Source: an uncultured Spirochaetaceae bacterium (GTDB lineage Bacteria > Spirochaetota > Spirochaetia > Sphaerochaetales > Sphaerochaetaceae). From it: a DNA stretch of 64,000 nucleotides. The notes beneath the pieces were generated by a model. The model saw only the letters and a program-made list of their open reading frames with translations. It had not been told where the DNA came from and searched no databases. Where the stretch lies: positions 1 through 64,000 of the forward strand of contig CALXKJ010000001.1 in NCBI GenBank assembly GCA_944388955.1, read 5' to 3'. The stretch's first letter is position 1. Each line of letters starts with the position of its first letter. The translations under genes and the position numbers were made by a program. Below, piece after piece: positions 1 to 64,000 of the stretch.

Positions 1-3
1 TTT

Positions 4-75
4 GCGGGAATAGCTCAGTGGTAGAGCTCCACCTTGCCAAGGTGGATGTCGCGGGTTCAAGTCCCGTTTCCCGCT
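4..75 (+). tRNA. tRNA-Gly (anticodon GCC)
   Basis: The full cloverleaf can be drawn. The acceptor stem is GCGGGAA (4-10) with TTCCCGC (68-74). The D stem is GCTC/GAGC, the anticodon stem CCACC/GGTGG with loop TTGCCAA (34-40; GCC at 36-38), and the T arm is GCGGG/CCCGT with loop TTCAAGT. The discriminator is T75 and no CCA is encoded. Confidence 0.97.
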
Positions 76-78
76 CTT

Positions 79-119
79 AAAGCCTAGTTGATATCCGATG
101 AGGAGTTGACTAGGCTTTT
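79..119 (+). terminator. terminator after tRNA-Gly
   Basis: AAAGCCTAGT (79-88) pairs with ACTAGGCTTT (109-118) and a short T run follows. It lies directly after the tRNA. Confidence 0.6.
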
Positions 120-237
120 CTATTCTCAAAATCCAACTCCAAAATAAGAGGTGGGCAAATTAATGGGCAAATAGAAGCAGAAAAATATAAATTAAACATT
201 TGGAAACAAAACTTAATTTCAGTCGGTTCTTTTGCAT

Positions 238-259
238 AAAAAAGGAGGATTGCTCCTCC
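238..259 (-). terminator. terminator of the interrupted radC
   Basis: Read on the minus strand, GGAGGA (254-259) and TCCTCC (244-249) flank a 4-nt loop and are followed by a T run. It sits 17 bp beyond the radC stop codon. Confidence 0.65.
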
Positions 260-275
260 CTTAATCTTCACAATA

Positions 276-447
276 TCACATAAGACCATGTTCAAGGAAT
301 GAATAGCAAGACTCTTCAGTCACTATCAAGTGGTCAAGAACCTTGATTCCAAGAAGCTCTCCGGCCTTAACCAACCTTGTGGTGACAACTTTGTCGTCAT
401 CACTGGGAGAAAGAGTACCACTAGGATGCGTATGTGCTATGACTATC
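276..447 (-). pseudogene. radC: radC 3' fragment (C-terminal JAB/MPN domain)
   Basis: The frame encodes the end of the RadC metal-binding JAB domain, with the HTHPSG motif, a following SPSDDD and a typical C-terminus ending LEHGLM. Homology stops at about 447, where prophage sequence begins. The codons upstream in the open frame (to 488) are phage DNA. The 5' part of the same gene lies at 36810-37309 on the same strand, and joining the two halves through one copy of CTATC restores the RadC sequence AAAIV-IAHTHPSG. RadC is a conserved accessory protein often linked to mobile DNA. Here it has been split by transposable-phage insertion and cannot be made intact. Confidence 0.9.
443..447. repeat. 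5-bp target-site duplication, left copy (CTATC)
   Basis: CTATC lies at 443-447 and again at 36810-36814, directly outside TG...CA ends. A 5-bp duplication is the Mu-family signature. One copy is needed to rebuild the radC reading frame. Confidence 0.88.
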
Positions 448-496
448 TGTTTAATCCCATAGAAAATGACAGAAAAAATCCCATTCAAGTTGACAA
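448..496. repeat. prophage left end with two transposase-binding-like repeats
   Basis: Two copies of a repeat of the form AATCCCA-N6-7-TGACAR lie at 453-472 and 477-496. The same unit occurs three times, inverted, at the right end (36742-36804). Mu-family transposases bind such end repeats. Confidence 0.75.
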
Positions 497-760
497 TTTT
501 GCGAAGTATACCCCTGTTTTTCCTTGTTTATCCCCTATAAACACCCTATTGAATAGGTAGTTTTGTGATGATTTCGCGAAAAATTGCGAAGTAAATAGAA
601 AAAATCGCGAAGTTGTGCCTGTTCTGGTTTAATTTCCTTCATTCAGGCCGTTTTCCACCTTACTGATGAGTTCAATCAGGCCGATGTTTAATACAGTTTA
701 ATAAACTCATTAAACTCTTTGTTCTCTCACTGCTCATTAAACATGGATTAGTCTCAGAGA

Positions 761-1579
761 ATGAAAGCTATTTCATCATTTAAACGCTGGCTCAAGGCTA
801 GGGGATTATCGGAGCATTCGATAGAGACATATGCACAGGCTGTCATTGACTTCCAGAAGCTGTTCAGCACTCTCTCCGAGAGGAATGTCCTTCAGTGGAA
901 AGAAAGCTTGGCCGTAAGATATAAGCCTTCTTCCATGGCTGCAAGAATCAAGGGAATGAACGCATATCTGGAATTCAGCAAGGCCGATATCCATCTATCC
1001 GGCATCAGGCTCCCTCGTATCCATCATCTGGAGAATGTGATATCAATGTCCGACTATCACAGGCTGATACGGAAGATGTCTGAGAAGGATGATATCCTCA
1101 CAAGGAAGTGGATGCTCTTATGGAAGACCATAGCAATGACAGGCATGCGCATCTCAGAAGTCAGGCAGGTACGAGCGGAGCACGCTGTGTCAGGAAAAGC
1201 ACAGGTCTATGCAAAGGGTGGGATCTACAGGGTTATACTTCTTCCCAAGCGTCTCTGCCGGGAGCTCCAGAGCTATCTGTCAGAGATAGGCCAGACTGAG
1301 GGCTATATCTTCGGGAAGACCCCAGAGAAGCCATATGCGGCAGGGACGATAGAAGCAAAGCTGCACTATTACGGGAGGCTGTATCATATCCCCTCAGAAG
1401 TCTGTCATCCCCATTCCCTGCGGCATCTTTTCGGGAAAGGCTTTATGAGCCAGAAGGGAGCTGATATCACTATGCTTGCAGATCTTCTTGGACATGCCTC
1501 CATTGAGACTACACGAATCTACACCAGACGCTCTATGGACGAACAGCAGGAGGCCTTGGATAAAATCGTAACGTGGTGA
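761..1579 (+). CDS. tyrosine site-specific recombinase of the tail-fibre shufflon (Rci-like)
   Basis: This is a 272-aa protein, full length for a compact tyrosine recombinase. The N-terminal SAM-like core-binding domain spans about residues 1-85 and the catalytic domain about 95-260. Visible catalytic residues are R130 (TGMRISE), K152, H218-x-x-R221 (HSLRH), H245 (GHASIETT) and the nucleophile Y254 (TRIYTRR). The stop TGA (1577-1579) lies 2 bp before the first cassette core at 1582, so the gene is outside the invertible DNA and is never cut by it. Integration of this phage is explained by its MuA-like transposase, so the job inferred for this enzyme is shuffling the adjacent cassettes, as Rci does for pilV in R64. 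An integrase role cannot be excluded from sequence alone but would be redundant. Confidence 0.88.
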   Translation: MKAISSFKRWLKARGLSEHSIETYAQAVIDFQKLFSTLSERNVLQWKESLAVRYKPSSMAARIKGMNAYLEFSKADIHLSGIRLPRIHHLENVISMSDYHRLIRKMSEKDDILTRKWMLLWKTIAMTGMRISEVRQVRAEHAVSGKAQVYAKGGIYRVILLPKRLCRELQSYLSEIGQTEGYIFGKTPEKPYAAGTIEAKLHYYGRLYHIPSEVCHPHSLRHLFGKGFMSQKGADITMLADLLGHASIETTRIYTRRSMDEQQEALDKIVTW

Positions 1580-1846
1580 AATGAGGGGTATGTCACTTTA
1601 CCTTCGGGAATACAGCTTAAATGGAAATATCACAGCACTATTCCAGGGAATGGCTCAACCACGTTAAAATGGGATTTCATTTCACCTTTTAGCAATAAAT
1701 GTATCTTTGCATTCGCAGTACTAGTAAACAGCGCCTGGACTGATGCTAACTATCAAGGATATTTACTATCTTTGCCAACGGGATCAAGCTGCACATTCGG
1801 AATCTGGAGAGGCTGTGATTATCTTTTATTCGCGCTGGGGTATTGA
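1580..1846 (+). CDS. silent tail-fibre cassette A
   Basis: There is no start codon and no ribosome site. The frame opens directly after the recombinase stop as NEGYVTLPSG and closes with FALGY and TGA 1844-1846, giving 88 residues. It matches the other cassettes at both ends (EGYVTLP and a terminal [WF]xA[IL]G) with a private middle. It would be expressed only after inversion against the core at 4813. The stop is the first codon of the next core. Confidence 0.85.
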   Translation, partial: NEGYVTLPSGIQLKWKYHSTIPGNGSTTLKWDFISPFSNKCIFAFAVLVNSAWTDANYQGYLLSLPTGSSCTFGIWRGCDYLLFALGY

Positions 1847-2099
1847 GGGGTATGTCACTTTACCCGGCGGTATACTTCTTCAATGGGGATATATAAAAAA
1901 TAACGAAAAGAATATTGAGGTAACTTCCCCCTTCTACGTTTCATTCTCAAAACCTCCAATAATCGTGGGAGGAATACAGGGAGAACAGTGGTCGACTTCA
2001 TGGGAGCATATGAATTTTGGTAACATCTCAAAGGATTCATTTTTCTTTAAAACCACAGATTATTATAGTCTTTTCTGGCTAGCTTTAGGCAGAAAATGA
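1845..2099 (+). CDS. silent tail-fibre cassette B
   Basis: Opens EGYVTLPGGILLQWG and ends LFWLALGRK with TGA at 2097-2099, which is again the first codon of the following core. It has 84 codons and no start signal. An in-frame ATG at 1743 belongs to cassette A sequence in another frame and is not a credible start. It can join the constant fibre region by inversion. Confidence 0.85.
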   Translation, partial: EGYVTLPGGILLQWGYIKNNEKNIEVTSPFYVSFSKPPIIVGGIQGEQWSTSWEHMNFGNISKDSFFFKTTDYYSLFWLALGRK

Positions 2100-2379
2100 G
2101 GGATATATTACATTGCCTTCAGGAATACTGATTCAATGGGGAAGATACTACAAGACATCAGGCTCAGACGGCTGGGTCAATATCACCCTCCCTGTTCCGT
2201 TTAAAGACAAGAACTGGGTCATTGTATGGGGACTCCAGAATGGTACCACCTTGGCGAGTTACAGAACTGTTTCTCCTGATCCTGATTATTGGACTGAACA
2301 GCTGTTCAGGGTTGAGGTTCTGGGAGCCAGCAATCCTATCAGGAATCTGTTCTGGATAGCCATAGGAGCTGCGCGGTAG
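2098..2379 (+). CDS. silent tail-fibre cassette C
   Basis: Opens EGYITLPSGILIQWG and ends LFWIAIGAAR with TAG. Its core has one change (TGAGGGATAT), but GGA still codes Gly, so the protein joint is kept. It ends 6 bp from the end of oppositely oriented cassette D. Confidence 0.85.
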   Translation, partial: EGYITLPSGILIQWGRYYKTSGSDGWVNITLPVPFKDKNWVIVWGLQNGTTLASYRTVSPDPDYWTEQLFRVEVLGASNPIRNLFWIAIGAAR

Positions 2380-2385
2380 CATTAG

Positions 2386-2658
2386 CTAAGCCTTCCCGAT
2401 AGCAACCCAGAATAGTTCAACTGAAGCTCGGGGTACGGATACCTGCATACCAGATTCCGTAAGGTAGCCTTGTCGTATATATCCATGGCCGGATTCTGTT
2501 GTCGTTGAAGTCCATGTCAGCCCTGTAACAACCAGCGGAATACTGAAAAATCTCTTGCTGAAATAAACAGTAGCCCAGCTCGCACTTGATGAACTGGTGC
2601 CTTTTGCAACTCCCCATTCGATAACAACATTTCCGGGCAATGTAATATACCCCTCATT
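2386..2658 (-). CDS. silent tail-fibre cassette D
   Basis: On the minus strand it opens NEGYITLPGNVVIEWG and ends LFWVAIGKA with TAG. It has the same orientation as the constant fibre gene, so it needs a prior inversion (or a deletion) to be expressed. Confidence 0.85.
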   Translation of the reverse strand, partial: NEGYITLPGNVVIEWGVAKGTSSSSASWATVYFSKRFFSIPLVVTGLTWTSTTTESGHGYIRQGYLTESGMQVSVPRASVELFWVAIGKA

Positions 2659-2947
2659 AAGCTTTGCCTATCGCAATCCATTGGTAATCTTCACTTGCCA
2701 TTCCGGATGAGCCTGAACGATACCTAACTGCCATGTATATTGATTGTGTATTATCAGTCTGCTTATACCTTGCGGTAGCACATACTATCACCAATCCATC
2801 ATTTGTAGAGCTGTTAAAATCGGCAGTTCCCCAGACTCCAAACAATTCTGTGAAAGGCTTGGGAAATACTATATATCTACTTTCCTTCCCATTTCTAAAA
2901 CCCCATTGGATAAGTATTCCATTAGGAAGTGTTATATACCCCTCATT
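2657..2947 (-). CDS. silent tail-fibre cassette E
   Basis: Opens NEGYITLPNGILIQWG and ends YQWIAIGKA with TAA. The middle is unrelated to its neighbours. Its core (2936-2945) immediately follows the stop of the chaperone-like gene at 2949. Confidence 0.85.
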   Translation of the reverse strand, partial: NEGYITLPNGILIQWGFRNGKESRYIVFPKPFTELFGVWGTADFNSSTNDGLVIVCATARYKQTDNTQSIYMAVRYRSGSSGMASEDYQWIAIGKA

Positions 2948-2948
2948 A

Positions 2949-3404
2949 TCAGCCTGCAAGGATAGTGTTTATCTCTTTGATTCTCTCAGCATATTCCAGT
3001 CTTTTTGAGTTTAATTCCGCATACTCAGCTTCAGTCATTATCGGTTGCTGCTCTTCGCCTGGATCCAGGCTAATAGGCGTCATCAGCTGCTGAAGATACA
3101 GGATGGTCTCGGTATTGGTTGATTCGAGAAATCGCTGCTTCTCTTCTTTTTCCTGTTGAAGCTCTTCCTCAGGCGTAGGAGCGGGATCATCGATATATGT
3201 AGGCATGTTAGTTGCTGGATCATTTCCTATATGTTTTCCAGCTGGGATATTCTTTCTCAGCAACTGCCAGTCGTAAAATGAGATTGGATTGCATCTGGAC
3301 TTTATGGTCTCGTCTTCCAGTGCTTCAAACTGCTTTCTGGTATATATTCTCTCTAGGACAGGATCCCAGTGCCATATCAATGCTTTTTTCTCTTCATCTG
3401 TCAT
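2949..3404 (-). CDS. tail-fibre assembly (Tfa-like) protein inside the shufflon
   Basis: A 151-aa protein with its own ATG at 3404. The C-terminal half has a Pro-rich turn (DPAPTPEEEL) followed by a charged helix, ending in a second helix rich in Glu, Lys and Arg. That layout is usual in phage tail-fibre assembly chaperones, which are normally encoded just after the fibre. It lies between divergent cores at 2936-2945 and 3439-3448. It stays readable from the late transcript unless a large inversion (4813 core against 1582, 1844 or 2097) flips it. The family call rests on position and composition, not on a diagnostic motif. Confidence 0.55.
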   Translation of the reverse strand: MTDEEKKALIWHWDPVLERIYTRKQFEALEDETIKSRCNPISFYDWQLLRKNIPAGKHIGNDPATNMPTYIDDPAPTPEEELQQEKEEKQRFLESTNTETILYLQQLMTPISLDPGEEQQPIMTEAEYAELNSKRLEYAERIKEINTILAG

Positions 3405-3436
3405 AGCCTGAGTTTACTAGGCCCTCTGTTATAGAT

Positions 3437-3739
3437 TCTGAGGGGTATGTGACATTGCCCGGAGGTGTGGTTATCGAATGGGGTCTTTCCCCTGCCGGAA
3501 GATACACTGGCGGAGAGTTTGACACAAGAAAGATAATCTTCCCTAAGCCTATGAAATATCCTGCATTCTGGGGATTCTCATCACAGATAGCAGGGAATAA
3601 CAGAGACGGCTATTATTATGGATATCTATCTACATCGAAAGCCGCAGAGGGTACAGGAACAGCCCTTGCGGCGGATTATATGTGTATTACTGCATGGAAT
3701 GGTTATGATTATCGCTGGATAGCTATTGGAGAGGTTTAG
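3437..3739 (+). CDS. silent tail-fibre cassette F
   Basis: Opens SEGYVTLPGGVVIEWG and ends YRWIAIGEV with TAG. It is the plus-oriented cassette nearest the constant gene. A single inversion between cores 3439 and 4813 would put it in expression without flipping the chaperone-like gene. It overlaps the end of cassette G by 4 bp. Confidence 0.85.
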   Translation, partial: SEGYVTLPGGVVIEWGLSPAGRYTGGEFDTRKIIFPKPMKYPAFWGFSSQIAGNNRDGYYYGYLSTSKAAEGTGTALAADYMCITAWNGYDYRWIAIGEV

Positions 3740-4002
3740 AAGCCTATGGCAATCCAATCATATGTCCTTGCCTGACTGAAATGCGTTATATTGTATGACG
3801 TCTTGGATACGGAATACACCGTAACCGCATTGAGATAGGTTGTATCCTGACCTTTTGTCCCTGTCGCAACAGCAACCATTACGCAGCAATAAGATGAGAA
3901 CGGTTTAGGGAAATCTCCGACCAGCGTTCCGTCTCTTTTCGAGATATATGCATCTCCCCATTGGATTATTATCCCATTGGGTAATGTTACATACCCCTCA
4001 GA
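3736..4002 (-). CDS. silent tail-fibre cassette G
   Basis: There is no ATG, so ordinary gene callers would miss it. On the minus strand it opens SEGYVTLPNGIIIQWG, has a private Thr-, Val- and Ser-rich middle, and ends YDWIAIGF with TAA (3736-3738). Confidence 0.82.
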   Translation of the reverse strand, partial: SEGYVTLPNGIIIQWGDAYISKRDGTLVGDFPKPFSSYCCVMVAVATGTKGQDTTYLNAVTVYSVSKTSYNITHFSQARTYDWIAIGF

Positions 4003-4003
4003 A

Positions 4004-4276
4004 TCATGCTTTACCTATGGCGAACCATCGTATATTGCACTGCTTGATGATTCTTATCTGGGCTCCATTTACAGTGATAGTATCTTTCCTGAACGCACAG
4101 GTCGTGTTCTCCGCATTATAGAAGTCATATGTATATGCAAGTTTCCAATTGATATCGGCAAATGGGCGAACCAAATCAAGAGTAGCCCATGTATATGTTG
4201 TTCCGGAATTGCCTTCCTTTGGAATAATTCCCCATTGAAGAAGTATGCCGCCAGGCAATGTAATATACCCCTCAAT
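4004..4276 (-). CDS. silent tail-fibre cassette H
   Basis: Opens EGYITLPGGILLQWG and ends IRWFAIGKA with TGA. It has the same orientation as the expressed gene and lies behind cassette I. Confidence 0.85.
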   Translation of the reverse strand: MEGYITLPGGILLQWGIIPKEGNSGTTYTWATLDLVRPFADINWKLAYTYDFYNAENTTCAFRKDTITVNGAQIRIIKQCNIRWFAIGKA

Positions 4277-4550
4277 AACCAATAGCTATCCAGAATGCCT
4301 GATCGCAGTATCTCTTTCTATATTCCGCGCTCTGAAGACCTATTGGGGCGGTATGTTCTAGATGCATGTAACCAATATAAACACCATTCTGGTTCGTGTG
4401 CGAGCTGTTTGCGTGAAAGTAAAAACAGCGAAGAGCAAAAGCCTTTGGAAAAATCACCGGCATCCAATGTCCGGCATCATCAGCTTTTTCTCTTGGGTCG
4501 TAGCCCCATTGAATTATCAGCCCAGACGGCAATATAATATACCCCTCAGA
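4272..4550 (-). CDS. silent tail-fibre cassette I (near-duplicate of J)
   Basis: Opens SEGYIILPSGLIIQWG and ends QAFWIAIGY with TGA overlapping the next core. It is far closer to the expressed cassette J than any other pair: both share YDPREKADDAGHWM and LQSxEYRKRYCDQ. This suggests recent tandem duplication followed by divergence in the middle. Confidence 0.85.
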   Translation of the reverse strand, partial: SEGYIILPSGLIIQWGYDPREKADDAGHWMPVIFPKAFALRCFYFHANSSHTNQNGVYIGYMHLEHTAPIGLQSAEYRKRYCDQAFWIAIGY

Positions 4551-7500
4551 ATCCAATAGCTATCCAGAATGCCTGATCGCAGTACCTTTTCCTGTATTCT
4601 ACGCTCTGAAGACCTATAGGCTCTGTATGTTCGAGCTTTATGTAGCCAACATATGCACCATCGCTGGTAGTGTACGAACGATTTACATGGAAATAGAAGC
4701 ATTTATGGGAAAATGCCTTCGGGAAAATAGCTGTCATCCAATGTCCGGCATCATCAGCTTTTTCTCTTGGGTCGTAGCCCCATTGAATTGTCAGCCCAGA
4801 CGGTAATGTTACATACCCCTCATTATCCTCTATAAGCCAGTCTTCTCCTTCTTCGCCTAACGTCATACCCTGTGCATAGATATGCCGGAACATCTTCTCA
4901 AGGGTGCCGATATCGAATGTGATATTCTGCTGAGGCTCTATATTCCTCGTCAGGATCTTCGATTCGGAGGCGAGAGGATAGAAGAGGAAGGAGAGTGCAT
5001 CGTAGAATCCGTATGCCGCAGATGCCGCACCATCCAGCTGGTAGACATTCGCAGTCGCACCATCGCACATTATCTGATATCCGCTCGATATCTTCTGTAT
5101 GCTGATGAGCCTCGTCCCCTGTGATACCCCGTAGGAATCAGTATCTATCGTCAGCGATGAATCCTCGCCCTGATTCGTCGAGAACTGCGCTCCGGCTGTG
5201 AAGCCCTGATTGTCCAGCCATGAGCAGACAGTCGTCCCTGATATCTTCTCAAGATAGGCCGCAGAGTCATAGGAAGAATATATGAATCTGTTTATATCCC
5301 AGTCCCTGTAATCTGTGAGAGGATAAGAGCAGTCCAGCCGCTCAGTAGTCCCATCCGCGTATTCAAGGATGATCGAATCCCTGCTGTCTGGGAGATAGCT
5401 GAAGAGCGCATAGTGCACGAGCTTCATATAGCAGGTGTAGTCATAATATGAAGTTCCGCTGTCACTTTCTGATGAGCTTCGCGAAGCTCCTGCCTCTATG
5501 GTTATGGTCTTGCCTCTGAGCGATGATGGAATCTCCATGTAGATAGGCCCATCCTCATAGAGCTTCGGAGCCTGTGTAAGATAGACCTCAGCGCTGTCGC
5601 TTCCGTTCGAGATCCTGAAGACCGAGCACGGGTTCCTGTTCTTGTTGTAGAAGAATGCGATATATCTGGCGCTTGCCGGAGCCGCCACCGTCCCTATGGT
5701 CCAGTACTGCATCCCCGACACACTGCTGCTCGCAGTCTGCGTGATATCCGTAAGCGCTCCTTCGGAGATGTAAGGAGCCATCGGGCAGGGAGAGACCTTG
5801 ACTGTGAATGAGGCAGTACGGTTTCCCAACCACGCGGTGGAGCCGGCTGTTATCTTGAATGAATATCCAGGAGGGAGGATGAAATAGTTGTGGTACGAGC
5901 CATTATCTTCTGAGTTGTTGGAGTACACTTCCTTACCATTCGGGTCATAGATATACATCTCCTGCCAGTTCCAGTTTCCAGAGAGCGACCATGCGGCATC
6001 GACGTAGACAGGGAATCCGAAATTGTTCGTCTTCTTTGCGAGCTTTGTGTGGCGGCTGCCTGCTGAGACTCCGTAGCTTCTCTTGTAGATTCCGAACTGG
6101 AGGCTTCCCTCAGTCTCTGCCTCCGTGTTGGACAGCACATTGTCAGGAAGGAGTGATGAGCGTGCGAATCCTATCTTCGCTATGGTCTTGCTGCCATAGG
6201 ATGCACCGCTGACAGAGGTCATTGTCCTCATGACGGAATCGGAATATGAGCCAGCTGAGACTATCCGCTGATGCATCTTCGACCTTGACCAGAGATCCTT
6301 AGGAAAGTCCTTCTGATAGCTCTTCTGTCCGCTCTCGCCGAACGCGGTGGCAGACTGGGTGATGAGCGCCTCGTGATTGATGGAGGAAGCGACCAGCTTC
6401 CCGAGAACATCAAGATTCAGGATTGAACCGCTTCCATCGGAGCGGAATTCCCATGAGGAGACTATATTGCCGTTCTCGTCACGCTTCGTTGCTGATATCC
6501 CGTCTTTGGCCAGCTCGAATCCGATGCCGTTCTCATCCTTGCCGGATATCTTGTCGACGGTAAGCTTCTCCTTGATGTTCGCATTCCTTATGGATAGGGA
6601 ATCCGCTACGAGGTTCGAGACGATGAGATTCCTTATTATCTGGAACGGCGTCGTATCGGCACCTGCATCAGCAGTATCCACGAGATCCTCGAGTGCGCCG
6701 AACGTATGTGAGCTGGAGTTGTCCATTTCCCATGATGATCCATTCCATGCATAGATATTCCCATAGATATAGTCATCATTGCTATTGCCGCTGTAGAAGA
6801 CGTAGTCGCCTGGGGCGTATATGCCTTCCTGACGGGCGGGATTCGTCACCGGGTCGGATGAGAGATCCACCATGCCGCAGTATATCGGGACAGGATTCTC
6901 AGCCTTGATGATGGATATGAAGAGGGTGGAGACTAGCGATGTATTCTGTGCTGTCACGCCTGACACCTGGATCTTAATAGAAGTGCCGGAAGAGAGCACG
7001 TCATCTGATATCGATGAGATGCTCAGCGTCCTCCTGTACGCGTTTCCTGATACTGCTGAGAGCTCTCCCTCAGAGCACGCCCATGTGATATTCTCTGCTG
7101 CTATGTACCTGGAGAATGCCTCGAGCTCTATTGTCTGGCTTTCAGGCGATGGATTCCCGGTCCACGAAAGCGTAAACCTGTCGGATGCTGACACGACCGA
7201 GAGCGACAGCGAATCGCCGTCTATGCCTGCATCGCCTTTATTGCCCTGTGGTCCCTGAGCCCCGGTTTCTCCCTTTTCGCCCTGAGGACCCTGTGCGCCT
7301 GTGTCGCCTTTATCACCCTTGTCTCCGTCGTAGACATAAGGCAGGACTTTCTCTGCCACGAGGATGTTATCGACATGCATCTCTATCTTATATGCGACAC
7401 GCGATGCCGTTGGGCTGCATGAATAGCTTGCCGCTGTGCTTTCCCCGCCCTTGACCCATTCCGTAAGATCATTATTGGAAGTGCCGTACACGACAAGCCT

Positions 7501-9879
7501 CGATGATATGTTCTCTGGTGTTCCCTTTCCTGTGATCCTGTAGCCGTAAGCCGTGAATGACGGGGTTATGACAGTACCGCCTTTATCTTTCTGCCGGATT
7601 ACCTCAATGTCGGTGCGTATCTGATAGACGACAGCATCCTCGCCATCTGCTCCGGCATCACCCTTATCTCCTTTCTCACCCTGCGGACCCTGAGGGCCTG
7701 CTGCTCCCGGGTTCGATGCCCCTATGCCGATAGAGCCTGCATCCGGATGCTTCGATATCCCCGGGTCATATGGAGGTATCTCGCCCTCGGCGTAGACAGA
7801 GGCATCGTAATCGACAGCGGTGATGCGGCAGCTTCCGTCAGTGTCGCGCTCGATGGATGTTATCTGCACGGGGACAGCTGCGGCTGCCTCTCCGATGGCA
7901 CAGAGATCGCCGATGGATATCTCCTGTTCCGGTTCCTCGCTGAGATAGATGATCTTCCCGTCATGGTCACCGATGGAAAGAGGCGAGGAGATGTCCTCTC
8001 CTGACCTTATTATCATCGAGTAGCTCTTCCCATCCTCGAACGGAAGCTCCGTATCGAGCTCGATGCCTTCGAGGATCCCATTGTTTCTTATGAGCCTCTT
8101 TATCCGTCCTTCGCCGAGTCCTATCGAGAACTGGCTGTGCGCAAGGAGCACCACGTCGCCGGGCACGCAGAGTATTCCCTCGATATCCGATGTCCATGTG
8201 AATGTGCGTCTCTGCCTTGATATCTCCCTCAGCCGCTGCCTGCCGACATATGCCGCATGCTCAGGATCCGTGACGCCGACAAGGCTTATCTCCGTTCCTG
8301 TCTCGTCCTCGGGTATCTCGGCATCGAACACGATAGTGCCGTCGGATGAGAGCGATACGATCCTCTCTGTCTCCTCGTAGCCGATTGAGGCGTCGATGTA
8401 CTTTATCCTGAAGTACCTGATATCATCCCCGAATGTCCTGCTTACGCTGAAGTCCCATGCGTTCCGCGGGGTGAAGAGCTGCGTGTAATGGCTTATGGCG
8501 GCATCGATGATGATGCCGACCTTCCTTCCTGCGCGGCGTATCTCCGCAAGGTTCGACGAGGCGATGTATCCTATGATATCCCCGATGCTGTATTCCTCTG
8601 ATGATATGTACGCGTTGCACTCGAATCCATGCTCATCGCAGAAGCGGTAAAACTCCTCGAATTCATCCCAGACGATCTCATCGTCCGTGAGAGGCGAGGG
8701 GTTCGCATATGGATCCGTGAGAAGGTAGAGGATAGCTGAGGCAGGGTTCACAGCATCGCCTTCCTCCCATGCTGAAGGCCCGGTTCCAGTGCCTTTGTAA
8801 ACACGGGATCTGAGGGTGCATACGGCATTGAGCTCGTCGATGATACCGTTGAGCTGATCCGTTGCCTTCAGCTCAAGCCCGAGGAGACTGAATCTGCTGC
8901 TTCCGTTCACCGGAACCCTGCTGCCGGCGCTGTCCTCGGTCCAGCTCTGGATGAAGTCGAGATAGATCGTGTCTATGACGGAGGCGTTCCCGCTCTCCTT
9001 CGTCGTGCGCGAGACCCTTATGTCATAAGTCCCTGTATCCGGGACTGTGATCTCATACATCTTCCGCCATTTATCGGAATCCGCAGACACGGTCTCGTTT
9101 ACCGCTGCTGTCCAGACTTCTCCGCCAGAGATCCTCCATTCGATCCTTATCCCGATGGATACGGCGCCATCCTCGCCATGGAGGCCTGAAGGCGCTACAA
9201 GGCCGACAGCTATCTTCCATGTGTTCGAGGCCGTCGTCCTCTCTATCGCTTCCGGAGTCCCGTCATTCGTGAGCCTGAGGCTCACCGAGCTCTCGATGCA
9301 CCTTTCGCTGTATATGTCCCCGGAATCATCAGGGATCGTGTATCCCTTGTATCTGGTTACCGGTGTCTCTCCGATCTTCAGCGTGTCTGCATCGATGGAG
9401 ACGCTCTTATAGCCGAAGCAGAAGAGCTGCCTGAGGTACTGGTCATTCTCCCTGTAGACGGAATAGGGCAGAGCCGCGATATCAGGATAGACGCGGTATC
9501 TGCCGAGGAGAATGGGGATCATCTGGTTCTTCCTGGCTGAGTTCGTGCTTCCCCTGAGGGATGGGTTCGTCTGGAGCTTCTTCTGCGACGGGATTGATGT
9601 GACTAGCCCTATCGACACAGCCGCCAGCACCACCGAGGCGACAATCGACAGTATAGACATCACGCCGAGGAAGGCGGCTCCCTCGGGGACGATGAACGCG
9701 ATGACGAAATCACCGTCATTGACAGCGTCTCCATCCTCAAGCTGCTCTCCGTTCCTGAAGAGGCGTGCTGAGCCTATCCCGAGCTCTTCCTTCAGCTCCT
9801 TCGCTGTCTTAGGCCCGTTTATCCTGGAGCATCCATACTCCCCGCTGAATATATTCCTTGTGATTCTTACTGTGATCAT
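4546..9879 (-). CDS. tail-tip/fibre protein (lambda J-like hub plus collagen-like fibre), currently carrying cassette J
   Basis: A 1777-aa protein from ATG 9877-9879; the open frame extends further upstream, but MITVRITRN fits the family. In order: a ubiquitin-like N-terminus (about 1-75), a hydrophobic stretch (about 75-105), J-type hub domains to about 720, two Gly-x-y collagen-like stretches (complement of about 7620-7730 and 7200-7330), beta-rich fibre modules, and an exchangeable C-terminus of about 90 aa starting at the core 4813-4822 (NEGYVTLPSG) and ending FWIAIGF. It follows the NlpC/P60 and DUF1833 genes, as in lambda-like tail tips. It likely contacts the receptor. The terminal cassette is inferred to set host specificity. 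Confidence 0.88.
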   Translation of the reverse strand: MITVRITRNIFSGEYGCSRINGPKTAKELKEELGIGSARLFRNGEQLEDGDAVNDGDFVIAFIVPEGAAFLGVMSILSIVASVVLAAVSIGLVTSIPSQKKLQTNPSLRGSTNSARKNQMIPILLGRYRVYPDIAALPYSVYRENDQYLRQLFCFGYKSVSIDADTLKIGETPVTRYKGYTIPDDSGDIYSERCIESSVSLRLTNDGTPEAIERTTASNTWKIAVGLVAPSGLHGEDGAVSIGIRIEWRISGGEVWTAAVNETVSADSDKWRKMYEITVPDTGTYDIRVSRTTKESGNASVIDTIYLDFIQSWTEDSAGSRVPVNGSSRFSLLGLELKATDQLNGIIDELNAVCTLRSRVYKGTGTGPSAWEEGDAVNPASAILYLLTDPYANPSPLTDDEIVWDEFEEFYRFCDEHGFECNAYISSEEYSIGDIIGYIASSNLAEIRRAGRKVGIIIDAAISHYTQLFTPRNAWDFSVSRTFGDDIRYFRIKYIDASIGYEETERIVSLSSDGTIVFDAEIPEDETGTEISLVGVTDPEHAAYVGRQRLREISRQRRTFTWTSDIEGILCVPGDVVLLAHSQFSIGLGEGRIKRLIRNNGILEGIELDTELPFEDGKSYSMIIRSGEDISSPLSIGDHDGKIIYLSEEPEQEISIGDLCAIGEAAAAVPVQITSIERDTDGSCRITAVDYDASVYAEGEIPPYDPGISKHPDAGSIGIGASNPGAAGPQGPQGEKGDKGDAGADGEDAVVYQIRTDIEVIRQKDKGGTVITPSFTAYGYRITGKGTPENISSRLVVYGTSNNDLTEWVKGGESTAASYSCSPTASRVAYKIEMHVDNILVAEKVLPYVYDGDKGDKGDTGAQGPQGEKGETGAQGPQGNKGDAGIDGDSLSLSVVSASDRFTLSWTGNPSPESQTIELEAFSRYIAAENITWACSEGELSAVSGNAYRRTLSISSISDDVLSSGTSIKIQVSGVTAQNTSLVSTLFISIIKAENPVPIYCGMVDLSSDPVTNPARQEGIYAPGDYVFYSGNSNDDYIYGNIYAWNGSSWEMDNSSSHTFGALEDLVDTADAGADTTPFQIIRNLIVSNLVADSLSIRNANIKEKLTVDKISGKDENGIGFELAKDGISATKRDENGNIVSSWEFRSDGSGSILNLDVLGKLVASSINHEALITQSATAFGESGQKSYQKDFPKDLWSRSKMHQRIVSAGSYSDSVMRTMTSVSGASYGSKTIAKIGFARSSLLPDNVLSNTEAETEGSLQFGIYKRSYGVSAGSRHTKLAKKTNNFGFPVYVDAAWSLSGNWNWQEMYIYDPNGKEVYSNNSEDNGSYHNYFILPPGYSFKITAGSTAWLGNRTASFTVKVSPCPMAPYISEGALTDITQTASSSVSGMQYWTIGTVAAPASARYIAFFYNKNRNPCSVFRISNGSDSAEVYLTQAPKLYEDGPIYMEIPSSLRGKTITIEAGASRSSSESDSGTSYYDYTCYMKLVHYALFSYLPDSRDSIILEYADGTTERLDCSYPLTDYRDWDINRFIYSSYDSAAYLEKISGTTVCSWLDNQGFTAGAQFSTNQGEDSSLTIDTDSYGVSQGTRLISIQKISSGYQIMCDGATANVYQLDGAASAAYGFYDALSFLFYPLASESKILTRNIEPQQNITFDIGTLEKMFRHIYAQGMTLGEEGEDWLIEDNEGYVTLPSGLTIQWGYDPREKADDAGHWMTAIFPKAFSHKCFYFHVNRSYTTSDGAYVGYIKLEHTEPIGLQSVEYRKRYCDQAFWIAIGF

Positions 9880-9917
9880 GGCTCTTTCATCGTAGCGCCC
9901 TGAAGAGCCTTGGAATC

Positions 9918-10268
9918 TTATCCTCTCGGCCTGTAATAACCGCGTATGAAGCGCCTGAGCCTTGACGCGTTCTGGCAGCATGGGCCGCTCTCGCTCATGT
10001 GGATGATTAGCCCATCCGCGTATACGGCGACATGCGCGATGCCGAAGGGACCGCCCGAGAGGAACGCCAGCGAGAGATCCTCAGGATGATCGAGCTTCTC
10101 GTACATCCTGAAGTCGCATTCAGCGGCGGATGACCTACCTGAGAGAATCGGCATCTCGAAGCCTGTCTCCTCATGGATTATTATCCTCGCGAATCCGTAG
10201 CAGTCGGCACCGTCCCATCCTCTGCCACCCTTCCTGTAGGGAATGCCGAGATATCTTCCGATATTCAT
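9918..10268 (-). CDS. NlpC/P60 tail assembly peptidase (lambda K-like)
   Basis: The 116-aa form starts at ATG 10266-10268, where ATGA overlaps the stop of the upstream gene. A longer open frame to 10358 is out of context. The Cys motif DGADCYGFAR and the His motif HVAVYADG are those of NlpC/P60 cysteine peptidases. In lambda-like tails this protein works at the tail tip, possibly cutting peptidoglycan during DNA entry. It is the only recognisable murein-hydrolase fold in the prophage. Confidence 0.8.
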   Translation of the reverse strand: MNIGRYLGIPYRKGGRGWDGADCYGFARIIIHEETGFEMPILSGRSSAAECDFRMYEKLDHPEDLSLAFLSGGPFGIAHVAVYADGLIIHMSESGPCCQNASRLRRFIRGYYRPRG

Positions 10269-10711
10269 CCGAAGAGTCCCGGGAACATCCCTGATGAGTA
10301 TGTGAGCTTCGAGAGCCCGAAGGAGAGCCCTGAGCGGGATGAGAGCGTGATTGAGCATGTGCTGTCGGATGATGACGTGAATGACTCCGCATCGAATAGG
10401 AGCGGGCCATCAAGCGGCTCTGATGGATTCTCCGTGTCTATCACCGCGATCTCCACCTCGAACCTGTCCTTTTCCTGAAGGATGTATGTCAGGTTCCCGT
10501 CAGTGTCATCTATCGATATCTCCCCGTCCTTTCCCTCTCCGGACGGCGGGGTGAATGAGAATCCGCATGGCGTGTACTCCTTGCCGCCAGAGGTGATTCC
10601 CTCGTTATTGTTTACGAGATATATACCGCCGCCGTCCCATGCGATCCTCGCGATCTCCGTAATGCATATCGGCGATGACTCAGCCTGAAGCTCTCTGATG
10701 ATATCGCTCAT
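10265..10711 (-). CDS. DUF1833-type minor tail protein (lambda L-like)
   Basis: 148 aa, beta-rich, starting MSDIIRELQAES at an ATGA overlap with the gene before and ending in an ATGA overlap with the NlpC/P60 gene. Position between the tape-measure/M-like genes and the J-like hub, and the SFTPPSGEGKDGE region, fit DUF1833 tail proteins, which sit at the tail tip. Confidence 0.65.
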   Translation of the reverse strand: MSDIIRELQAESSPICITEIARIAWDGGGIYLVNNNEGITSGGKEYTPCGFSFTPPSGEGKDGEISIDDTDGNLTYILQEKDRFEVEIAVIDTENPSEPLDGPLLFDAESFTSSSDSTCSITLSSRSGLSFGLSKLTYSSGMFPGLFG

Positions 10712-11055
10712 GGCAGCACCTCCAGCTCTATGGAGACCTCGTAGCCGCTCTTCCCGTCATGCGCGACCGAATAGCTCACGATGCGGCATGAGGCCATGGC
10801 ATTCTCCATGTAGTCAGGGAAGAGGAACGGCAGTGAGCGGCTCTTCAGCGTGTCCTCCGCGAACGTGAGGAACGTCCCGAGCTGGGAGGATGAAAGATAA
10901 AGGGAACCTGAGTAGCTCCTGGTCTTCGCCGTGGTCTTCCGCCTTGTCTTCGCAGGCCCTCTCTCAGGCTGCGATCTCAGTATGTTCTCTCCCGGTGTCA
11001 TCGACCATCCCGCAAGAAGGTAGGGGAGTGTCTCCGGCCATGTGATGTCAGCCAC
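10708..11055 (-). CDS. minor tail protein (lambda M-like position)
   Basis: 115 aa, starting MADITWPETLPYLLAGWS. It overlaps the tape-measure stop by 8 bp and the next gene by 4 bp. Its size, beta-rich pattern and place directly after the tape-measure gene match lambda M-type distal tail proteins. No catalytic motif is seen. Confidence 0.6.
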   Translation of the reverse strand: MADITWPETLPYLLAGWSMTPGENILRSQPERGPAKTRRKTTAKTRSYSGSLYLSSSQLGTFLTFAEDTLKSRSLPFLFPDYMENAMASCRIVSYSVAHDGKSGYEVSIELEVLP

Positions 11056-13813
11056 GCTGGTTCCTCCTTGTAATGCTGAAGCGCTGCATCATAGCGCTGT
11101 CAAAGCGTCCTTTCGATATATCCGAGGCTACGGCATCCCCTATGGTGATCCTCAGTCTCGAGACATCCTTGTCATCAAGCCTCTCTGCGGTTGCCTTCAC
11201 GCCTGAGTTGTTGATGATCGTCACCTCGACCCTCGACTCGGATCCTCCTATCGAGATGTCGCCGTCCCTTATCCCCTCTGCGAATGTCTTCGGGACGACA
11301 AGCTCGCCCTGATGGAGCTGGGCTATCTGATCGCGGTCTATATCCACGGCACCGACGGCATAGGATGGAAGGGGTTCTGCGGTTATGGCCGCTATCTGCG
11401 CGGCTCCTGTTGCCGCCGCCATCGCCGACATCGCCGCGCCGGAAAGCCCGCCTGGGTCATTCATGAAGCCGATGACAGAGGCAAGCGTGTCGATTGTCGC
11501 CTGGAATATCGCCAGCGCCTTCTCCCTCTTTGCCTGCTCATTCTGTATCCGCTTCTTCCTTTCCTCTGCCTCTTCCTCGATCCCGGCCCTCTGTATATCC
11601 CTTTCCTTCTCCTGGGCAAGCTCCATATCGCCGTTCTTCACGGCCTCCGTGTATTCCTTCCGGAGTTTCTCGATCTCCGTATCCTCCTGCAGTCCGAGCG
11701 CCTCGAGCGTGGCATCCGTCTCATCGTCTATCTGCTGGAGCCTCCGCTCGGTCATTGCAGAGAAGATATTTCCTAGAGCGGAGGAATAATCGCGCGCGAA
11801 GCTCAGGATTGAGCTGAACATCTCCCTGTTACGGCTCTTTATCTCCTCGGCCTTCCTCTGCTGTATCTCGATCTCGCGCTCGGCGGCATCCTCCTCGGCG
11901 CTGATGATCTCCTGGTTGTAGTACTCATCGAGGGCTATGAGCTCGGCATTCGCATCCGCGTTTGCCTCGATCCTCCTTCTGAGCTCCTCGATGGAGATAT
12001 CAGCAGCATTCTCGCCGCTCTGGATGAGCGCGCTGTCCATCGCAAGCGCCCTTATGGCCTCTTCCTGCTCGGAGCGTATCATCTCCGTCCTCAGCTTCAG
12101 CGCTTCCTGGAACATGCCTTCATCGTTGAATATATCGACAGCAAGCTCCCTAAGCTCATCGCGCCATTTATGCGATGTGGCTGAGGCCCTGTCGATTTCG
12201 TCCGTGCTTCCCGCTGCCGCTTCTTCCTGCTTCTTCAGTTCCGCAGCGGCATTCCTTATCTCCTCGCATAGCTCCGGATACACGCTCTCGTAGTTCTCGA
12301 GGCTCAGTACTCCCTGATTGTAGTAGATCGCAAGCTGCCCGAGATCCTCTTCCTGCCCGACAACAGCCGCATGGAACGCTTCCGAGGATTCCTTCATCAC
12401 CTTCTCTCTCCTGAGGAGCTCTGAGCTGATGAATGACTCCGATTCGTTCCTGTCTTCCTGGAAATACCTGAGGCTCTCAAGGAGAAGACGGTCATATACG
12501 TCGAGGCTCTCCTCTCCGAGCCTTTCCATATCGCGGATGATCCTGTCGACCTTATCAAGCCCGAAGCGCTTCATGATATCCGCGGCATCGTAGTCAGCCT
12601 GGGCTTCAAGGAATGCGGTTTCCTTCTCCTCTATATCCTTGAGCGTCTTGCCGTACTGGGAGGCGAACTCTGCCAGACTGCTTCCGGCCCTTGCCTTCGA
12701 GAGCTCCACCTCTGCCTCGAGGAGCGCTCTCTGCTTCTCGGTGAGCGTCTCGGATTCCGTAGAGAGCCTTCTCGTGGCTTCCGAGTAATCCTCAGCCGCT
12801 TCCGTGAGATCCTCCATCGTGTCCTCGATCCTCTCCGCAGGTGTCCTGATGTTCGTCAGACCGACGGTGAGAGCCGTGACTGCCGCTGCGGCTATCCCGA
12901 CCGGGCCGCCGATGAGGGCGAATGCCGCCGCAGCGGATGCTGCCGTGACTATCAGGGTCTGAAGCGAATCATCGAGCTCGTTGAATCCGCGCATGAGGCT
13001 TGTGACTCCTCCGAGGAGCATCTCCGCAGCCGGTATCAGCTCATCGCCGATCTCTGCCCTGAAGTCGGTGAGGGTGCCTCTGAAGCCCTGCACCTGGTTG
13101 GCGAAGCTCTCTGCGGTGAGCGCAGCATCGCCGAGCGTGTAGTCATAGTCCTGCCATACCGTGATGTTCTGATGGAGCGCGTTCGCTGACTGCGTCACGA
13201 TTCCCGAGAGGACAGCCTCCTGCCTCTCGAGGTTGCCCATCTCATCCCATGTCTTCCCGATGGCCTTTGCATAGTCCATCTGATTGATGATCGCCACGTT
13301 TAAACCGACTCCGAGGCGCCGCAGGGCCTCGAATTCCCCGTTTAAACCGGAGTTTACAGCCGCTATCGCCTCGGTGACAGGGATGTTGGAGAACGATGAG
13401 AGATCATTAGCGATGCCCACGACCGCCTTCGAGAACTCCGCAGCTCCCTCGACTGTGTCGCCGAAGCCTGTGCGGACATCCTGCTGCGATGAAAGGAACT
13501 CCATTGTCTCGATGCGCCCACGGTTCGTGGCCTCAGCGTATGCCTCAACCCATTCCTCCGTGTCGGAGGCGATTCCCCTGAAGACTGTATCGAACTTGTT
13601 CTGGAGCTCATCCATACGGCTTGCGGCCTCTGTGAATGAGGCGATGAGGGCCGCTGTCATCGTGCCCTTCGCGAATGAGAGGAAGCTCCTGCTGAGTGTA
13701 TTGAGCTGACTGCCGAGAGCCTCCATCTCCTTCCTGCTTGACCTCAGGCTCCTGTTGAGCCCTGCTGTGTCACCTGTGATTATGTAGTAGAGCCTTCCGA
13801 GTATGCTCCCCAT
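11048..13813 (-). CDS. tail tape-measure protein
   Basis: 921 aa. There is an N-terminal amphipathic region, Ala/Gly-rich hydrophobic segments near residues 285-320, long charged coiled coils (about 330-520 and 590-760), a second Ala/Gly-rich hydrophobic stretch near 790-815, and a polar C-terminus ending TRRNQRG. This is the usual tape-measure composition and sets tail length. It starts 2 bp from the end of the frameshifted tail chaperone frame. Confidence 0.88.
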   Translation of the reverse strand: MGSILGRLYYIITGDTAGLNRSLRSSRKEMEALGSQLNTLSRSFLSFAKGTMTAALIASFTEAASRMDELQNKFDTVFRGIASDTEEWVEAYAEATNRGRIETMEFLSSQQDVRTGFGDTVEGAAEFSKAVVGIANDLSSFSNIPVTEAIAAVNSGLNGEFEALRRLGVGLNVAIINQMDYAKAIGKTWDEMGNLERQEAVLSGIVTQSANALHQNITVWQDYDYTLGDAALTAESFANQVQGFRGTLTDFRAEIGDELIPAAEMLLGGVTSLMRGFNELDDSLQTLIVTAASAAAAFALIGGPVGIAAAAVTALTVGLTNIRTPAERIEDTMEDLTEAAEDYSEATRRLSTESETLTEKQRALLEAEVELSKARAGSSLAEFASQYGKTLKDIEEKETAFLEAQADYDAADIMKRFGLDKVDRIIRDMERLGEESLDVYDRLLLESLRYFQEDRNESESFISSELLRREKVMKESSEAFHAAVVGQEEDLGQLAIYYNQGVLSLENYESVYPELCEEIRNAAAELKKQEEAAAGSTDEIDRASATSHKWRDELRELAVDIFNDEGMFQEALKLRTEMIRSEQEEAIRALAMDSALIQSGENAADISIEELRRRIEANADANAELIALDEYYNQEIISAEEDAAEREIEIQQRKAEEIKSRNREMFSSILSFARDYSSALGNIFSAMTERRLQQIDDETDATLEALGLQEDTEIEKLRKEYTEAVKNGDMELAQEKERDIQRAGIEEEAEERKKRIQNEQAKREKALAIFQATIDTLASVIGFMNDPGGLSGAAMSAMAAATGAAQIAAITAEPLPSYAVGAVDIDRDQIAQLHQGELVVPKTFAEGIRDGDISIGGSESRVEVTIINNSGVKATAERLDDKDVSRLRITIGDAVASDISKGRFDSAMMQRFSITRRNQRG

Positions 13814-13814
13814 G

Positions 13815-14440
13815 TCAGTCCCTCCTTATCACGCCGAGCGATACGGCCCTGTCCAGGGCCTTCCTGTCCTGTTCCCCCCTGATCTCCGGGAAGCATTCGG
13901 CATAGACCTTCGGATCCATAGTCTCTATGGCCTTGTTGAGATCGAAGATGTCCATCTCCTCATAGAAAAAGGACGGGGTCATATAAGGGAACACCCGTCC
14001 GAGCGCGAAGCATAGCCTGTCATAGTCTACTTCTTTCCTGCTTCCTCTTTTTTTTTATCCGCTTCAGGCGAGTCCTTCATAAGGCATTTCTCGATGAACG
14101 CGCGCATATCCATCTCATCCGTATTCTCCTCCCACCATTCCCGGCTGTACTCGTAGCCATTCTTCTCGAGTATGAGACGGATTATCCTGGCATATGCATC
14201 AAGCTTCTCCGTGGCGAAGTTCTCCGCTTCCGCAGCAAGCGCTTTCGCTTCCGCGCTGTCCTCGTCATCGCCGAGCCTGGCGACGTACCTGAGGAGCTCT
14301 CCCATCTTCCTTATATGGTTGGAGTAGAGCACCCGCGCCGCGATTACGACGCGGCTGATGCGGAATTCCCTGTCACTGACGGTGATTATGGCCGTGACGC
14401 ATTTCTCGCGGCCATTGAGATCGAAGTATCTCTCTGCCAT
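13815..14440 (-). CDS. frameshifted tail assembly chaperone (lambda GT-like), via -1 slip at 14048-14056
   Basis: This extended product reads the 137-aa frame to its A9 run, slips back one base, and continues about 77 codons in the -1 frame to TGA at 13815-13817, just before the tape-measure ATG. The -1 frame is fully open and reads like a T domain (DYDRLCFALGRVFPYM...). A G/GT slip between the major tail and tape-measure genes is a conserved feature of long-tailed phages. I checked the frame arithmetic; slip efficiency cannot be read from sequence. Confidence 0.75.
14027..14440 (-). CDS. tail assembly chaperone, short form (lambda G-like)
   Basis: 137 aa, starting MAERYFDLNGREKCVT and ending in a Lys/Glu tail (ADKKKEEAGKK). 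It lies between the major tail and tape-measure genes. The three Lys codons are the A9 slip site. Family members bind the tape measure during tail assembly and are absent from the finished virion. Confidence 0.75.
   Translation of the reverse strand: MAERYFDLNGREKCVTAIITVSDREFRISRVVIAARVLYSNHIRKMGELLRYVARLGDDEDSAEAKALAAEAENFATEKLDAYARIIRLILEKNGYEYSREWWEENTDEMDMRAFIEKCLMKDSPEADKKKEEAGKK
14048..14056 (-). other. A9 slippery site for programmed -1 frameshift
   Basis: On the minus strand the run AAAAAAAAAG is read GAT AAA AAA AAA GAG in frame 0, giving tandem slips of the A-AAA-AAA type. The 0-frame stop TAG (14027-14029) follows 18 bases after the run. Confidence 0.72.
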
Positions 14441-15246
14441 CAGATGCCGACTCCTATCTCATCATGGATCCTCAGGAGCTGCTTGCCTGCGACCCTGGAT
14501 GTGTCGAGCTCTCCGGAGATGGTGAGAGGGATGGACATAGGCGTATCCGCGGAAGCTGCCGGGAAGCCTATCTGAAGGCCATTCGTGACCTTTGCCGAAT
14601 AGAGATCCACCCAGAACTTCTTCCCGCCGTATTCCTTGTAGAACCTGATCATCTTAGGAGTGATCTTCCTGACGCTGTCGCCCATGTATGCATCGACGTA
14701 TGCCGCTGGTGTATAGGAGTAGGTCACGGTAAGCTCCTCCGTTGCCGTAGCGGCGGAGAGAAGCATGATGCCCCAGCTGCCGTCAGCGCCTTTCGCCTGC
14801 ACGTAGTCAACGCCATCGGTGAGATCCTCAGTGCCGTCATTGACCTTCGAGATCGTCTGTGCCGATCCATCCGCGTTCTGTCCCGGGAGCGTGTACACCG
14901 TCTCCTTGGCGTAGCCCTTGGCAATCTTATGCGTCGCGCTCGGCACATTCGAGCCTTCCGACTCCTCGATATCCATCACGCCGCCGAGAAGATCGTTGAG
15001 CGTCTTCAGCTTCACCTGATAGATCGCGCTCGTGCCTTCCGCGGCCATGTTCCTCACATATTCAAGGACCTTCTCGCGCTTCGAGCCCATGACCGTCTGC
15101 ACCTCGTATGTGATGCTGAGCGACGAGTCCGTCTCTTCCGGGATCACCCCGATATCGACGAGGCTGTCCTCGTCATCCCCGACCAGGATTGAGCATCCGC
15201 ATGGGATATGCACCCCGACGTATTCGCTTCTGAGTTCTGCTGACAT
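14440..15246 (-). CDS. major tail (tube) protein
   Basis: 268 aa, beta-rich, with a central Ala/Thr-rich region (SAATATEELTVTYSYTPAA) and a C-terminal half typical of tube proteins (IPLTISGELDTSRVAGKQLL). It precedes the G/GT chaperone gene and follows the tail-completion genes, which is the standard place for the tube protein. Its start and stop overlap neighbours by one base, showing translational coupling. Confidence 0.75.
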   Translation of the reverse strand: MSAELRSEYVGVHIPCGCSILVGDDEDSLVDIGVIPEETDSSLSITYEVQTVMGSKREKVLEYVRNMAAEGTSAIYQVKLKTLNDLLGGVMDIEESEGSNVPSATHKIAKGYAKETVYTLPGQNADGSAQTISKVNDGTEDLTDGVDYVQAKGADGSWGIMLLSAATATEELTVTYSYTPAAYVDAYMGDSVRKITPKMIRFYKEYGGKKFWVDLYSAKVTNGLQIGFPAASADTPMSIPLTISGELDTSRVAGKQLLRIHDEIGVGI

Positions 15247-15620
15247 TATTTCCTCCTAATGCAGTTCGCTGTAATCTCGATGGGCACCTTCCATGTCCCA
15301 TCCTCCACACGTATGAGGCTAGCACGCTCGAGGCGCATGGAATCGAAGAGGGTAGAGCCGTATCCGGCATCGCTGCCGTTGAGGAGAAGGATGATCCTCT
15401 CCGCGGCCATGATTGCCTTCTCTGGCGTCTTCTCGAATATGTCGAGCTGGAAGGTCGGACGGAAGAACGACAGGGGGCGCACGGCGCCGGATGTGATTCC
15501 CGTCAGCACCGAAAACGGCTCCTTCGCGTTCTCCGGAGCCAGTTCCAGGAACGCCTTCATGCCTATGGTCTTATTGAGGTAATCCACCATATCCTTCTCG
15601 ATGATCCATTCACTTATCAA
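15246..15620 (-). CDS. tail terminator / minor tail protein
   Basis: 124 aa, starting MISEWIIEKDMVDYLN. The pattern of an N-terminal helix, then a strand pair (FFRPTFQLDIF), a helix containing AERI and a final sheet resembles the gpU/DUF3168-type tail terminators. It lies between the HK97 gp10-like gene and the tube gene. The call rests on position and fold pattern. Confidence 0.55.
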   Translation of the reverse strand: MISEWIIEKDMVDYLNKTIGMKAFLELAPENAKEPFSVLTGITSGAVRPLSFFRPTFQLDIFEKTPEKAIMAAERIILLLNGSDAGYGSTLFDSMRLERASLIRVEDGTWKVPIEITANCIRRK

Positions 15621-15981
15621 GATTGAGCCTCCCTTCTATGATCCTGTCCATGGCGGGCTTCGCCGCGGCAAATCCTGTCCGCATATATGGCTGCGCCTTC
15701 TGGTATTTCGTGCCGTATTCGACATAGGGAGCGTATTCGACATTCGTGCCGACATATGCCGCATTTTCCGGGGCTGTTCCGGAAAGCCTGTCTCCACCGC
15801 CTTCGCTTCTTCCAAGCGGGACAATATGCGATATCGATGCCCTGAGATGTCCTGTGTCCACAGGCGTCCTCAGCGCAATCTCGCCCTCGAGCTGGATCGC
15901 GGCCTCCGTAAGGGCTATGCCGAGCCTCTTATCGATCTCGGCTTTCCGCTCATCCGTCATATCCTCGAACCGCGCGCTCAT
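15610..15981 (-). CDS. HK97 gp10-like tail completion protein
   Basis: 123 aa. The family motif is clear: RTPVDTGHLRASI near residue 40, then VEYAPYVEYGTKYQKAQPY. Such proteins link connector and tail in siphoviruses. It overlaps both neighbours. Confidence 0.85.
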   Translation of the reverse strand: MSARFEDMTDERKAEIDKRLGIALTEAAIQLEGEIALRTPVDTGHLRASISHIVPLGRSEGGGDRLSGTAPENAAYVGTNVEYAPYVEYGTKYQKAQPYMRTGFAAAKPAMDRIIEGRLNLDK

Positions 15982-16301
15982 GAATACTCCTTCAGCTGAA
16001 GTTCCAGATGATGGCCGAGCCTTCCTCCGGCATCATTCACGGGCGGCAGGATCTGGTATTTCCTGTCGTCCACCTCCGCTATCCATGACGGCTCCACCGG
16101 AAGGTCTGTGATGACGAGGAGGATATGCGTCGTCTCATTCCTGATGCGGCCATCAAGGAATGGATTCCCCGCTGTCGCGATGAGGCGGCAGGGGAAATAG
16201 CCCTGCACGGTGTATTTGCCCTTGCTCCCGTCCCAGCCTCCGAGAGGCTCTGCCGGAGCAAGGAGAGTGCAGATATCGTTCATGACAGAGTCTATGCTCA
16301 C
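15978..16301 (-). CDS. head closure / head-tail joining protein
   Basis: 107 aa, starting MSIDSVMNDICTLLAP. Small and beta-rich, with the WIAEVDDRKYQILPP stretch common in head-closure proteins. It overlaps the connector gene before it by 4 bp. The family is inferred mainly from order. Confidence 0.5.
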   Translation of the reverse strand: MSIDSVMNDICTLLAPAEPLGGWDGSKGKYTVQGYFPCRLIATAGNPFLDGRIRNETTHILLVITDLPVEPSWIAEVDDRKYQILPPVNDAGGRLGHHLELQLKEYS

Positions 16302-16636
16302 CGTGCCCTCCCATAGCGCCTTATCTTTGTGATTATGTGCCTCGGGTATCCGTGGAGCATATCGTGAGTGTCGAGCGTCATGGAGTAGTCCCCGACGGAT
16401 TCGGAGGAATATCCGACATTCCCCTGGAGCATCTCCAGCCTGTATGAGATCATCTCAGCTGCCGTGAGCTTCGAGCCGGAAGGGTAGATTATGCTGCCGT
16501 CTTCCGCCCTGTCCCAGTCCTTTCCCCTAATTTCGAGGTAATCATCCTCGATAAGTGGGATCAGCGCCTCGATCCGCGCATCCTTCGATGTATCCTTCAG
16601 GCCTGCTATTGCCCTGTATTCATCAAGCGTTATCAT
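16298..16636 (-). CDS. gp6-like head-tail connector (adaptor)
   Basis: 112 aa from ATG 16634-16636 (MITLDEYRAIAGL), with AGAAGG just upstream; an ATG three bases earlier is also possible. The open frame runs on to 16990, but that Arg/Ser-rich part is antisense to the capsid gene and is not credible. DARIEALIPLIEDDYLEIRGKD is typical of phage DNA-packaging adaptors of the HK97 gp6 type. Confidence 0.75.
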   Translation of the reverse strand: MITLDEYRAIAGLKDTSKDARIEALIPLIEDDYLEIRGKDWDRAEDGSIIYPSGSKLTAAEMISYRLEMLQGNVGYSSESVGDYSMTLDTHDMLHGYPRHIITKIRRYGRAR

Positions 16637-16688
16637 CATGCCTTCTTGATAGCATGCCCGGGCCGTCCGGATTATCAGAGGCTCAGCA

Positions 16689-16736
16689 GAGCCGGTTGAA
16701 AAAGGCATGAAGGAGCCGGCTGAAAATGGCATGAAG
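16689..16736. repeat. tandem 24-bp repeat, two copies
   Basis: Two units beginning GAGCCGG and ending GGCATGAAG, differing at two positions, lie in the gap between the capsid and connector genes. No function is evident. Confidence 0.6.
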
Positions 16737-16737
16737 A

Positions 16738-16759
16738 ATGGCGCCCTTCCGAGCGCCAT
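16738..16759 (-). terminator. hairpin after the capsid gene
   Basis: ATGGCGC (16738-16744) pairs with GCGCCAT (16753-16759), loop 8 nt. On the minus strand a weakly U-rich TTCTTC follows. It could tune capsid versus tail expression or stabilise capsid mRNA. Confidence 0.5.
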
Positions 16760-16778
16760 GTAGAAGAAAGACCCCCTG

Positions 16779-18074
16779 CTACCTTGCCGCGTATTCTGCC
16801 CAGATGGAGACCGTTCCGGCAGCAGCGCTGTCCGCAGTAGCGATCTTCGCCTTGAGCCAGCCCTTGAAGGATGGCGGGAGCACGAAGTCCTGGAATGCAC
16901 CGGCCTTCGTTTCCTTGTCGATTCCCATCTTCGTAAGGGTTGTGTATTCTCCGCCCTTCCTCGAGGCATGGAGGATCTCGAGTGACGCATCGGACGTGAG
17001 CGTCAGATCCGAGTCAGCCTTGAAGTAGAGGAGAACCGATCCGTTCTGGCCGCCCTTGCCGAAGCTGAATGCCTCGGATTCAAGCGATGTGTTCTGCGGA
17101 AGCTCCACGCTGTCGAGGATATCCTCTCTCAGGGATGGCTTCTCAGGTACTGCAATCATGGTCTTCTCCGTATCGATATCCACTGCATCCTCGCCCTTTG
17201 GGAAGTTGGAGTCGTTGATGATCTCTATCCCATTCCAGTCCTTGATTCTTGTGCTGAAGGACTCAGACTGTGTATAGCTTGGGTTCTTGAGCGCATTGAT
17301 GAACTGGTTGGACTTCCCGCTTCCGACGATATATGCCGTTCCGAGGCCGTCGACATCGGCCATGAGGCATGCCTCATCAAGCATAGCCTGTGTAAGAGGC
17401 TTGTCCTTAGTGATGTTCGTGATGATTGCGACAGCATTCGGGTTCTCGATCATGAATCCGCAGTAGGTCTTGAAGTCAGCGCCATAGACTGTCACCCCAT
17501 TCCTGTCCGTGTAGGGATTGCCTCCGGAGAGCGGTATGGTATCGAAGAGCGCGCCGTTCCCGAATCCGTTCTCATCGTAGAGGCCGCAGACCTCATCCTC
17601 GATGAATCTCACGACGAAGATCGTATGGCAGTCGGAGCCTGTGCCTCCTGCGTTGATGACGTTGCCGTTCCCGATTGCATACTTCTTCAGGAGCTTCGCG
17701 TAGTCTGTCTCGAACCTCATTCCGGACTTGGTCATGATCTTCGGCGCCTTCCTCGCAAGGTATCCTGCGAAGTTGTCCTTTCCCGAGATGAGCGTGACCT
17801 TGTCGATTCCGGCCTCGATGCGGAATCCGAATACTCCGAGATTGATCCTGTCGAGCTCTGCCGTGACATCGGCCTCAGGCAGTGCCTGGTCAACCTTCAC
17901 GAATGTTCCTTCGCCGATCTCCGATATCCTCTCGAATACATGCTGGAGCCCGTGCGTTGATGGCACGAACGGCATTCTGTCGAGAAGGGGAGTCCCCGCA
18001 AGGAGGCTCTCCACCTGGTGCGGCTGTTTCTGTGCGTATTCCGCGCTTATTTCCCTTAGTGTTCCTGAAATCAT
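16779..18074 (-). CDS. major capsid protein
   Basis: 431 aa, starting MISGTLREISAEYAQ. The region FVPSTHGLQHVFERI through IEAGIDKVTLISGKDNF and the later VDGLGTAYIVGSGKSN resemble HK97-fold capsid proteins of transposable and siphovirus-type phages. The last 110 residues (from about EKPSLRED) form a beta-rich appendage that may be a surface-exposed domain. It follows the scaffold gene with a 4-bp overlap and is followed by a hairpin, as expected for a highly expressed capsid. Confidence 0.82.
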   Translation of the reverse strand: MISGTLREISAEYAQKQPHQVESLLAGTPLLDRMPFVPSTHGLQHVFERISEIGEGTFVKVDQALPEADVTAELDRINLGVFGFRIEAGIDKVTLISGKDNFAGYLARKAPKIMTKSGMRFETDYAKLLKKYAIGNGNVINAGGTGSDCHTIFVVRFIEDEVCGLYDENGFGNGALFDTIPLSGGNPYTDRNGVTVYGADFKTYCGFMIENPNAVAIITNITKDKPLTQAMLDEACLMADVDGLGTAYIVGSGKSNQFINALKNPSYTQSESFSTRIKDWNGIEIINDSNFPKGEDAVDIDTEKTMIAVPEKPSLREDILDSVELPQNTSLESEAFSFGKGGQNGSVLLYFKADSDLTLTSDASLEILHASRKGGEYTTLTKMGIDKETKAGAFQDFVLPPSFKGWLKAKIATADSAAAGTVSIWAEYAAR

Positions 18075-18565
18075 CTGTTTCCTCCCTTGAGGACGTCGCG
18101 GTAGTATTCCTCGTCATTGGATGCGGCCTTATCGCCGCCTGTCCCTGGGGCCTTGGTCCTTGAGATGCCCTTCTTGACCTCGGTCTCGGTATCGGCCTTC
18201 ACCTTCGCGATGAGCTTTCTCACAAGATCTCCCGATGCCTTGATCTCATCTGCCGTGCTTCCTGTGATAAGAGGGGCATATTCGTCGTCGAGTCCGGATG
18301 ACTGGAGCTGGAGCGTCCTGTACTCGGCCATGACCGACTCCCTTTCCTTCTCGATCCGGGCTTTTGCCTTCTCTTCCTCGCTCATCCTTGCCTGACGCTC
18401 TTCTTCGGCCTTCTTCTCCCTCTCAGCCTTCTCCTTCCTCAGGGCCTCGAGCTCGGCCTTCATGGCTTCAGCGTCCTCCGTCTTCGTCTCTTCGTTCTTC
18501 TCAGGCGGTGTCCCGCCTCCTTCTACTCCGGTGTTCGGAGCGAAATAGAATCTTCTGTAAAGCAT
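18071..18565 (-). CDS. capsid scaffolding protein (DUF4355-like)
   Basis: 164 aa from ATG 18563-18565, chosen because AGGAGG lies 5 bases upstream; the open frame to 18739 lacks such a site. An acidic N-terminal segment is followed by a long Glu/Lys/Ala coiled coil (about 30-90) and a basic C-terminus, the usual scaffold layout. It directly precedes the capsid gene. Confidence 0.72.
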   Translation of the reverse strand: MLYRRFYFAPNTGVEGGGTPPEKNEETKTEDAEAMKAELEALRKEKAEREKKAEEERQARMSEEEKAKARIEKERESVMAEYRTLQLQSSGLDDEYAPLITGSTADEIKASGDLVRKLIAKVKADTETEVKKGISRTKAPGTGGDKAASNDEEYYRDVLKGGNR

Positions 18566-18580
18566 TCCTGCCTCCTGAGG

Positions 18581-18618
18581 ACAGGGTAGCAGGCCGGGGA
18601 AGGGCGGAATCTGAGGGT
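18581..18618 (-). promoter_or_regulatory. two-block late-operon element, copy 1 (scaffold/capsid operon)
   Basis: On the plus strand ACAGGGTAGCAG (18581-18592) and GAATCTGAGGGT (18607-18618) are separated by 14 bp. Exactly the same two 12-mers with the same spacing occur upstream of the holin gene at 25579-25616. On the minus strand both lie just upstream of the ribosome site. A late promoter or activator site is inferred. Confidence 0.6.
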
Positions 18619-18788
18619 TTTCCGGGCTCATGCCGCCGTTTTCCCGCCATTGCAGGCTCACTGCGTTTTCTGATTTCGCCGGAAACGTGTTTATTAAACA
18701 AATTAAACAGGGGGTCTGGCGAAACTGGTATAATTTCATGTCCGGATGAAAAGGGTGGCCTTAAAACGCGTTTTTCGCATCTGGCTTG

Positions 18789-18819
18789 TTGACACCTTTC
18801 CCGATGGGTGGGATATTAT
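18789..18819 (+). promoter_or_regulatory. promoter of a plus-strand small RNA
   Basis: TTGACA (18789-18794) and TATTAT (18814-18819) are 19 bp apart. The -35 is perfect and the spacing slightly long. There is no open reading frame downstream before the terminator at 18890-18931. Confidence 0.55.
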
Positions 18820-18825
18820 AGGTGT

Positions 18826-18931
18826 ATGAAGGCACTGCCGATAGACGGCTGGCCTCAGAGTTCGCTCAGCGAACAACTATTGGATTTGTCCGCCCGGCTA
18901 CTTTCCAGGGTGTTTCGGGCGGTTATTTATT
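18826..18931 (+). ncRNA. candidate antisense small RNA (type I antitoxin-like)
   Basis: A promoter at 18789-18819 and a strong terminator (18890-18931) define a transcript of roughly 105 nt. Its 3' part is antisense to the 3' end of the hydrophobic peptide gene at 18898-19026. A perfect 14-nt hairpin sequence (TTCGCTCAGCGAAC variant) lies near 18861-18875. The 5' ends are inferred. Confidence 0.45.
18890..18931 (+). terminator. terminator of the small RNA, shared with the convergent peptide gene
   Basis: CCGCCCG (18890-18896) pairs with CGGGCGG (18916-18922), followed by TTATTTATT. The stem is symmetrical enough to act in both directions. Confidence 0.65.
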
Positions 18932-19026
18932 GAAGACCAGATTGCAGCTGCCAGGCTCACGGCTTTCACCAGAAACTCAAGCGCCTTTATAATCAAATCA
19001 AACAACTTATTGGCGACCTCCTTCAT
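18898..19026 (-). CDS. small hydrophobic peptide, type I toxin-like
   Basis: 42 codons from ATG 19024-19026. A perfect AAGGAGGT (19016-19023) lies inside this frame, so translation may instead start at TTG 19003-19005, giving 35 aa. The peptide is amphipathic and hydrophobic (FDLIIKALEFLVKAVSLAAA) with a basic tail ending NNRPKHPGK, as in Fst/TxpA/BsrG-class membrane toxins. It converges with a plus-strand RNA. No database family was recognised. It lies in the gap between the head operon terminator and the scaffold gene. Confidence 0.45.
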   Translation of the reverse strand: MKEVANKLFDLIIKALEFLVKAVSLAAAIWSSINNRPKHPGK

Positions 19027-19140
19027 CGTTAGAATCCATGAGGCCATTGCCAGCCTCAGGCCAGAAGACTAGAGACCAACCGTCCACCGTTATGGCAGTG
19101 CCGGGTATGAGTCTAATGTATATCTGTGCATGAAGGCAAT

Positions 19141-19162
19141 AAAGAACCGCTCCGGAGAGCGG
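19141..19162 (-). terminator. terminator of the packaging/head operon
   Basis: CCGCTC (19147-19152) pairs with GAGCGG (19157-19162), loop CGGA. On the minus strand TTCTTT follows. It sits 9 bp after the stop at 19171. Confidence 0.65.
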
Positions 19163-19170
19163 CCTTGCTA

Positions 19171-19422
19171 TCATAATGCTGCTTGCTTATCGAGTATCGA
19201 ATGACATAAATCTATTCTATGTTCAAGCTCTGGATTCAGGTCTTTGCTGTAGTTCGGTACTTCTTCTGCTTCCTCTATGAGATCAGAGACGAGCCAGCCT
19301 ATCTTGTCTTCTATCAGATCGAGGTCTTTGTCTGAAGGTGCATTGAAGTCCGCGTGGAGTCCATTCTCCTTCATGAAGGAAATCTCTTCAGCGGTGAAAA
19401 TACTATTTCTGCTGTTTGCCAT
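19171..19422 (-). CDS. small acidic protein, possible inhibitor of the head-protein nuclease domain
   Basis: 83 aa, rich in Asp and Glu (SDKDLDLIEDKIGW...DLIEEAEEVPNY). Its start overlaps the 3' end of the Mu F-like gene by 20 bp, so the two are co-translated. Small acidic proteins encoded right behind a nuclease toxin domain are often its immunity proteins; that role is inferred. No family was recognised. Confidence 0.6.
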   Translation of the reverse strand: MANSRNSIFTAEEISFMKENGLHADFNAPSDKDLDLIEDKIGWLVSDLIEEAEEVPNYSKDLNPELEHRIDLCHSILDKQAAL

Positions 19423-20668
19423 ATTTCCTCCTTGCTCTTTCTCCTGTTTTCCACGCTGTGGTTATTCTGCCGTTTTCAGGGTTTATGCCAACGGTCGCAT
19501 TCATTCCAATGTACCTGAATCCAGGCTGTCCAGCAGCGTTCATCTCTCTTTCCTCAGTATGAATCGGATGAAGCAGGGCGTCAATTATATCAGCGGCTTC
19601 TACCGCCCTCTCATTGCTCCTGCTTAAAAGATGCATTGTCAGTTCCTTTACAATATGCCCTTTCTCAGTTGTTATCGGCAAAGCACTGTTAAGGGCCTGC
19701 TCTTCGAGTTTTCGCTTCCATGCAGAGTAGGTGATATATGGCTCATCCGTGCCTTCTCCCCGTATGTACCTACCTGATGGCGGGAAGCCGCGGACATGAG
19801 CCGTGACCCTGCATCGGCAGTTTATATCAAACGATGCCTCTCCTGATTTCCCCGGCCCTTCCACATACCGTCCAAGCTCCGGGACGTACCAGCCGCCATG
19901 CTCCTCATCCCTGTATTTCCCGTCAAGGGCTCCATGGGAAGGGCGTGTCCTTGAGTCGATGGTCGCATCCCACATCTCGACGATGTCGCATCCCATCTCC
20001 CTTGCTTCCTGATATGCTCTCTGATGCCCGGCATTGAGGGCTCTCATTCCCTCTGTCCTGGCAATCGTCATCGCCTTGGCCGCAAGGCCTGAGCGGCTGT
20101 ATTCATAGCCGTTCCCGGTCTTTGCAACCCCGAGGCTTCCCCCGATCCGGCGCGCGAGCGTCTGGAATGAATCACCGCGTAGGATTGCCAGCTCTATATC
20201 CCGCCTTATCCTCTCGAATGCTCCATCCCTTGCTTTCCTCACAGCCTCTGACGCTGCGAGCTTCTCAAGAGGGGAGTAGGCTATCTCCCTGACGGCTTCC
20301 TCCGGTATGAGTCCCCATCTGAAGCTGATGCCTCCCGCAGTGTCGAAGGCATATGCCATCCGGTAGAACGATTCCTCATACTGCTCTGCCGTGAGCATCT
20401 TCAGGAGATTGTCGATCTCGAGGTTCTTGCGGTTTAAAACATCCCTGATATGCTCCTCGAGCTGTTTAAGGCGGTTGTAAACCGTCTTGTCCGCATTGGA
20501 GAGCTTCCCGTCCTTCTGGTATTTCCTGTACAGCTTCCTCAGTTCCTCGCGGATGCCGCTGAGGGCATCGGAATATATCCTGACTATCCTTATCTCCCCA
20601 TCTGCCTGGAGCTTCGTGAGCGCGGCTTGGTTCTTCCTGTAGAGCTTCCTGAAGATATCATCCGCCAT
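19403..20668 (-). CDS. Mu F-like head morphogenesis protein with C-terminal BECR-nuclease-like domain
   Basis: 421 aa. Residues about 1-315 are a minor head protein of the Mu F/SPP1 gp7 type: ARTEGMRALNAGHQ, DATIDSRTRPSHGALDG and the Cys-containing FDINCRCRV. The last 90 residues (from about HIVKEL) carry a separate domain, SNERAVEAADIIDALLHP...RYIGMNATVGINPENGRITTAW. Its shape resembles the Barnase/EndoU/colicin D-E5/RelE-like nuclease domains found on some phage head proteins. It may be injected with DNA. The nuclease call is pattern-based. Confidence 0.82.
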   Translation of the reverse strand: MADDIFRKLYRKNQAALTKLQADGEIRIVRIYSDALSGIREELRKLYRKYQKDGKLSNADKTVYNRLKQLEEHIRDVLNRKNLEIDNLLKMLTAEQYEESFYRMAYAFDTAGGISFRWGLIPEEAVREIAYSPLEKLAASEAVRKARDGAFERIRRDIELAILRGDSFQTLARRIGGSLGVAKTGNGYEYSRSGLAAKAMTIARTEGMRALNAGHQRAYQEAREMGCDIVEMWDATIDSRTRPSHGALDGKYRDEEHGGWYVPELGRYVEGPGKSGEASFDINCRCRVTAHVRGFPPSGRYIRGEGTDEPYITYSAWKRKLEEQALNSALPITTEKGHIVKELTMHLLSRSNERAVEAADIIDALLHPIHTEEREMNAAGQPGFRYIGMNATVGINPENGRITTAWKTGERARRKYGKQQK

Positions 20669-21980
20669 ACGATCCCGTATCCGCCCTGTCTGTCATGCCG
20701 ATCTCCGAGGAGCCTTCATCCCTGAGGCGCGATTCCTCCTCTCCGACGCTGTCTATATAGCCTGCCTTCTCCACGAGCTCGAGCATCGAGCGGCGGCTGA
20801 TGATGCCGTCGAGCTTCTGCGCGTTGTCGAGTATCGCAGTTGATTCGTTCGGGAGGTTCCTTGTCCATTTTATCGAGATGCCGTCTATGGCATTGTCCTC
20901 GTTCCGGAGCCAGTTCTGGAAGCTCGTGATCATCCTCAGCCTCTCCATGAGCCCGTCATTGAATCCGGACTGCTTCTCGCCGGCAACCACCATCTCGAAT
21001 GCCGCATATAGATACTTCAGAGCCTCTCCTGACTGCTGTGCCATCGCGTCTTTGTCGTCGAGATTCGGTATTCCAGACATGGAGTAGATGAGACTGTCGA
21101 TGACCTTCCTCAGCACCTCCCGGCCTTCGTATGTAGTAGGCTTGGTGAGGTACGAGGCCTTCCCGTCCTCATCCATCTCGATGATCCTGAGCTGCCTGAG
21201 CTTCTCCACCGTCTCGTCATCGAGCGATATGTTCTGCAATAGGAGGAGGGCATCCGCGTATTTGTCATCCTCATCCACTCCGGTGGAGAGTATCTCGTCG
21301 TGGGCATCTATGAGCTTCTCCACCGACTCTATGTCGCCCATGCCCTCCCTGTTGTTCCTGAACTCGATCACGGGGACAGCGCCGAAGAAGTGCGGGATCT
21401 CGGAAATCACGTTTATCTTCCTTCCCCTGATCTCGCAGTACTGGATGACGTCGCTGTAGTAGATCTCGAGATAATCGGTCTTCCTGAAGCGGTAGCGGTT
21501 GAGCGCCGCAATCTTCCGCGGCTTCGTGGATGTGTCGTATATGACGGTGATCTGCCGTGCCGGAACGGAGTAGAACTGCGGGTGCGCATCGTCATTGTCC
21601 ACGTAGAGTATCTCGTAGCCGACTCCGTATTTCGCCTGGTCTCCGGCTATCCTTATGTTCTCTGTCTCCTCATCATTGCATCTGAAGATATCCTCGATTG
21701 ATGAGCGGAAATCCCCGTTTATGGAATCGGGATAGGAATAGGTTATGCAGCCTTCCTTGAACATGAAGCCGAGGACTGTCTTGATGAGCTTCCTGCCGTA
21801 TGGCACCGGGATCCGGTTCTGGTGCTCCGAGCGCATTATCCTGGGATTCCTTCCGAGGTAATACGCATCCGCGCGTGAGAACGATGAGAGATGCATGGCC
21901 TTCCATGAGAGCGCTGCCATTATCTGCTTATCCGTAAGGCGTCCGTCGCTGCCGAGCCTGTCCTTGTATATGCCGATCAT
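20658..21980 (-). CDS. portal protein (SPP1 gp6-like)
   Basis: 440 aa, starting MIGIYKDRLGSDG. Typical portal features include IPVPYGRKLIKTVLGFMFKEG near residue 60, a central beta region (FYSVPARQITVIYD), VIEFRNNREGMGD and SVEKLIDAHDEILS, then a long C-terminal helix region. It forms the dodecameric DNA gate of the head. It lies between terminase and the Mu F-like gene and overlaps both. Confidence 0.85.
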   Translation of the reverse strand: MIGIYKDRLGSDGRLTDKQIMAALSWKAMHLSSFSRADAYYLGRNPRIMRSEHQNRIPVPYGRKLIKTVLGFMFKEGCITYSYPDSINGDFRSSIEDIFRCNDEETENIRIAGDQAKYGVGYEILYVDNDDAHPQFYSVPARQITVIYDTSTKPRKIAALNRYRFRKTDYLEIYYSDVIQYCEIRGRKINVISEIPHFFGAVPVIEFRNNREGMGDIESVEKLIDAHDEILSTGVDEDDKYADALLLLQNISLDDETVEKLRQLRIIEMDEDGKASYLTKPTTYEGREVLRKVIDSLIYSMSGIPNLDDKDAMAQQSGEALKYLYAAFEMVVAGEKQSGFNDGLMERLRMITSFQNWLRNEDNAIDGISIKWTRNLPNESTAILDNAQKLDGIISRRSMLELVEKAGYIDSVGEEESRLRDEGSSEIGMTDRADTGSYGG

Positions 21981-23569
21981 ATCCTGAGTTCCCTCCTTAT
22001 CTTCAGTCCTTCCTTTCTGACCCTTCCGATGCTGAACGCGTCATCCCCTGTGTCCTTCACCCCTGAGAGCATTCCCGAGGCCTTCACCGCGTAATAGAGC
22101 GCATCGCATAGGTCGTCATAGCCTGCAGCCGGGAATCCCGTGAGCTGGTCTATGAGGTCATCGTTCCCGGGGCCGAACACGATGAGGCCGTTCTCGACAA
22201 GAGGCGAGAGCGCCATCATTCTTGTCTCCTTCGAGGCCCTTCCTGTCTTCACGCCCTTTATCGGGAGCGCTATATTGCTCCTCGCGGCCTCTGCCGCGAT
22301 CTGCTTCCTGTATACTTCCTGGAATGTGACGGCTTCCATGAATGCGCGGCGGTACCTGAAGAGCTTATAGCGCTCTATGAGGCGCCGCATGAATGTGTCC
22401 GTCGATTCCTTCTTCCCTGATGAGGAAAGCACATAGATCTTCCCATGCAATCTATCGCGGCCTATATCGACGACTGCCGAGAGGTCGTGCGCACCTGTCG
22501 CAGGGTCTATGCCTTCATATCTGGAAAGCTTCGATGGGATCTCCGTATCCCTGACCCTCACTATCCAGGAGGACTTGAAGATCCTGTCCTCATCGGAGAG
22601 CGGGCGTGAGAGATATTCCTGGGCATACGCGATCGATCCTATATTCTTCTGGGTAGCCTTCAGCTCTTCCCATGAGAATCTCTCGGGCCAGAGCGGTGTG
22701 CCGTGCTCCTCTCCGTCCTTCGCCGGGACTTCCGCGGAGAACCTGAGACCGATCCATCCTTCCTTGTCTCCGTTCCTGATCTCCTTCAGGAGGCGGGACG
22801 GAAGGTCATCCTCATTGGTGATGGTGTTTACGAGGATGATCATCGCTTCCTTCCCGAGCGGCTGGACTGTCCTCCTGAACCATTTGTCAAGCTTGTCCCT
22901 GGACTTCGAGGAATCAGCCTCATCATCCTTCAGCATATCATCAAGGATTACGAGATCCGGGCGGTACTGCCTGTTCCTTCGTCCTCTGAGGGATCCGCCT
23001 TTGCCGCGCGCGAGGACTGTAACTCCTGTCCTGAATCTCAGCATCCCTTTGTTCCAGGGAGAGCCGGCCATGAAGCCGAAATCCTCGATTATCCTGTCAT
23101 TGTTCTCGATGGCGTTGCGGATGTTCTCTATCTGTCCCTGTGCATCGGTGTCGGACGAGCCGATGACGATGATGAACTGGCTCTTCCTGAAGAGGGCACG
23201 CCAGAGAGGGTAGGCAAAGGTCATTCTCGTTGATTTTCCATGGTTTCTCGGTTCCACATCGACGATACCTTTGATTCCTTTCTCCGGCTGGAATGTGTCC
23301 TGGAAATCCTCCGGGACCATATCCCTCAGTTTTCCGGCCTGCTCCTCCGTAAGTTCCCTTGTCTGGATGACATCATAGAGTATCTTCTGGTATCCGGCTG
23401 CAGGAAGAGAGAAATAGTCAGGAAGATAATGCTGGCAGAAGTAGGGGAAGTCATTCTCGGCCCTCTTCAGCCGTTCATCCCGCTCTGCCCTTGTCTTCAC
23501 ATCCACGGCTGCTCTCTGCAGCTCCGAGGAGTGCCCAATCAGCTCAGCCAGTCCTTTTCCTATTGCCAT
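21977..23569 (-). CDS. terminase large subunit (Mu gp28-like)
   Basis: 530 aa. The ATPase domain has a Walker A-like PRNHGKSTR near 110 and Walker B LVILDDM near 208. A C-terminal RNase H-like nuclease follows (GIDPATGAHDLSAVVDIG near 340; DDLCDALYYAVKA near the end). Mu-family terminases cut replicated host-joined DNA for headful packaging. The gene follows the DUF3486 gene with a 1-bp gap. Confidence 0.92.
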   Translation of the reverse strand: MAIGKGLAELIGHSSELQRAAVDVKTRAERDERLKRAENDFPYFCQHYLPDYFSLPAAGYQKILYDVIQTRELTEEQAGKLRDMVPEDFQDTFQPEKGIKGIVDVEPRNHGKSTRMTFAYPLWRALFRKSQFIIVIGSSDTDAQGQIENIRNAIENNDRIIEDFGFMAGSPWNKGMLRFRTGVTVLARGKGGSLRGRRNRQYRPDLVILDDMLKDDEADSSKSRDKLDKWFRRTVQPLGKEAMIILVNTITNEDDLPSRLLKEIRNGDKEGWIGLRFSAEVPAKDGEEHGTPLWPERFSWEELKATQKNIGSIAYAQEYLSRPLSDEDRIFKSSWIVRVRDTEIPSKLSRYEGIDPATGAHDLSAVVDIGRDRLHGKIYVLSSSGKKESTDTFMRRLIERYKLFRYRRAFMEAVTFQEVYRKQIAAEAARSNIALPIKGVKTGRASKETRMMALSPLVENGLIVFGPGNDDLIDQLTGFPAAGYDDLCDALYYAVKASGMLSGVKDTGDDAFSIGRVRKEGLKIRRELRI

Positions 23570-23570
23570 A

Positions 23571-24092
23571 TCATTCCTTCACTTCGAGTTCCGCTATCGT
23601 CTTCTTCAGCTCTTCCAGAAGCTCCGGATGCTCTGAGAGCGATTCCGCCAGCGCTTCGTATACGGCGTTCTTCGCCTTCTCGACGCCGTTCTGGAAGTTC
23701 AGCCTGTGCCTCGAGAGCTCCACCTGGTTCTTCGCGATCGTGCCCATAGCCTTGAAGAAGTCCGCCGGCTTCTCGAACTCAAGGTCCTCCATGTCGAGGA
23801 TCTTCTCGTAGAACATGTTTATGAGTATTGAGTTCGCGGCTTCCACGAGATCCGTATTCGTGCCGTCCGCAACCGATTCCAGTACCGCCTTCGACGACTC
23901 AGCCGCTAATTTGTATTTCTCGGCCTTCCGCCTTGCGGAGTTGTATGAGCGGCGGACAGCCTCATCGGAGAGGTCCTTTCCTCTCCGATGGAGCTCATCC
24001 GCGATTTCCCTGTGCGTCATCCTATCCCTGTCATGCATGGTGACGATGTCGCCGGTGATACCCTCGAGCTCTGCCTTCGATCTCCTTCCCAT
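23571..24092 (-). CDS. terminase small subunit (DUF3486, Mu gp27-like)
   Basis: 173 aa. An N-terminal helix-turn-helix (MTHREIADELHRRGKDLSDE) is followed by a helical region with KPADFFKAMGTIAKNQVEL. This is the DUF3486 family, which in Mu-like phages lies immediately before the large terminase and is thought to recognise packaging DNA. Confidence 0.85.
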   Translation of the reverse strand: MGRRSKAELEGITGDIVTMHDRDRMTHREIADELHRRGKDLSDEAVRRSYNSARRKAEKYKLAAESSKAVLESVADGTNTDLVEAANSILINMFYEKILDMEDLEFEKPADFFKAMGTIAKNQVELSRHRLNFQNGVEKAKNAVYEALAESLSEHPELLEELKKTIAELEVKE

Positions 24093-24095
24093 ATG

Positions 24096-24404
24096 TCACC
24101 TCCTTACGAAGATGACGCCTGCGTCGGCTATCGTGCCGTCAAGGAGATCTATTCCCGCCGGTGATATCTTGTAGCGCTTCACTGTCTCGAACATCGTGTT
24201 CGGCGGCTGCACCGTCTCCTCCTCGACATAGTTCTTCTCCACGAGGTATTCCAGTATCCTGTCGATGTCCTCTGTCCTGTAGTACTGGAAATATGTCTGG
24301 TATATCGACGTGAGCGATATCGACAGCGGATGTATGTCATACAGGAACGTGAGTATCTCACCCCTGAATTCCTTCTTGATCTGTGCTGGCAGCATGTTAT
24401 TCAC
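24096..24404 (-). CDS. winged-helix phage protein (Mu gp26 / VpaChn25_0724-like)
   Basis: 102 aa, starting MNNMLPAQIKKEFRGEIL. A winged-helix pattern is visible (DIDRILEYLVEKNYVEEE ... KRYKISPAGIDLLDG). Position before the DUF3486 gene and the length match the gp26-like family of Mu relatives; function unknown. Confidence 0.65.
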   Translation of the reverse strand: MNNMLPAQIKKEFRGEILTFLYDIHPLSISLTSIYQTYFQYYRTEDIDRILEYLVEKNYVEEETVQPPNTMFETVKRYKISPAGIDLLDGTIADAGVIFVRR

Positions 24405-24765
24405 CTTCCTTGTCCTTGATTGCCTTCGTCAGTTCCAACAGGAGCTTCTGATTCTCCTGCTGGTTCTTGTCAATCCTGTCCCCGAGCCTGTTGAGCTCTG
24501 TCTTCCATCCTCCGAGCTCGCGGTACATGTCCTCCTTGCGGACATAGTTCTCCCTGATGAAGTGGATCTCCGCATCCTGCTTGAGATCCCTCTCTTTCTG
24601 CTCCTTCTCGAACTCCCTGATATCGCCCCGGAGGGCCGATACGGAATCCGCCGTCGATTTCATCATCTTGATAAGGAGTCCCAGCATTATGGCCACAACG
24701 CATATAAGGAGGACGAACTGTCCCCATGGCCCTGCAAGATCCTTTGCTGTTGACATGTATTCCAT
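24397..24765 (-). CDS. membrane-anchored coiled-coil protein (DUF2730-like)
   Basis: 122 aa. There is one membrane segment (about 16-36, FVLLICVVAIMLGLLIKMM) followed by a long charged coiled coil. Proteins of this layout (DUF2730, Mu gp25-like) lie between lysis and packaging genes in Mu relatives; role unknown. It overlaps the next gene by 8 bp. Confidence 0.55.
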   Translation of the reverse strand: MEYMSTAKDLAGPWGQFVLLICVVAIMLGLLIKMMKSTADSVSALRGDIREFEKEQKERDLKQDAEIHFIRENYVRKEDMYRELGGWKTELNRLGDRIDKNQQENQKLLLELTKAIKDKEGE

Positions 24766-24825
24766 GAGCTACCTCTCCTCGATGGTCTCATATCATCCCG
24801 TCTCTCAATCTCAGGGATGAAGACG

Positions 24826-24843
24826 CCCGCCGTTTCCGGCGGG
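24826..24843. terminator. strong GC hairpin between lysis and packaging genes
   Basis: CCCGCCG and CGGCGGG flank a 4-nt loop (TTTC, or GAAA on the minus strand). There is no real T run, so it may be a processing or attenuation hairpin rather than a full terminator. Confidence 0.45.
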
Positions 24844-24888
24844 ACGTGAACAAATCCAAAGGAGGTGTATGAAAATGGCCTGAATCGC

Positions 24889-25284
24889 CTATGAGAATAA
24901 AGCGTATGCCGCAAGTCCTCCGGCAATGCCGGTCAGGATAAGGAGAGCTATATTCATCGCCTTAAGGCTCCTTGCTTCCTTCTCGAGACCTTCTATTGAG
25001 CTCTGCAATGAGCTCGTCCTGTCTTGAAGCGTCCTCTCTGCCTTCGTGAGCGACAGAGACAGCGTCTCCAAGTCCGTCGCCAATGTCTCTGCTCTCAGCT
25101 GAAGCTGAGGAAGCTCTGTCTCCAGCATCTCCCATCTCTTCAGCTGTCTTTCTGATATCACTGAGAGCTCCGCGTATATCCCGCTCTCTGTCATCGTGGC
25201 CGGATCCGGATTTCCTTCCGAACAGATAGGCAGCAATGACAGAAGCAAGAGCGATGAGAGCAGCAATGATCTTCTCCACATCAT
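24889..25284 (-). CDS. spanin-like lipoprotein with C-terminal membrane segment
   Basis: 131 aa. The signal sequence has a lipobox-like LLPIC (Cys21), then a coiled coil (about 45-105), then a C-terminal membrane span (NIALLILTGIAGGLAAYALF). Lipid anchor at one end and membrane span at the other is the layout of unimolecular spanins such as T1 gp11, which disrupt the outer membrane at lysis. The Ile at -1 of the lipobox is unusual. The gene follows the holin, overlapping by 4 bp, and shares nearly all its DNA with the frame at 24962-25279. Confidence 0.6.
   Translation of the reverse strand: MMWRRSLLLSSLLLLSLLPICSEGNPDPATMTESGIYAELSVISERQLKRWEMLETELPQLQLRAETLATDLETLSLSLTKAERTLQDRTSSLQSSIEGLEKEARSLKAMNIALLILTGIAGGLAAYALFS
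24962..25279 (-). CDS. nested inner-membrane spanin-like frame (Rz-like)
   Basis: 105 aa from GTG 25277-25279, in a different frame inside the lipoprotein gene. It has an N-terminal membrane anchor (IIAALIALASVIAAYLF) followed by a charged, helix-prone, periplasm-like domain (DDRERDIRGALSDIRKTAEE). This is the Rz layout. Rz and Rz1 genes are classically nested, so both frames may be real. Coding constraint on each frame was not tested. Confidence 0.45.
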   Translation of the reverse strand: MEKIIAALIALASVIAAYLFGRKSGSGHDDRERDIRGALSDIRKTAEEMGDAGDRASSASAESRDIGDGLGDAVSVAHEGREDASRQDELIAELNRRSREGSKEP

Positions 25285-25562
25285 GCCGCCTTCGTCTTCT
25301 TCACCGTGTCATAGAGCCCCATCGATGCAAACGCCACGACCGCACCCTGGAGGATGCCTGTGATGACGATGGAATCGACGAGATAGCGCCATCCGGTGAG
25401 AGTGGATGTAACGAAACCGTAAACCGATGCTATGGCAACCCCGATTCCCAGAAGGAGAAGGGGAATCCACTTCGCTGCAATCCCTCCGTTCTTTGCTATC
25501 CGTCCGATCGCGATAAGAAAGGGTATTGCTATCAATAGTTCTTCACGTATGAATCCTGTCAT
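25281..25562 (-). CDS. holin
   Basis: 93 aa from ATG 25560-25562, with AGGAG 8 bases upstream; the longer open frame to 25712 crosses a terminator. Three hydrophobic segments (about 7-20, 33-53, 61-80) and a basic tail (DTVKKTKAA) fit a phage holin. It heads the lysis-packaging-head operon and is preceded by the two-block late element. Confidence 0.75.
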   Translation of the reverse strand: MTGFIREELLIAIPFLIAIGRIAKNGGIAAKWIPLLLLGIGVAIASVYGFVTSTLTGWRYLVDSIVITGILQGAVVAFASMGLYDTVKKTKAA

Positions 25563-25578
25563 GTCTGAACTCCTGAAG

Positions 25579-25616
25579 ACAGGGTAGCAGAGGAGTTTAG
25601 AGGGGAATCTGAGGGT
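25579..25616 (-). promoter_or_regulatory. two-block late-operon element, copy 2 (lysis/packaging operon)
   Basis: ACAGGGTAGCAG (25579-25590) and GAATCTGAGGGT (25605-25616) on the plus strand are identical in sequence and spacing to 18581-18618. On the minus strand the inner block contains TGCTACCCT, which could be an extended -10, with the other block in the activator position. Confidence 0.6.
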
Positions 25617-25632
25617 GTGGACGTTGACAGAT

Positions 25633-25657
25633 GAAAAATGGTGCCACAAGGCACCAT
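25633..25657 (-). terminator. terminator of the repressor/cargo operon
   Basis: ATGGTGCC (25638-25645) pairs with GGCACCAT (25650-25657). On the minus strand it is followed by TTTTT. It lies 6 bp after the stop of the 50-aa gene and insulates the lysis operon from lysogenic transcription. Confidence 0.8.
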
Positions 25658-25662
25658 AAGAA

Positions 25663-25815
25663 CTATTTTGTTTTTTGTCGTTCTTTTTTCTGCTTATTAA
25701 TATTTTCAGCAATAACTATATTTTTTGTCTTAATAGTATAATTGTTACTTACAGGAACTGTTGTGCCATTATTCCCGCTAGGAGCACTATAGAAATATAT
25801 ACTTGAGTTTTTCAT
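25663..25815 (-). CDS. 50-aa basic protein coupled to the protease gene
   Basis: ATG 25813-25815 overlaps the TGA of the upstream gene (ATGA), with GGGAGGAAG upstream. The product starts MKNSSIYFYSAPSGN and ends in a Lys/Gln/Arg-rich tail. It is the last gene of the repressor transcript. No family was recognised; coupling and the ribosome site argue that it is real. Confidence 0.6.
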   Translation of the reverse strand: MKNSSIYFYSAPSGNNGTTVPVSNNYTIKTKNIVIAENINKQKKERQKTK

Positions 25816-26900
25816 TTTTCTTCCTCCCATCCTTTACTTCTTGTTGTTACATTGCCGTTTAATGCTAAATTGGGTTCTCTCCAAACAAGTACATCATTTA
25901 TCTGCTTTATATGATAGCATTTGGAACAACTTTCACATGATACGACAAGATTTTCTATTGTATGCGCTTTTCTAGGCTGCGGTATGATACCATTGAGTAT
26001 CGCTCCCATTCTCTGTTTTACCATTCCCTGATCTAGTCCAGGTGGAAATGTAACGACCTTAACATCATTTATTTCTTTTTGAACTTCCGGATCATTCATG
26101 GTTTCTGCTATTGGATCAAATGCGGTGCTGCAATGCATTTCTTCATTGAAATCTTCCCAGACCTTCCACATCAAATCTTCTAGTTCTTTTTGAGGAGCCT
26201 CTATAGGTAGACCGATTCTTTTTGCTTCTTTTCTGCTTACAGCATATCCGTGATGGTAATAAGATGAGCAAAGAGCATTGACAATAGCTTCAGCTTTGCT
26301 TTTGTCAGTTGTATGCATTTCCAATAATCTTCTTCCAAGGGAAAGTGTTAGTTGCTGACTTTTTTTAGAAAAACCGATACTGAGAGCACCCACTTCTTGT
26401 GTTAATGTATCAAGAGCTTTTGATATATTTACTTGACCGGTAATCCCTGCATCATCCTTCAGAAAATCGATATAATTTCGAACATCTTCAGAACTGAAAG
26501 CATGGCGTTCACCTCTTGGGTTTATTGTTGTAACTTGAGGATCCACGGGTCCCAAGTTCGAATAGGGATGCATAACTATAGAATCTGCACCAAGCGCCAA
26601 AACAGTAGCTGCACTGTAAGCAACATAGGGAACGAGCACATTTACTTTACAAAATCTCTCTTTGAGAATATTGATTATTCTTAGTGCAGCAATAGGATCA
26701 CCTCCATTGCTGATAATAAGAAAATCTATTTCATTATGCTCTTTGTCAATTTGTTCTATTTGCTTTATTATATAAGGGATAACATCAACTTGCATAGGTG
26801 CTGAAATATTAGGACGAATTGATGTTACATATACAAATAATGGCCGTCCTCTAAGAGCCTCTATTTGTGAATAGATATCCCTTCTTGTGTGGTAAGACAT
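25812..26900 (-). CDS. serine proteinase of the SDH/ClpP-like fold (SppA-related), lysogenic cargo
   Basis: 362 aa. The crotonase/ClpP-type core is visible: LIISNGGDPIAAL (oxyanion region, near 62), YVAYSAATVLALGAD (presumed nucleophile Ser near 95) and SNLGPVDPQ. This matches the serine dehydrogenase proteinase family. The C-terminus has a Cys cluster (CESCSKCYH). It lies in the repressor operon downstream of a DUF4145 gene, so it should be made in lysogens. A role in superinfection exclusion or defence is inferred. Base composition is lower in GC than the phage genes. Confidence 0.72.
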   Translation of the reverse strand: MSYHTRRDIYSQIEALRGRPLFVYVTSIRPNISAPMQVDVIPYIIKQIEQIDKEHNEIDFLIISNGGDPIAALRIINILKERFCKVNVLVPYVAYSAATVLALGADSIVMHPYSNLGPVDPQVTTINPRGERHAFSSEDVRNYIDFLKDDAGITGQVNISKALDTLTQEVGALSIGFSKKSQQLTLSLGRRLLEMHTTDKSKAEAIVNALCSSYYHHGYAVSRKEAKRIGLPIEAPQKELEDLMWKVWEDFNEEMHCSTAFDPIAETMNDPEVQKEINDVKVVTFPPGLDQGMVKQRMGAILNGIIPQPRKAHTIENLVVSCESCSKCYHIKQINDVLVWREPNLALNGNVTTRSKGWEEEK

Positions 26901-27039
26901 TCAGCCTCTCCGCTTTCATGAGTCTAAAAGGTTAATATATTAACCTCGTAGTCTAAGAATACCTGTGTTTGTCCTTGGAGACAAGATGCTTTACAATTTG
27001 TTTTTGCAGATCATTTTGAAGATAATAGGTGGCTAATAT

Positions 27040-27951
27040 TTATACAATTTCTGTATCGTCATCAGATTTTGATTCCTCAATGGTTGCCTTCTTGAGTTCT
27101 TTGCTTTTCTCCAAGGTGACTTGAGCTAGAGATGCAATATGTTCTTTTCTTTGCTTTCGCTGAGCTGGATAAACATAGAGTTCTGTAATTATCGCGTCCA
27201 GTTCTGCTATTATCTCGCCAATATCAGCAGATGTGATTCCGATATTCTCTTTCGAGGAATATATATGAATGGTCTTATTTCCTATTCCTCTTATTGCATC
27301 CATGACATCGATATTATCATATCGCATTTGCCCGTTCATATCTTCTCCAAGCCAATCAATCATGTTGTCTAAAGTAGGGAAGCCTTGTCTCCAATTTTTA
27401 GCGGTTACGACATCAGGCCATTTGTCAAGAATGATCCTCTCTAAGAATCTTCTGGCAAACATAGCTGAGGCTGTTGGCGAGAAATTTGATATTCTTTGCA
27501 GTTCGAGAAAGTCTTCAAGAACCTGAGGAGGAATGAATTCTTTATCATCATTATGCGGAAAAATAAGGGTGGGATTTTCTTCAATTGGTAAAAAACAACG
27601 CAAGGTTGAAGATAATATTATATTATCTAGGTTCTCATCATCTAAAATTGCATTGGCAACGGTATACCCATAAGCATCATATTTCTTTGTTAATAACAAT
27701 TCTTCGCAAAGGATTGTTGTTTTCCGGCAATGTGGATTACTGCATTCGATATATGCGATTATATAAAGGAAATTTTGATCTTTTTTATACTGAAAGTCAA
27801 AATCAGCTTTGTCGTTTGTAAGAGTTGAATTTTCCTCACAATAAGGACAATGAAAAGCCGACATTCTTTTTGGTGACTTTTCTAAGATCCTGTAAAGAAC
27901 AAGTAGTTTTGATTTAAAAGGAAAATCTTCTAATAATTTTGTTACATCCAT
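27040..27951 (-). CDS. zinc-ribbon DUF4145 protein, lysogenic cargo
   Basis: 303 aa from ATG 27949-27951, next to GAGTGAAGAG at the end of the repressor gene. The N-terminus has two Cys pairs (CPYC and CSNPHC) suited to zinc. The middle (SPTASAMFARRFLERIILDKWP through RGIGNKTIHIYSS) is the DUF4145 region often found fused or next to restriction and defence genes. The C-terminus is charged. Its partner gene downstream is the SDH-like proteinase, after a 139-bp gap without an evident promoter. Confidence 0.65.
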   Translation of the reverse strand: MDVTKLLEDFPFKSKLLVLYRILEKSPKRMSAFHCPYCEENSTLTNDKADFDFQYKKDQNFLYIIAYIECSNPHCRKTTILCEELLLTKKYDAYGYTVANAILDDENLDNIILSSTLRCFLPIEENPTLIFPHNDDKEFIPPQVLEDFLELQRISNFSPTASAMFARRFLERIILDKWPDVVTAKNWRQGFPTLDNMIDWLGEDMNGQMRYDNIDVMDAIRGIGNKTIHIYSSKENIGITSADIGEIIAELDAIITELYVYPAQRKQRKEHIASLAQVTLEKSKELKKATIEESKSDDDTEIV

Positions 27952-27958
27952 CTTCTCT

Positions 27959-28717
27959 TCACTCCACATGTATCCAGAACACGACCTTGCCGAGAACCTG
28001 AAGCCCTTCCTGATCCATCGGATAGGTCTTTGCCGGGTACTTCGGATTGTCGCTGATTATCGTGATCTCCCTCTTCAGCCTGTCGATTGATAGCCTCTTT
28101 ATATACACCTCATCGAGTATTGCCAGGGCATAGATCCCGTCCCCGCTCTCGAACTCCCTGACGTAAGCGACCGGCTCGCCGTCATGCAGCGTCGGCTCCA
28201 TGCTGTCGCCCTTGACGGTCGCGGCAATGAGCTTATCCCCGTCGAAGCGCCTTGCGATCTTCATCGGAACCGGAAGCAGCTCGCCCGTGAAGCTCTCATC
28301 GGAATCCCAGTCCCAGCCTCTTCCGGCGGAGAGTTTCAAATTTGTCATTGGAAGATATGCTGTTATATCGTCAGAAATTGGAGTTGGATTAATTTCATCT
28401 CCATCTTCAGGGTTCCAATATCTATGAATTATACGTTTGTTTTTACTGTCATATGCTTCGTCAAGCACAAGAGGAGGTACCCAATTTTCATCTTTTGGTT
28501 TCTCGGGTCGGCCAATGTACATAGGCCCTTCTCCTGTCAATAACCAATTTATGCTATATCCCATATCATACAATTTTATCTTAATGGCATCAGGTATAGC
28601 TGCTTTACCACTTTCATAATTGGCATATGTGGTTTGAGGAATACCCAAAAACGCACCAAATCGACTTTGTGATAAGCCGAGATTGCTTCGTATTTCTTTA
28701 AGGCGTTCAGCTTGCAT
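27959..28717 (-). CDS. prophage repressor (HTH-XRE + S24 peptidase)
   Basis: 252 aa from ATG 28715-28717 (a GTG two codons earlier is possible). The N-terminal HTH includes LGLSQSRFGAFLGIPQTTYANYESG. The C-terminal LexA/CI-type S24 domain has the nucleophile in DSMEPTLHDG and the Lys in LDEVYIKRL. It should hold the lysogenic state and be cleaved on the SOS response. The S24 half is almost identical to the repressor at 48427-49104, while the DNA-binding half is different. Confidence 0.92.
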   Translation of the reverse strand: MQAERLKEIRSNLGLSQSRFGAFLGIPQTTYANYESGKAAIPDAIKIKLYDMGYSINWLLTGEGPMYIGRPEKPKDENWVPPLVLDEAYDSKNKRIIHRYWNPEDGDEINPTPISDDITAYLPMTNLKLSAGRGWDWDSDESFTGELLPVPMKIARRFDGDKLIAATVKGDSMEPTLHDGEPVAYVREFESGDGIYALAILDEVYIKRLSIDRLKREITIISDNPKYPAKTYPMDQEGLQVLGKVVFWIHVE

Positions 28718-28728
28718 TTTCACCTACC

Positions 28729-28800
28729 TTTTAGGTAAATACCTTGATTGTAGTTGACAAGGACTACATTTCAGGTTACCTTATTTTTAGTTAACTGTTT
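28729..28800. promoter_or_regulatory. repressor/early divergent operator-promoter
   Basis: The early promoter is TTGACA (28754-28759), 17 bp, TACCTT (28777-28782). Repeated AGGTA/TACCT half-sites lie across both promoters: TACCTTTTAGGTA near 28733-28745, GGTAAATACC near 28735-28744, and AGGTTACCTT over the -10. These are the likely repressor sites. Confidence 0.65.
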
Positions 28801-28847
28801 AACTATGTTCAGATTACATCAATTATCGTAGGAGGTCAAAAAGAATC

Positions 28848-29663
28848 ATGGGTGAATTGAAGGCAATTGAGAAGAATGAGAAGAGCGAGGCCCTCACTAT
28901 GCAAGCTTCATATAAGAACCTTGTTGAATACGGAAAGGTCCTCATTGGACGGATTGAACGCAATCAGCTCGAGCTTGCGAGGCTCTGCTATAGGGCTAAT
29001 CAGGAATTTGGTGGTCAGGGGAAAAGGAATGACTTAGTTTCCGCTAACTTGTCCACAGGTGGACAAGTTGCGAATATCCATACTTTCCGGAGTTTCTGCT
29101 CAGATATCGGTATTTCTAAGAGCTATGGATACAAAGTTATCGCTGCCTACAACGCCGCTGAGGACCGTCTTTACACGAAGGAAGAGATGAAGGAGATGGT
29201 TGCCGAGGCATGGGATTCCCTCTGCAGGGATATCCATCATCACAGGACTCACGGCGAGCCGCTCTGGAAGCCTGAGAAGTGGAACGACACGCTTGAGTTC
29301 CGCTACGAGCAGTGGCTCGAGATGCATGGCTACAAGCCGAGGATGAAGGTAGACCCATCGATTCTCAATGATGCCGGATTCTTCCAGACAGGCTATCCAT
29401 CCTTCGGCCCCTTCACATTCGAGTTTTTAGACACCGTCGGGCATTACTGCCTTGCAGAGACATCGGGTGAGAACGCTATCCGCTACTTCAATATGTGCGA
29501 GCGCTGGAAATCGAGGCTCCCGAGCGGGGTGAAACCGCAGGAGGTCTTCAGGATTCCTGTCCTCGTGAAGGGCGCGATTGCACAGCTTCCGCCCGAGTCC
29601 AGGAAGGCCGCCACCATCCTTGTCGCGAATATCCTCCGCGACTATGTGGAGGGCGAGGTATGA
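28848..29663 (+). CDS. first early gene, unknown function
   Basis: 271 aa, starting MGELKAIEKNEKSEAL, with GGAGG upstream. The mixed helical sequence contains an HTH-like stretch (SKSYGYKVIAAYNAAEDRLYTKEEM) and a C-terminal helical region. A frameshifted near-identical copy of the 5' half lies at 49218-49609 behind the second repressor, which marks it as the standard first early gene of this phage group. No family was recognised. Confidence 0.75.
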   Translation: MGELKAIEKNEKSEALTMQASYKNLVEYGKVLIGRIERNQLELARLCYRANQEFGGQGKRNDLVSANLSTGGQVANIHTFRSFCSDIGISKSYGYKVIAAYNAAEDRLYTKEEMKEMVAEAWDSLCRDIHHHRTHGEPLWKPEKWNDTLEFRYEQWLEMHGYKPRMKVDPSILNDAGFFQTGYPSFGPFTFEFLDTVGHYCLAETSGENAIRYFNMCERWKSRLPSGVKPQEVFRIPVLVKGAIAQLPPESRKAATILVANILRDYVEGEV

Positions 29664-29815
29664 CGGTTCTCATCGATTACACGGAGGGCGGTGCGAAGCT
29701 CTTTCTTGATGTCAGGTCAATAGAGGACAGGGGAACGGCGATTGTCATCGTGAACGGCAGCGATCCGGAGACCGTTCCTATGCGCAGGATAAGGAATATC
29801 AGGATATCTGCATGA
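29660..29815 (+). CDS. 51-aa early protein
   Basis: ATG 29660-29662 overlaps the TGA of the gene before. The product (MTVLIDYTEGGAKLFLD...) is a short beta-rich domain. It was missed as a separate gene in one frame because a longer overlapping frame exists. No function recognised. Confidence 0.6.
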   Translation: MTVLIDYTEGGAKLFLDVRSIEDRGTAIVIVNGSDPETVPMRRIRNIRISA

Positions 29816-29822
29816 GGAGGGA

Positions 29823-30050
29823 ATGATGGAGACAGCAGAGGAACTGGCAGAGAAGCTCAGAAAGGCAGTGAGGTTCAGATACATGACGGTGGACAGGTTC
29901 AGCGTGAAGCTCTGGAGGACGCGGAAGCCGCTTTTCTCTCGGGAGGGCGGATTCTGGGTCGGCGGCGACTCGTGTGGCTTCATAGACCTTGCGGATGCGA
30001 AGCTCATCGCACCCGTGGATTTCAGGACCGCGATAGTGGAGGTCGTGTGA
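29823..30050 (+). CDS. 75-aa early protein
   Basis: Starts MMETAEELAEKL, with GAGGAGGG directly upstream. It ends DFRTAIVEVV at a TGA that overlaps the next ATG. The Trp/Gly-rich REGGFWVGGDSCGF segment is notable. No family recognised. Confidence 0.6.
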   Translation: MMETAEELAEKLRKAVRFRYMTVDRFSVKLWRTRKPLFSREGGFWVGGDSCGFIDLADAKLIAPVDFRTAIVEVV

Positions 30051-30457
30051 TGGATGACGGATATGACGATTTCAGCATGAGGAACGTCGTTGCGTTCGAT
30101 TTCGACGGCACTGTCAATTCCTATTCTTCGGGATGGACAGGGATAGGGGACCTTCCGGACCCGCCTGTGAAGGGCATAGACGAGCTCTTCAGGAAGCTCA
30201 GGAATGCCGGGATGGTGATAGTCATCTACTCCTGCCGCGCCCATGAGCTCGCCGGCTATAAGGCGATTATCTCATGGCTGACGAAGTGGAAGCTCATCGG
30301 CTATGTGGAGCGCGTCGTCTACACCAAGCCGATAGCGTTCTGCTACGTGGATGACCGGGCCCTTCAGTTCAGGGGCGACCCGCAGGAGATGTTCTGGAAG
30401 ATCATGGGTTTCAGGTCATGGATAGAGGAGGCTGGAGATGAAGGAAGCACACTCTGA
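30050..30457 (+). CDS. HAD-superfamily phosphatase
   Basis: 135 aa. Motif I is DFDGTVNSY (near residue 17), motif II VIYSCRA, and a late Asp pair is VDDRAL. These fit a small HAD phosphatase as seen in some phages. The open frame starts at 29972, but ATG 30050 overlaps the previous stop and is preferred. The substrate is unknown; nucleotide or DNA-end repair would suit an early gene. Confidence 0.72.
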   Translation: MDDGYDDFSMRNVVAFDFDGTVNSYSSGWTGIGDLPDPPVKGIDELFRKLRNAGMVIVIYSCRAHELAGYKAIISWLTKWKLIGYVERVVYTKPIAFCYVDDRALQFRGDPQEMFWKIMGFRSWIEEAGDEGSTL

Positions 30458-30533
30458 TGCGGTTCTCTTCATCGTGGCCGCGGTGTTAACGGTGCCATCG
30501 CTCGTGGCAATCATCGTCAGGGCATGGATGTAG
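30438..30533 (+). CDS. 31-aa single-span membrane peptide
   Basis: ATG 30438-30440 lies within the end of the HAD gene, with GGAG 4 bases upstream. After a polar start (MKEAHSDA) a hydrophobic segment runs to VAIIVRAWM. It is short but well placed between coupled early genes. Function unknown. Confidence 0.5.
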   Translation: MKEAHSDAVLFIVAAVLTVPSLVAIIVRAWM

Positions 30534-30539
30534 GAGGGA

Positions 30540-30791
30540 ATGATGAATACAGCGCTTCATACATATGTTGTCTTCCAGCTGGGGCTGAGGCATATACCGC
30601 AGACGGCGGTGGCAGCGGTGGCGGGCGTGACGCCATCGATGGTCAATCAGGTGATCAGGGGTAAGAAGAAGTCGGATAAGGTGCAGGATGCCCTTGTCCT
30701 CGCACTCGGGTTCTCATCGTGGACGGAGCTTCTCATCGCATCCTACAGGTTCCAGGAAATAGTTCTCGGAATTCCGAAGAAGGAGGCCTGA
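30540..30791 (+). CDS. Ner/XRE-like HTH regulator
   Basis: 83 aa, starting MMNTALHTYVVFQLG, with GGAGGGA upstream. The HTH is in IPQTAVAAVAGVTPSMVNQVIRGKKK. It stands just before the transposase genes, the position of Ner in Mu, and may dampen early transcription. Confidence 0.68.
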   Translation: MMNTALHTYVVFQLGLRHIPQTAVAAVAGVTPSMVNQVIRGKKKSDKVQDALVLALGFSSWTELLIASYRFQEIVLGIPKKEA

Positions 30792-30792
30792 G

Positions 30793-31059
30793 ATGCTCGG
30801 AGCTACAAGGGATTACGCCATAAGGCCGGGGACTATGGTCCTGGAGAAGAGGGTGCGGCGGGCATCCGCGGATGTGCGGCATCTTGCCTCATTCATACCT
30901 GTATATCCGAAGGAGATAGGGCAGGCAGAGCTCGCGAGGAAGGCGGGGGTGACAGAGAGAAGGCTCAGGTGCCTCATCCCGGCAGTGAGCGATTCCTATC
31001 TCCTCTGCGAGGATGACGGAAGGTATTCACTCCTGAGGAGGGGCCGCCGTGTGGATTGA
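30793..31059 (+). CDS. 88-aa winged-helix early protein
   Basis: MLGATRDYAIRPGTM... with a helix-turn-helix in GQAELARKAGVTERRLRCLI and a wing (LLCEDDGRYSLL). It overlaps the transposase start by 11 bp. DNA binding is inferred; no named family. Confidence 0.6.
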   Translation: MLGATRDYAIRPGTMVLEKRVRRASADVRHLASFIPVYPKEIGQAELARKAGVTERRLRCLIPAVSDSYLLCEDDGRYSLLRRGRRVD

Positions 31060-33157
31060 TGTCAGGGAGCTGTCAGATGCTGTCGGTGTCACTTCGAGGG
31101 CAGTGCAGCTGAAGATACAGAAAGGCGAGCTCGTCGCAAGGAGGAAGGACGGAAGGAGCTATGAGGTGGATTCGGACTCCGTCCCTCCTGAATGGAGGCC
31201 GCTTGTCGGGAAGCTGCATCCTGCCGCAAGGCCGGCTGCGGCTCCAGCCCTATCGGCATCCGCGGAATCCGCGCTCGGAAGGAAGCTGTCCGAGAAGGAG
31301 ATGAGGAGGCCTGAGATAGCGCATTATGCGGAGAGTCTCTCGGAGGTTCCGGAATCGATGAGGGTGTCTCTGACGGCGGGGTATTTCGGGATTTCCGAGT
31401 CCACCGTGAGAAGGTGCATCCGAAGCATCTCCGGCTTCGGCATCATCTCCGGCGAAAGGCGCCCGGTGGAGCCAAGGGCATGGGAGCCGGAGGCCATAGC
31501 ATTCCTTCGCTCATATTACCTCCAGCTCATGAAGGAGAGGAACATAGACAGCAAGGAAGCTGCATGGAAGGCGGTGAGGAGCGAGGCGCAGAAGCGGAAC
31601 TGGAGGATAGGCTCGCGCTCTTCGGCGTTCAGGATGCTGAAGGATATCCCGGGGATAATCACCGGCTATGCCACGGGCGGCAGCAGGGCGCTCGACAACT
31701 TCTTCTATATAAAGCGCGACTGGGGCTCTCTCGAGCCGGCGGCAGTCCTTATCGGGGACCAGCATATCGCGGACTTCTGGGTCGTCGATGACAGGGATGC
31801 GGAGAATCCTTATTACTTCAGGCCCACGTTCTATGTATGGGAGGATGCGGCAACGAGATGCATCGCAGGGCTCGCGGTCGATGAGGGCTACAGTTCCGAG
31901 ACCGTGCTGAACGCGCTCTACATGGCGATAAGCCGCTTCGGCTTCTTCGGGGCGACATACAACGACAACGGCACATCGGAGTGCTCGAATGCCGTAGTGA
32001 CGGTCATAGACGAGATCATCAGGCTCTCGGGAGGAAGGAGCAGGATGCTCGATATCTCCGAGCTCTATAAGACATCCGATGGCCGTTATGCCGTCGAGGA
32101 CGCTGACGGGAATATCGTGGATATGGCCCCGGACGAGAAGGCGTGGAGGAACAGGCATCGGAGGATATACGCACAGGTGAAGAACGCGAAGGCGAAGCCT
32201 ATCGAGAGGCTCTTCTCGACCCTTGAGATGAAGATGGCTGAGCGCGGCATCCCCGGCCATGTCGTTACTCCGGGATGCCCTGCAGACCAGGAAGAGAAGG
32301 AATCGATGGTCCTTGAGAGGCAGAAGAGGAACGGCGAGATACTCACGCTGGAGGAGTTCGTAAGGGAGATGATAGCCACGATCTCCGAGTATGAATCCAC
32401 CAGGCATTCGTCGCTCGGGATGTCACCTCTGGAGAAGGTGAACGAATGGATAGGGAAGGGCTGGAAGCCTGTCTATCCTGAGAGCCGCGCTGACCTTGAC
32501 TTCATATTCCTCACGAGGAAGAAGGCGAGGATAAGGAAGGGACGCGTGACGGTAGATGGCGTTGATTTCATAGGCGAGGACCTGAGGAATGAGAACGGCC
32601 AGCTGCTCGATGTGGGGCTGGTCCTCCACGAGGGCGAGTCCGTTGAGGTCAGATACAGTGCTGTCGACATGTCCCGGGCCTATGCGGTCTTCCCGGATGC
32701 TGCGGCAGGAAGCAGGATAAGGGCCCTGAGGGCTGTTGAGGCGATAGACATGCTCGATGAGAAGAAGCTCTCGGAGGCTATCAGCTGGAAGCGCAGATGC
32801 ATGCGCACGGTGAAGGAGAGCTTTGCAGCACTGTCGTCTCCGTACTGCTTCAGGGATGATGGGAAGAAGGAGCTTACCGAGGTCGAGAAGGCAGACAGGG
32901 CGCTTGAAGAGGCTGCTGAGGATAAGGAGGGAACCGCAGAGCCGGAGCCATGCCCGAGGGCTCCGAGGATAAGGCCGGCGCGTCCGCTCTTCAGCTCATC
33001 ATTCGAGCGCTTCAGATGGTGCTGCGACATGATAATCAGCGATTTCGGGCTTGATGAGAATGACAGGGATTTCTGCGCCAGGTACAGGCTCGGCGAGGAA
33101 TACCAGGAGAACGAGGAATACTGGGAGGCATATATGAAGGCAGGAGGTGCTGTATGA
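31049..33157 (+). CDS. MuA-like transposase
   Basis: 702 aa from GTG 31049-31051, preceded by GAGGAGGGG. An N-terminal MerR-like HTH (VRELSDAVGVTSRAVQLKIQ) and DNA-binding domains precede an integrase core with D237 (GDQHIADFW), D306 (YNDNGTSE) and E386 (KPIERLFSTLE). A Mu-type C-terminal beta-barrel and a tail likely contacting the B protein follow. It drives insertion and replicative transposition using the end repeats at 453-496 and 36742-36804. Start and end overlap neighbours. Confidence 0.93.
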   Translation: MWIDVRELSDAVGVTSRAVQLKIQKGELVARRKDGRSYEVDSDSVPPEWRPLVGKLHPAARPAAAPALSASAESALGRKLSEKEMRRPEIAHYAESLSEVPESMRVSLTAGYFGISESTVRRCIRSISGFGIISGERRPVEPRAWEPEAIAFLRSYYLQLMKERNIDSKEAAWKAVRSEAQKRNWRIGSRSSAFRMLKDIPGIITGYATGGSRALDNFFYIKRDWGSLEPAAVLIGDQHIADFWVVDDRDAENPYYFRPTFYVWEDAATRCIAGLAVDEGYSSETVLNALYMAISRFGFFGATYNDNGTSECSNAVVTVIDEIIRLSGGRSRMLDISELYKTSDGRYAVEDADGNIVDMAPDEKAWRNRHRRIYAQVKNAKAKPIERLFSTLEMKMAERGIPGHVVTPGCPADQEEKESMVLERQKRNGEILTLEEFVREMIATISEYESTRHSSLGMSPLEKVNEWIGKGWKPVYPESRADLDFIFLTRKKARIRKGRVTVDGVDFIGEDLRNENGQLLDVGLVLHEGESVEVRYSAVDMSRAYAVFPDAAAGSRIRALRAVEAIDMLDEKKLSEAISWKRRCMRTVKESFAALSSPYCFRDDGKKELTEVEKADRALEEAAEDKEGTAEPEPCPRAPRIRPARPLFSSSFERFRWCCDMIISDFGLDENDRDFCARYRLGEEYQENEEYWEAYMKAGGAV

Positions 33158-34068
33158 ATATGGATCTCAATCAGCTTATGAGGATCACAGGGCTGACGCA
33201 GACGGATATCAGCAACAAGATGGGGTGGTCAAGAACCCAGGTGTCGCTGATTGCGTCAGGGAAGTACGAGAACTGGCAGGGAAAGGTCGCTGAGGTGTAC
33301 AGATACCTTTCGGCCAATGGCTACATCCCCGGCGAGTATGCCGAGGAGGGGGAGTCTCCGGCGGTATCGATAAGCATCGACACGGGCGCCATAATCAGGA
33401 CGGACAACTACAATTCGGTGTTCAGCCTTGCTGATGGGCTTATCGCTCCTGAGTCCCTTCTGAATGCATCCATCGGCATGGTTCTGGGGAAGGCCGGATA
33501 CGGCAAGACGACTGCCGTGAAGCGCTATGCGGTAGAGCATATGGATGCCGTCTATGTCCTCTATATGGGATTTGCCAGGACATCGCTCTTCAGGCGCATT
33601 GCGGAGGAGATGATTGGGCGCTCAGTGGGGACGTATTACGGGAATATCAGGCTCATAGAGGAGGCAACGTCCGTATGCAGGAAGCTCATCATCATCGATG
33701 AGGCCGATAGGGTCCCGCTTCCCATCCTTGAGGACCTCAGGACGCTCAATGAGAATGCGGGTGTCCCGCTTCTCCTTGTCGGAGAGGAAAGCCTTGCCTC
33801 CACCGTAAGGAAGGCCGACAGGATTGAGTCGAGAATCAGGAAGCCCGTTATCGCGTTCAAACCGATAGACACTGCTACTGTTATCGCTCTCTACAAGAAG
33901 GCCTGTGGCCTTTCAATTGATGTGGATATTGCGAAGAAGCTTATCTCCATGTGCGGGCGTGATTTCCGCGTCGCTGTGAACGATATGCAGCATATCGTCT
34001 CGATTATGAACCAGAACGGTGTTCCCGAGATTACGAAGGAGGTCATCGATGCCGCTAGGCGCAGCTGA
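33154..34068 (+). CDS. MuB-like AAA+ target-selection ATPase
   Basis: 304 aa. The N-terminal HTH (LTQTDISNKMGWSRTQVSLI) is followed by an AAA+ core with Walker A GKAGYGKTT, Walker B LIIIDEADR and a sensor region LLLVGEESL. This is the standard MuB plan: it activates the transposase and chooses target DNA. ATGA overlap with the transposase gene. Confidence 0.92.
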   Translation: MNMDLNQLMRITGLTQTDISNKMGWSRTQVSLIASGKYENWQGKVAEVYRYLSANGYIPGEYAEEGESPAVSISIDTGAIIRTDNYNSVFSLADGLIAPESLLNASIGMVLGKAGYGKTTAVKRYAVEHMDAVYVLYMGFARTSLFRRIAEEMIGRSVGTYYGNIRLIEEATSVCRKLIIIDEADRVPLPILEDLRTLNENAGVPLLLVGEESLASTVRKADRIESRIRKPVIAFKPIDTATVIALYKKACGLSIDVDIAKKLISMCGRDFRVAVNDMQHIVSIMNQNGVPEITKEVIDAARRS

Positions 34069-34768
34069 GAGGGAGACGCTCTTCGGCACTCCTGTCGTGA
34101 GCTATCAGATACAGCTCTATCTTCTCAAGCGCCCTGGCTTCAGGGCCAGCGGGAAGGAGCTGAGGACTGTGTTCTCTGATCTTTCCATGGCCGCATTCGC
34201 CACCGCTGTGATTTCCCTTGAGTCCAAGGGAATCATCGCGGAGGAAGATGGCGATGTGGTCATCTTCCCTGAGAAGGCGAGCATCCGCGGCATCATCCTC
34301 GACAGATGCTGGAAGGCCATGCGCATGGAGGGAAGATTCACGGTGGACAGGATAGCCGAGCTTACCGGCTACTCCCATGTCCAGGTGAGGGAGGCTATCA
34401 GAAGGATGACCGGGCAGCATGCTGTCAGGATTGTCTTCAAGGCGCCGAGAAAACCCGTCGTCTATCAGATTGCGAAGGATACGGTTATCAGGCCTGTCCC
34501 GAAGAAGGCAAGGTGCACGGATAGCAAGGTATCCAGAGCCTGGGAGCTTGCACATAGGCTTGCAGTGTTCTCATTCGCTGATATCGCTTTGGTGTGCGGT
34601 GTAAGCAAGTCATATGCGAAGGAGCTGATAAGGATGTTCCGGCAATCGGGCTATCTGATTGACAGGGGGCTTGGCCCGGATGGCCATACAAGGCTCTACA
34701 GCCTTGACGAAAGCGCGCCGGAAGAACCGCCGGTCGTGACGAACAGAACGAGGATAAGGAGGCTTTGA
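34049..34768 (+). CDS. early DNA-binding protein with two winged-helix regions
   Basis: 239 aa from ATG 34049, with AAGGAGGT 5 bases upstream. Two HTH-like regions are visible (FTVDRIAELTGYSHVQVREAIRRM and FSFADIALVCGVSKSYAKELIRMF). A replication or control role is plausible; no named family. Confidence 0.62.
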   Translation: MPLGAAERETLFGTPVVSYQIQLYLLKRPGFRASGKELRTVFSDLSMAAFATAVISLESKGIIAEEDGDVVIFPEKASIRGIILDRCWKAMRMEGRFTVDRIAELTGYSHVQVREAIRRMTGQHAVRIVFKAPRKPVVYQIAKDTVIRPVPKKARCTDSKVSRAWELAHRLAVFSFADIALVCGVSKSYAKELIRMFRQSGYLIDRGLGPDGHTRLYSLDESAPEEPPVVTNRTRIRRL

Positions 34769-34773
34769 TACTG

Positions 34774-35271
34774 ATGGATAGGGAGAAGCTTTTAAGGCTG
34801 ATACACATCGCCAGGAATTCCGCAAGGACGTGCCCTGAATGCGGTAAGACGCTCTTCAGGAAGGACTGCCCTGACTGCGGCACGCTGACAGTGAGGCTCA
34901 GCGAGGAACGCTATCGCAGCATTCTCGAGAGCTTCGGGGCTTCTTCCTGCCGCTTCATGGCAGAGCCTGAGCTGGAGAAGGTCTATAGGTTCTTCATCCA
35001 GGCCGGATTCCTTCCGCGCGGTGATCCGGAGAAAAGCCGGAATGCGGCCAGAAGGCGCACCATCGCGATAATCATCAGTGAGGCAAAGGAGCTTTTCGGT
35101 GATGAGGCATGGGAGAGGCGCGTTGAAGGCTTCGTCAGGAAGGGCATGGGAAAGGACAGCCTCCGGGCATGTGATGATAAGGAACTGAGGAAGGTCATAG
35201 GCTGGCTCAGACGCTATAGGAAATATCTTACGAAGAGAAACGAGGAGAGAGACAATGAGAAAAGAGATTGA
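34774..35271 (+). CDS. GemA-like regulator (Mu gp16-like) with zinc ribbon
   Basis: 165 aa from ATG 34774; a TTG at 34765 is possible but too close to AAGGAGG. A zinc ribbon (CPECGKTLFRKDCPDCG) near the N-terminus is followed by a helical half ending DKELRKVIGWLRRYRKYL, which recalls the GemA/DUF1018 C-terminus. In Mu, GemA alters host gene expression. The zinc ribbon addition is atypical. Confidence 0.55.
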   Translation: MDREKLLRLIHIARNSARTCPECGKTLFRKDCPDCGTLTVRLSEERYRSILESFGASSCRFMAEPELEKVYRFFIQAGFLPRGDPEKSRNAARRRTIAIIISEAKELFGDEAWERRVEGFVRKGMGKDSLRACDDKELRKVIGWLRRYRKYLTKRNEERDNEKRD

Positions 35272-35869
35272 TGGCATTGCATTCAGGGAGGATTCGAGAG
35301 GGGCGCTGATGCCTGAATCGTCGATGAAGCCGCAGGACATCCTCAAGGATGACCTTGTCGAGACAGCGGCTGCGAAGATCATCGCCATGAAGGAAGCAAT
35401 GAAGGAGCTCAACGAGGAGATACGCCAGGATATCCGGGCATATATAGACCTCATAGGCGACAAGTACAACGTGAAGCTCAGAGGGCAGAAGGGGAATATC
35501 ACCCTGACATCCTTTGACGGGAAGACGAGGATAGTCATAGGCATAAGCGAGAGCCTTTATCTTGATGAGAATGTCATAGCGGCCAAGGAGCTGATAGATG
35601 AGTATCTCGAGGATGAGATTAGGGATGCCAGCGTTGACATCAAGCAGCTCGTCACATCGGCATTCCGCGTCAAGCAGGGCTCCCTGGATGTCAGATCAAT
35701 CCTCCGGCTCAAGACTCTGAGCATAGATGACGGCAGATGGAAGAAGGCTATGGATATCATTGCTGATTCCATAGTAGTCAGGAACTCCAAGACATGCCTC
35801 AGGCTGTATAAGCAGAACAAAGAAGGTATAATGGAATACGTACCGCTGGATTTCGCAGTGATTGCCTGA
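35255..35869 (+). CDS. DUF3164 protein
   Basis: 204 aa. KYNVKLRGQKGNITLTSFDGKTRIVI and SVDIKQLVTSAFRVKQG are characteristic of DUF3164, common in early regions of Mu-like phages and implicated in DNA metabolism. It overlaps the gene before by 17 bp and the next ATG by one base. Confidence 0.82.
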   Translation: MRKEIDGIAFREDSRGALMPESSMKPQDILKDDLVETAAAKIIAMKEAMKELNEEIRQDIRAYIDLIGDKYNVKLRGQKGNITLTSFDGKTRIVIGISESLYLDENVIAAKELIDEYLEDEIRDASVDIKQLVTSAFRVKQGSLDVRSILRLKTLSIDDGRWKKAMDIIADSIVVRNSKTCLRLYKQNKEGIMEYVPLDFAVIA

Positions 35870-36579
35870 TGGATGAGTTTCTGTTTGAGATTGATAACGA
35901 GGATCTGGGTGCTGTACTCAGCAAGAATGCTGAGCGCGGCACTCTTTTCTATTCAGTATCCCAGTGCGTTAGGTATCTGGGACTGTCTGAGTGCCAGGTG
36001 AGGTATGCCATCGAGACGTATAGGCTCGATGCCCTGTTCCTCTCCGGGGAGTACAGGATTCCATATACGGCTATCCTCCGTTTTTCAGACAGCGGCTGGC
36101 TTGAGCTCTCGATAGAATATCTGAACGCCCACAAAGCTGTTGATATAGAAGGCGTTTATGACCTCAATTTCAATGGAGAGGTGGGGCATATCGTCAGATC
36201 GCTCGAGAGCAAGGGAATGCCTCTGGAAGCCATACCGCTGCTTCTTCATAACAGGACAAGGAAAGAATATGATGAGCTTCCTGGCGAAGAGCGGGATCTT
36301 CAGGATTGGTATGGGCTGGATGAGTTGGAATTCCCGCTAGAGGCTTCCGTCGCTGAGTATTCCCGCCTTCTCAGGATCAAGCCGGAATGGCTCTGCTGGA
36401 AGCTTGGAAGATGTGATGATAAAGGCTATCGGGTTTCTGAGATAATAGGCTATCCTGAGCTTCTGGATCTTCTTATTGAGTGCGAGATGGTGAATTTCCC
36501 GATACCTGTTGTTCTCGATTTCTCGCGGCCTCCGGTGATAGAGCCGGACGATGGCCAGCTGAGCTTCAGTTTTGTTTAA
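35869..36579 (+). CDS. last early gene, HTH-containing protein of unknown function
   Basis: 236 aa. The N-terminal region (SVSQCVRYLGLSECQVRYAIETYRL) looks like an excisionase/MerR-type HTH. The rest is acidic and ends DDGQLSFSFV. It is coupled to the DUF3164 gene. About 160 bp of non-coding DNA separates it from the right-end repeats. No family recognised. Confidence 0.62.
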   Translation: MDEFLFEIDNEDLGAVLSKNAERGTLFYSVSQCVRYLGLSECQVRYAIETYRLDALFLSGEYRIPYTAILRFSDSGWLELSIEYLNAHKAVDIEGVYDLNFNGEVGHIVRSLESKGMPLEAIPLLLHNRTRKEYDELPGEERDLQDWYGLDELEFPLEASVAEYSRLLRIKPEWLCWKLGRCDDKGYRVSEIIGYPELLDLLIECEMVNFPIPVVLDFSRPPVIEPDDGQLSFSFV

Positions 36580-36741
36580 TAAACATGTTTAATAATGGTC
36601 CATGGAAAGGGGCTTTGCGCCTATGAGTTTAATAGGAAAAAGCGGATTGCGAAATGCTTCCGGAGTGGCTGTTTAAACAGGGCGTAAATAGCTTTCTTGA
36701 CCACGAAATTACACTTTAAACCACGCTAAACCACGAAAAAA

Positions 36742-36809
36742 TTGTCAAAATGAGTGGGATTTCTTGTCAAAACGTGAGATTTTATTGTCAAAAATTTTGG
36801 GATTGTACA
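36742..36809. repeat. prophage right end with three transposase-binding-like repeats
   Basis: TTGTCAAAA-N-GGGATT units lie at 36742-36761, 36764-36781 and 36785-36804. They are inverted relative to the two left-end copies. The terminus is TGTACAATCCC read inward. Two 10-bp ACCACG-containing repeats (near 36700-36735) lie further in and may be extra sites. Confidence 0.75.
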
Positions 36810-37309
36810 CTATCGCCGCCGCATGTTCCCTGATTGCCTCCGCAAAACATTCTCTAGTGTGGATTACTGTCCTGTTAAGCAATCCTCTTGTAACTTCTCG
36901 GACATAGATAATCTCGTGTGCCCCCATTAAGAGCCATGCATATAAATCTTTCCCGATACTCGTCTGCGTAGTGGCGTATCTCAGCATAAATATCAGCGGG
37001 GCATGTTATGGCTCTCCTGCGCCTTTCGCCTCTTCTTCCGACTTCAAGAGCAATGAGTATACCTGATGCAAGCTCCGTTGACACTCCTTTTATAGATGAG
37101 AGGACTTCAAGCGTTACATCAGTTGAGTTGATGATTTCCAGCACTTCAAGGGCTGTCTTCCTTGCATCGGCTCATGTTTTAAGATATGGCTTGATAAGTC
37201 CTTCAATCAGCTCACAATCGGAAATAACCTTCACTCCGTACTGAGATATCTTCTCAGCGATTGTTTGCCTTTGTTCGATGACTCCGAAAAGGTTTAACTC
37301 GTAATTCAT
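36810..37309 (-). pseudogene. radC: radC 5' fragment, with further damage
   Basis: From ATG 37307-37309 (MNYELNLFGVIEQ) the RadC N-terminal helical region is recognisable (EKISQYGVKVISDCELIEG), then the UPF0758 core (SSIKGVSTELASGILIALEVGRRGE) and the start of the JAB domain (GLLNRTVIHTRECFAEAI). Three lesions are present: an in-frame TGA at 37172-37174, a one-base slip in a run of five C (36931-36935, G5 on the coding strand) that shifts the frame at ALNG/AHEI, and prophage insertion at 36810-36814. The gene is dead; whether decay began before insertion is unknown. Confidence 0.88.
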
Positions 37310-37566
37310 CTTTACCCCCAAAATTTCCAGAATCTGAATTATCTGTGCGGTGATTACAAATCCCGGGCGGGGCGAAGAAAACTGAAGCAAGGAGGCTGGT
37401 GGTAGCGGATGTCAAGGGTGCTGGAAGCCTCGTCTTGGCCCTTTACAGGAGCGAGGCTGACCTCCAGAAATATTAGCGATATAGGGCTTTGCCCTGTAAT
37501 TGCATAAGATCTTATGATATCCTTGACCTATTGAATCAAAAAGCATCAGCATAAGCGGAGAATTAT
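37310..37566. other. intergenic region before the type ISP gene
   Basis: Contains a hairpin (GCCTCG near 37427 with CGAGGC near 37452), and a perfect 14-bp palindrome CATAAGATCTTATG at 37503-37516, about 50 bp before the restriction gene. No gene is seen. The palindrome could be an operator. Confidence 0.5.
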
Positions 37567-40500
37567 ATGAGCTTTAGCACGATAATCAATAAGTACAGAA
37601 CCCTGTCATTCAGCAAGGCTGATCAGGGTAACCGCTTTGAACGCCTTATGAAGGCTTTTCTTGTCACTGCTCCTATATATAAAGGCGATAGAATACAGGA
37701 TGTATGGCTTTGGAGCGAATTCCCTTCAAAGGGTGATTTTGGTACAGGTCATGACACAGGCATTGATCTTGTAGCGAGGACTGAATCAAGCGAGTACTGG
37801 GCGATACAGTGCAAATGCTATGGTGAAAATACTCAGATAGATAAATCCGCTGTAGATACATTTATCACGACATCCGCAAGGTCATTCAATGATGTGAATG
37901 AATATGGGAAGACTGTTCGTTTCTCAAGAAGAATCTGGTTTGATACATCAGGTAAGGGATTCTCCCAGCATGCCGAGGATTCAATCAAGAATCAGAATCC
38001 TCCTGTCATGCGTATGGGACTGTATGATCTCGCTGCTGCTGATGTCGATTGGGATAAGCTTGATGAAGGATTGTTCGGAGCAGATGCTGAGTCTGCAAAG
38101 TATTCTCCAAGACCGCATCAGCAGAAAGCAATTGATCTAACGCATGAGTATTTCAAGAACCATGACAGAGGCAAGCTCATCATGGCCTGTGGAACAGGTA
38201 AGACTTATACTTCTCTGAAGATAGCAGAGAAAGAAACATCATCTAATTTTACCCCCCCCCAGATACTTTTTCTAGCTCCGTCAATTGCTCTTGTAGGGCA
38301 GACTCTAAAGGAATGGTCAGCTCAGGCAGAGAAGCCGATACATGGCATTTGTATATGTTCTGATCCAAAGGTATCTCAGAAGGTATCGGATGAAGATGAA
38401 ATCGGAGAATCAGTAGTTGATCTCGCTCTTCCTGCTTCGACATCCTTCAATGAGATTGAGAATCAGATCAGACAGGCACGGTTCAATCAGAAACAGGATG
38501 GAGGCATGCTTGTTGTCTTCTCGACATATCAATCGATAGATGTAATCCATGAAGTGCAACATAGATTCTATGATGGACTTGTTTTTGATCTCTGTGTATG
38601 TGATGAAGCGCATAGGACAACAGGAGTAACAAGAAAGGATGAAGATGCATCTGCCTTTGTGAAGGTACATGCTGCAGAGTTCATACGATCAAAGAAACGC
38701 TTGTATATGACAGCTACACCGAGATTGTATAGTGCGGAAAATCAGAAGAAAGCAGCAGAAAGCGAAGCTGTCGTATGGTCTATGGATGATCCTGCCACAT
38801 ATGGAGAGGAAATCTACAGAATTGGATTTGGTGAAGCTGTAAAGCTCGGATTGCTCTCGGACTATAAGGTACTTGTCCTGACTCTAAATGAAGACGAGAT
38901 GTCTACAGCTCTTCAGAATGAGATAGCACAGGATGATTCAGAGATACCGACAGATGATTCATTGAAGCTGATTGGCTGCATAAATGCATTGTCCAAGATA
39001 ACGAAAGATACAGCTCTGCTGAATGAGGTTGATCCTGGACTGATGCATAATGCAATAGCTTTCTGTCAGAACATAAAGATATCAAAGAAGACAGTTAAGA
39101 TGATGGAAACATGCCGTGATGCCTATTATAGGACATTGAATGAAGAAGAACGGTCGAGGATAGTTTCTATCAATGCAGATCATGTCGATGGCAGCATGGG
39201 TGCGACAGAGCGATCAAAGAAGCTACAGTGGCTGAAGGATGTCGATAGGGAATCCAGCCAGTGCAATGTGTTGATGAACGTCCGCTGTCTTTCTGAAGGT
39301 GTTGATGTTCCGTCTCTGGATGCTGTTTTGTTCCTATCGGCAAGAAACAGCCAGATTGATGTAGTTCAGTCTGTTGGCCGTGTCATGAGGAAAGCAGAAG
39401 GAAAGAGATATGGATATATCATCATACCCGTTGTTATTCCTTCTGATGTCGAGCCGGAGAAAGCTCTTGATGACAATAAGAGGTTTGCTGTTGTATGGAC
39501 GGTTCTTCAAGCTCTTAGAGCGCATGATGACAGGTTCAATGCGATAGTCAATAAGATAGAACTTAATAAGAAACGGCCTACACAAATCCTTGTTGGTGGA
39601 GTTGCTTCTATTCGTGAAGAGGACTCTGGTGACAATGGAATGGAAGATGCGTTCAGGAATAAGGAAGCTAAGCAGCTGATGCTCCAGTTCGGAGAGATTC
39701 AGAACGCAGTCTATTCAAAGCTTGTAAAGAAGGTTGGTGATAGGCGTTATTGGGAGCAGTGGGCAGCTGATGTTGCCCAGATAGCTGAGCGTCATATAAC
39801 ACATATCAAGAAGCTGATATCTGTTGAAGGCAGTCAGGCACAGAAAGCCTTTGATAGGTATCTGAAAGGTCTTCGGAAGAATATTAATCCATCGGTTACG
39901 GAAGATGATGCTGTTGAGATGCTTGCTCAGCACTTCATAACACAGCCTGTATTCGAAGCATTGTTTGAAGGTTATTCATTTGTACAGAACAATGCGATGT
40001 CGAAGTCGATGCAGGGTATGGTGAAGATCCTCAATGAACAGACTCCGAAGGAAGACAATGAGAAGCTTGAACGATTCTATGAGTCCGTAAGGGAGCGAGC
40101 CAAGCATATTGATAATGCCGAGGCAAAGCAGAAAGTTATTGTTGAGCTTTATGATAAGTTCTTCAAGACAGCTTTTCCAAAGACTGTTGAGAAGCTTGGC
40201 ATTGTCTATACTCCTGTCGAGGTAGTGGACTTTATCATCAATAGCGTTGAAGATGTGATGCAAAAGGAATTTGGACGATCGCTCTCTGATGAGAATGTAC
40301 ATATCCTTGATCCATTCACAGGAACAGGCACATTTATTGTCCGACTTCTCCAGAGTGGGATAATAAAGCCAGAGGACATGGCAAGGAAGTATAAGAATGA
40401 GCTTCATGCCTGTGAGATAGTCCTTCTTGCTTACTACATAGCTTCCATCAATATTGAGAATACCTATCATGATTTCATCGCAGAGCAGATCAGAAAGAAG

Positions 40501-42531
40501 AATCAGCCTGAAGAGAAAGAAATAGATGATTATGGCTATGAGGTTCAGAATGCTGCTTATGATGAGGCTTCTTATGAAGCTAAGGTAGCCTATGAGCCAT
40601 TTGAAGGAATCTGTCTGACTGATACCTTCCAGATGGGAGAAGATAATAATGAGCTTCTTGAAGAGGTATTCCCTCAAAACTCAAAGAGAGTGAATAAACT
40701 CAAGAAGACGCCAATAACAGTTATTATCGGAAATCCTCCGTATTCAATAGGACAGAAATCTGTTTCTGATAATGCAGAAAATGAACATTATCTGAATCTA
40801 GAAAATCAGATTGAAAAGCAATATGTGAAGGAGTCAACAGCAAATTTGCATAAGGCTGTGTATGATTCATACATCAAAGCATTCCGATGGAGTACTGATA
40901 GGATTGGAGATAATAACGGAATAATCGGTTTTGTTTCCAATGCTGGCTGGCTTGATGGCAATGCAATGGATGGCATGAGGAAATGCTTTGAAAGAGAGTT
41001 CTCGAATATCCATGTATTCAGCCTGCGTGGTAATTGCAGAACTTCTGGTGAGCTTAGGAGAAAAGAAGGGGGTAATGTTTTTGGACTTGGCAGCAGAACA
41101 CCAATTGCTATAACAATTCTTGTTAAAAGAAAGGGCTTTAATGGCAAAGCCAAAATAATGTACAAGGCTGTTGAGGATTATCTTACAAGAGAAGATAAGT
41201 TGAAGCTCTGTGCTGAATACCGTTCTGTTCTTGATAAGAAGTTCAAGACAACCCTATTGTCTCCTGATGAATATGGTGGATGGATTCGAAAGAAAAAGGA
41301 GAAATTTGAGATATTTATTCCACTGCAGCCAGAAAAGAAAGGAATAGGCAATAATTCTTTCTTTGATATGATTTCTTTAGGTATCAGTTCTAATCGAGAT
41401 GCTTGGGTATATAATAGCTCAATCGAAGCCTTGACAAATAATATGCAGAAGACAATTGCATATTACAATGATTTATGCGAGTTGTGGTCATCTGAGCATA
41501 ATGGAACATTCGATCATTTTATAGAAAATAAAAAGGATAGAACAAATATAGCTTGGACAGATACTTTGACTAGAGATGCAACAGCAGGAAGAAAATATGA
41601 ATTTGATTCATCTTGTATCGTTTGTAGTTCATACCGTCCATTCTTTTATCAGAACTTTTATTATTCAAAGCAATGGAATCATAGACAGTATACGCAACAA
41701 AAAATATATCCATCTGCGATTAGAAAGAAAGATAATCTTGTAGTGTGCGTTAGTGGAATTGGAGGATCAAAGCCTTTCTGTAGCCATATTTCTGATTTCA
41801 TCCCATCGTTAGATTACTTAGAAAAAACTCAGTGTTTTCCTTTATACTGGTATGAAGAAATCAAGCTTGATCAACATGACTTATTTTCAGGAGAAACTTC
41901 TCAGTATATAAAACATGACGGCATAACAGATTTTATCCTTAATCAGGCTCAGCAGAAATATGGACCGAGAGTAACTAAGGAAGACATATTCTACTATGTC
42001 TATGGCATACTTCATTCAAAGAGCTATATTGAGAAGTTTGCAGATGATCTCAAGATGCAGCTTCCTCGGCTTCCTCTTGTAACAGAACCCCAGAAGTTCT
42101 GGGATTTCAGCAAGGCAGGAAGAGAGCTTGCTGAACTTCATCTGAACTATGAAAAAGTTCCTGCATATCCAGATGCAATCATTGAAGGAGATAGAGGAAA
42201 TTATACAGTTGTTCAGATGAAACATCCGAAGAAAGGACGAGAAGAACAGCTCGATACCATAATTTACAATAGCGATATTGTAGTCAGAAATATTCCTTTA
42301 AAAGCGTATGAGTTCGTGGTTAACGGAAAGAGTGCAATAGATTGGATTATTGAACGGTATGTGGATAAAACTGATTCTAAAACAGGTATCAGGAATAATG
42401 CTAATGATTGGGGAATAGAACATGGTAACCCGAGGTATATTCTCGATCTGCTGCTTAGTGTTATCAATGTCAGCTGCCAGACTGTTGATATTGTTAACAA
42501 TCTTCCTGATGTTGATTGGGATAAGGAATAA
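37567..42531 (+). CDS. type ISP restriction-modification enzyme (nuclease + helicase + N6-adenine methylase + specificity)
   Basis: 1654 aa, close to the LlaGI/LlaBIII family. In order: a Mrr-like PD-(D/E)XK nuclease (TGIDLVAR ... QCKCY, about 60-88); superfamily 2 helicase with Walker A CGTGKT (about 209), DEAH (about 346) and TATPRLY; a coupler; a gamma-type methylase with FTGTGTF (about 917) and NPPY (about 1056); and a C-terminal recognition domain. One protein therefore methylates and cuts. GGAG lies upstream of the ATG. A C9 tract at 38252-38260 in the helicase could switch it on and off by slippage; the present length is in frame. Base composition is lower in GC than the prophage. Confidence 0.93.
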   Translation: MSFSTIINKYRTLSFSKADQGNRFERLMKAFLVTAPIYKGDRIQDVWLWSEFPSKGDFGTGHDTGIDLVARTESSEYWAIQCKCYGENTQIDKSAVDTFITTSARSFNDVNEYGKTVRFSRRIWFDTSGKGFSQHAEDSIKNQNPPVMRMGLYDLAAADVDWDKLDEGLFGADAESAKYSPRPHQQKAIDLTHEYFKNHDRGKLIMACGTGKTYTSLKIAEKETSSNFTPPQILFLAPSIALVGQTLKEWSAQAEKPIHGICICSDPKVSQKVSDEDEIGESVVDLALPASTSFNEIENQIRQARFNQKQDGGMLVVFSTYQSIDVIHEVQHRFYDGLVFDLCVCDEAHRTTGVTRKDEDASAFVKVHAAEFIRSKKRLYMTATPRLYSAENQKKAAESEAVVWSMDDPATYGEEIYRIGFGEAVKLGLLSDYKVLVLTLNEDEMSTALQNEIAQDDSEIPTDDSLKLIGCINALSKITKDTALLNEVDPGLMHNAIAFCQNIKISKKTVKMMETCRDAYYRTLNEEERSRIVSINADHVDGSMGATERSKKLQWLKDVDRESSQCNVLMNVRCLSEGVDVPSLDAVLFLSARNSQIDVVQSVGRVMRKAEGKRYGYIIIPVVIPSDVEPEKALDDNKRFAVVWTVLQALRAHDDRFNAIVNKIELNKKRPTQILVGGVASIREEDSGDNGMEDAFRNKEAKQLMLQFGEIQNAVYSKLVKKVGDRRYWEQWAADVAQIAERHITHIKKLISVEGSQAQKAFDRYLKGLRKNINPSVTEDDAVEMLAQHFITQPVFEALFEGYSFVQNNAMSKSMQGMVKILNEQTPKEDNEKLERFYESVRERAKHIDNAEAKQKVIVELYDKFFKTAFPKTVEKLGIVYTPVEVVDFIINSVEDVMQKEFGRSLSDENVHILDPFTGTGTFIVRLLQSGIIKPEDMARKYKNELHACEIVLLAYYIASINIENTYHDFIAEQIRKKNQPEEKEIDDYGYEVQNAAYDEASYEAKVAYEPFEGICLTDTFQMGEDNNELLEEVFPQNSKRVNKLKKTPITVIIGNPPYSIGQKSVSDNAENEHYLNLENQIEKQYVKESTANLHKAVYDSYIKAFRWSTDRIGDNNGIIGFVSNAGWLDGNAMDGMRKCFEREFSNIHVFSLRGNCRTSGELRRKEGGNVFGLGSRTPIAITILVKRKGFNGKAKIMYKAVEDYLTREDKLKLCAEYRSVLDKKFKTTLLSPDEYGGWIRKKKEKFEIFIPLQPEKKGIGNNSFFDMISLGISSNRDAWVYNSSIEALTNNMQKTIAYYNDLCELWSSEHNGTFDHFIENKKDRTNIAWTDTLTRDATAGRKYEFDSSCIVCSSYRPFFYQNFYYSKQWNHRQYTQQKIYPSAIRKKDNLVVCVSGIGGSKPFCSHISDFIPSLDYLEKTQCFPLYWYEEIKLDQHDLFSGETSQYIKHDGITDFILNQAQQKYGPRVTKEDIFYYVYGILHSKSYIEKFADDLKMQLPRLPLVTEPQKFWDFSKAGRELAELHLNYEKVPAYPDAIIEGDRGNYTVVQMKHPKKGREEQLDTIIYNSDIVVRNIPLKAYEFVVNGKSAIDWIIERYVDKTDSKTGIRNNANDWGIEHGNPRYILDLLLSVINVSCQTVDIVNNLPDVDWDKE
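38252..38260 (+). repeat. C9 homopolymer inside the type ISP coding sequence
   Basis: Nine C bases read ACC CCC CCC CAG (Thr-Pro-Pro-Gln) about 20 codons after Walker A. Gain or loss of one base would truncate the enzyme to about 240 residues, before the methylase. Confidence 0.85.
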
Positions 42532-43037
42532 TGGAACAATTTATTTTTGTTGAAATTATATCCACTATAATAGCCATTACTGCTCTGATTATATCGATGA
42601 TTCAATTACGGATGACTTTCAGAGCAGATGTTGTAATTCGTGTGCATTATTATTTTGATTGCACGATGCTGGAAATAGTTAATATTGGTACAATCGGGGC
42701 TTCGAATATCGTTGTGGAATTTTCTGAAAATGATGTTACAAAGATTGCTAAGCTTGTCAGAAATCCCGATATAAAGAAGCAGGTAGAATGTTTATCAAAA
42801 TTGAAAGAACACAAACTTCAGTTGCTCCCACAAGAAATTAAACCTTATGTTCTTTATCTTTTAGAAGATAGGGAATCTTTTGGAAAAGCACCGATTCTAT
42901 TACATGGTGTGGTACATTACAAATCATTTTTAGGCATAGCAAGGAAAAAGAATGTTATCATTGATGTAAGCGGTACAGGTAGTGCTATTTATGAGAAATG
43001 GCCTACCGATAAAGATGACGCAGAGGATACAAAATGA
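42531..43037 (+). CDS. membrane-anchored protein beside the type ISP gene
   Basis: 168 aa; its ATG overlaps the TAA of the restriction gene (TAATG), so the two are co-expressed. There is an N-terminal membrane segment (about 4-27, FVEIISTIIAITALIISMIQ) and a beta-rich soluble domain of unknown type. A partner role in the restriction system is inferred from coupling only. Confidence 0.6.
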   Translation: MEQFIFVEIISTIIAITALIISMIQLRMTFRADVVIRVHYYFDCTMLEIVNIGTIGASNIVVEFSENDVTKIAKLVRNPDIKKQVECLSKLKEHKLQLLPQEIKPYVLYLLEDRESFGKAPILLHGVVHYKSFLGIARKKNVIIDVSGTGSAIYEKWPTDKDDAEDTK

Positions 43038-43129
43038 AAGTGTTACCCTATATGGGCGCATATCAATCATCAATACAGCTTGTTCAGTAATCACTTTGAT
43101 AGCGTTGCTACTCAGGTGAGACGCACTGG

Positions 43130-43155
43130 AGGCTGGTGACGGCCAGCCTTCTTTA
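43130..43155 (+). terminator. hairpin-T terminator before the tiny peptide gene
   Basis: AGGCTGG (43130-43136) pairs with CCAGCCT (43143-43149), followed by TCTTT. It lies 35 bp upstream of a 29-codon gene and may end the restriction operon or attenuate what follows. Confidence 0.6.
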
Positions 43156-43183
43156 ATCTAAGGGACTTAGAGGAGAAAGTCAA

Positions 43184-43273
43184 ATGAGGAATATCGATTG
43201 GAAGCTTGTTCTTACAGCGCTAAATACGGTTATGTCCGCTGTGATAATGATCGCTGTGCTGGTGAAGTTCTGA
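43184..43273 (+). CDS. 29-aa membrane peptide, module copy 1
   Basis: ATG 43184-43186 with GAGGAGAAAG upstream. A polar start (MRNIDWK) precedes one hydrophobic span (LNTVMSAVIMIAVLV) and a terminal KF. Three similar peptides lie at 45429, 45595 and 45742. This one is followed 14 bp later by a ribbon-helix-helix-like gene. Toxin-like or signalling roles are possible; none is shown. Confidence 0.5.
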   Translation: MRNIDWKLVLTALNTVMSAVIMIAVLVKF

Positions 43274-43287
43274 TAGGAGGCTGCTGG

Positions 43288-43482
43288 ATGGAAGAGCAGG
43301 AGAAGAAGAGCTGGGGAGGCGCCAGGAAAGGCGCAGGAAGGCCGAAGGGCATCAGGAAGCCATATGAGCATATATGTGCTTCAGTTCCAGCTGAATATGT
43401 GGACAAGCTCAAGGCCTTAGCCGCAAGGGAAGGGCTGACGGTCGGGAAGCTTTTCCAGATAATGATTGATGAGAGGGCGTGA
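43288..43482 (+). CDS. ribbon-helix-helix-like protein, copy 1 (WGGARKGAGRPKG motif)
   Basis: 64 aa from ATG 43288, with AGGAGG upstream; the longer frame from 43198 is out of context. The N-terminus has the WGGARKGAGRPKG motif, and the rest (VPAEYVDKLKALAAREGLTVGKLFQIMIDER) fits a ribbon-helix-helix fold. Paralogous to 45854-46048, and its 3' end recurs at 49565-49680. Probably a DNA-binding regulator of the adjoining small peptide. Confidence 0.65.
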   Translation: MEEQEKKSWGGARKGAGRPKGIRKPYEHICASVPAEYVDKLKALAAREGLTVGKLFQIMIDERA

Positions 43483-43496
43483 TGAGCGCCCTCTAT

Positions 43497-44360
43497 TTAA
43501 TCAAGATCGAGGAAGCCCTGACCTTGTTCCTTCTCTATCTGCTCCTTCGTCTTCGGAGGATAGAATACCCCGATGATGGAAAAAGGCTGGCCAAAGCCCT
43601 TCATGTGGTCTTCTTTTCTTGTCCCGAGGAAGAAGTAAACATCATTCTTATCAATGAATGACATATATTTTGCGACGGTATCAGCCTTTGCCTTCTCGTG
43701 ACTCCCGCCTTTCTGCCGTATCTTCCTATACAGCATGTAAGCTTCCCAGTCCAGCACTGATAATGCATGCACTTTGCCTGTAGAGTCCTGAAATCTGTAT
43801 CTGAGGTTTATACGAGGAGGCTCGGCCTGAATGAAATCCCTATCATCGTCTGAGAAATTGAGATCGGGCTGGTAATTCATCAGTATTTCCTTCTGTTTTG
43901 ATAGGTTTTCCTGTATGTCTTTTTCCCTGATATCGGAAGCAGTGCAGCCGATGATCCTTGTCGGCTTGAATACAGCCAAGGATGTCCTTATCGGTCTGCA
44001 GCCAGCCTCTTCCAGAAGCTTGTTGAAATCCGTATAGATCTTCTGCCCGTTATCAAGGCATATCTTCTTTCTTTCATCCCAGTTGCTGATCACATCTGAG
44101 ATTATCTCAATCGAATCATGGTTGCATTTCCTTGATTCCGGCCTGATGTCGCCACTGGGTGGGAATGTGTCAAATCTTACCCATTGATATTTTCTATAGC
44201 TCTGGTTCTTTGATAATTTGCGGAGCGGAACAGGATATACTCTTATCCAGTTCCCGTTTCTGTCAAAGCCCGCTGTGCATGATGTCTCTATATAGCTCTT
44301 GGATGGAGTGGGTGCTGTTATCGCTGTTATGAATATATCCATCGGTACAGGATCGTTCAT
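43497..44360 (-). CDS. partner protein of the DUF488 gene, unknown function
   Basis: 287 aa. The region DIFITAITAPTPSKSYIETSC and GNWIRVYPVPLRKLSKNQSYRKYQWV suggests a conserved two-gene partner of DUF488 proteins in accessory islands. Its start overlaps the DUF488 stop by 4 bp. An RNA- or nucleotide-related role is possible; no catalytic motif is certain. Confidence 0.55.
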   Translation of the reverse strand: MNDPVPMDIFITAITAPTPSKSYIETSCTAGFDRNGNWIRVYPVPLRKLSKNQSYRKYQWVRFDTFPPSGDIRPESRKCNHDSIEIISDVISNWDERKKICLDNGQKIYTDFNKLLEEAGCRPIRTSLAVFKPTRIIGCTASDIREKDIQENLSKQKEILMNYQPDLNFSDDDRDFIQAEPPRINLRYRFQDSTGKVHALSVLDWEAYMLYRKIRQKGGSHEKAKADTVAKYMSFIDKNDVYFFLGTRKEDHMKGFGQPFSIIGVFYPPKTKEQIEKEQGQGFLDLD

Positions 44361-45256
44361 ATATTTATCACTCCATGGTCAAGTGTTGTGTGCCTGCTGC
44401 AGAATGCCGCAAGCCTTGACCTGTGGCAATCCTGAGGATTCCTCTCATAGCAGAGGAATGCCACGCTGCTGCTAGCAAGCAGGTCTCCTATCTTATAAGC
44501 GAATGATACCTGCCATGGAAGCGTATGCTCTTCATACCAGTCGAAAAGCTCATTCCTTCTTCCTTCCGGTAGAAGCTCGTTTCTCTTTTCCGATTCGATG
44601 CCGACTTCAGGGCAGTGCATATACCTGATTCCGGCTTCATCCATTGCTCTGGCCAGATTCGATTTCGAGAATTCCCTCCTCATGCTGAAGGCGTTCTTCC
44701 TGACATCGACAAGAACCTTTATATTCCTGCACATGAGATTCCTTATTACATCGTCTATAGACCGGCCTTCATAGCCTATGGTGTATATCGTCCTGGGGTA
44801 GGCTTCAATCTTCCTCTTTATGTTCACAAGCCCTTGATAGAATGAATCCGTAAGATCCAGAGTGTTTATGATCTCGCTTCTGATGGCATAGAACGGCTTC
44901 AGTTCGTAGCTGATCTCAGCAAGCTCCTTTTCGGGAAGATTCCCGTATCTTCTGTATGTTTCTCTTATCTGACACTCCGTCGCATAATCGACAGCAAAGG
45001 AATCATGGGCAATGCCACTGGCTAATGAATACATGCCATCCGAACTGTCGAGGAATCCTGAAGACGCTAGTGCATGATAGTCATTGCTGAGGGTGAGAGA
45101 ATAGCATCCTCTGATATTCGGGAAGAACTGATATGGTGCTTTCGATTGGTCATCAAGCGACTGCGTGTAAAGAAAGAGTGTCTTCTGTATCTGCATGGCG
45201 GATGCAGTACCAAGAAGCATGATGAAATTGAGTGCTACCTTTCTCCTGTTATACAT
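44357..45256 (-). CDS. DUF488 domain protein
   Basis: 299 aa from ATG 45254-45256 (a TTG start at 45274 is possible). A helical N-terminal region (about 1-150) is followed by the DUF488 domain: TIYTIGYEGRSIDDVI, VLVDVRKNAFSMRREF and the C-terminal LCYERNPQDCHRSRLA with a conserved Cys-His. It forms an operon with the gene at 43497. The pair lies among restriction and prophage genes, so a defence role is plausible but unproven. Confidence 0.75.
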   Translation of the reverse strand: MYNRRKVALNFIMLLGTASAMQIQKTLFLYTQSLDDQSKAPYQFFPNIRGCYSLTLSNDYHALASSGFLDSSDGMYSLASGIAHDSFAVDYATECQIRETYRRYGNLPEKELAEISYELKPFYAIRSEIINTLDLTDSFYQGLVNIKRKIEAYPRTIYTIGYEGRSIDDVIRNLMCRNIKVLVDVRKNAFSMRREFSKSNLARAMDEAGIRYMHCPEVGIESEKRNELLPEGRRNELFDWYEEHTLPWQVSFAYKIGDLLASSSVAFLCYERNPQDCHRSRLAAFCSRHTTLDHGVINI

Positions 45257-45428
45257 ACTCAAGCCCTGTATCAATTGTATATGAGCAACGCCCTGACGTA
45301 TACGCTATATATAGTATTTCAAGTATGTTTTTCATACTGATATCAAGCAAAATTATCACTTGATTTTGAATAAACCATTGAATAAAAATCAAGAAAATGC
45401 TAATATATGGATGTAAGGAGGTGATGGC

Positions 45429-45527
45429 ATGGATGAGAAAGAAAAAGACCGTTGGCTAAAGTACTATTGCGCTTTCCTAGCTACCTTAGACACGGTCATC
45501 ACAATCCTCACATTCTTCTTGAAGTGA
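45429..45527 (+). CDS. 32-aa membrane peptide, module copy 2
   Basis: ATG 45429-45431 with a perfect AAGGAGGTGAT upstream. A charged start (MDEKEKDRWLKYY) precedes a span (LATLDTVITILTFFLK). The ribosome site is the strongest in the region. It resembles the other tiny peptides in the TV-I-I pattern and the terminal basic residue. Confidence 0.55.
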   Translation: MDEKEKDRWLKYYCAFLATLDTVITILTFFLK

Positions 45528-45594
45528 GTACAAATCGGAGGGAGCTGGAACTCCCTCCCCTATAGATTATCCCACAAGGGGAAAGGAGTCAAAC

Positions 45595-45678
45595 ATGAGC
45601 GATAGGAAACTGCTGATCTATATATCGATTGTCCTTACCGTGAATGTAATATTCTCAGTGCTCAATATCGTCAGATAA
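45595..45678 (+). CDS. 27-aa membrane peptide, module copy 3
   Basis: ATG 45595-45597 with AAAGGAG 6 bases upstream. It has a basic start (MSDRK), a single span (LTVNVIFSVLNIV) and a terminal Arg. A GGAGGGAG/CTCCCTCC hairpin (45538-45559) precedes it, and a G11 tract follows 7 bp after the stop. Confidence 0.5.
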   Translation: MSDRKLLIYISIVLTVNVIFSVLNIVR

Positions 45679-45685
45679 GCGCAGC

Positions 45686-45696
45686 GGGGGGGGGGG
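45686..45696. repeat. G11 homopolymer
   Basis: Eleven G bases lie between the third and fourth tiny peptide genes, 46 bp before the latter. It is intergenic, so slippage would change promoter spacing or mRNA folding rather than a reading frame. Confidence 0.8.
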
Positions 45697-45741
45697 ACGC
45701 GATCTCCTCGACCGAATAAATAAAAGCAGAAGGAGTTCAAT

Positions 45742-45822
45742 ATGAAAGATAAAATCGCAATCGCAACACTGGTTCTTCAGATAGTGAACTGCATTCTCCT
45801 GATTGCCGTCATCGCCAGATGA
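45742..45822 (+). CDS. 26-aa membrane peptide, module copy 4
   Basis: ATG 45742-45744 with AAGGAG 5 bases upstream. A charged start (MKDK) precedes a span (ATLVLQIVNCILLIAVI) and a terminal AR. It is followed 31 bp later by the second ribbon-helix-helix-like gene, repeating the order seen at 43184-43482. Confidence 0.5.
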   Translation: MKDKIAIATLVLQIVNCILLIAVIAR

Positions 45823-45853
45823 ATGCGCAATGACCAAGGCAGGGAGGGTATTC

Positions 45854-46048
45854 ATGGAAGAGAACGAAAAGAAAGGCTGGGGAGGGGCAAGGAAGGGTGC
45901 AGGAAGGCCAAAGGGCATCAAGAAGCCGTATGCACCGCTATGCTGCTCCCTGCCGGTTGAGTACGTGGGAAGGCTGAAGGCGATGGCTGAGAGGGAAGGG
46001 CTATCAATGAGCCGCATGATCCAGAAGATGATTGACGAGAGGGCGTGA
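45854..46048 (+). CDS. ribbon-helix-helix-like protein, copy 2
   Basis: 64 aa from ATG 45854. About 70 percent identical by eye to 43288-43482, with the same WGGARKGAGRPKG motif and a VEYVGRLKAMAEREGLS helix region. It ends IDERA, like copy 1. Probable DNA-binding partner of the tiny peptides upstream. Confidence 0.65.
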   Translation: MEENEKKGWGGARKGAGRPKGIKKPYAPLCCSLPVEYVGRLKAMAEREGLSMSRMIQKMIDERA

Positions 46049-46100
46049 TGAGTGCCCTCTCGTGCTTAGTAAAGATGGGTTTAAAGAGGGAATCTGAAGG

Positions 46101-47348
46101 TTAAAATCTTATTATTATTTCACTTGATGATGGAGTCCCCGCAAAACATATCATAATTGCTGTGATTGCTGGTAAGAAAGATGCTACCTGTGCTACTACA
46201 AGAAGTATGCTATTTCTCTTGGATGATTTTGCAAGAGAATTGAATTCTTTCAGGAATTCAGGAATATCCTTATTGTTGTCCTTATCTGTTTCAGCTTTGT
46301 GAAGTTCGTCGATTTCATGTTTTATTCTAACTTGTAAAGCTTTTAATTGTTTCCTGTCTGAAGCAAGTAAGGCAAAACATATTATTCCTGCTATTAATAG
46401 AGATATAACGATCAGAAAATTTATTTCATTGTTATTTGAAGAATAGACTTCTGACATAGCAAAGAACATGGAGAGGAATACAAGCATCTCGGCCTTGAGA
46501 TTCTGCAAAGAGCTTCTGATTTCATTGCCGAAGGCTTTTATTTTTTTGTTATATGAGGCTCTTAGGTTCTGGCTTTCAAATGGATTCAGATATTGGCTTT
46601 CACATAGTCTAAAACTGCTTATGATTGTACCTATGGAATTCATGAATGCGATAATGCGTTCAAGAGGAGAAGCCGTTGTCGGTACATGATTGTTTATCTC
46701 CGATCTGAGCAATTGCTTTAGCCGTTCATCTTTTCCATTTGTTATTTCAAGAAATGTATCAAGACCACATCTTACATCGCAAAGGTCATTCCCTTTGAGC
46801 CCGTTGGTTGAATACTCAAGCAGTTTTGCTACACCTCCTATAATTATGCACGTGTTTCCTGATTTGTAATCTGCCAGATGTTTGAATGCATGAAGTAATT
46901 GATAGCAAGAATCAGCATTCTTTACAGAGTCAAAGTTATCTATAGCCTCCTGACTGGAATAGACTCTCCCTTCGATTATATACAAGCCGTTGCCTAATAG
47001 TGGTCTGTCTTCTCTTATCGATACAGCCATTCGATCAACGAGAGCCGAACTATTTCTAAATGAAATACAATTAAAAGGGTGCAAATCCAGTGCAAATGTG
47101 ACATTCCTAGCATCATGGGGTATCTCAGAAATCTTATCGTAAACTGTACCATCAGCCTCTGGATTGCATTCATCCGGAAATAGATCCGGATACTCTGACA
47201 TGAGAGTTTTGATTCTGTCACATGTTATCGTAATTGCGATTGAGCTTGTAGTATGTTGCTCCGCATTTGGTTCTGACAATGTTGACGAAAGGAGATTTTC
47301 CAGAATTCTTTTATGCTCATTCATTTTCCTGTCGTCTGAAATTTTCAT
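46101..47348 (-). CDS. membrane protein, lysogenic cargo of the second prophage remnant
   Basis: 415 aa from ATG 47346-47348, with GAGGG upstream. A soluble N-terminal domain (about 1-285) is followed by two adjacent spans (about 288-335) and a C-terminal span (about 380-405). It overlaps the NdpA-like gene by 32 bp. A cytoplasmic sensor plus membrane segments is a common plan for abortive defence proteins; the role here is inferred. Confidence 0.6.
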   Translation of the reverse strand: MKISDDRKMNEHKRILENLLSSTLSEPNAEQHTTSSIAITITCDRIKTLMSEYPDLFPDECNPEADGTVYDKISEIPHDARNVTFALDLHPFNCISFRNSSALVDRMAVSIREDRPLLGNGLYIIEGRVYSSQEAIDNFDSVKNADSCYQLLHAFKHLADYKSGNTCIIIGGVAKLLEYSTNGLKGNDLCDVRCGLDTFLEITNGKDERLKQLLRSEINNHVPTTASPLERIIAFMNSIGTIISSFRLCESQYLNPFESQNLRASYNKKIKAFGNEIRSSLQNLKAEMLVFLSMFFAMSEVYSSNNNEINFLIVISLLIAGIICFALLASDRKQLKALQVRIKHEIDELHKAETDKDNNKDIPEFLKEFNSLAKSSKRNSILLVVAQVASFLPAITAIMICFAGTPSSSEIIIRF

Positions 47349-48396
47349 ATTCCCTCGCTATGGCACCTTCAGGATCCAATATGATAAGCCGTCCATCCTC
47401 ATAAGTGACAGTACCATCATCAATCCTATCCTGGCTAGCTTCTATCTTTATTCCATTCTTATTATAAACTAACTTTTCCCAGCGTTTCATGGCCGTTTGA
47501 TTTGGTTTGAAAGATGCAGAGATCAGTAGATTGTTTTCATCTGCAATTTTGTAAAATTCGGCTTGGTCATTGGGATTAGGAAACATTATATTGAGCAAAT
47601 GCAATACAATGACTTCTTGCTTATTCTCATGCATATGAGAAGCTGCTTTGTCTCGTATATTTTCCCACTCGTTCTGGGTAAGGTTTAGCTTATCTTTTGC
47701 AAGTAGTTCTGCTGCTGTCATAAAATCAGATGTAGCTTTTGATGATCTGGATATTTTTTCACAGCCTATAAAACCTTCTCGATAATATTCTGACAGATCT
47801 TTTGTGCCACAGATAAAACTTATGTAGTTTGCAGGATCACCTTCTTTAGGATTTAACCATCTATCTAAGTCTATTATGGCTGCAAGTGTCATTTGTTTGA
47901 GATTCAGTGCCAAGGAAGTTTTGAGTTTGTGTCCTTCTACATAGCTGCTGAATTCCTGCCCTAGAAGAGTTATGCCAAACATTGGTTTGTTGTTTTGGTC
48001 AATGTAATCAAAGACAATCATATGATCGCCAGTAGAAAGTCTTGTCGTTTCAAGGCATCTTATGTATCTCTCAGCGATTTCAATTGACAGATTAAGAAAA
48101 TCTTTGTCAGTCTTTTTCCCTGCTTCGTATTCGATAATCATATCCTTTATAGGTCGTATGTCATACCTATATTTACTCTCAAGTTCTTCTAAGAACGAAG
48201 CATAAGCAATCGAACGATTTATATCAGCTCTTGTTTTGCAGAAACCTTCAATAAAATTTGTAACACCTTCGGATGTCGGGTTATCCAGATCTTTTGCAAG
48301 ATCTTTTTTCTTTACCTTTCCTTTGTTCTGTTCTTTTTCAATGAAATGAATGGCTATATGTTGAATCCTTGGTTCAACTTCATTGTTTTTATTCAT
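47317..48396 (-). CDS. NdpA/YejK-like nucleoid-associated protein, lysogenic cargo
   Basis: 359 aa. The N-terminal IQHIAIHFIEKE, the central DHMIVFDYIDQNNKPMFGI with LKQMTLAAIIDLDRWL, and the FICGTKDLSEYYREGFIGC region match the 37-kDa nucleoid-associated family. Placed right behind the second repressor and coupled to a membrane protein, it probably serves a phage-linked or defence function rather than general chromatin structure. Confidence 0.75.
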   Translation of the reverse strand: MNKNNEVEPRIQHIAIHFIEKEQNKGKVKKKDLAKDLDNPTSEGVTNFIEGFCKTRADINRSIAYASFLEELESKYRYDIRPIKDMIIEYEAGKKTDKDFLNLSIEIAERYIRCLETTRLSTGDHMIVFDYIDQNNKPMFGITLLGQEFSSYVEGHKLKTSLALNLKQMTLAAIIDLDRWLNPKEGDPANYISFICGTKDLSEYYREGFIGCEKISRSSKATSDFMTAAELLAKDKLNLTQNEWENIRDKAASHMHENKQEVIVLHLLNIMFPNPNDQAEFYKIADENNLLISASFKPNQTAMKRWEKLVYNKNGIKIEASQDRIDDGTVTYEDGRLIILDPEGAIAREYENFRRQENE

Positions 48397-48426
48397 ATTT
48401 ATCCTCCCACGGACTTTGTCCGTTAA

Positions 48427-49104
48427 TTACTCCACATGTATCCAGAACACGACCTTGCCGAGAACCTGAAGCCCATCCTGATCCATAGGGTAGGTTTTGG
48501 CAGGGTATTTCGGATTGTCGCTGATTATCGTGATCTCCCTCTTCAGCCTGTCCATCGATAGCCTCTTGATATACACCTCATCGAGTATTGCCAGGGCATA
48601 GATCCCGTCCCCGTTCTCGAACTCCCTGACATAAGCGACCGGCTCACCGTCATGCAGCGTCGGCTCCATGCTGTCGCCCTTGGCGGTTGCGGCAATGAGC
48701 TTATCCCCGTCGAAGCGCCTTGCGATCTTCATCGGAACCGGAAGTAGCTCGCCCGTGAAGCTCTCATCGGAATCCCAGTCCCAGCCTCTTCCGGCAGAGA
48801 GTTTCATGTTGGTCATGGGAATGAGAAGGGTGGTCTGATTCTGATTCGTATAAGGTGATCTGAACGTAACGATTGAATCAGTTTGATGATCATTAAGATA
48901 CATATCACCTTTTCCTGTGATTAGCCAGTTGAGATTGACACCTATTTGTTGTTGTAACTTTGTTTTTATTTCATCTGGAATAGAGCGCTTACTTAACTCA
49001 TAATTGGCGTATGTTTGTTGTGAGATATCGAATCTTTTGCAGAATTTTGCCTGGGACTCTTTTGTATTAGCACGTATTAACTTCAATCTATCGTTAATAT
49101 CCAT
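48427..49104 (-). CDS. second prophage repressor (HTH-XRE + S24)
   Basis: 225 aa. The HTH (KESQAKFCKRFDISQQTYANYELS) differs from the repressor at 27959. From LSAGRGWDWDSDESF onward the two are almost identical, including DSMEPTLHDG and DEVYIKRL. So the immunity specificity is different while the cleavage domain is shared: a mosaic typical of phage recombination. Confidence 0.9.
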   Translation of the reverse strand: MDINDRLKLIRANTKESQAKFCKRFDISQQTYANYELSKRSIPDEIKTKLQQQIGVNLNWLITGKGDMYLNDHQTDSIVTFRSPYTNQNQTTLLIPMTNMKLSAGRGWDWDSDESFTGELLPVPMKIARRFDGDKLIAATAKGDSMEPTLHDGEPVAYVREFENGDGIYALAILDEVYIKRLSMDRLKREITIISDNPKYPAKTYPMDQDGLQVLGKVVFWIHVE

Positions 49105-49217
49105 ACATAAATAACCTCAATATATTATTAATATTAAATAGTTGTTAACTTGATTATGAAGTTAACCTTTTAACTGCTTACAGCATAACTCAGTTAAACC
49201 AGGAGGTCAAAAGAATC
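49105..49217. promoter_or_regulatory. operator region of the second prophage remnant
   Basis: Divergent gap with inverted GTTAAC repeats (near 49143 and 49163) and TTTTAAC. These differ from the AGGTA-type sites of the intact prophage, consistent with a different repressor HTH. GGAGG precedes the early gene remnant. Confidence 0.55.
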
Positions 49218-49564
49218 ATGGGTGAATTGAAGGCAATTGAGAAGAATGAGAAGAGCGAAGCCCTTACTATGCAAGCTTCATATAAGAACCTTGTTGAATA
49301 CGGAAAGGTCCTCATTGGACGGATTGAGCGCAATCAGCTCGAGTTTGCGAGGCTCTGCTATAGGGCTAATCAGGAATCGGCGGTCAGGGGAAAAGAAATG
49401 ACTTAGTTTTCGCTAACTTGTCCACTGGTGGACAAGTTGAGAATATCCATACTTTTCGGAGTTTCTGCTCAGATATCGATATTTCTAAGAGCTATGGATA
49501 CAAAGTTATCGCCGCCTACAACGCCGCTGAGGACCGTCTCTACACGAAGGAAGAGATGAAGGTG
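49218..49564 (+). pseudogene. frameshifted, truncated copy of the first early gene
   Basis: Starts identically to 28848-29663 (MGELKAIEKNEKSEAL). One base is missing near 49379, where RANQE diverges into a stop at 49404-49406. Homology resumes in another frame (STGGQVENIHTFRSFCSDI) and stops near 49563 after KEEMK. The sequence then switches to the tail of a ribbon-helix-helix gene. Confidence 0.85.
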
Positions 49565-49680
49565 CTCATATATGTGCTTCAGTTCCGGCTGAATATGTGG
49601 ACAAGCTGAAAGCCATTGCCGCAAGAGAAGGGCTGACAGTCGGGAAGCTGCTTCAGATTATGATTGATGAAAGGGCTTGA
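49565..49680 (+). pseudogene. 3' fragment of a ribbon-helix-helix gene fused to the early gene remnant
   Basis: Encodes HICASVPAEYVDKLKAIAAR and onward to IDERA, nearly identical to the end of 43288-43482. The junction at about 49563 lies inside both genes, showing a deletion or recombination that removed most of a prophage early region. Confidence 0.8.
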
Positions 49681-49752
49681 TTTGAAATTCATGTGCTATG
49701 TGAAATAGCTGAGAATTACAGAGTTTCATTGTTATTATTGTCAGAGATAGAT

Positions 49753-50151
49753 ATGAAAACCATAAGAGTCAGTGCTGCTGTTATCATAGATGGAAGCCGT
49801 ATACTCGCCACCGAGCGCGGTTATGGGGAATATAAAGGTGGATGGGAATTCCCCGGAGGAAAGCGTGAAGAAGGGGAGAGCGGGGAAGATACAGTCATTC
49901 GCGAGATAAAGGAAGAGCTTGGTGCTGATATAGCTGTCGATAGATTTCTGTGTACTGTGGAGTATCAGTACGAGGCATTCCTTCTTATAATGGATTGCTA
50001 TGTCTGTCATGTCGTGTCAGGAATGATAACAATTACAGAGCATATCGCAATGAAATGGCTTGATAGCAATACCATCGATAGCGTTGAGTGGCTTCCCGCG
50101 GATCTTGCTGTGCTCCCATATGTACGCAGTTTGTTTCATGATGCGAGATAG
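49753..50151 (+). CDS. Nudix hydrolase (MutT-like)
   Basis: 132 aa from ATG 49753. The Nudix box is complete (GGKREEGESGEDTVIREIKE followed by ELGAD). N-terminal VSAAVIIDGSRILATERG is typical of 8-oxo-dGTP diphosphatases. It probably cleans oxidised nucleotides. First host gene after the prophage remnant. Confidence 0.85.
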   Translation: MKTIRVSAAVIIDGSRILATERGYGEYKGGWEFPGGKREEGESGEDTVIREIKEELGADIAVDRFLCTVEYQYEAFLLIMDCYVCHVVSGMITITEHIAMKWLDSNTIDSVEWLPADLAVLPYVRSLFHDAR

Positions 50152-50236
50152 TCATATTTCTCTGCTTACTATTGCCATATGCAATGTACCATTGAGATTC
50201 TGGATATGGTAAAATCTTCATAATTGGAGGAAAACA

Positions 50237-51289
50237 ATGACTGGAATGATGAAGACTGCTGTGATGGAAGCAATCGGTAAGATTAAAATAGAGGAAAGGC
50301 CTATCCCAAAGCCGAAGAGTGGAGAAGTCCTTGTCAAAATAGGTTATGTCGGGATATGCGGAAGCGATGTCCATTATTTTGAGACTGGCGCAATAGGTGA
50401 TTTTATCGTCAAGCCACCATTTGTACTTGGTCATGAGGCAGCAGGAACGATAGTTGCTCTTGGCGAGGGCGTCACTGCCCTTAAAGTCGGTGATAGGGTT
50501 GCAATGGAGCCCGGGAAGACATGCGGTCATTGTGAGTTCTGCAGGACAGGAAAGTACAACCTTTGCCCGGATGTGGAGTTCTTTGCCACCCCGCCGTACG
50601 ATGGAGTATTCCAGGAATATGTTGCGTATGATGCGTCTATGTGTTTCCTCCTTCCTGATAATGTCTCTCTTATGGAAGGCGCTCTCATCGAGCCTCTTGC
50701 GGTAGGTTTCCATGCTGCTAATCAGGGCGGTGCCCATATTGGACAGAAAGCCGTGGTCTTCGGCTCCGGGTGCATTGGTCTTATGTCGCTTCTAGCGCTG
50801 AAAGCTGAGGGTGTCACTGAAGTATATGTTGTGGACATGATAGAAAAGCGTCTCGAGAAAGCGCTTGCATTGGGGGCTTCCGCTGTAATCGACAGCAGCA
50901 AGGAAGATGCGGTAAAACGTATTGCGGAACTTGCCGGTGGATATGGTGTTGACCTTGCAATTGATACAGCTGGTGTTGATGCAACAGCGAATCAGGCGAT
51001 AAGGATGGTTAAGCCAGGTGGCACGATTGTCATGGTTGGCTATAGCAAGAGCGGTAAAGTCAATCTTGATATGAGTGTCGCGCTCAACAAGGAGATTACT
51101 TTCCGTACTGTTTTCCGCTATAGGCATATCTATCCTATGGCTATCGCCGCTGTCGCTTCAGGACGAGTCAATCTCAAAGATGTTGTTACCAATAAATTCA
51201 GGCTCGATGAGATTCAGGAGGCTATGGAAAGAAGCGTGAGCGATAAAGTCAATATCGTCAAAGGTGTGATTGAAGTCGCGGGCGAGTGA
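50237..51289 (+). CDS. zinc-dependent polyol dehydrogenase (sorbitol/xylitol type)
   Basis: 350 aa, with TTGGAGG upstream. Medium-chain dehydrogenase: catalytic zinc site CGSDVHYF and GHEAAG, structural zinc CGHCEFCRTGKYNLC, Rossmann fold VVFGSGCIGL. FATPPYDGVFQEYV is characteristic of L-iditol/sorbitol/xylitol dehydrogenases. It precedes a sugar isomerase gene, suggesting polyol or pentose use. Confidence 0.85.
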   Translation: MTGMMKTAVMEAIGKIKIEERPIPKPKSGEVLVKIGYVGICGSDVHYFETGAIGDFIVKPPFVLGHEAAGTIVALGEGVTALKVGDRVAMEPGKTCGHCEFCRTGKYNLCPDVEFFATPPYDGVFQEYVAYDASMCFLLPDNVSLMEGALIEPLAVGFHAANQGGAHIGQKAVVFGSGCIGLMSLLALKAEGVTEVYVVDMIEKRLEKALALGASAVIDSSKEDAVKRIAELAGGYGVDLAIDTAGVDATANQAIRMVKPGGTIVMVGYSKSGKVNLDMSVALNKEITFRTVFRYRHIYPMAIAAVASGRVNLKDVVTNKFRLDEIQEAMERSVSDKVNIVKGVIEVAGE

Positions 51290-51328
51290 TGGGTGCTCGT
51301 TTTATTTCGTGAAAAATGACGTTATGCT

Positions 51329-51382
51329 GATTCACAAATGAGTGAATCTCTGCAATCATTGAGATGATATGCCAAGCATATC
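51329..51382. promoter_or_regulatory. two inverted repeats before the sugar isomerase
   Basis: GATTCAC-6-GTGAATC (51329-51348) and GATATGC-3-GCATATC (51366-51382) are perfect. They lie in the 109-bp gap upstream of the isomerase and are likely regulator sites. Confidence 0.5.
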
Positions 51383-51398
51383 AGAAAGAGGTGAATGA

Positions 51399-52817
51399 AT
51401 GTTAGTTGATACAAAAGCAAGAGTAGGTGTTTTCTCTATTGCGCTTGGGGCTTATCTCCCACAATTCCCGTCTCTTGTGCCTGAATTCAAAGCACAATAC
51501 GAGGCTTTCAAGAAGACTCTGCCTGATACAGTGGAAATCATTGATGGTGGAATGGTTACTACAAAGGAGCAGTCCCAGGCTGCTGGCGACCTTTTCCGTG
51601 CCGCTGATGTCGATCTTGTTATCATGCAGCTTCTTACATATGCCACGTCATATAATATGCTTCCTGCGGTAAAGGATCTTGATGTTCCTGTTGTGCTTGT
51701 GAACCTACAGAAGCTCAAGGCCCTTGATTATGATCATACGGATATTGCTACATGGCTTGGTGAAGGATATGCGTGCGGTGCAGTAGGTGAGATGGCCGCA
51801 GATCTCAATAGATATGGCAAGAGACACGCAGTGATAACAGGTGTTGTCGAGGGTGGTGACCCAGAGGCCCAGAAGGAGATTGAGGACTGGTGCCGTGCAG
51901 CTCAGGTAAGGAGAAGATTCCGCGATACGAACATTGCACAGATCGGCAGACCGTATCCGGGAATGATGGATCTCTATATTGATGAGTCGAACCTCTACAG
52001 GAGAATGGGACTTTATACAAAGCAGTTTGACTGGGAGAAGATGTGGGCTATTGCAGATAATATAACTGATGAAGAGGCAATCCGCAGCAAGGCTCAGGAT
52101 ATTATCGATACATTCGATATCGAAGGCGGTGGCACTGTCGAGAAGGTCTGGGATATGGCTAAATATGTCGTCGCTTTCGAGAAATGGGTAAAAGATGAAA
52201 AGCTTGGTCTTATCGCATCTCATTATGATGGATTTGCCACAGGCAAGGCTGGTGTTCTTGATAGCATGCTTATTCCAGCATTCTCGATGCTTATCAAGCA
52301 GGGAACGGCATGTGCTGTCGAAGGGGATATGAAGGTCGCTATGGCTATGAGTATCCTCAAGACAATCTCAGGAACAGGCCAGCTCGCTGAAATGTACTCT
52401 ATTGATTTCAATGATGATATCGCTATAATCGGACACAGCGGCTCCGGAGATGCAGATATTTCCAGCAAGAAGCCTACGATGAAGATTGTCAAGGTATTCC
52501 ACGGAAAGACAGGAGGCGGGTATCTCACACAGTTCTATCCGCATCTTGGCCCTGTGACATATCTTGCTATCACGCAGGATGGAGACGGACACTTCAAGTT
52601 CATCGTGGCTGAGGGCGTGAATGAGGATGGAAAGATCCTCTCATTCGGTGACACGAATATGAGAACGCGCTTTACATGCGGTGCGAAGGAGTTCGTAACA
52701 CGCTGGAGTGAAGCAGGTCCGACACATCATTTCGCGGCAGCTTCCGGAAGACATATCGACACGATTCTTAAAGTTGCTGAGATTCTCAATGTTCCTGTGG
52801 AAATCATTACAAGATAA
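51399..52817 (+). CDS. L-fucose/L-arabinose isomerase family protein
   Basis: 472 aa, with AGAGGTG upstream. VDLVIMQLLTYATSYNMLP, LIASHYDGF and TACAVEGDMKVAMAM belong to the fucose/arabinose isomerase superfamily; ligands for a metal ion include the Glu in AVEGD and a late His (PTHHFA). It converts an aldose to a ketose; the exact sugar is not determined. Confidence 0.8.
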   Translation: MLVDTKARVGVFSIALGAYLPQFPSLVPEFKAQYEAFKKTLPDTVEIIDGGMVTTKEQSQAAGDLFRAADVDLVIMQLLTYATSYNMLPAVKDLDVPVVLVNLQKLKALDYDHTDIATWLGEGYACGAVGEMAADLNRYGKRHAVITGVVEGGDPEAQKEIEDWCRAAQVRRRFRDTNIAQIGRPYPGMMDLYIDESNLYRRMGLYTKQFDWEKMWAIADNITDEEAIRSKAQDIIDTFDIEGGGTVEKVWDMAKYVVAFEKWVKDEKLGLIASHYDGFATGKAGVLDSMLIPAFSMLIKQGTACAVEGDMKVAMAMSILKTISGTGQLAEMYSIDFNDDIAIIGHSGSGDADISSKKPTMKIVKVFHGKTGGGYLTQFYPHLGPVTYLAITQDGDGHFKFIVAEGVNEDGKILSFGDTNMRTRFTCGAKEFVTRWSEAGPTHHFAAASGRHIDTILKVAEILNVPVEIITR

Positions 52818-52833
52818 GATCTGGTAAAACACA

Positions 52834-52865
52834 GCCGGTCATGCTCTGAAGCGTGGCCGGTTTTT
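52834..52865 (+). terminator. terminator after the sugar isomerase
   Basis: CCGGTCATGC pairs with GCGTGGCCGG (two G-U pairs), followed by TTTTT. Confidence 0.85.
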
Positions 52866-52925
52866 GCTTGCCTTAGTCGTTGCAAAGTATCCAGCTTGTG
52901 GCTATTATCGCGTGGGGAATATAAG

Positions 52926-54032
52926 ATGCTAGGCTTTGTAAAGAGAGAAATTGTTTTCGTGATTGCGTTTGCTGCCGCTCTTGTGACAGCTTTCTTCAAT
53001 CCACCTTCCTCTTCATGGTTTGAGGCAATAGATTTCAGGACTCTCGGTATGCTTTTTGCCTTAATGGGTGTTTCCGAAGGCCTGAAAAGCTCAGGCTTTT
53101 TCGATGCGGCGGCAGGGCTCATGATGAAAAGAGCAGGTGGAACGCGTATGCTTTCCTTCTTTTTGGTGGCAATCATCTTCTTTTCATCAATGTTTTTCAC
53201 TAATGATGTCTCCCTCCTGATGTTCGTGCCATTCACGATGATGCTTCTCGATAGGGAAAAAGCTGGGGAGAAGTATATCGCAGGAGTTGTTGTAATTGAG
53301 ACGATAGCTGCAAATCTTGGCTCGATGACAACACCAGTAGGCAATCCGCAGAATCTCTATATCTGCTCTTATTTCAACGTTGATGCACCATCGTTTTTCA
53401 AGACAATACTGCCATACTCAGCACTTTCTCTTATTCTTATCGTGATGCTTCTCCGCATCTTCCTGTGGAAGGATTCCTCTATCAAGGAAGAGGAGCGCGA
53501 AATAAGGAGAATCGACAAGGAGAAGACACTTCTCTATCTTGCTTTTCTCGTTATAGCGATGCTTGCTGTATTCAGGATAATCGACTGGAAGATACTCGTT
53601 GCTCTTGAGATTGTCGTACTCTTTATATTTGACAGGAAGATCCTTTTACGTATCGATTACATACTGCTTCTCACATTCGTCGCTTTCTTCATCTTCAGTG
53701 AGAATCTCAGAAGCATAGATGCTGTCAGGAATTTCATCAAAGCACCAATGAAAGATTATCCTGTGCTGTCTTCTGCGCTTGTGTCACAGGTTATAAGCAA
53801 CGTTCCCGCAGCTATATTGCTCTCTCCATTCGCCTCAGGCTTTGAGGGGGTACTTATCGGAACGGATATCGGAGGGCTGGGGACTCCGATTGCATCGCTT
53901 GCTTCCCTTATATCCCTTAAATTCTATCTCAGGAGATCCAGAGGGAAGAAAGGCTATTATATAGCATTATTCCTCCTCTTGAATTTCATCCTGCTGGGAG
54001 TTCTCTACGTTTTCTTTCTTCTCATTCAGTGA
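52926..54032 (+). CDS. ion-transporter superfamily anion permease (ArsB/SLC13-like)
   Basis: 368 aa from ATG 52926, about ten membrane segments. The paired signature loops FFTNDVSLLMF with TTPVGNPQNLYI, and QVISNVPAAILLSP with LGTPIASLASL, are the inverted-repeat hairpins of this superfamily. It probably exchanges an anion or cation; the substrate is not clear. The 3' end overlaps the convergent purine gene by 7 bp. Confidence 0.78.
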   Translation: MLGFVKREIVFVIAFAAALVTAFFNPPSSSWFEAIDFRTLGMLFALMGVSEGLKSSGFFDAAAGLMMKRAGGTRMLSFFLVAIIFFSSMFFTNDVSLLMFVPFTMMLLDREKAGEKYIAGVVVIETIAANLGSMTTPVGNPQNLYICSYFNVDAPSFFKTILPYSALSLILIVMLLRIFLWKDSSIKEEEREIRRIDKEKTLLYLAFLVIAMLAVFRIIDWKILVALEIVVLFIFDRKILLRIDYILLLTFVAFFIFSENLRSIDAVRNFIKAPMKDYPVLSSALVSQVISNVPAAILLSPFASGFEGVLIGTDIGGLGTPIASLASLISLKFYLRRSRGKKGYYIALFLLLNFILLGVLYVFFLLIQ

Positions 54033-55849
54033 AGGAAGAGACGTACCCCTGTGAAGCACATTGTTATTCCCAGGCTGTCAGCTGTCCTGATAACATCCTC
54101 ATCCCTCACTGATCCTCCAGGCTCGGCGATAAACCCCACGCCGGAGCGGTGTGCTCTGATGATATTGTCACCGAATGGGAAGAAAGCATCGGAAGAGAGG
54201 GCTATGCCATGAACATTTTTCAGAATTCGTTTTTTCTCTTCAGCTGACATAGGAGCAGGTTCCTCGGTGAAATATTCTTCCCAGTTGCCTATCACATCAA
54301 TCTCAGGGTTATCTGAGAGGTACTGCTCGATAATGTTGTCTTTTTCATTCCGTGAGAGACCTTTCCTGAAAGGAAGGGAAAGAACTTTGTCTGTTTTCCT
54401 CAGATTCCATCTGTCAGCCTTGTCCCCGGCAAGTCTTGTGCAATGGATACGTGATTGCTGCCCTGCTCCGACACCGATAGTCTGTCCGTTGTATGCATAG
54501 CATACGGAATTCGAGAGTGTGTATTTGAGTGTCAGCATGGAGATAATCAGGTCGCGTTTCGCACTTTCTGGAATATATTTGCATTCAGTCACTATATTGC
54601 TGAACGTGCTCTTATCTGGAAGCCATGTATTGCGGCTCTCTTCAAGTGTCATGCCATATAGTGTGCGTTTCTCGGTGTCGGAAGGGATGTAGTCCTTATC
54701 AATGAGAATCACTGGGTAGCTTCCTTTTTTCTTCTTCGAAAGAATTTCCAGCGCTTCATCTGTGTATCCTGGCGCGATTATCCCATCAGAGACCTCTTTC
54801 GATATGATGGAGGCTGTCTGCTTGTCACATGTTTCAGATAGCGCGATGAAATCCCCGAATGATGACATTCTGTCAGCGCCTCGTGCTCTTATGTAGCTCA
54901 CTGCAAGATCTGACAGCTCAGTGCTGGGGTTTATGAAATACATCTCTCTTTCCCTTTCATCGAGAGGAATGGAGATGGCGGCTCCTGTTGGAGAGACATG
55001 CTTGAATGAAGCGGCAGCAGGCAACCCAAGCACAGTCTTCATGTCTTTGACCAGGGCATATCCTGATAGAGCATCCATGAAATTTATATAACCGGGGCGC
55101 CCATTGAGTACTTGTACCGGCATTGCTCTCCCTGTGATTGAAATAGAGGCTTTATCCTGATAAGGGTTTAGCCCATACTTAAGGCTGATTGAATCATCCT
55201 GATTGCGATTGATTATAGCTTTCTCATCTCCGACGGAGACAAAGATAGATACTTTGTTATCTTTATCGAGTGCATTCCATATAGAAGCTGCAAGTGACTT
55301 CGCATCGCACTCTGCAGCGGTTGTTGATATGGGAGACAGGCTGAATGATGGAGGAGGATTCCCATCATCGTCATATGTATGTATGAGCACAATCCTTCCT
55401 CTTTCAGGTATGTATGACCATATTTTCCTTTCTGTTTCATCTGCATTCTTCCTTGCGATTGCAAGTGAAAAACTTCCGTCTTTTTCCATCACGCCCATGA
55501 TACGCGGGGTGAATACCGGTCCATCCGGCTCATATGTGCATTGAGCCAATGCGTTTTCAAGTGACACGCTTTCTCTGATAATGCTTATATGACGTCCATT
55601 TGCGATGATGACTCTATCATCAGTGAATATTGCGGCATCATAGAGTGTCAGGGAGGCATCGCCGGTGTTTCCGTCTTTATATGGCTTCACGGAAAGGATT
55701 CCATCAGAGAGGTTGAAAACCCTGTTTCTGGAGCCTTCGCTTCTGCCCATGATTGCATACACACCCACAGGTTTGCCATCCTCGCTCATTCCCATCCCGA
55801 TGATTCTTCCTGGATATTTCTTCTCTGAAAGGTAGTCAGTTGTTTTCAT
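54026..55849 (-). CDS. PurO-type IMP cyclohydrolase fused to AICAR transformylase
   Basis: 607 aa from ATG 55847-55849. Residues about 1-215 match the archaeal-type PurO cyclohydrolase (GRIIGMGMSEDGKPVGVYAI, GRSEGSRNRVF). Residues about 230-607 are AICAR transformylase (LKYGLNPYQDKAS, SFKHVSPTGAA, GVGAGQQSRIHCTRLAGDKA). Ordinary bacterial PurH uses an unrelated MGS-like cyclohydrolase. The fusion supplies the last two purine steps by a different fold combination. No clear ribosome site is seen. Confidence 0.85.
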   Translation of the reverse strand: MKTTDYLSEKKYPGRIIGMGMSEDGKPVGVYAIMGRSEGSRNRVFNLSDGILSVKPYKDGNTGDASLTLYDAAIFTDDRVIIANGRHISIIRESVSLENALAQCTYEPDGPVFTPRIMGVMEKDGSFSLAIARKNADETERKIWSYIPERGRIVLIHTYDDDGNPPPSFSLSPISTTAAECDAKSLAASIWNALDKDNKVSIFVSVGDEKAIINRNQDDSISLKYGLNPYQDKASISITGRAMPVQVLNGRPGYINFMDALSGYALVKDMKTVLGLPAAASFKHVSPTGAAISIPLDEREREMYFINPSTELSDLAVSYIRARGADRMSSFGDFIALSETCDKQTASIISKEVSDGIIAPGYTDEALEILSKKKKGSYPVILIDKDYIPSDTEKRTLYGMTLEESRNTWLPDKSTFSNIVTECKYIPESAKRDLIISMLTLKYTLSNSVCYAYNGQTIGVGAGQQSRIHCTRLAGDKADRWNLRKTDKVLSLPFRKGLSRNEKDNIIEQYLSDNPEIDVIGNWEEYFTEEPAPMSAEEKKRILKNVHGIALSSDAFFPFGDNIIRAHRSGVGFIAEPGGSVRDEDVIRTADSLGITMCFTGVRLFLH

Positions 55850-55945
55850 ATATTGACTATAGCGCTTTGAAATCATGGAATGAATAGTCTGAAAGCCAGT
55901 AGCAAGAAAATGCCGCAATTAATATAATCTCGGCGAGAGATTGAT

Positions 55946-58294
55946 ATGACACTTGATAATTTAGCTATAGGTGAAAGCGCAAAGCTTATCACTGTATCCG
56001 GAGATGCCGCGCTCCGACGGCACTTCCTTGATATGGGTCTTACTCCCTCAACTGTAGTTACTCTTGTTAAAAGAGCTCCAATGGGGGATCCGATTGAAAT
56101 CAATGTGAGAGGGTATGAGCTGACTCTGCGCAAAGAAGATGCAGCCAAGATAACATGCGAGAAGGCGGAGGCTCCAGAAAGCATGGGCAGAAAGAGCGCC
56201 CACCGCATGATCAATCATCCACAGTTCGGTGAAAGGCATACACAGCATCCTTCAGACAAGCCTCTTATTCCGGAATCGATTCCAATAACATTCGCGCTTG
56301 CCGGTAATCAGAACTGCGGGAAGACAACGCTCTTCAATCAGCTTACTGGCTCAAATCAGCATGTCGGGAATTTCCCTGGCGTCACAGTTGACAGCAAGGT
56401 AGGCAAGATACGCAATCATGATGACGCTTCCGTTGTTGATTTGCCTGGAATATATTCACTCTCCCCATATACAAGCGAGGAGATTGTTTCCCGTGATTAC
56501 ATCCTCAAATCAAAGCCGGATGGAATCATCAATATAGTGGATGCCACAAACATAGAGCGCAATCTCTATCTCACAATGCAGCTTATTGAGCTGGATGTAC
56601 CTATCGTCATCGCACTCAACATGATGGATGAGGTACGTGAGAATGGCGGTACGATAGATGTCAATCAGCTGGAGGCATCGCTTGGTGTCGCGGTTGTCCC
56701 GATTTCCGCAAGTAAGAATGAAGGAGTGGAGGAGCTTATTGAGCATGCCATACATGTGGCACGCTTCAAGGAAGCACCCGGTCTCCGTGATTTCTGCCCC
56801 GCGGAAGGCAATCCATGTGATGTCGCAATTCATCGCTGTCTTCACGCGATAATGCATCTTATTGAGGACCATGCGAAAAGAGCAGGGCTTCCTCTCCGTT
56901 TCGCGGCCTCAAAGCTCATTGAAGGCGATAAGCCTATCCTTGATGCTCTTTCTCTGGATGATAATGAGAAGGAGACGCTGGAGCATATCCTCAAGCAGCT
57001 TGAGACGGAAAGCGGCACAGATAGGGATGCTGCTCTTGCAGATGCCCGCTTTCGCTTTATAGAAGGTGTCTGCGACGAGAGTGTCGTGAAACCTCATGAA
57101 TCAAAGGAAAGAAAGAGATCTATCGAGATTGATAGGATTCTTACGGGCCAGTATACAGCTCTTCCTGCGTTCATCCTGATAATGGCCGCAATCTTCTATC
57201 TCACATTCGGGCCTGTAGGCTCTTTCCTCTCTGATATCCTTTCTCTTGGAATAGATAAAGTGACTATCGCAGTTGATAACATCCTCACGCTGTATGGTCT
57301 CAATCCTGTAGTCCATTCATTGATAATCGATGGAATCTTCACTGGCGTCGGAAGCGTGCTTTCATTCCTGCCTATCATCGTCGTGCTCTTCTTCTTCCTT
57401 TCTATACTCGAGGATAGCGGATATATGGCGCGTGTCTCTTTCGTCATGGATAAAATCCTGAGGAAGATAGGCCTTTCAGGAAGAAGCTTTGTGCCAATGC
57501 TCATCGGATTCGGCTGCTCTGTTCCAGCAATCATGGCCACAAGAACGCTCTCGTCAGAGCGGGACAGGAGAATGACTATCCTGCTTGTTCCATTCATGTC
57601 ATGTTCTGCAAAGCTTCCGATATATGCTCTCTTCACTTATGTATTCTTTCCTGAGCATGGGGCGCTTGTCATGATTTCCCTTTATATCATAGGAATCGTG
57701 ATGGGAATCATAATCTCGTTCATCCTCAAGCACACAGGATTCAAAGGCAATCCTGTTCCGTTTGTTCTGGAGCTGCCGAATTACCGTATGCCTTCGGCCC
57801 GCTCTGTTATGCAGCTTATCTGGGACAAGACAAAGGATTTCGTCACGAGAGCCTTCACGATAATCTTTGTCGCTACGATTATAATCTGGTTCCTGCAGAG
57901 CTTCGATATAAGGCTAAATCCCGTATCTGATTCGTCGGATAGCATTCTTGCGATCCTTGGCTCTGTTATCAGTCCGCTGTTCCGCCCGCTTGGCTTTGAT
58001 GACTGGAGGATATCGACAGCGCTTATAACGGGTTTCACCGCAAAAGAGAGTGTCGTGAGCACTCTTACTGTGCTCCTTGGCGGAAGTGCAGAGGCGATAA
58101 GCTCATTCTTCACCCCGTTCTCCGCTTTTGTCTTCCTTGTCTTCACGCTGCTTTATACTCCTTGTGTCGCGGCAATAGCGACAGTGAGAAGGGAATTGGG
58201 AAGGCGATGGGCTGTAGGTGTCATTGTCTTCCAGTGTGTCATTGCATGGATTGCGGCTTTCGCTGTCCATTGCATTGGTATGCTTCTTATCTGA
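55946..58294 (+). CDS. feoB: FeoA-FeoB fused ferrous iron transporter
   Basis: 782 aa. A FeoA SH3-like domain (about 1-75, RHFLDMGLTPSTVVTLV) is joined to FeoB. The G domain has G1 GNQNCGKTT, the switch GNFPGVTVD, DLPG and NMMD. Gate regions and eight to ten membrane spans follow from about 395. It imports Fe2+ under anoxic conditions. TATAAT at 55923-55928 is the likely -10. Confidence 0.93.
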   Translation: MTLDNLAIGESAKLITVSGDAALRRHFLDMGLTPSTVVTLVKRAPMGDPIEINVRGYELTLRKEDAAKITCEKAEAPESMGRKSAHRMINHPQFGERHTQHPSDKPLIPESIPITFALAGNQNCGKTTLFNQLTGSNQHVGNFPGVTVDSKVGKIRNHDDASVVDLPGIYSLSPYTSEEIVSRDYILKSKPDGIINIVDATNIERNLYLTMQLIELDVPIVIALNMMDEVRENGGTIDVNQLEASLGVAVVPISASKNEGVEELIEHAIHVARFKEAPGLRDFCPAEGNPCDVAIHRCLHAIMHLIEDHAKRAGLPLRFAASKLIEGDKPILDALSLDDNEKETLEHILKQLETESGTDRDAALADARFRFIEGVCDESVVKPHESKERKRSIEIDRILTGQYTALPAFILIMAAIFYLTFGPVGSFLSDILSLGIDKVTIAVDNILTLYGLNPVVHSLIIDGIFTGVGSVLSFLPIIVVLFFFLSILEDSGYMARVSFVMDKILRKIGLSGRSFVPMLIGFGCSVPAIMATRTLSSERDRRMTILLVPFMSCSAKLPIYALFTYVFFPEHGALVMISLYIIGIVMGIIISFILKHTGFKGNPVPFVLELPNYRMPSARSVMQLIWDKTKDFVTRAFTIIFVATIIIWFLQSFDIRLNPVSDSSDSILAILGSVISPLFRPLGFDDWRISTALITGFTAKESVVSTLTVLLGGSAEAISSFFTPFSAFVFLVFTLLYTPCVAAIATVRRELGRRWAVGVIVFQCVIAWIAAFAVHCIGMLLI

Positions 58295-58311
58295 AAGAGC
58301 TGAATCATTGA

Positions 58312-58350
58312 GAAAAAACAAGAGCTGCCGGGAAAACCAGCAGCTCTTTG
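58312..58350. terminator. bidirectional terminator between feoAB and the iron alcohol dehydrogenase
   Basis: AAGAGCTGC (58320-58328) pairs with GCAGCTCTT (58340-58348). An A run precedes it, giving Ts on the minus strand, and TTTG follows. Confidence 0.85.
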
Positions 58351-58371
58351 TGTATCTCTTCGGTATGAAGA

Positions 58372-59520
58372 TTATTTCATTATCTTTCTGAAGAGTGCCT
58401 TGAAGTCATCGATTGTCGCATCCTTCGGGTTGCCCGGAGCGCAAGCGTCTGCTGCGGCGCTCTTTGCGAGGAAGTCGAGATCCTCTTCCTTGATAGCCTC
58501 AAGAGTTGCAGGAATGCCTACATCGTGAGAAAGGCTCTTTACTGCATCGATTGCAGCCTTGCGGTACTCACTCTGGGACATTGAGTCAACATTCTTAACG
58601 CCCATTGCCCTTGCAATCTCTCTGTACTTCTCACCAGTTGCTTCCTGGTTGAATTCCATAACAATCGGGAGCATCATCGCGCATGCGACACCGTGTGGTG
58701 TATCATAGACAGCACCGAGTGTGTGAGCCATTGAATGAGCGATGCCAAGACCGACATTTGAGAATCCCATTCCTGCTATGTACTGGCCAAGAGCCATATC
58801 CTCTTTGCCCTTCATATCACCAGCGACGGAGCTGCGGAGGCTTCTTGCTATGATTTCAATAGCCTTGAGATGGAACATGTCAGTCATCTCCCATGCAGCT
58901 TTTGTTGTGTATCCTTCGATAGCATGTGTGAGTGCATCCATACCTGTTGCTGCTGTAAGGCTTTTTGGCATTGTAGCCATCATGTCAGGATCGACAACTG
59001 CCACAACTGGCATATCATGCGGATCGACGCACACGAACTTTCTCTTTCTCTCAACATCTGTGATTACATAGTTGATAGTGACTTCAGCAGCTGTTCCCGC
59101 AGTTGTAGGTACAGCGATAATCGGTGTGCATGGCTTTGTTGTAGGTGCAACACCTTCAAGGCTCCTGACATCTTCGAATTCAGGGTTTGCGATGATGATT
59201 CCGATAGCCTTTGCTGTGTCCATAGAGCTGCCGCCGCCGATGGCTACGATACAGTCTGTTCCAGCTTCCTTGAAAGCCTTGACACCGTGCTGTACGTTCT
59301 CGATTGTCGGATTTGCCTTGATGTCTGAATAGACTGAATAAGCAATTGATGCTCCGTCAAGAACATCTGTTACCTTCTTTGTAACACCGAATTTGATAAG
59401 GTCTGGGTCTGAGCATACAAAAGCTTTCTTGAAACCGCGTGCTTTGATTTCATTTGCGATTTCATTTATAGCACCGCTTCCATGATAGGAAGTCTCATTT
59501 AGCATGATTCTATTTGCCAT
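58372..59520 (-). CDS. fucO: iron-containing alcohol dehydrogenase (lactaldehyde reductase/FucO-like)
   Basis: 382 aa. Cofactor-binding GGGSSMDTAKAI, metal ligands in DALTHAIEGY and HSMAHTLGAVYDTPHG, and the family-typical C-terminus APGNPKDATIDDF. It probably reduces lactaldehyde to propanediol in fucose or rhamnose breakdown, fitting the isomerase nearby. Substrate assigned by similarity only. Confidence 0.88.
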   Translation of the reverse strand: MANRIMLNETSYHGSGAINEIANEIKARGFKKAFVCSDPDLIKFGVTKKVTDVLDGASIAYSVYSDIKANPTIENVQHGVKAFKEAGTDCIVAIGGGSSMDTAKAIGIIIANPEFEDVRSLEGVAPTTKPCTPIIAVPTTAGTAAEVTINYVITDVERKRKFVCVDPHDMPVVAVVDPDMMATMPKSLTAATGMDALTHAIEGYTTKAAWEMTDMFHLKAIEIIARSLRSSVAGDMKGKEDMALGQYIAGMGFSNVGLGIAHSMAHTLGAVYDTPHGVACAMMLPIVMEFNQEATGEKYREIARAMGVKNVDSMSQSEYRKAAIDAVKSLSHDVGIPATLEAIKEEDLDFLAKSAAADACAPGNPKDATIDDFKALFRKIMK

Positions 59521-59578
59521 GGTTTTCCTCCAACGCTATGAATATATCGAAGAATGAGAGAAACGTGAACAGGCATTA

Positions 59579-59608
59579 TAGACAATTATGGTGGGATTCT
59601 GGTATTCT
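59579..59608 (+). promoter_or_regulatory. promoter of the pyrimidine operon
   Basis: TAGACA (59579-59584), 18 bp, TATTCT (59603-59608). A start near 59615 would put the leader ribosome site a few bases from the 5' end. Confidence 0.55.
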
Positions 59609-59629
59609 TTTCTGCAAATGGAGGCTGAG

Positions 59630-59704
59630 ATGGCAGATATCATAGCACGTTTATCTACGTATCTTGGTACCATTTCTATTTATTATTGTTTCAGATGCCG
59701 GTAA
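59630..59704 (+). CDS. pyr operon leader peptide
   Basis: 24 aa (MADIIARLSTYLGTISIYYC...). GGAGG (59620-59624) lies 5 bases before the ATG. Its last third is encoded by a U-rich stretch (TTTCTATTTATTATTGTTTC), and its TAA (59702-59704) falls inside the terminator hairpin. The arrangement equals that of the E. coli pyrBI leader. Confidence 0.65.
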   Translation: MADIIARLSTYLGTISIYYCFRCR

Positions 59705-59720
59705 TTGACCGGCTTTTTTT
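59697..59720 (+). terminator. pyr attenuator
   Basis: GCCGGT (59697-59702) pairs with ACCGGC (59708-59713), loop AATTG, followed by T7. It lies 13 bp before the pyrBI start, so readthrough must be controlled. Confidence 0.8.
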
Positions 59721-59733
59721 GTGAGGAGATGCA

Positions 59734-61323
59734 ATGAACGTTTTCTTGTCGAGATCGTTAAATGTCATCGATGATTTCTCTATAAATGAGCGTCGATATT
59801 TCTTCGGGAAAGTGCAGGAGCTTAAGAATGCCATTATCTCCGGTGATGAATCAGGAATGGATAGATTCAGAATCAATGATCCGGATTTCGGTATTTATGA
59901 GGTTTTTCTAGAGGATAGCACAAGGACAAAGGAATCATTCAGGAATGCCGCTGAGTTCCACCATGTCAAGGTTTCAGAGCTTCTTTCATCCTCATCATCT
60001 ATAAACAAAGGTGAGAGCTATGCCGACACATTCAACATGCTCTCTGGTTACCATAATTCGATTTTCATTGTCAGAAGCAGGGTGGAGGGGCTGACACGCT
60101 GGCTTTCCGAGGAGTGCGGGGAATATGCTGAGCGCAATGGGCTGCCATACAAGCCTGCATTTATTAACGCAGGTGATGGAAAGCACGAGCACCCGACGCA
60201 GGAGCTTCTGGATGAGTTCTCTTTCCTCGAGGATCTCAATATGGATTTCTCTTCGATACACATCGCTCTTGTCGGAGATCTCTATCATGGACGTACTGTC
60301 CATTCCAAGGCTGATGGACTGAGGGTTTTTGATCATGTCAAAGTAGATCTTATCGCGCCTCTGGAGCTGATGATGCCTGAAGCGTATATCGAGAAGATGA
60401 AAGAAAATGGCTTTGAGGTGAATATCTATCCATCTATCGAGGATTATCTTAAGAATGGCGATGTGGCAAAGCTCTGGTATTTCACCCGTCCGCAGCTGGA
60501 GAGAATGGGTGAGAGAATCCTCCAGAAGCAGGATATTCTCAGAGAAGCTATTACATTCCGCCGCGACTTCCTTCCTTATCTGAAAGAAGGCACGCGCTTC
60601 TATCATCCGCTTCCTCGCCACAAGGAGCATCCGACAATCCCGACATGGCTTGATAAGACTGAGCTCAATGGCTGGGAGAGACAGGCAATAAACGGCATGT
60701 ATTGCAGAATCGTTCTCCTCTCGCTTATCGGCGGAAGAATCGGCGACGATTATGTACCGCTTCCGGGTGAGCATGATAATGACATGAAGACGGAGGAGTA
60801 TATCATCCGCGTCGAGTCAACAGGTGAGAAGAAGGAGAAGAATTATTCTGAAGGTGTACGTCCTATAACCGATGGAATTGTGATTGACCATATCTGCAAA
60901 GGTGATGAGCCAGGTGAGATACGCAACCATATGCGTCTCATTTCCTCAGTCCTTGGGCTTGATGAAGGCAAAGGCGGCGAGTGGGTATCGAAAGGCTCAG
61001 ATGGTAATTACAAAGGCATTATTTTCCGCCCCGGCTGCCGCCCATTCGAGAGAAAGGATCTTAAGAGACTTGCTGCTGTAGCGCCTCATTGCACGCTCAA
61101 TATCATCAGAAATGGCAGGGTAGATGAGAAATACAGGATACATATGCCGCCTCGCATCTACAACTTCGATGATCTCTGCTGTCAGAACGATGCTTGTATT
61201 TCGCATCCGGTTAATGGTGAAGGTGTTCCTGCGGCATTCTATAGGACTCCTGATGGTCATTTTGCCTGTGCATATTGCGGTAGATTCCATTCCTTCAAGG
61301 AAATATGGAAAAAACGCCAGTGA
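59734..61323 (+). CDS. pyrB: aspartate carbamoyltransferase, catalytic and regulatory chains fused (PyrBI)
   Basis: 529 aa. The catalytic part (about 1-335) has EDSTRTKESF, HPTQELLDEF, GDLYHGRTVHS and PLPRHKE. The regulatory part (about 350-529) has VRPITDGIVIDHI and a zinc site CQNDAC with CAYC. It makes carbamoyl aspartate; the fused regulatory chain should give nucleotide feedback control. First gene of the operon, with GAGGAG upstream. Confidence 0.94.
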   Translation: MNVFLSRSLNVIDDFSINERRYFFGKVQELKNAIISGDESGMDRFRINDPDFGIYEVFLEDSTRTKESFRNAAEFHHVKVSELLSSSSSINKGESYADTFNMLSGYHNSIFIVRSRVEGLTRWLSEECGEYAERNGLPYKPAFINAGDGKHEHPTQELLDEFSFLEDLNMDFSSIHIALVGDLYHGRTVHSKADGLRVFDHVKVDLIAPLELMMPEAYIEKMKENGFEVNIYPSIEDYLKNGDVAKLWYFTRPQLERMGERILQKQDILREAITFRRDFLPYLKEGTRFYHPLPRHKEHPTIPTWLDKTELNGWERQAINGMYCRIVLLSLIGGRIGDDYVPLPGEHDNDMKTEEYIIRVESTGEKKEKNYSEGVRPITDGIVIDHICKGDEPGEIRNHMRLISSVLGLDEGKGGEWVSKGSDGNYKGIIFRPGCRPFERKDLKRLAAVAPHCTLNIIRNGRVDEKYRIHMPPRIYNFDDLCCQNDACISHPVNGEGVPAAFYRTPDGHFACAYCGRFHSFKEIWKKRQ

Positions 61324-61350
61324 ATGCTAGAATGTTAAGAGGTAGATAAT

Positions 61351-62049
61351 ATGAAAAGACTAGAAGAGATTACTGAATACTACGGACCGCTTCTTGCAAA
61401 AGGAGCTTTTGAACTCGGAGCTATAAAGCTTTCACCAGCTCAGCCATTTACATGGGCTTCAGGCTACAGGATGCCTATCTACAATGATAACAGGATGTTC
61501 CTCGCGAAACCCAAGTATCGCGCGCTTATCAGAGACGCGTTTGCTGATATGATCGAAGCTATCAGCATCAAGCCTGATAATATCGCTGGAACAGCGACTG
61601 CGGGCATCCCGCACGCAACAAGCCTTGCTGATATGATTTACAAGCCGCTGTCTTATGTGCGCTCCTCATCAAAGGATCATGGTCTTGGTCATCAGATCGA
61701 GGGAATCGGTAAGGATGGCTACAATGGACAGAATGTTCTTCTTATCGAAGATCTGATTTCCACCGGTTCTTCCTCTCTCAAGGCTGTTGAGGCTATAAGG
61801 AATGCCGGCGGCGTGTGCAATGTGTGCCTCGCTATATTCACATATGGATTCAAGAGCGCAGAGGATGCTTTCAGTGCCCTTGATCCGGAATGCGTGTTCC
61901 ATACAATCCTTTCCTATGACACGATGATCCGTACAGCATGCGAAACAGGCTATATCTCTTCCGATGATGCAGAGATTCTCCATCAGTGGAGAGAAGACCC
62001 GTTCGGCTGGGGCGAGAAGAGAGGTTTCCCAAGGGAGGTCAGAGGATGA
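61351..62049 (+). CDS. pyrE: orotate phosphoribosyltransferase
   Basis: 232 aa, with AAGAGGTAG upstream. The PRPP-binding loop is NVLLIEDLISTGSSSLKAV; TATAGIPHA and YVRSSSKDHG precede it. It converts orotate to OMP. Its stop overlaps the pyrF start. Confidence 0.94.
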   Translation: MKRLEEITEYYGPLLAKGAFELGAIKLSPAQPFTWASGYRMPIYNDNRMFLAKPKYRALIRDAFADMIEAISIKPDNIAGTATAGIPHATSLADMIYKPLSYVRSSSKDHGLGHQIEGIGKDGYNGQNVLLIEDLISTGSSSLKAVEAIRNAGGVCNVCLAIFTYGFKSAEDAFSALDPECVFHTILSYDTMIRTACETGYISSDDAEILHQWREDPFGWGEKRGFPREVRG

Positions 62050-62927
62050 GCTATATCGATACCTTGAGAAAGAGCGCGGCAGAGTGCGGGAATATCGTAT
62101 GCATGGGACTTGATCCAGTTGTCTCAGTGCTTCCCGCGTCAGATAAAAGCCTTAGAGAGCGCTTGAGCTCATACTTCGGCACTATATTCTCAAAAATGAA
62201 GGAAGAGGGAATAAGTCCTGCCGCTTTCAAGCCGAATCTTGGCTATTATTCAGTTCTTGATAAGCCTCGTGAGGGTTTGTTCGAGGGCTCTCTTGCTCTC
62301 TCTGATATCCTCGCGCTTCTGGATGAGTATTTCCCATCGGTTCCTGTAATCCTCGACTCAAAGCGTGGTGACATCGCGCGCTCAAGCGGCAATTACGCCA
62401 TGGAGGCTTTTGATTCATGGAATGCCGATGCAGTCACCGTCTCCCCATATATGGGTACAGATTCTGTAATGCCTTTCGCCTATGAGGATAAAGGCATGTA
62501 TATTCTCAACAGAACATCGAATCCCGGGGCCGCGGATCTGCAGAACATACTTGTTGTCGATGCGGTTGATGAGAAAGAGCTTTACCCGCTTTATCTTGCT
62601 GTTGCTCAGAAAATCGCACGCTGGAATGAAGCGCATAGCGGTATCGGAGCTGTTGTGGGCGCAACAAGCATGAAAGAGCTTCATGATATCGCTTCTTATT
62701 ATTCAGACAGGGATGTACCTCTTCTCATACCAGGCGTGGGCTCACAGGGTGGAAGCGCAACAGAAGTGATGGCTGTGCTTGGTGACGCTGGATACCCAAG
62801 AGAACTTGCTAGGATAAACTCATCATCCGGCCTGACACACCCATGGAAGAAGGGCTCAGCTCCAGATAATTGGCTTTCACTTGTCATCGATGCTCTGAAG
62901 AGCCTTGTAAAGGAGGCTGCTCTCTGA
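62046..62927 (+). CDS. pyrF: orotidine-5'-phosphate decarboxylase
   Basis: 293 aa from ATG 62046, in an ATGA overlap with pyrE. Long (PyrF type 2) form: CMGLDPVVSVLP, AFKPNLGYYSV, catalytic LDSKRGDIARSS, and VVGATSMKEL. It yields UMP. Confidence 0.93.
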   Translation: MSYIDTLRKSAAECGNIVCMGLDPVVSVLPASDKSLRERLSSYFGTIFSKMKEEGISPAAFKPNLGYYSVLDKPREGLFEGSLALSDILALLDEYFPSVPVILDSKRGDIARSSGNYAMEAFDSWNADAVTVSPYMGTDSVMPFAYEDKGMYILNRTSNPGAADLQNILVVDAVDEKELYPLYLAVAQKIARWNEAHSGIGAVVGATSMKELHDIASYYSDRDVPLLIPGVGSQGGSATEVMAVLGDAGYPRELARINSSSGLTHPWKKGSAPDNWLSLVIDALKSLVKEAAL

Positions 62928-64000
62928 TGGATGCCGCGTCTTTCCTGAGGGGTAATCATAAGAAGGGACGTATCATACTCTCCACGGTTTCCGGTGTCGG
63001 AAGCACGAAAGATGAGCTCATTAAGCTCTTTGACGAGAAGATTCCTTCTGTTGATATCATAACGACAAAGAGCTTCCAGACTGTGCCTAATCCAGGAAAC
63101 AGGGAGCCTATTGTCTGTTCTCCGTCTCCTGGGGATTTCGGAAACTCTGTCGGGCTGAGGAATCCTGGGATGGAGAAGGCTTTGCCAGGGATAAAAGCTT
63201 TAAGGGAAGCTGGTCTGAGAGCGATTCTCAATGTCTCTCTTTCGGCATCTAATCCAGAGGATTTCATCACGCTTGTGAAAGCTTTCGATCCATATGCTGA
63301 TATGCTTGAGCTCAATTTCTCATGTCCTCATGCGGCAGCTGGCTTCGGAGCTTCCATCGGTAGTGATAAAGACATAGCCGCATCATATGTGGAAGCTATC
63401 GTCAAAGCTTATCCGGAAAGGAAGGCACTTCTTATCGTGAAGCTCACACCGAATGTCCCTGATATAGCTGAAATAGCGAAGGCTGTCATTGAGAAAGGTG
63501 CTGATGGCATTGCTACTATCAACACAGTTGGACCGAAGCTTTATATCGAGCCGCATTCAGGAGCTCCTATACTCAACAATAAGCTTGGCGGCAAGGGCGG
63601 TGCATCCGGTGAATGGGTTAGGGATGAAGCTCTCTTATGTGTCAGGAAAATCAGAGAAGCTATCGGGGACTATCCGATAATCCTTGGAATGGGTGGTGTG
63701 ACAAGACCGGCGGACGCGAAAGCCATGATTGAAGCAGGAGCGGACTCTGTAGGCATTGGCTCAGCTCTTGCAAGAGTCAATCCACAGCGTTGGGAGGAGT
63801 ATTTCCATTCGATGAAGAGCGGGGATGATGTCTCTTCCCTTCTTGCTGATGACCTCCCTCTGCATTACACGCCACATGAGATCATCTCAATGGAGATGCA
63901 TAAGGATGTCATGGTGATGACGCTCTCCGGGAATATGGATGCGAAGGCGGGTGAGTTTGTCTTCCTCTGGATTCCTGGAAAGGGAGAGAAGCCTTTCTCT
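62927..64000 (+). CDS. pyrD: dihydroorotate dehydrogenase with C-terminal PyrK-like extension (partial)
   Basis: 358 codons are visible, open to the window end. The flavoprotein barrel (about 1-305) has ELNFSCPHA with the class 1B catalytic Cys, VKLTPNVPDI, TVGPKLYIEPH, GGKGGASGEW and LGMGGVTRPADA. From about 325 a new domain begins (VMVMTLSGNMDAKAGEFVFL), which looks like the FAD domain of PyrK. Normally PyrD and PyrK are separate subunits. Starts in an ATGG/TGA overlap with pyrF. The end is outside the window. Confidence 0.88.
   Translation, partial: MDAASFLRGNHKKGRIILSTVSGVGSTKDELIKLFDEKIPSVDIITTKSFQTVPNPGNREPIVCSPSPGDFGNSVGLRNPGMEKALPGIKALREAGLRAILNVSLSASNPEDFITLVKAFDPYADMLELNFSCPHAAAGFGASIGSDKDIAASYVEAIVKAYPERKALLIVKLTPNVPDIAEIAKAVIEKGADGIATINTVGPKLYIEPHSGAPILNNKLGGKGGASGEWVRDEALLCVRKIREAIGDYPIILGMGGVTRPADAKAMIEAGADSVGIGSALARVNPQRWEEYFHSMKSGDDVSSLLADDLPLHYTPHEIISMEMHKDVMVMTLSGNMDAKAGEFVFLWIPGKGEKPFS

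Follow-up and report, generated by a model that had tools for sequence, protein, structure and literature searches.

The recurrent unit behind the repressor of a Mu-like prophage, which lies in the 64,000-nucleotide stretch of spirochaete DNA analysed here as a whole (the window), is an SDH-type serine proteinase gene together with a 50-codon gene that begins at the proteinase stop codon. We read the two as a mobile module whose most likely role is to guard the lysogen against other phages, and give this reading a probability of about one half. The original prediction, which had placed lysogenic cargo at this position and paired the proteinase with a DUF4145 protein, is thereby partly supported, as it was right about the place and wrong about the partners. 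If the module is protective, a ClpP-fold enzyme would join the effectors of bacterial immunity, and the slot between repressor and lysis genes of these spirochaete phages would be a place to find more systems.

The prophage encodes a MuA-type transposase (31049-33157) and a MuB-type ATPase (33154-34068) on the plus strand, and its terminase, portal, minor head, scaffold and major head genes lie on the minus strand, as do the repressor, the three cargo genes and the terminator. Leftward from the gene of the S24-type repressor (27959-28723; Pfam PF00717 (Peptidase_S24) and HTH_19, phrog_4 at 1.1e-43) follow a DUF4145-like open reading frame (27040-27969; PF13643 at 1.6e-4, just under the cut-off), the gene of the 362-residue SDH-type proteinase with its predicted ClpP fold (25812-26900; PF01972 at 7.9e-18), the 50-codon reading frame (25663-25815), an intrinsic terminator-like hairpin with an 8-bp stem, a 4-nucleotide loop and a T-run (25638-25657) and finally the holin gene. 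The ATG of the small gene overlaps the proteinase stop as ATGA and is preceded by GGAGG. Rightward of the early region of the prophage, the plus strand encodes at 37567-42531 a type ISP restriction-modification enzyme, large and single-chain (Type_ISP_C at 5.1e-105), with a GC content of 40.5%.

In line with the original prediction, three genes and then a hairpin stand behind the repressor, and their composition is unlike that of phage genes: the DUF4145-like, proteinase and small genes have GC contents of 35.2, 37.4 and 27.5%, respectively, as against 52.3-58.1% in the nine phage genes measured. The repressor gene stands at 47.2% overall and at 38.8% in its first 110 codons. The further claim that the cargo is read on the repressor transcript is a matter of arrangement only, and the arrangement speaks for it in one part. 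The DUF4145-like gene, whose true start is probably the ATG at 27951, 8 nucleotides past the repressor stop, is tightly coupled, whereas the proteinase gene follows after a further 139 nucleotides (26901-27039, minus strand), which contain an 18-bp perfect palindrome (26929-26946). This distance and the palindrome suggest that the proteinase may have its own control. The palindrome lies 28 nucleotides ahead of the proteinase start, was equalled in 1 of 200 shuffles and is retained in a sister prophage; it is a possible operator. A general operator 5′ of the proteinase was rejected because the palindrome of the window did not turn up at the other 34 loci in a rough scan, in a few of which the start had been picked inside the gene.

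The proteinase scores 64.9 bits with Pfam PF01972 (gathering cut-off 31.3) and 79.9 bits with the equivalog model NCBIfam NF047768 (Clp_like_SDH), well below the cut-off of 250. PHROG 11747, a family whose function is not known, matches it at 4e-41 and an E. coli-type relative at 7e-92. The AlphaFold model (pLDDT 76.4, low across much of residues 290-349) was aligned by VIA-align with PH1510 (3viv_A) at a Z-score of 13.2 and an rmsd of 3.7 over 182 residues, and with ClpP at a Z-score of about 13, the matches spanning 170-182 residues. Moreover, the model matches SppA, and its Foldseek matches include PDB 4kwb; identity to solved structures is 11-20% among the matches listed (PH1510, SppA, ClpP). 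As judged from this model, the proteinase has a ClpP/crotonase fold. In a profile alignment, the ClpP of the host matched with a probability of only 22% over 69 columns. The putative nucleophile is Ser96 in the motif YSAAT, and Ser96, Asp120 and His217 are invariant in all 30 aligned sequences. The C-terminal tail ends in KGW.

The small gene was followed through 47 proteinase loci, comprising 38 from a profile scan of viral contigs, three spirochaete loci and six others; a search of genome contigs with a single protein had given one locus. Because of some near-duplicates, such as the eight loci of the E. coli form, the 47 yield 39 distinct small proteins. At 45 loci a reading frame of at least 38 codons starts between about 40 nucleotides before and 30 nucleotides after the proteinase stop, and at the remaining two (L002 and L089) the small frame lies slightly further away. 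When an ATG start and a length of 38-90 residues were demanded, 39 of the 47 loci had such a frame, compared to 40 of 272 other long reading frames from the viral and the three spirochaete loci. Outside the overlap, pN/pS was 0.0-0.55 in 16 pairs, several of them with pS near saturation, which indicates that the frame is a real gene under purifying selection; the E. coli record inspected in RefSeq leaves it unannotated. The 39 proteins are rich in Ser (13.0%), Asn (9.7%) and Thr (9.3%). Two short motifs, picked after looking at these sequences, which are not independent of each other, occur in 28 and 11 of the 39 against shuffle means of 6.1 and 2.7, and the 50-residue protein of the window matches the second motif only. 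With all pairs included, the correlation between proteinase and partner was equalled in none of 999 permutations, as compared to 914 of 999 for distant pairs alone, and thus co-inheritance is visible in close relatives only. In addition, a chromosomal subfamily of the proteinase with an FHIR-type end, found mainly in one genus, does not consistently have the partner.

Comparison with the sister prophage (G018), located on contig L020 of an uncultured Spirochaetaceae, indicates how the genes have travelled. Over the block that runs from the 3′-end of the DUF4145-like gene to the terminator (25636-27060), the two prophages share 98.3% identity, with values of 97.1% for the intergenic region, 98.6% for the proteinase gene, 97.3% for the small gene and 100% for the terminator. 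The flanks are far more divergent, as the DUF4145 gene is 54.4% identical in its N-terminal part and 79.7% in the middle, the C-terminal part of the repressor 84.8% and the holin side past the terminator 80.3%; the longest match, block included, has a mean identity of 83.1% over 7786 columns. This contrast between block and flanks indicates that the proteinase and small genes moved as a unit. Correspondingly, the proteinases are 99% and the DUF4145 proteins 61% identical, and the identity of the block next to the divergence of the DUF4145 gene implies that the block moved independently of that gene. Both the repressor and the DUF4145-like gene are mosaics, about 50-54% identical to the sister contig in their 5′ parts and about 80-88% in their 3′ parts, which suggests domain swaps.

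The early protein encoded next to the repressor was searched in 197 related genomes, 11 of which matched; the copy that the window genome has in addition, at 49218-49570, is broken. Intervals from nine of the other ten genomes, together with the main and remnant copies in the window, make up 11 slots, a small set of mutually related intervals in which small reading frames were scanned in part; G040 (contig edge) and G048 (a repressor relative without the early gene) stand outside it. The main slot of the window and that of the sister prophage hold the DUF4145, SDH proteinase and small genes, and that of G101 has genes for a 222-residue protein and for a distant SDH proteinase whose C-terminal part matches zinc ribbons, together with a 61-residue frame; the other eight slots are without any SDH gene. 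Matches to PADLOC models were obtained in four slots, namely PD-Lambda-5_A (9e-45) and PD-Lambda-5_B (3.1e-115) beside a DUF3800 protein in G054, a Beta protein corresponding to PD-Lambda-2_C (2.4e-35) and a cll match (7.2e-37) in G068, PDC-M11A (2e-69) in G051, and a Fic protein (Pfam Fic) with PDC-S04 (1.8e-13) in G110. The PDC models we take, going by the library name, to be candidates only. As a control, ten other genes of the window phage gave a single PADLOC match below 1e-10, MuB as TnsC (1.8e-11). The contents thus vary from slot to slot, with 4 of 11 matching known or candidate anti-phage models, and the view of these genes as lysogenic cargo in a variable position is supported. Since two slots (G046, G058) contain unrecognised genes only, the position does not serve defence alone.

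The comparison slot of the remnant prophage lies behind a second repressor, also from this phage family (48427-49104, minus strand), and encodes a 359-residue NA37/NdpA-like protein (NA37 at 1.4e-26) and a 415-residue protein (46101-48396, minus strand), the pair having a weak KwaA match (0.003). As an NA37 protein is accompanied by a 405-residue protein in the slot of G025 (L038, 2536-4838), the pair recurs in two prophages and is a candidate cargo pair of its own. Similar short reading frames, both with GWGGARKGAGRPKG, are repeated around the remnant prophage at 43198-43482 and 45803-46048, and genes for a DUF488 protein and a 287-residue protein adjoin it in tandem (43497-45274, minus strand).

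Beyond these slots, many phages carry the proteinase and small genes together, and a single restriction-modification locus contains them as well. This locus belongs to another spirochaete (G340), in which the pair stands between hsdS of a type I locus (hsdR-hsdM-hsdS) and an integrase-like gene, followed by the gene of an AAA protein with an AbiLi match (2e-53). On a Chlorohelix plasmid (L002) the proteinase is 44% identical at 99% coverage, and a PD-(D/E)XK and helicase protein is encoded after it. In E. coli, near-identical copies are present in 47 of 5426 complete genomes, and the module can therefore be tested in this host. The E. coli form, for example in NZ_CP081794.1 (4748-5743), has a partner of 59 residues. 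In the two records inspected the copies lie alone in lambdoid prophages, in antisense orientation, with Q on one side, the holin gene on the other and no defence genes nearby. The module of G071 lies on a short contig and has no recognisable phage gene as neighbour. SDH-type proteinase genes in L007 (1515-4792) and L019 adjoin ubiquitin-like conjugation genes, the annotated operon in L007 running from multiubiquitin through E2, ThiF and DUF6527 to the proteinase.

Taken together, the defence-gene slot, the recurrence in phages and the restriction-modification locus make the module a good candidate for a new bacterial defence, and judging by its neighbours an anti-phage role is likely. At E-values up to 10, neither the proteinase nor the small protein matched any PADLOC family, so that the link to defence is one of company only; listings from an open-licence literature library likewise yielded no connection of SDH-type or ClpP-like proteinases to phage defence. 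In the mechanism that we favour, the small Ser/Thr/Asn-rich and probably disordered partner, translated from the proteinase stop codon, would restrain an active protease or serve as its bait. Infection would disturb the balance between the two, and the released proteinase would cleave a host or phage protein. A more ambitious version, which we put forward tentatively and hold to be rather doubtful, sees a widespread new two-gene system of immunity. A tiny disordered partner, encoded at the stop codon of a ClpP-fold proteinase that has no ATPase, would control the enzyme as a tethered inhibitor or bait, phage infection would remove this partner, and the freed protease would halt the infection. 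Temperate phages of various hosts, enterobacteria and spirochaetes among them, would carry such modules, the small gene having been missed by annotation. The findings point to a protease-based two-gene module in temperate phages, whose conserved partner gene is missing from the annotation of the E. coli record inspected.

The same pair could be a toxin-antitoxin or addiction system that stabilises the prophage or element without a dedicated anti-phage role. Two genes with a translational overlap and no other constant partner would suit such a system, and so would the spread of the module on phages and other elements and an acetyltransferase-like neighbour noticed by eye in G048. However, the module occupies a slot in which anti-phage genes are carried, and it stands beside an hsd locus in G340, the larger gene comes first, and the conserved active-site residues are compatible with either reading; we consider an addiction pair unlikely. 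Quite unlikely, in our estimate, is a role in lysogeny itself, with the small protein as substrate or adaptor of a proteinase that would, for instance, cleave a regulator at induction. In several phages the module does have a repressor or antiterminator gene close by, SppA-type relatives process peptides, and 4kwb is among the structural matches, but the modules of G071 and G340 have no recognised phage genes beside them and any SDH gene is missing from 8 of the 11 related slots.

Improbable, too, is a single three-gene system of DUF4145 protein, proteinase and small accessory as initially proposed. Gene order is identical in the window and the sister prophage, yet the conserved block begins at the 3′-end of the DUF4145 gene and excludes its body, and the maps of 23 other module loci, inspected by eye, revealed no DUF4145-like neighbour. 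When the pair was sought beside other repressors, as the original prediction had advised, it was found in 2 of 11 slots, both of sister prophages, and the recurrent partner of the proteinase proved to be the 50-residue gene; the pair as a unit was therefore rejected. The DUF4145-like gene is read here as an independent piece of lysogenic cargo. Even its family name is borderline, with 22.1 bits for PF13643 in the window and 23.2 bits in the sister protein at a gathering cut-off of 23.1, and the predicted structure is poor (pLDDT 57.4). Three of 197 genomes, the window's own included, have a relative, one of these being weak; none was detected in viral contigs and the phage collection at the limits used, and one Acinetobacter plasmid carries a distant relative. 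A PD-T7-4 profile, which has no curated cut-off, matched the window protein over part of the profile (1.5e-4) and did not match the 61%-identical relative. That the proteinase is the head-maturation protease of the window phage, as weak profile matches might suggest, is hardly credible and was rejected, given 46.7 bits with NCBIfam NF045542 against a cut-off of 120, a composition and place of cargo type, and eight slots without an SDH gene, several of which have head genes behind them on the maps.

As to known systems, excerpts from two papers (PMC3710099, PMC10799925) assign DUF4145 to the HEPN superfamily. With DUF4145/HEPN proteins, including BxaP, the window protein shares the borderline domain match, and it has the N-terminal zinc-ribbon cysteines CPxC...CxxxxC (C41, C44, C76 and C81), all kept in the sister protein. 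It departs from HEPN ribonucleases in lacking a strict Rx4-6H motif, as defined in the excerpt from PMC3710099, and has R227-x7-H235 in both sequences. Relatives of PD-Lambda-5, PD-Lambda-2/Beta and other prophage-borne defence systems fill the same slot in sister phages, the proteins of our module being unrelated to theirs. The PD systems were found by a selection, according to an excerpt of its publication (PMC9519451), and for the proteinase module we found no comparable published selection. With the SDH-type serine proteinases of PF01972, NF047768 and PHROG 11747, the window protein shares the fold, the Ser motif and a GPxDP motif, and it differs by its short GW tail and the overlapping small gene. 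PH1510 and SppA use a Ser-Lys dyad with a characteristic spacing, whereas the window family is without a conserved Lys at that spacing and has the invariant Asp120 and His217 instead.

What the first reader, a model, noticed from the sequence alone, without database searches (positions are those of the whole stretch)
37567..42531. Phase-variable type ISP restriction enzyme through a C9 tract
Nine C bases lie in frame just after the helicase Walker A motif. A one-base change truncates the protein before the methylase, so restriction and methylation would switch together. C or G tracts in R-M genes are a known route to phase variation (phasevarions), but known examples are mainly type I and III.
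Basis: partly seen in the sequence, partly recalled or inferred. Interest (0 to 1): 0.75.

Follow-up and report, generated by a model that had tools for sequence, protein, structure and literature searches.

The report
Slippage-switched single-chain restriction enzyme
A gut spirochaete carries a one-piece restriction-and-methylation enzyme whose gene contains a run of nine Cs that can probably gain or lose a base and switch the enzyme on or off, and a related species has a run of ten Gs at the same spot that leaves its copy switched off.

Summary
ORF 37567-42531 is a complete type ISP restriction-modification enzyme, and nine Cs (38252-38260) lie in frame (Thr-Pro-Pro-Gln, residues 229-232), 16 residues after Walker A. 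The run is beyond chance: 5 of 20,000 synonymous-codon shuffles reach nine. One base more or less truncates the protein at 265 or 235 residues, before most of the helicase and all of the coupler, methylase and specificity domains.

Comparative evidence favours a contingency switch. The only other ortholog found in the genus (G018, ~76%) has G10, not C, in the same loop. That tract is out of frame and is the gene's sole lesion. Sister-genus orthologs have no tract there. Two Desulfovibrionaceae ISP genes carry (AG)n or (GA)n in other loops, one out of frame. The genome has 21 G/C tracts of nine or more, many in promoter spacers upstream of lipoprotein genes. G018 also has G9 inside a type I hsdS.

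Length variation within a population was not observed: no reads or second strain were available. Phase-variable type I, IIG and III systems are known. I found no report for type ISP in the open-access library, so I call this a new variant of a known kind. Whether OFF cells lose methylation is open.

The parts
37567..42531 (+). type ISP restriction-modification enzyme, 1654 aa, frame open (ON) with the tract at C9
37669..38067 (+). N-terminal Mrr-family nuclease domain (residues 35-167; motif D67...QCK intact); all that remains whole in a frameshifted product
   Evidence: PF13156 E=1.9e-39; motif check
38191..38205 (+). Walker A GTGKT of the SF2 helicase-like motor (residues 209-213)
   Evidence: PF04851 E=1.1e-23
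38252..38260 (+). C9 tract in ACC CCC CCC CAG (T229-P-P-Q232), in a loop of variable length between the Walker A helix and the next strand; proposed slippage switch (9 or 12 = ON; 7, 8, 10, 11 = OFF)
   Evidence: alignment A1; AlphaFold2 model (helix 43-54, coil 55-62, strand 63-68 of the fragment)
39748..40122 (+). ISP coupler domain (residues 728-852), lost when out of frame
   Evidence: PF22240 E=8.4e-51
40309..41001 (+). gamma adenine methyltransferase part (motif I DPFTGTGTF at residue 915, NPPY at 1056), lost when out of frame
   Evidence: PF07669, motif check
41359..42450 (+). C-terminal target-recognition domain (residues 1265-1628), most divergent part against G018 (57% identity versus 80-89% in coupler, helicase and methylase)
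   Evidence: PF18135 E=5.1e-105
42531..43037 (+). small gene overlapping the ISP stop codon; conserved beside the ISP gene in two sister-genus loci (54-55% identity), absent beside the G018 copy; role unknown

Best explanation
The gene encodes a single-polypeptide type ISP restriction-modification enzyme under a slipped-strand contingency switch. During replication the C9 run occasionally gains or loses a base. With 9 or 12 Cs the full 1654/1655-aa nuclease-motor-coupler-methylase-specificity protein is made (ON, the assembled state). With other lengths translation stops 3 to 34 codons after the tract and no functional enzyme is made (OFF). A clonal population should therefore contain cells with and without this barrier to phage and foreign DNA, and with and without its methylation mark. 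The tract sits in a loop that tolerates inserted residues, so whole-codon changes should be harmless. Shown here: enzyme identity, tract, frame consequences, loop position, a tract at the same position and out of frame in a relative, and similar repeats in distant ISP genes. Inferred: that the tract slips at high rate, that cells switch reversibly, and that the population benefits.
For: Type ISP architecture with intact nuclease, Walker A, DEAH, methylase motif I and NPPY motifs. C9 is improbable under synonymous shuffling (5 of 20,000) and G/C run lengths have a gap between 6 and 9. The G018 ortholog, the only other one found in the genus among 139 genomes of the family, has G10 in the same codons, different bases, out of frame, with no other stop or frameshift in about 1638 codons and strong purifying selection on both sides (dN/dS about 0.09 and 0.10). 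The orthologs in sister genera (L059 = G589, L061 = G363, G402) have no tract there. Desulfovibrionaceae G432 has (AG)21 out of frame at residue ~305 and G522 has (GA)n at residue ~676. The genome carries 21 distinct G/C tracts of nine or more, and G018 has an in-frame G9 inside a three-domain HsdS. In another spirochaete, T. pallidum, a poly-G that is mostly nine long varies from 7 to 11 within isolates (PMC7864442).
Against: No length variant of this tract was seen; each species is represented by one assembly, and a viral-contig match to the flank was unrelated DNA. Nine bases is near the lower end of tracts known to switch. The G10 frameshift in G018 comes from a metagenome assembly and could be a base-calling or consensus error. 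No mismatch-repair or slippage-rate data are available.
Confidence: 0.8

Rival explanations
1. Chance or mutational leftover: the tract is a tolerated homopolymer in an unconstrained loop, with no selected switching. Length changes are simply deleterious mutations.
For: The loop is variable in length and composition in all homologs. Most ISP genes examined have no such tract. No within-species length variant was observed.
Against: C9 occurs in only 5 of 20,000 synonymous shuffles. The only other ortholog found in the genus independently has a G10 in the same loop; with 15 distinct tracts of nine or more in its 2.2 Mb a random tract would fall within about 20 bp of that site with a chance of roughly 1e-4 (my estimate). 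Other ISP genes carry dinucleotide arrays of 16-21 units.
Confidence: 0.12
2. Frame correction by slippage of RNA polymerase or ribosomes on the homopolymer, so that some full-length enzyme is made whatever the DNA length, and the tract sets the amount instead of an on/off state.
For: Homopolymers of nine or more can cause transcriptional slippage (general knowledge). The G018 gene stays under strong purifying selection although its frame is broken, and all its motifs are intact.
Against: The same conservation is expected if the OFF state is recent and reversible. Slippage on C or G runs is less documented than on A/T runs (general knowledge).
Confidence: 0.06
3. Restriction alone switches and methylation persists: a frameshift at the tract removes the nuclease-motor part, while translation restarting downstream makes a methylase-plus-specificity protein.
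For: H. pylori HP0669, the C-terminal piece of a frameshifted ISP system, is an active methylase by itself (PMC3936762). In G018 an ATG 13 bases before the G10 tract opens the 1420-aa downstream frame in the OFF state. In the window, Met314 has AGGA seven bases upstream.
Against: The Met314 start is not conserved in G018 or G402, and no good ribosome-binding site precedes the G018 ATG.
Confidence: 0.15
4. Assembly or sequencing error: the tract length in the metagenome-derived assemblies is wrong and the G018 frame is really intact.
For: Both genomes are multi-contig assemblies whose reads I could not inspect. Poly-G runs can be sequencing artefacts: I dismissed a G17 at a contig end in L080 for that reason.
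Against: An error could change the length by one but not create a nine- or ten-base tract embedded in matching coding sequence in two independent assemblies. The window copy is in frame.
Confidence: 0.05

Closest known systems
Type ISP enzymes LlaGI and LlaBIII (Lactococcus; PDB 5ffj, 4xqk)
   Same: Same domain order: Mrr nuclease, SF2 motor, coupler, methylase, C-terminal recognition domain; matched over nearly the whole length
   Different: The aligned loop in LlaBIII reads SKDKDGPFKVLYLV and LlaBIII is not described as phase-variable in the papers found
Phase-variable type IIG enzyme Cj0031 of Campylobacter jejuni (PMC4889913) and JHP1272/HP1353-1354 of Helicobacter pylori (PMC3936762)
   Same: One polypeptide with restriction, methylation and specificity, switched by a homopolymer in the coding region; the first H. 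pylori repeat is also a C run encoding prolines (PPPP)
   Different: Type IIG enzymes cut near the site without a translocating motor. Here the tract lies in an ATP-dependent motor domain of a type ISP enzyme
H. pylori type ISP locus HP0667-HP0668-HP0669 (PMC3936762)
   Same: Type ISP gene silenced by frameshift; repair restores methylation
   Different: The authors state that the frameshifts are not due to sequence repeats, so it is not a slippage switch
Phase-variable type I (hsdM/hsdS) and type III (mod) systems, phasevarions
   Same: Repeat-driven on/off switching of a methyltransferase
   Different: Separate subunits, so restriction and modification can be uncoupled; no regulon has been shown here

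Membership tests
Type ISP restriction-modification enzymes | Single polypeptide in the order Mrr nuclease, SF2 ATPase, coupler, gamma methylase, C-terminal recognition domain | tested here: met
   PF13156, PF04851/PF00271, PF22240, PF07669, PF18135 in that order; 4xqk matched over residues 2-970 and 1007-1650
Type ISP restriction-modification enzymes | Catalytic motifs intact: PD-QxK type nuclease, Walker A, DEAH, DPFTGTGTF, NPPY | tested here: met
Type ISP restriction-modification enzymes | ATP-dependent translocation and cleavage between head-to-head sites; methylation of one strand | not testable with these tools
   needs biochemistry
Phase-variable genes with simple sequence repeats | Repeat tract longer than chance in the coding region, one-unit change causing truncation | tested here: met
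Phase-variable genes with simple sequence repeats | Different tract lengths, in and out of frame, in related genomes with the gene otherwise intact | tested here: inconclusive
   met between species (C9 in frame here, G10 out of frame in G018); within-species variation could not be looked at
Phase-variable genes with simple sequence repeats | High-rate reversible length change in a clonal population | not testable with these tools
   no reads available
Phasevarion | Switching of methylation changes expression of a set of genes | not testable with these tools
   needs ON and OFF transcriptomes and methylomes

The most novel reading that the evidence does not exclude
The tract position separates restriction from protection: OFF frames lose the nuclease and motor, but a restarted C-terminal protein keeps methylating, so switching ON never meets an unmethylated genome. 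This would be a safe on/off design for a single-chain restriction enzyme, which otherwise risks cutting its own chromosome whenever it switches ON.
Probability: 0.13. Interest if true: 0.75.

Novelty: new variant of a known kind. Interest (0 to 1): 0.52.

Why it matters
Slippage-driven switching would extend to ATP-dependent single-polypeptide (type ISP) enzymes, in uncultured gut spirochaetes and, by the Desulfovibrionaceae examples, in a second phylum. Because nuclease, motor and methylase are one chain, an OFF-to-ON switch produces nuclease and methylase at the same moment in a cell that may be unmethylated, so the question of how self-cutting is avoided becomes directly testable. Methylation-based strain typing and phage-resistance studies in these bacteria would also have to expect mixed populations.

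Tried and rejected
A 20-base flank of the tract searched in viral contigs gave one hit (L209) with no similarity to the window beyond those bases, so it gave no length comparison. G215 showed a G9 at a break in an ISP-like fragment, but the locus is a degraded remnant without the N-terminal part and is not counted. A G17 in L080 lies at a contig end in poor-looking sequence and was dismissed as a likely artefact. Frameshifts in L088, L090, L094, L095 and L096 have no repeat and look like ordinary decay. A conserved internal start for a methylase-only product was sought and not found. The most relevant SSR survey of type I systems (FASEB J 2020) is not held, and subscription papers are largely missing, so the literature novelty is limited to the open-access library.

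Full report
What was checked. The ORF at 37567-42531 is 1654 codons long and has no internal stop. The run of Cs at 38252-38260 is exactly nine bases and lies in ACC CCC CCC CAG, residues T229-Q232. Walker A (GTGKT) is at residues 209-213. The protein is a type ISP enzyme: Mrr_cat_2, ResIII/Helicase_C, ISP_coupler, Eco57I and Type_ISP_C follow one another in that order. LlaBIII (4xqk) and LlaGI (5ffj) are the closest solved structures. The nuclease, motor and methylase motifs are intact.

More than chance. In the window, C or G runs reach length 6 once, then nothing until this C9 and a G11 at 45686. Permuting synonymous codons within the gene gives a run of nine in 5 of 20,000 shuffles. The gene rarely uses CCC (4 of 53 Pro codons) or ACC (6 of 80 Thr codons).

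Consequence of slippage. Computed products are 264, 235, 265, 236 and 1655 residues for 7, 8, 10, 11 and 12 Cs. One base either way therefore removes most of the motor and all of the coupler, methylase and recognition domains. The tract lies in a loop between the Walker A helix and the following strand. The alignment shows that this loop varies in length and composition across homologs while its neighbours are invariant, and the AlphaFold2 model of the motor domain (mean pLDDT 78) places it in coil. Adding whole codons should be tolerated (inference).

Relatives. Among 139 genomes of the family, six have an ISP match. Within the genus only the window genome and G018 have one. The G018 gene (73% and 77% amino-acid identity before and after the tract) has ten Gs at the homologous codons. 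The tract puts the two halves in different frames; nine or twelve Gs would join them as LRG(G)GVLFLAPS, matching the family (my reading). Apart from this, its roughly 1638 aligned codons contain no stop, all motifs are intact, and dN/dS against the window gene is about 0.09 before and 0.10 after the tract. This is what an OFF phase of a maintained gene should look like, although dS above 1.6 means the ratio mostly reflects older history. The sister-genus orthologs L059 (= G589), L061 (= G363) and G402 have no tract there. C in one species and G in the other, in the same loop, points to separate origins.

Beyond the phylum. A Desulfovibrionaceae ISP gene (L067 = G432) has (AG)21 at residue ~305, encoding ...KKEK(ER)n..., and the frame changes there; the rest is intact. 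In a second genome (G522) the gene is split by the assembly at a (GA)n array at residue ~676, with the N-terminal half ending in GERERER on one contig and the C-terminal half following (GA)n on another. Most ISP genes examined have no such repeat, so this is a recurrent add-on and not a family trait.

Genomic setting. The window genome has 21 distinct G/C tracts of nine or more. Many lie in TTGACA-N-(G)8-11-TAnnnT arrangements directly upstream of genes, most of them for lipoproteins. G018 has an in-frame G9 between specificity domains of a three-domain HsdS. So the genus uses poly-G/poly-C tracts widely, including in another R-M gene. In T. pallidum a poly-G that is mostly nine long ranges from 7 to 11 within isolates and controls expression (PMC7864442), so tracts of this length do slip in a spirochaete. 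The ISP gene begins about 750 bp beyond the probable right end of a Mu-like prophage and next to other candidate defence genes.

Known versus new. Repeat-driven switching is established for type I and III systems, and for type IIG in C. jejuni (PMC4889913) and H. pylori (PMC3936762). The H. pylori ISP locus is frameshifted, but explicitly not by repeats (PMC3936762). Five open-access papers contain both 'type ISP' and 'phase-variable'; in the four I looked into the passages found do not describe a phase-variable ISP enzyme, and the fifth (PMC6346686, a staphylococcal phage study) I did not open. I therefore rate this a new variant of a known kind, with the reservation that subscription literature was not searched.

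What remains open. No population-level length variation was seen. Whether OFF cells lose methylation is uncertain, because an ISP C-terminal piece can methylate alone (HP0669, PMC3936762). Candidate restart codons exist (Met314 here; an ATG just before the tract in G018) but are not conserved. A phasevarion is not supported or excluded.

Noticed in passing
whole genome G000 (e.g. C1:70572-70598, outside the window; loci L005, L012, L016, L017, L020, L024, L025, L026) and the genus: Family of promoters with a poly-G run filling the spacer between TTGACA and a TAnnnT -10 hexamer (spacer 17-20, mostly 19 with G9), mostly upstream of lipoproteins (MKK...LFAFTAC leader; BspA-type LRR and repeat-rich proteins), also a DUF6884 gene; a PapD-like chaperone gene (L018) lies behind a G10 without a clear -35. 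Found in 30 of 40 genus genomes searched, about 180 sites against 1 for the reversed control. Looks like a genus-wide set of phase-variable surface-protein promoters, like T. pallidum tp0126 but far larger; near-identical copies differ in tract length.
   Followed up: partly
L192 (G018:C4 near 26699): Type I HsdS with three specificity domains and an in-frame G9 between the second and third: candidate poly-G specificity switch.
   Followed up: partly
L022 (G000:C20:17401-17410): G10 in frame in a gene resembling capsule-assembly protein Wzi (E=4e-5): second coding-region tract of the genome, likely another on/off outer-membrane gene.
   Followed up: partly
45686-45696: G11 tract between tiny hydrophobic ORFs (45429, 45595, 45742; 26-32 aa, each with a ribosome-binding site), followed by an RHH-type ORF at 45854 that is 76% identical in DNA to a copy at 43288; no TTGACA promoter. 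Function unknown.
   Followed up: partly
about 450-36809: Mu-like transposable prophage: MuA-like transposase 31049-33157, MuB-like ATPase 33154-34068, head and tail genes 4546-26900; right end marked by three TTGTCAAAA repeats (36742, 36764, 36785) and TGTACA near 36809. Left end not established.
   Followed up: partly
43497-45274: Gene pair matching PADLOC candidate defence system PDC-M19A/B (DUF488 protein plus partner), close to the ISP gene: a small defence island.
   Followed up: no
G000 contigs C3, C6, C29 (L007, L014, L028): Three contig ends share at least 50 bases (CCTGTGAAAAGGCCC...GGGTTAGTTCAA) immediately before G9-TA: a repeat ending exactly at poly-G tracts, possibly a mobile or recombining element.
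   Followed up: no
L182 and L179 (G522); G433, G434: Several gut Desulfovibrionaceae genomes carry many (AG)n arrays and assemblies break or misjoin at them; likely many phase-variable loci.
   Followed up: no
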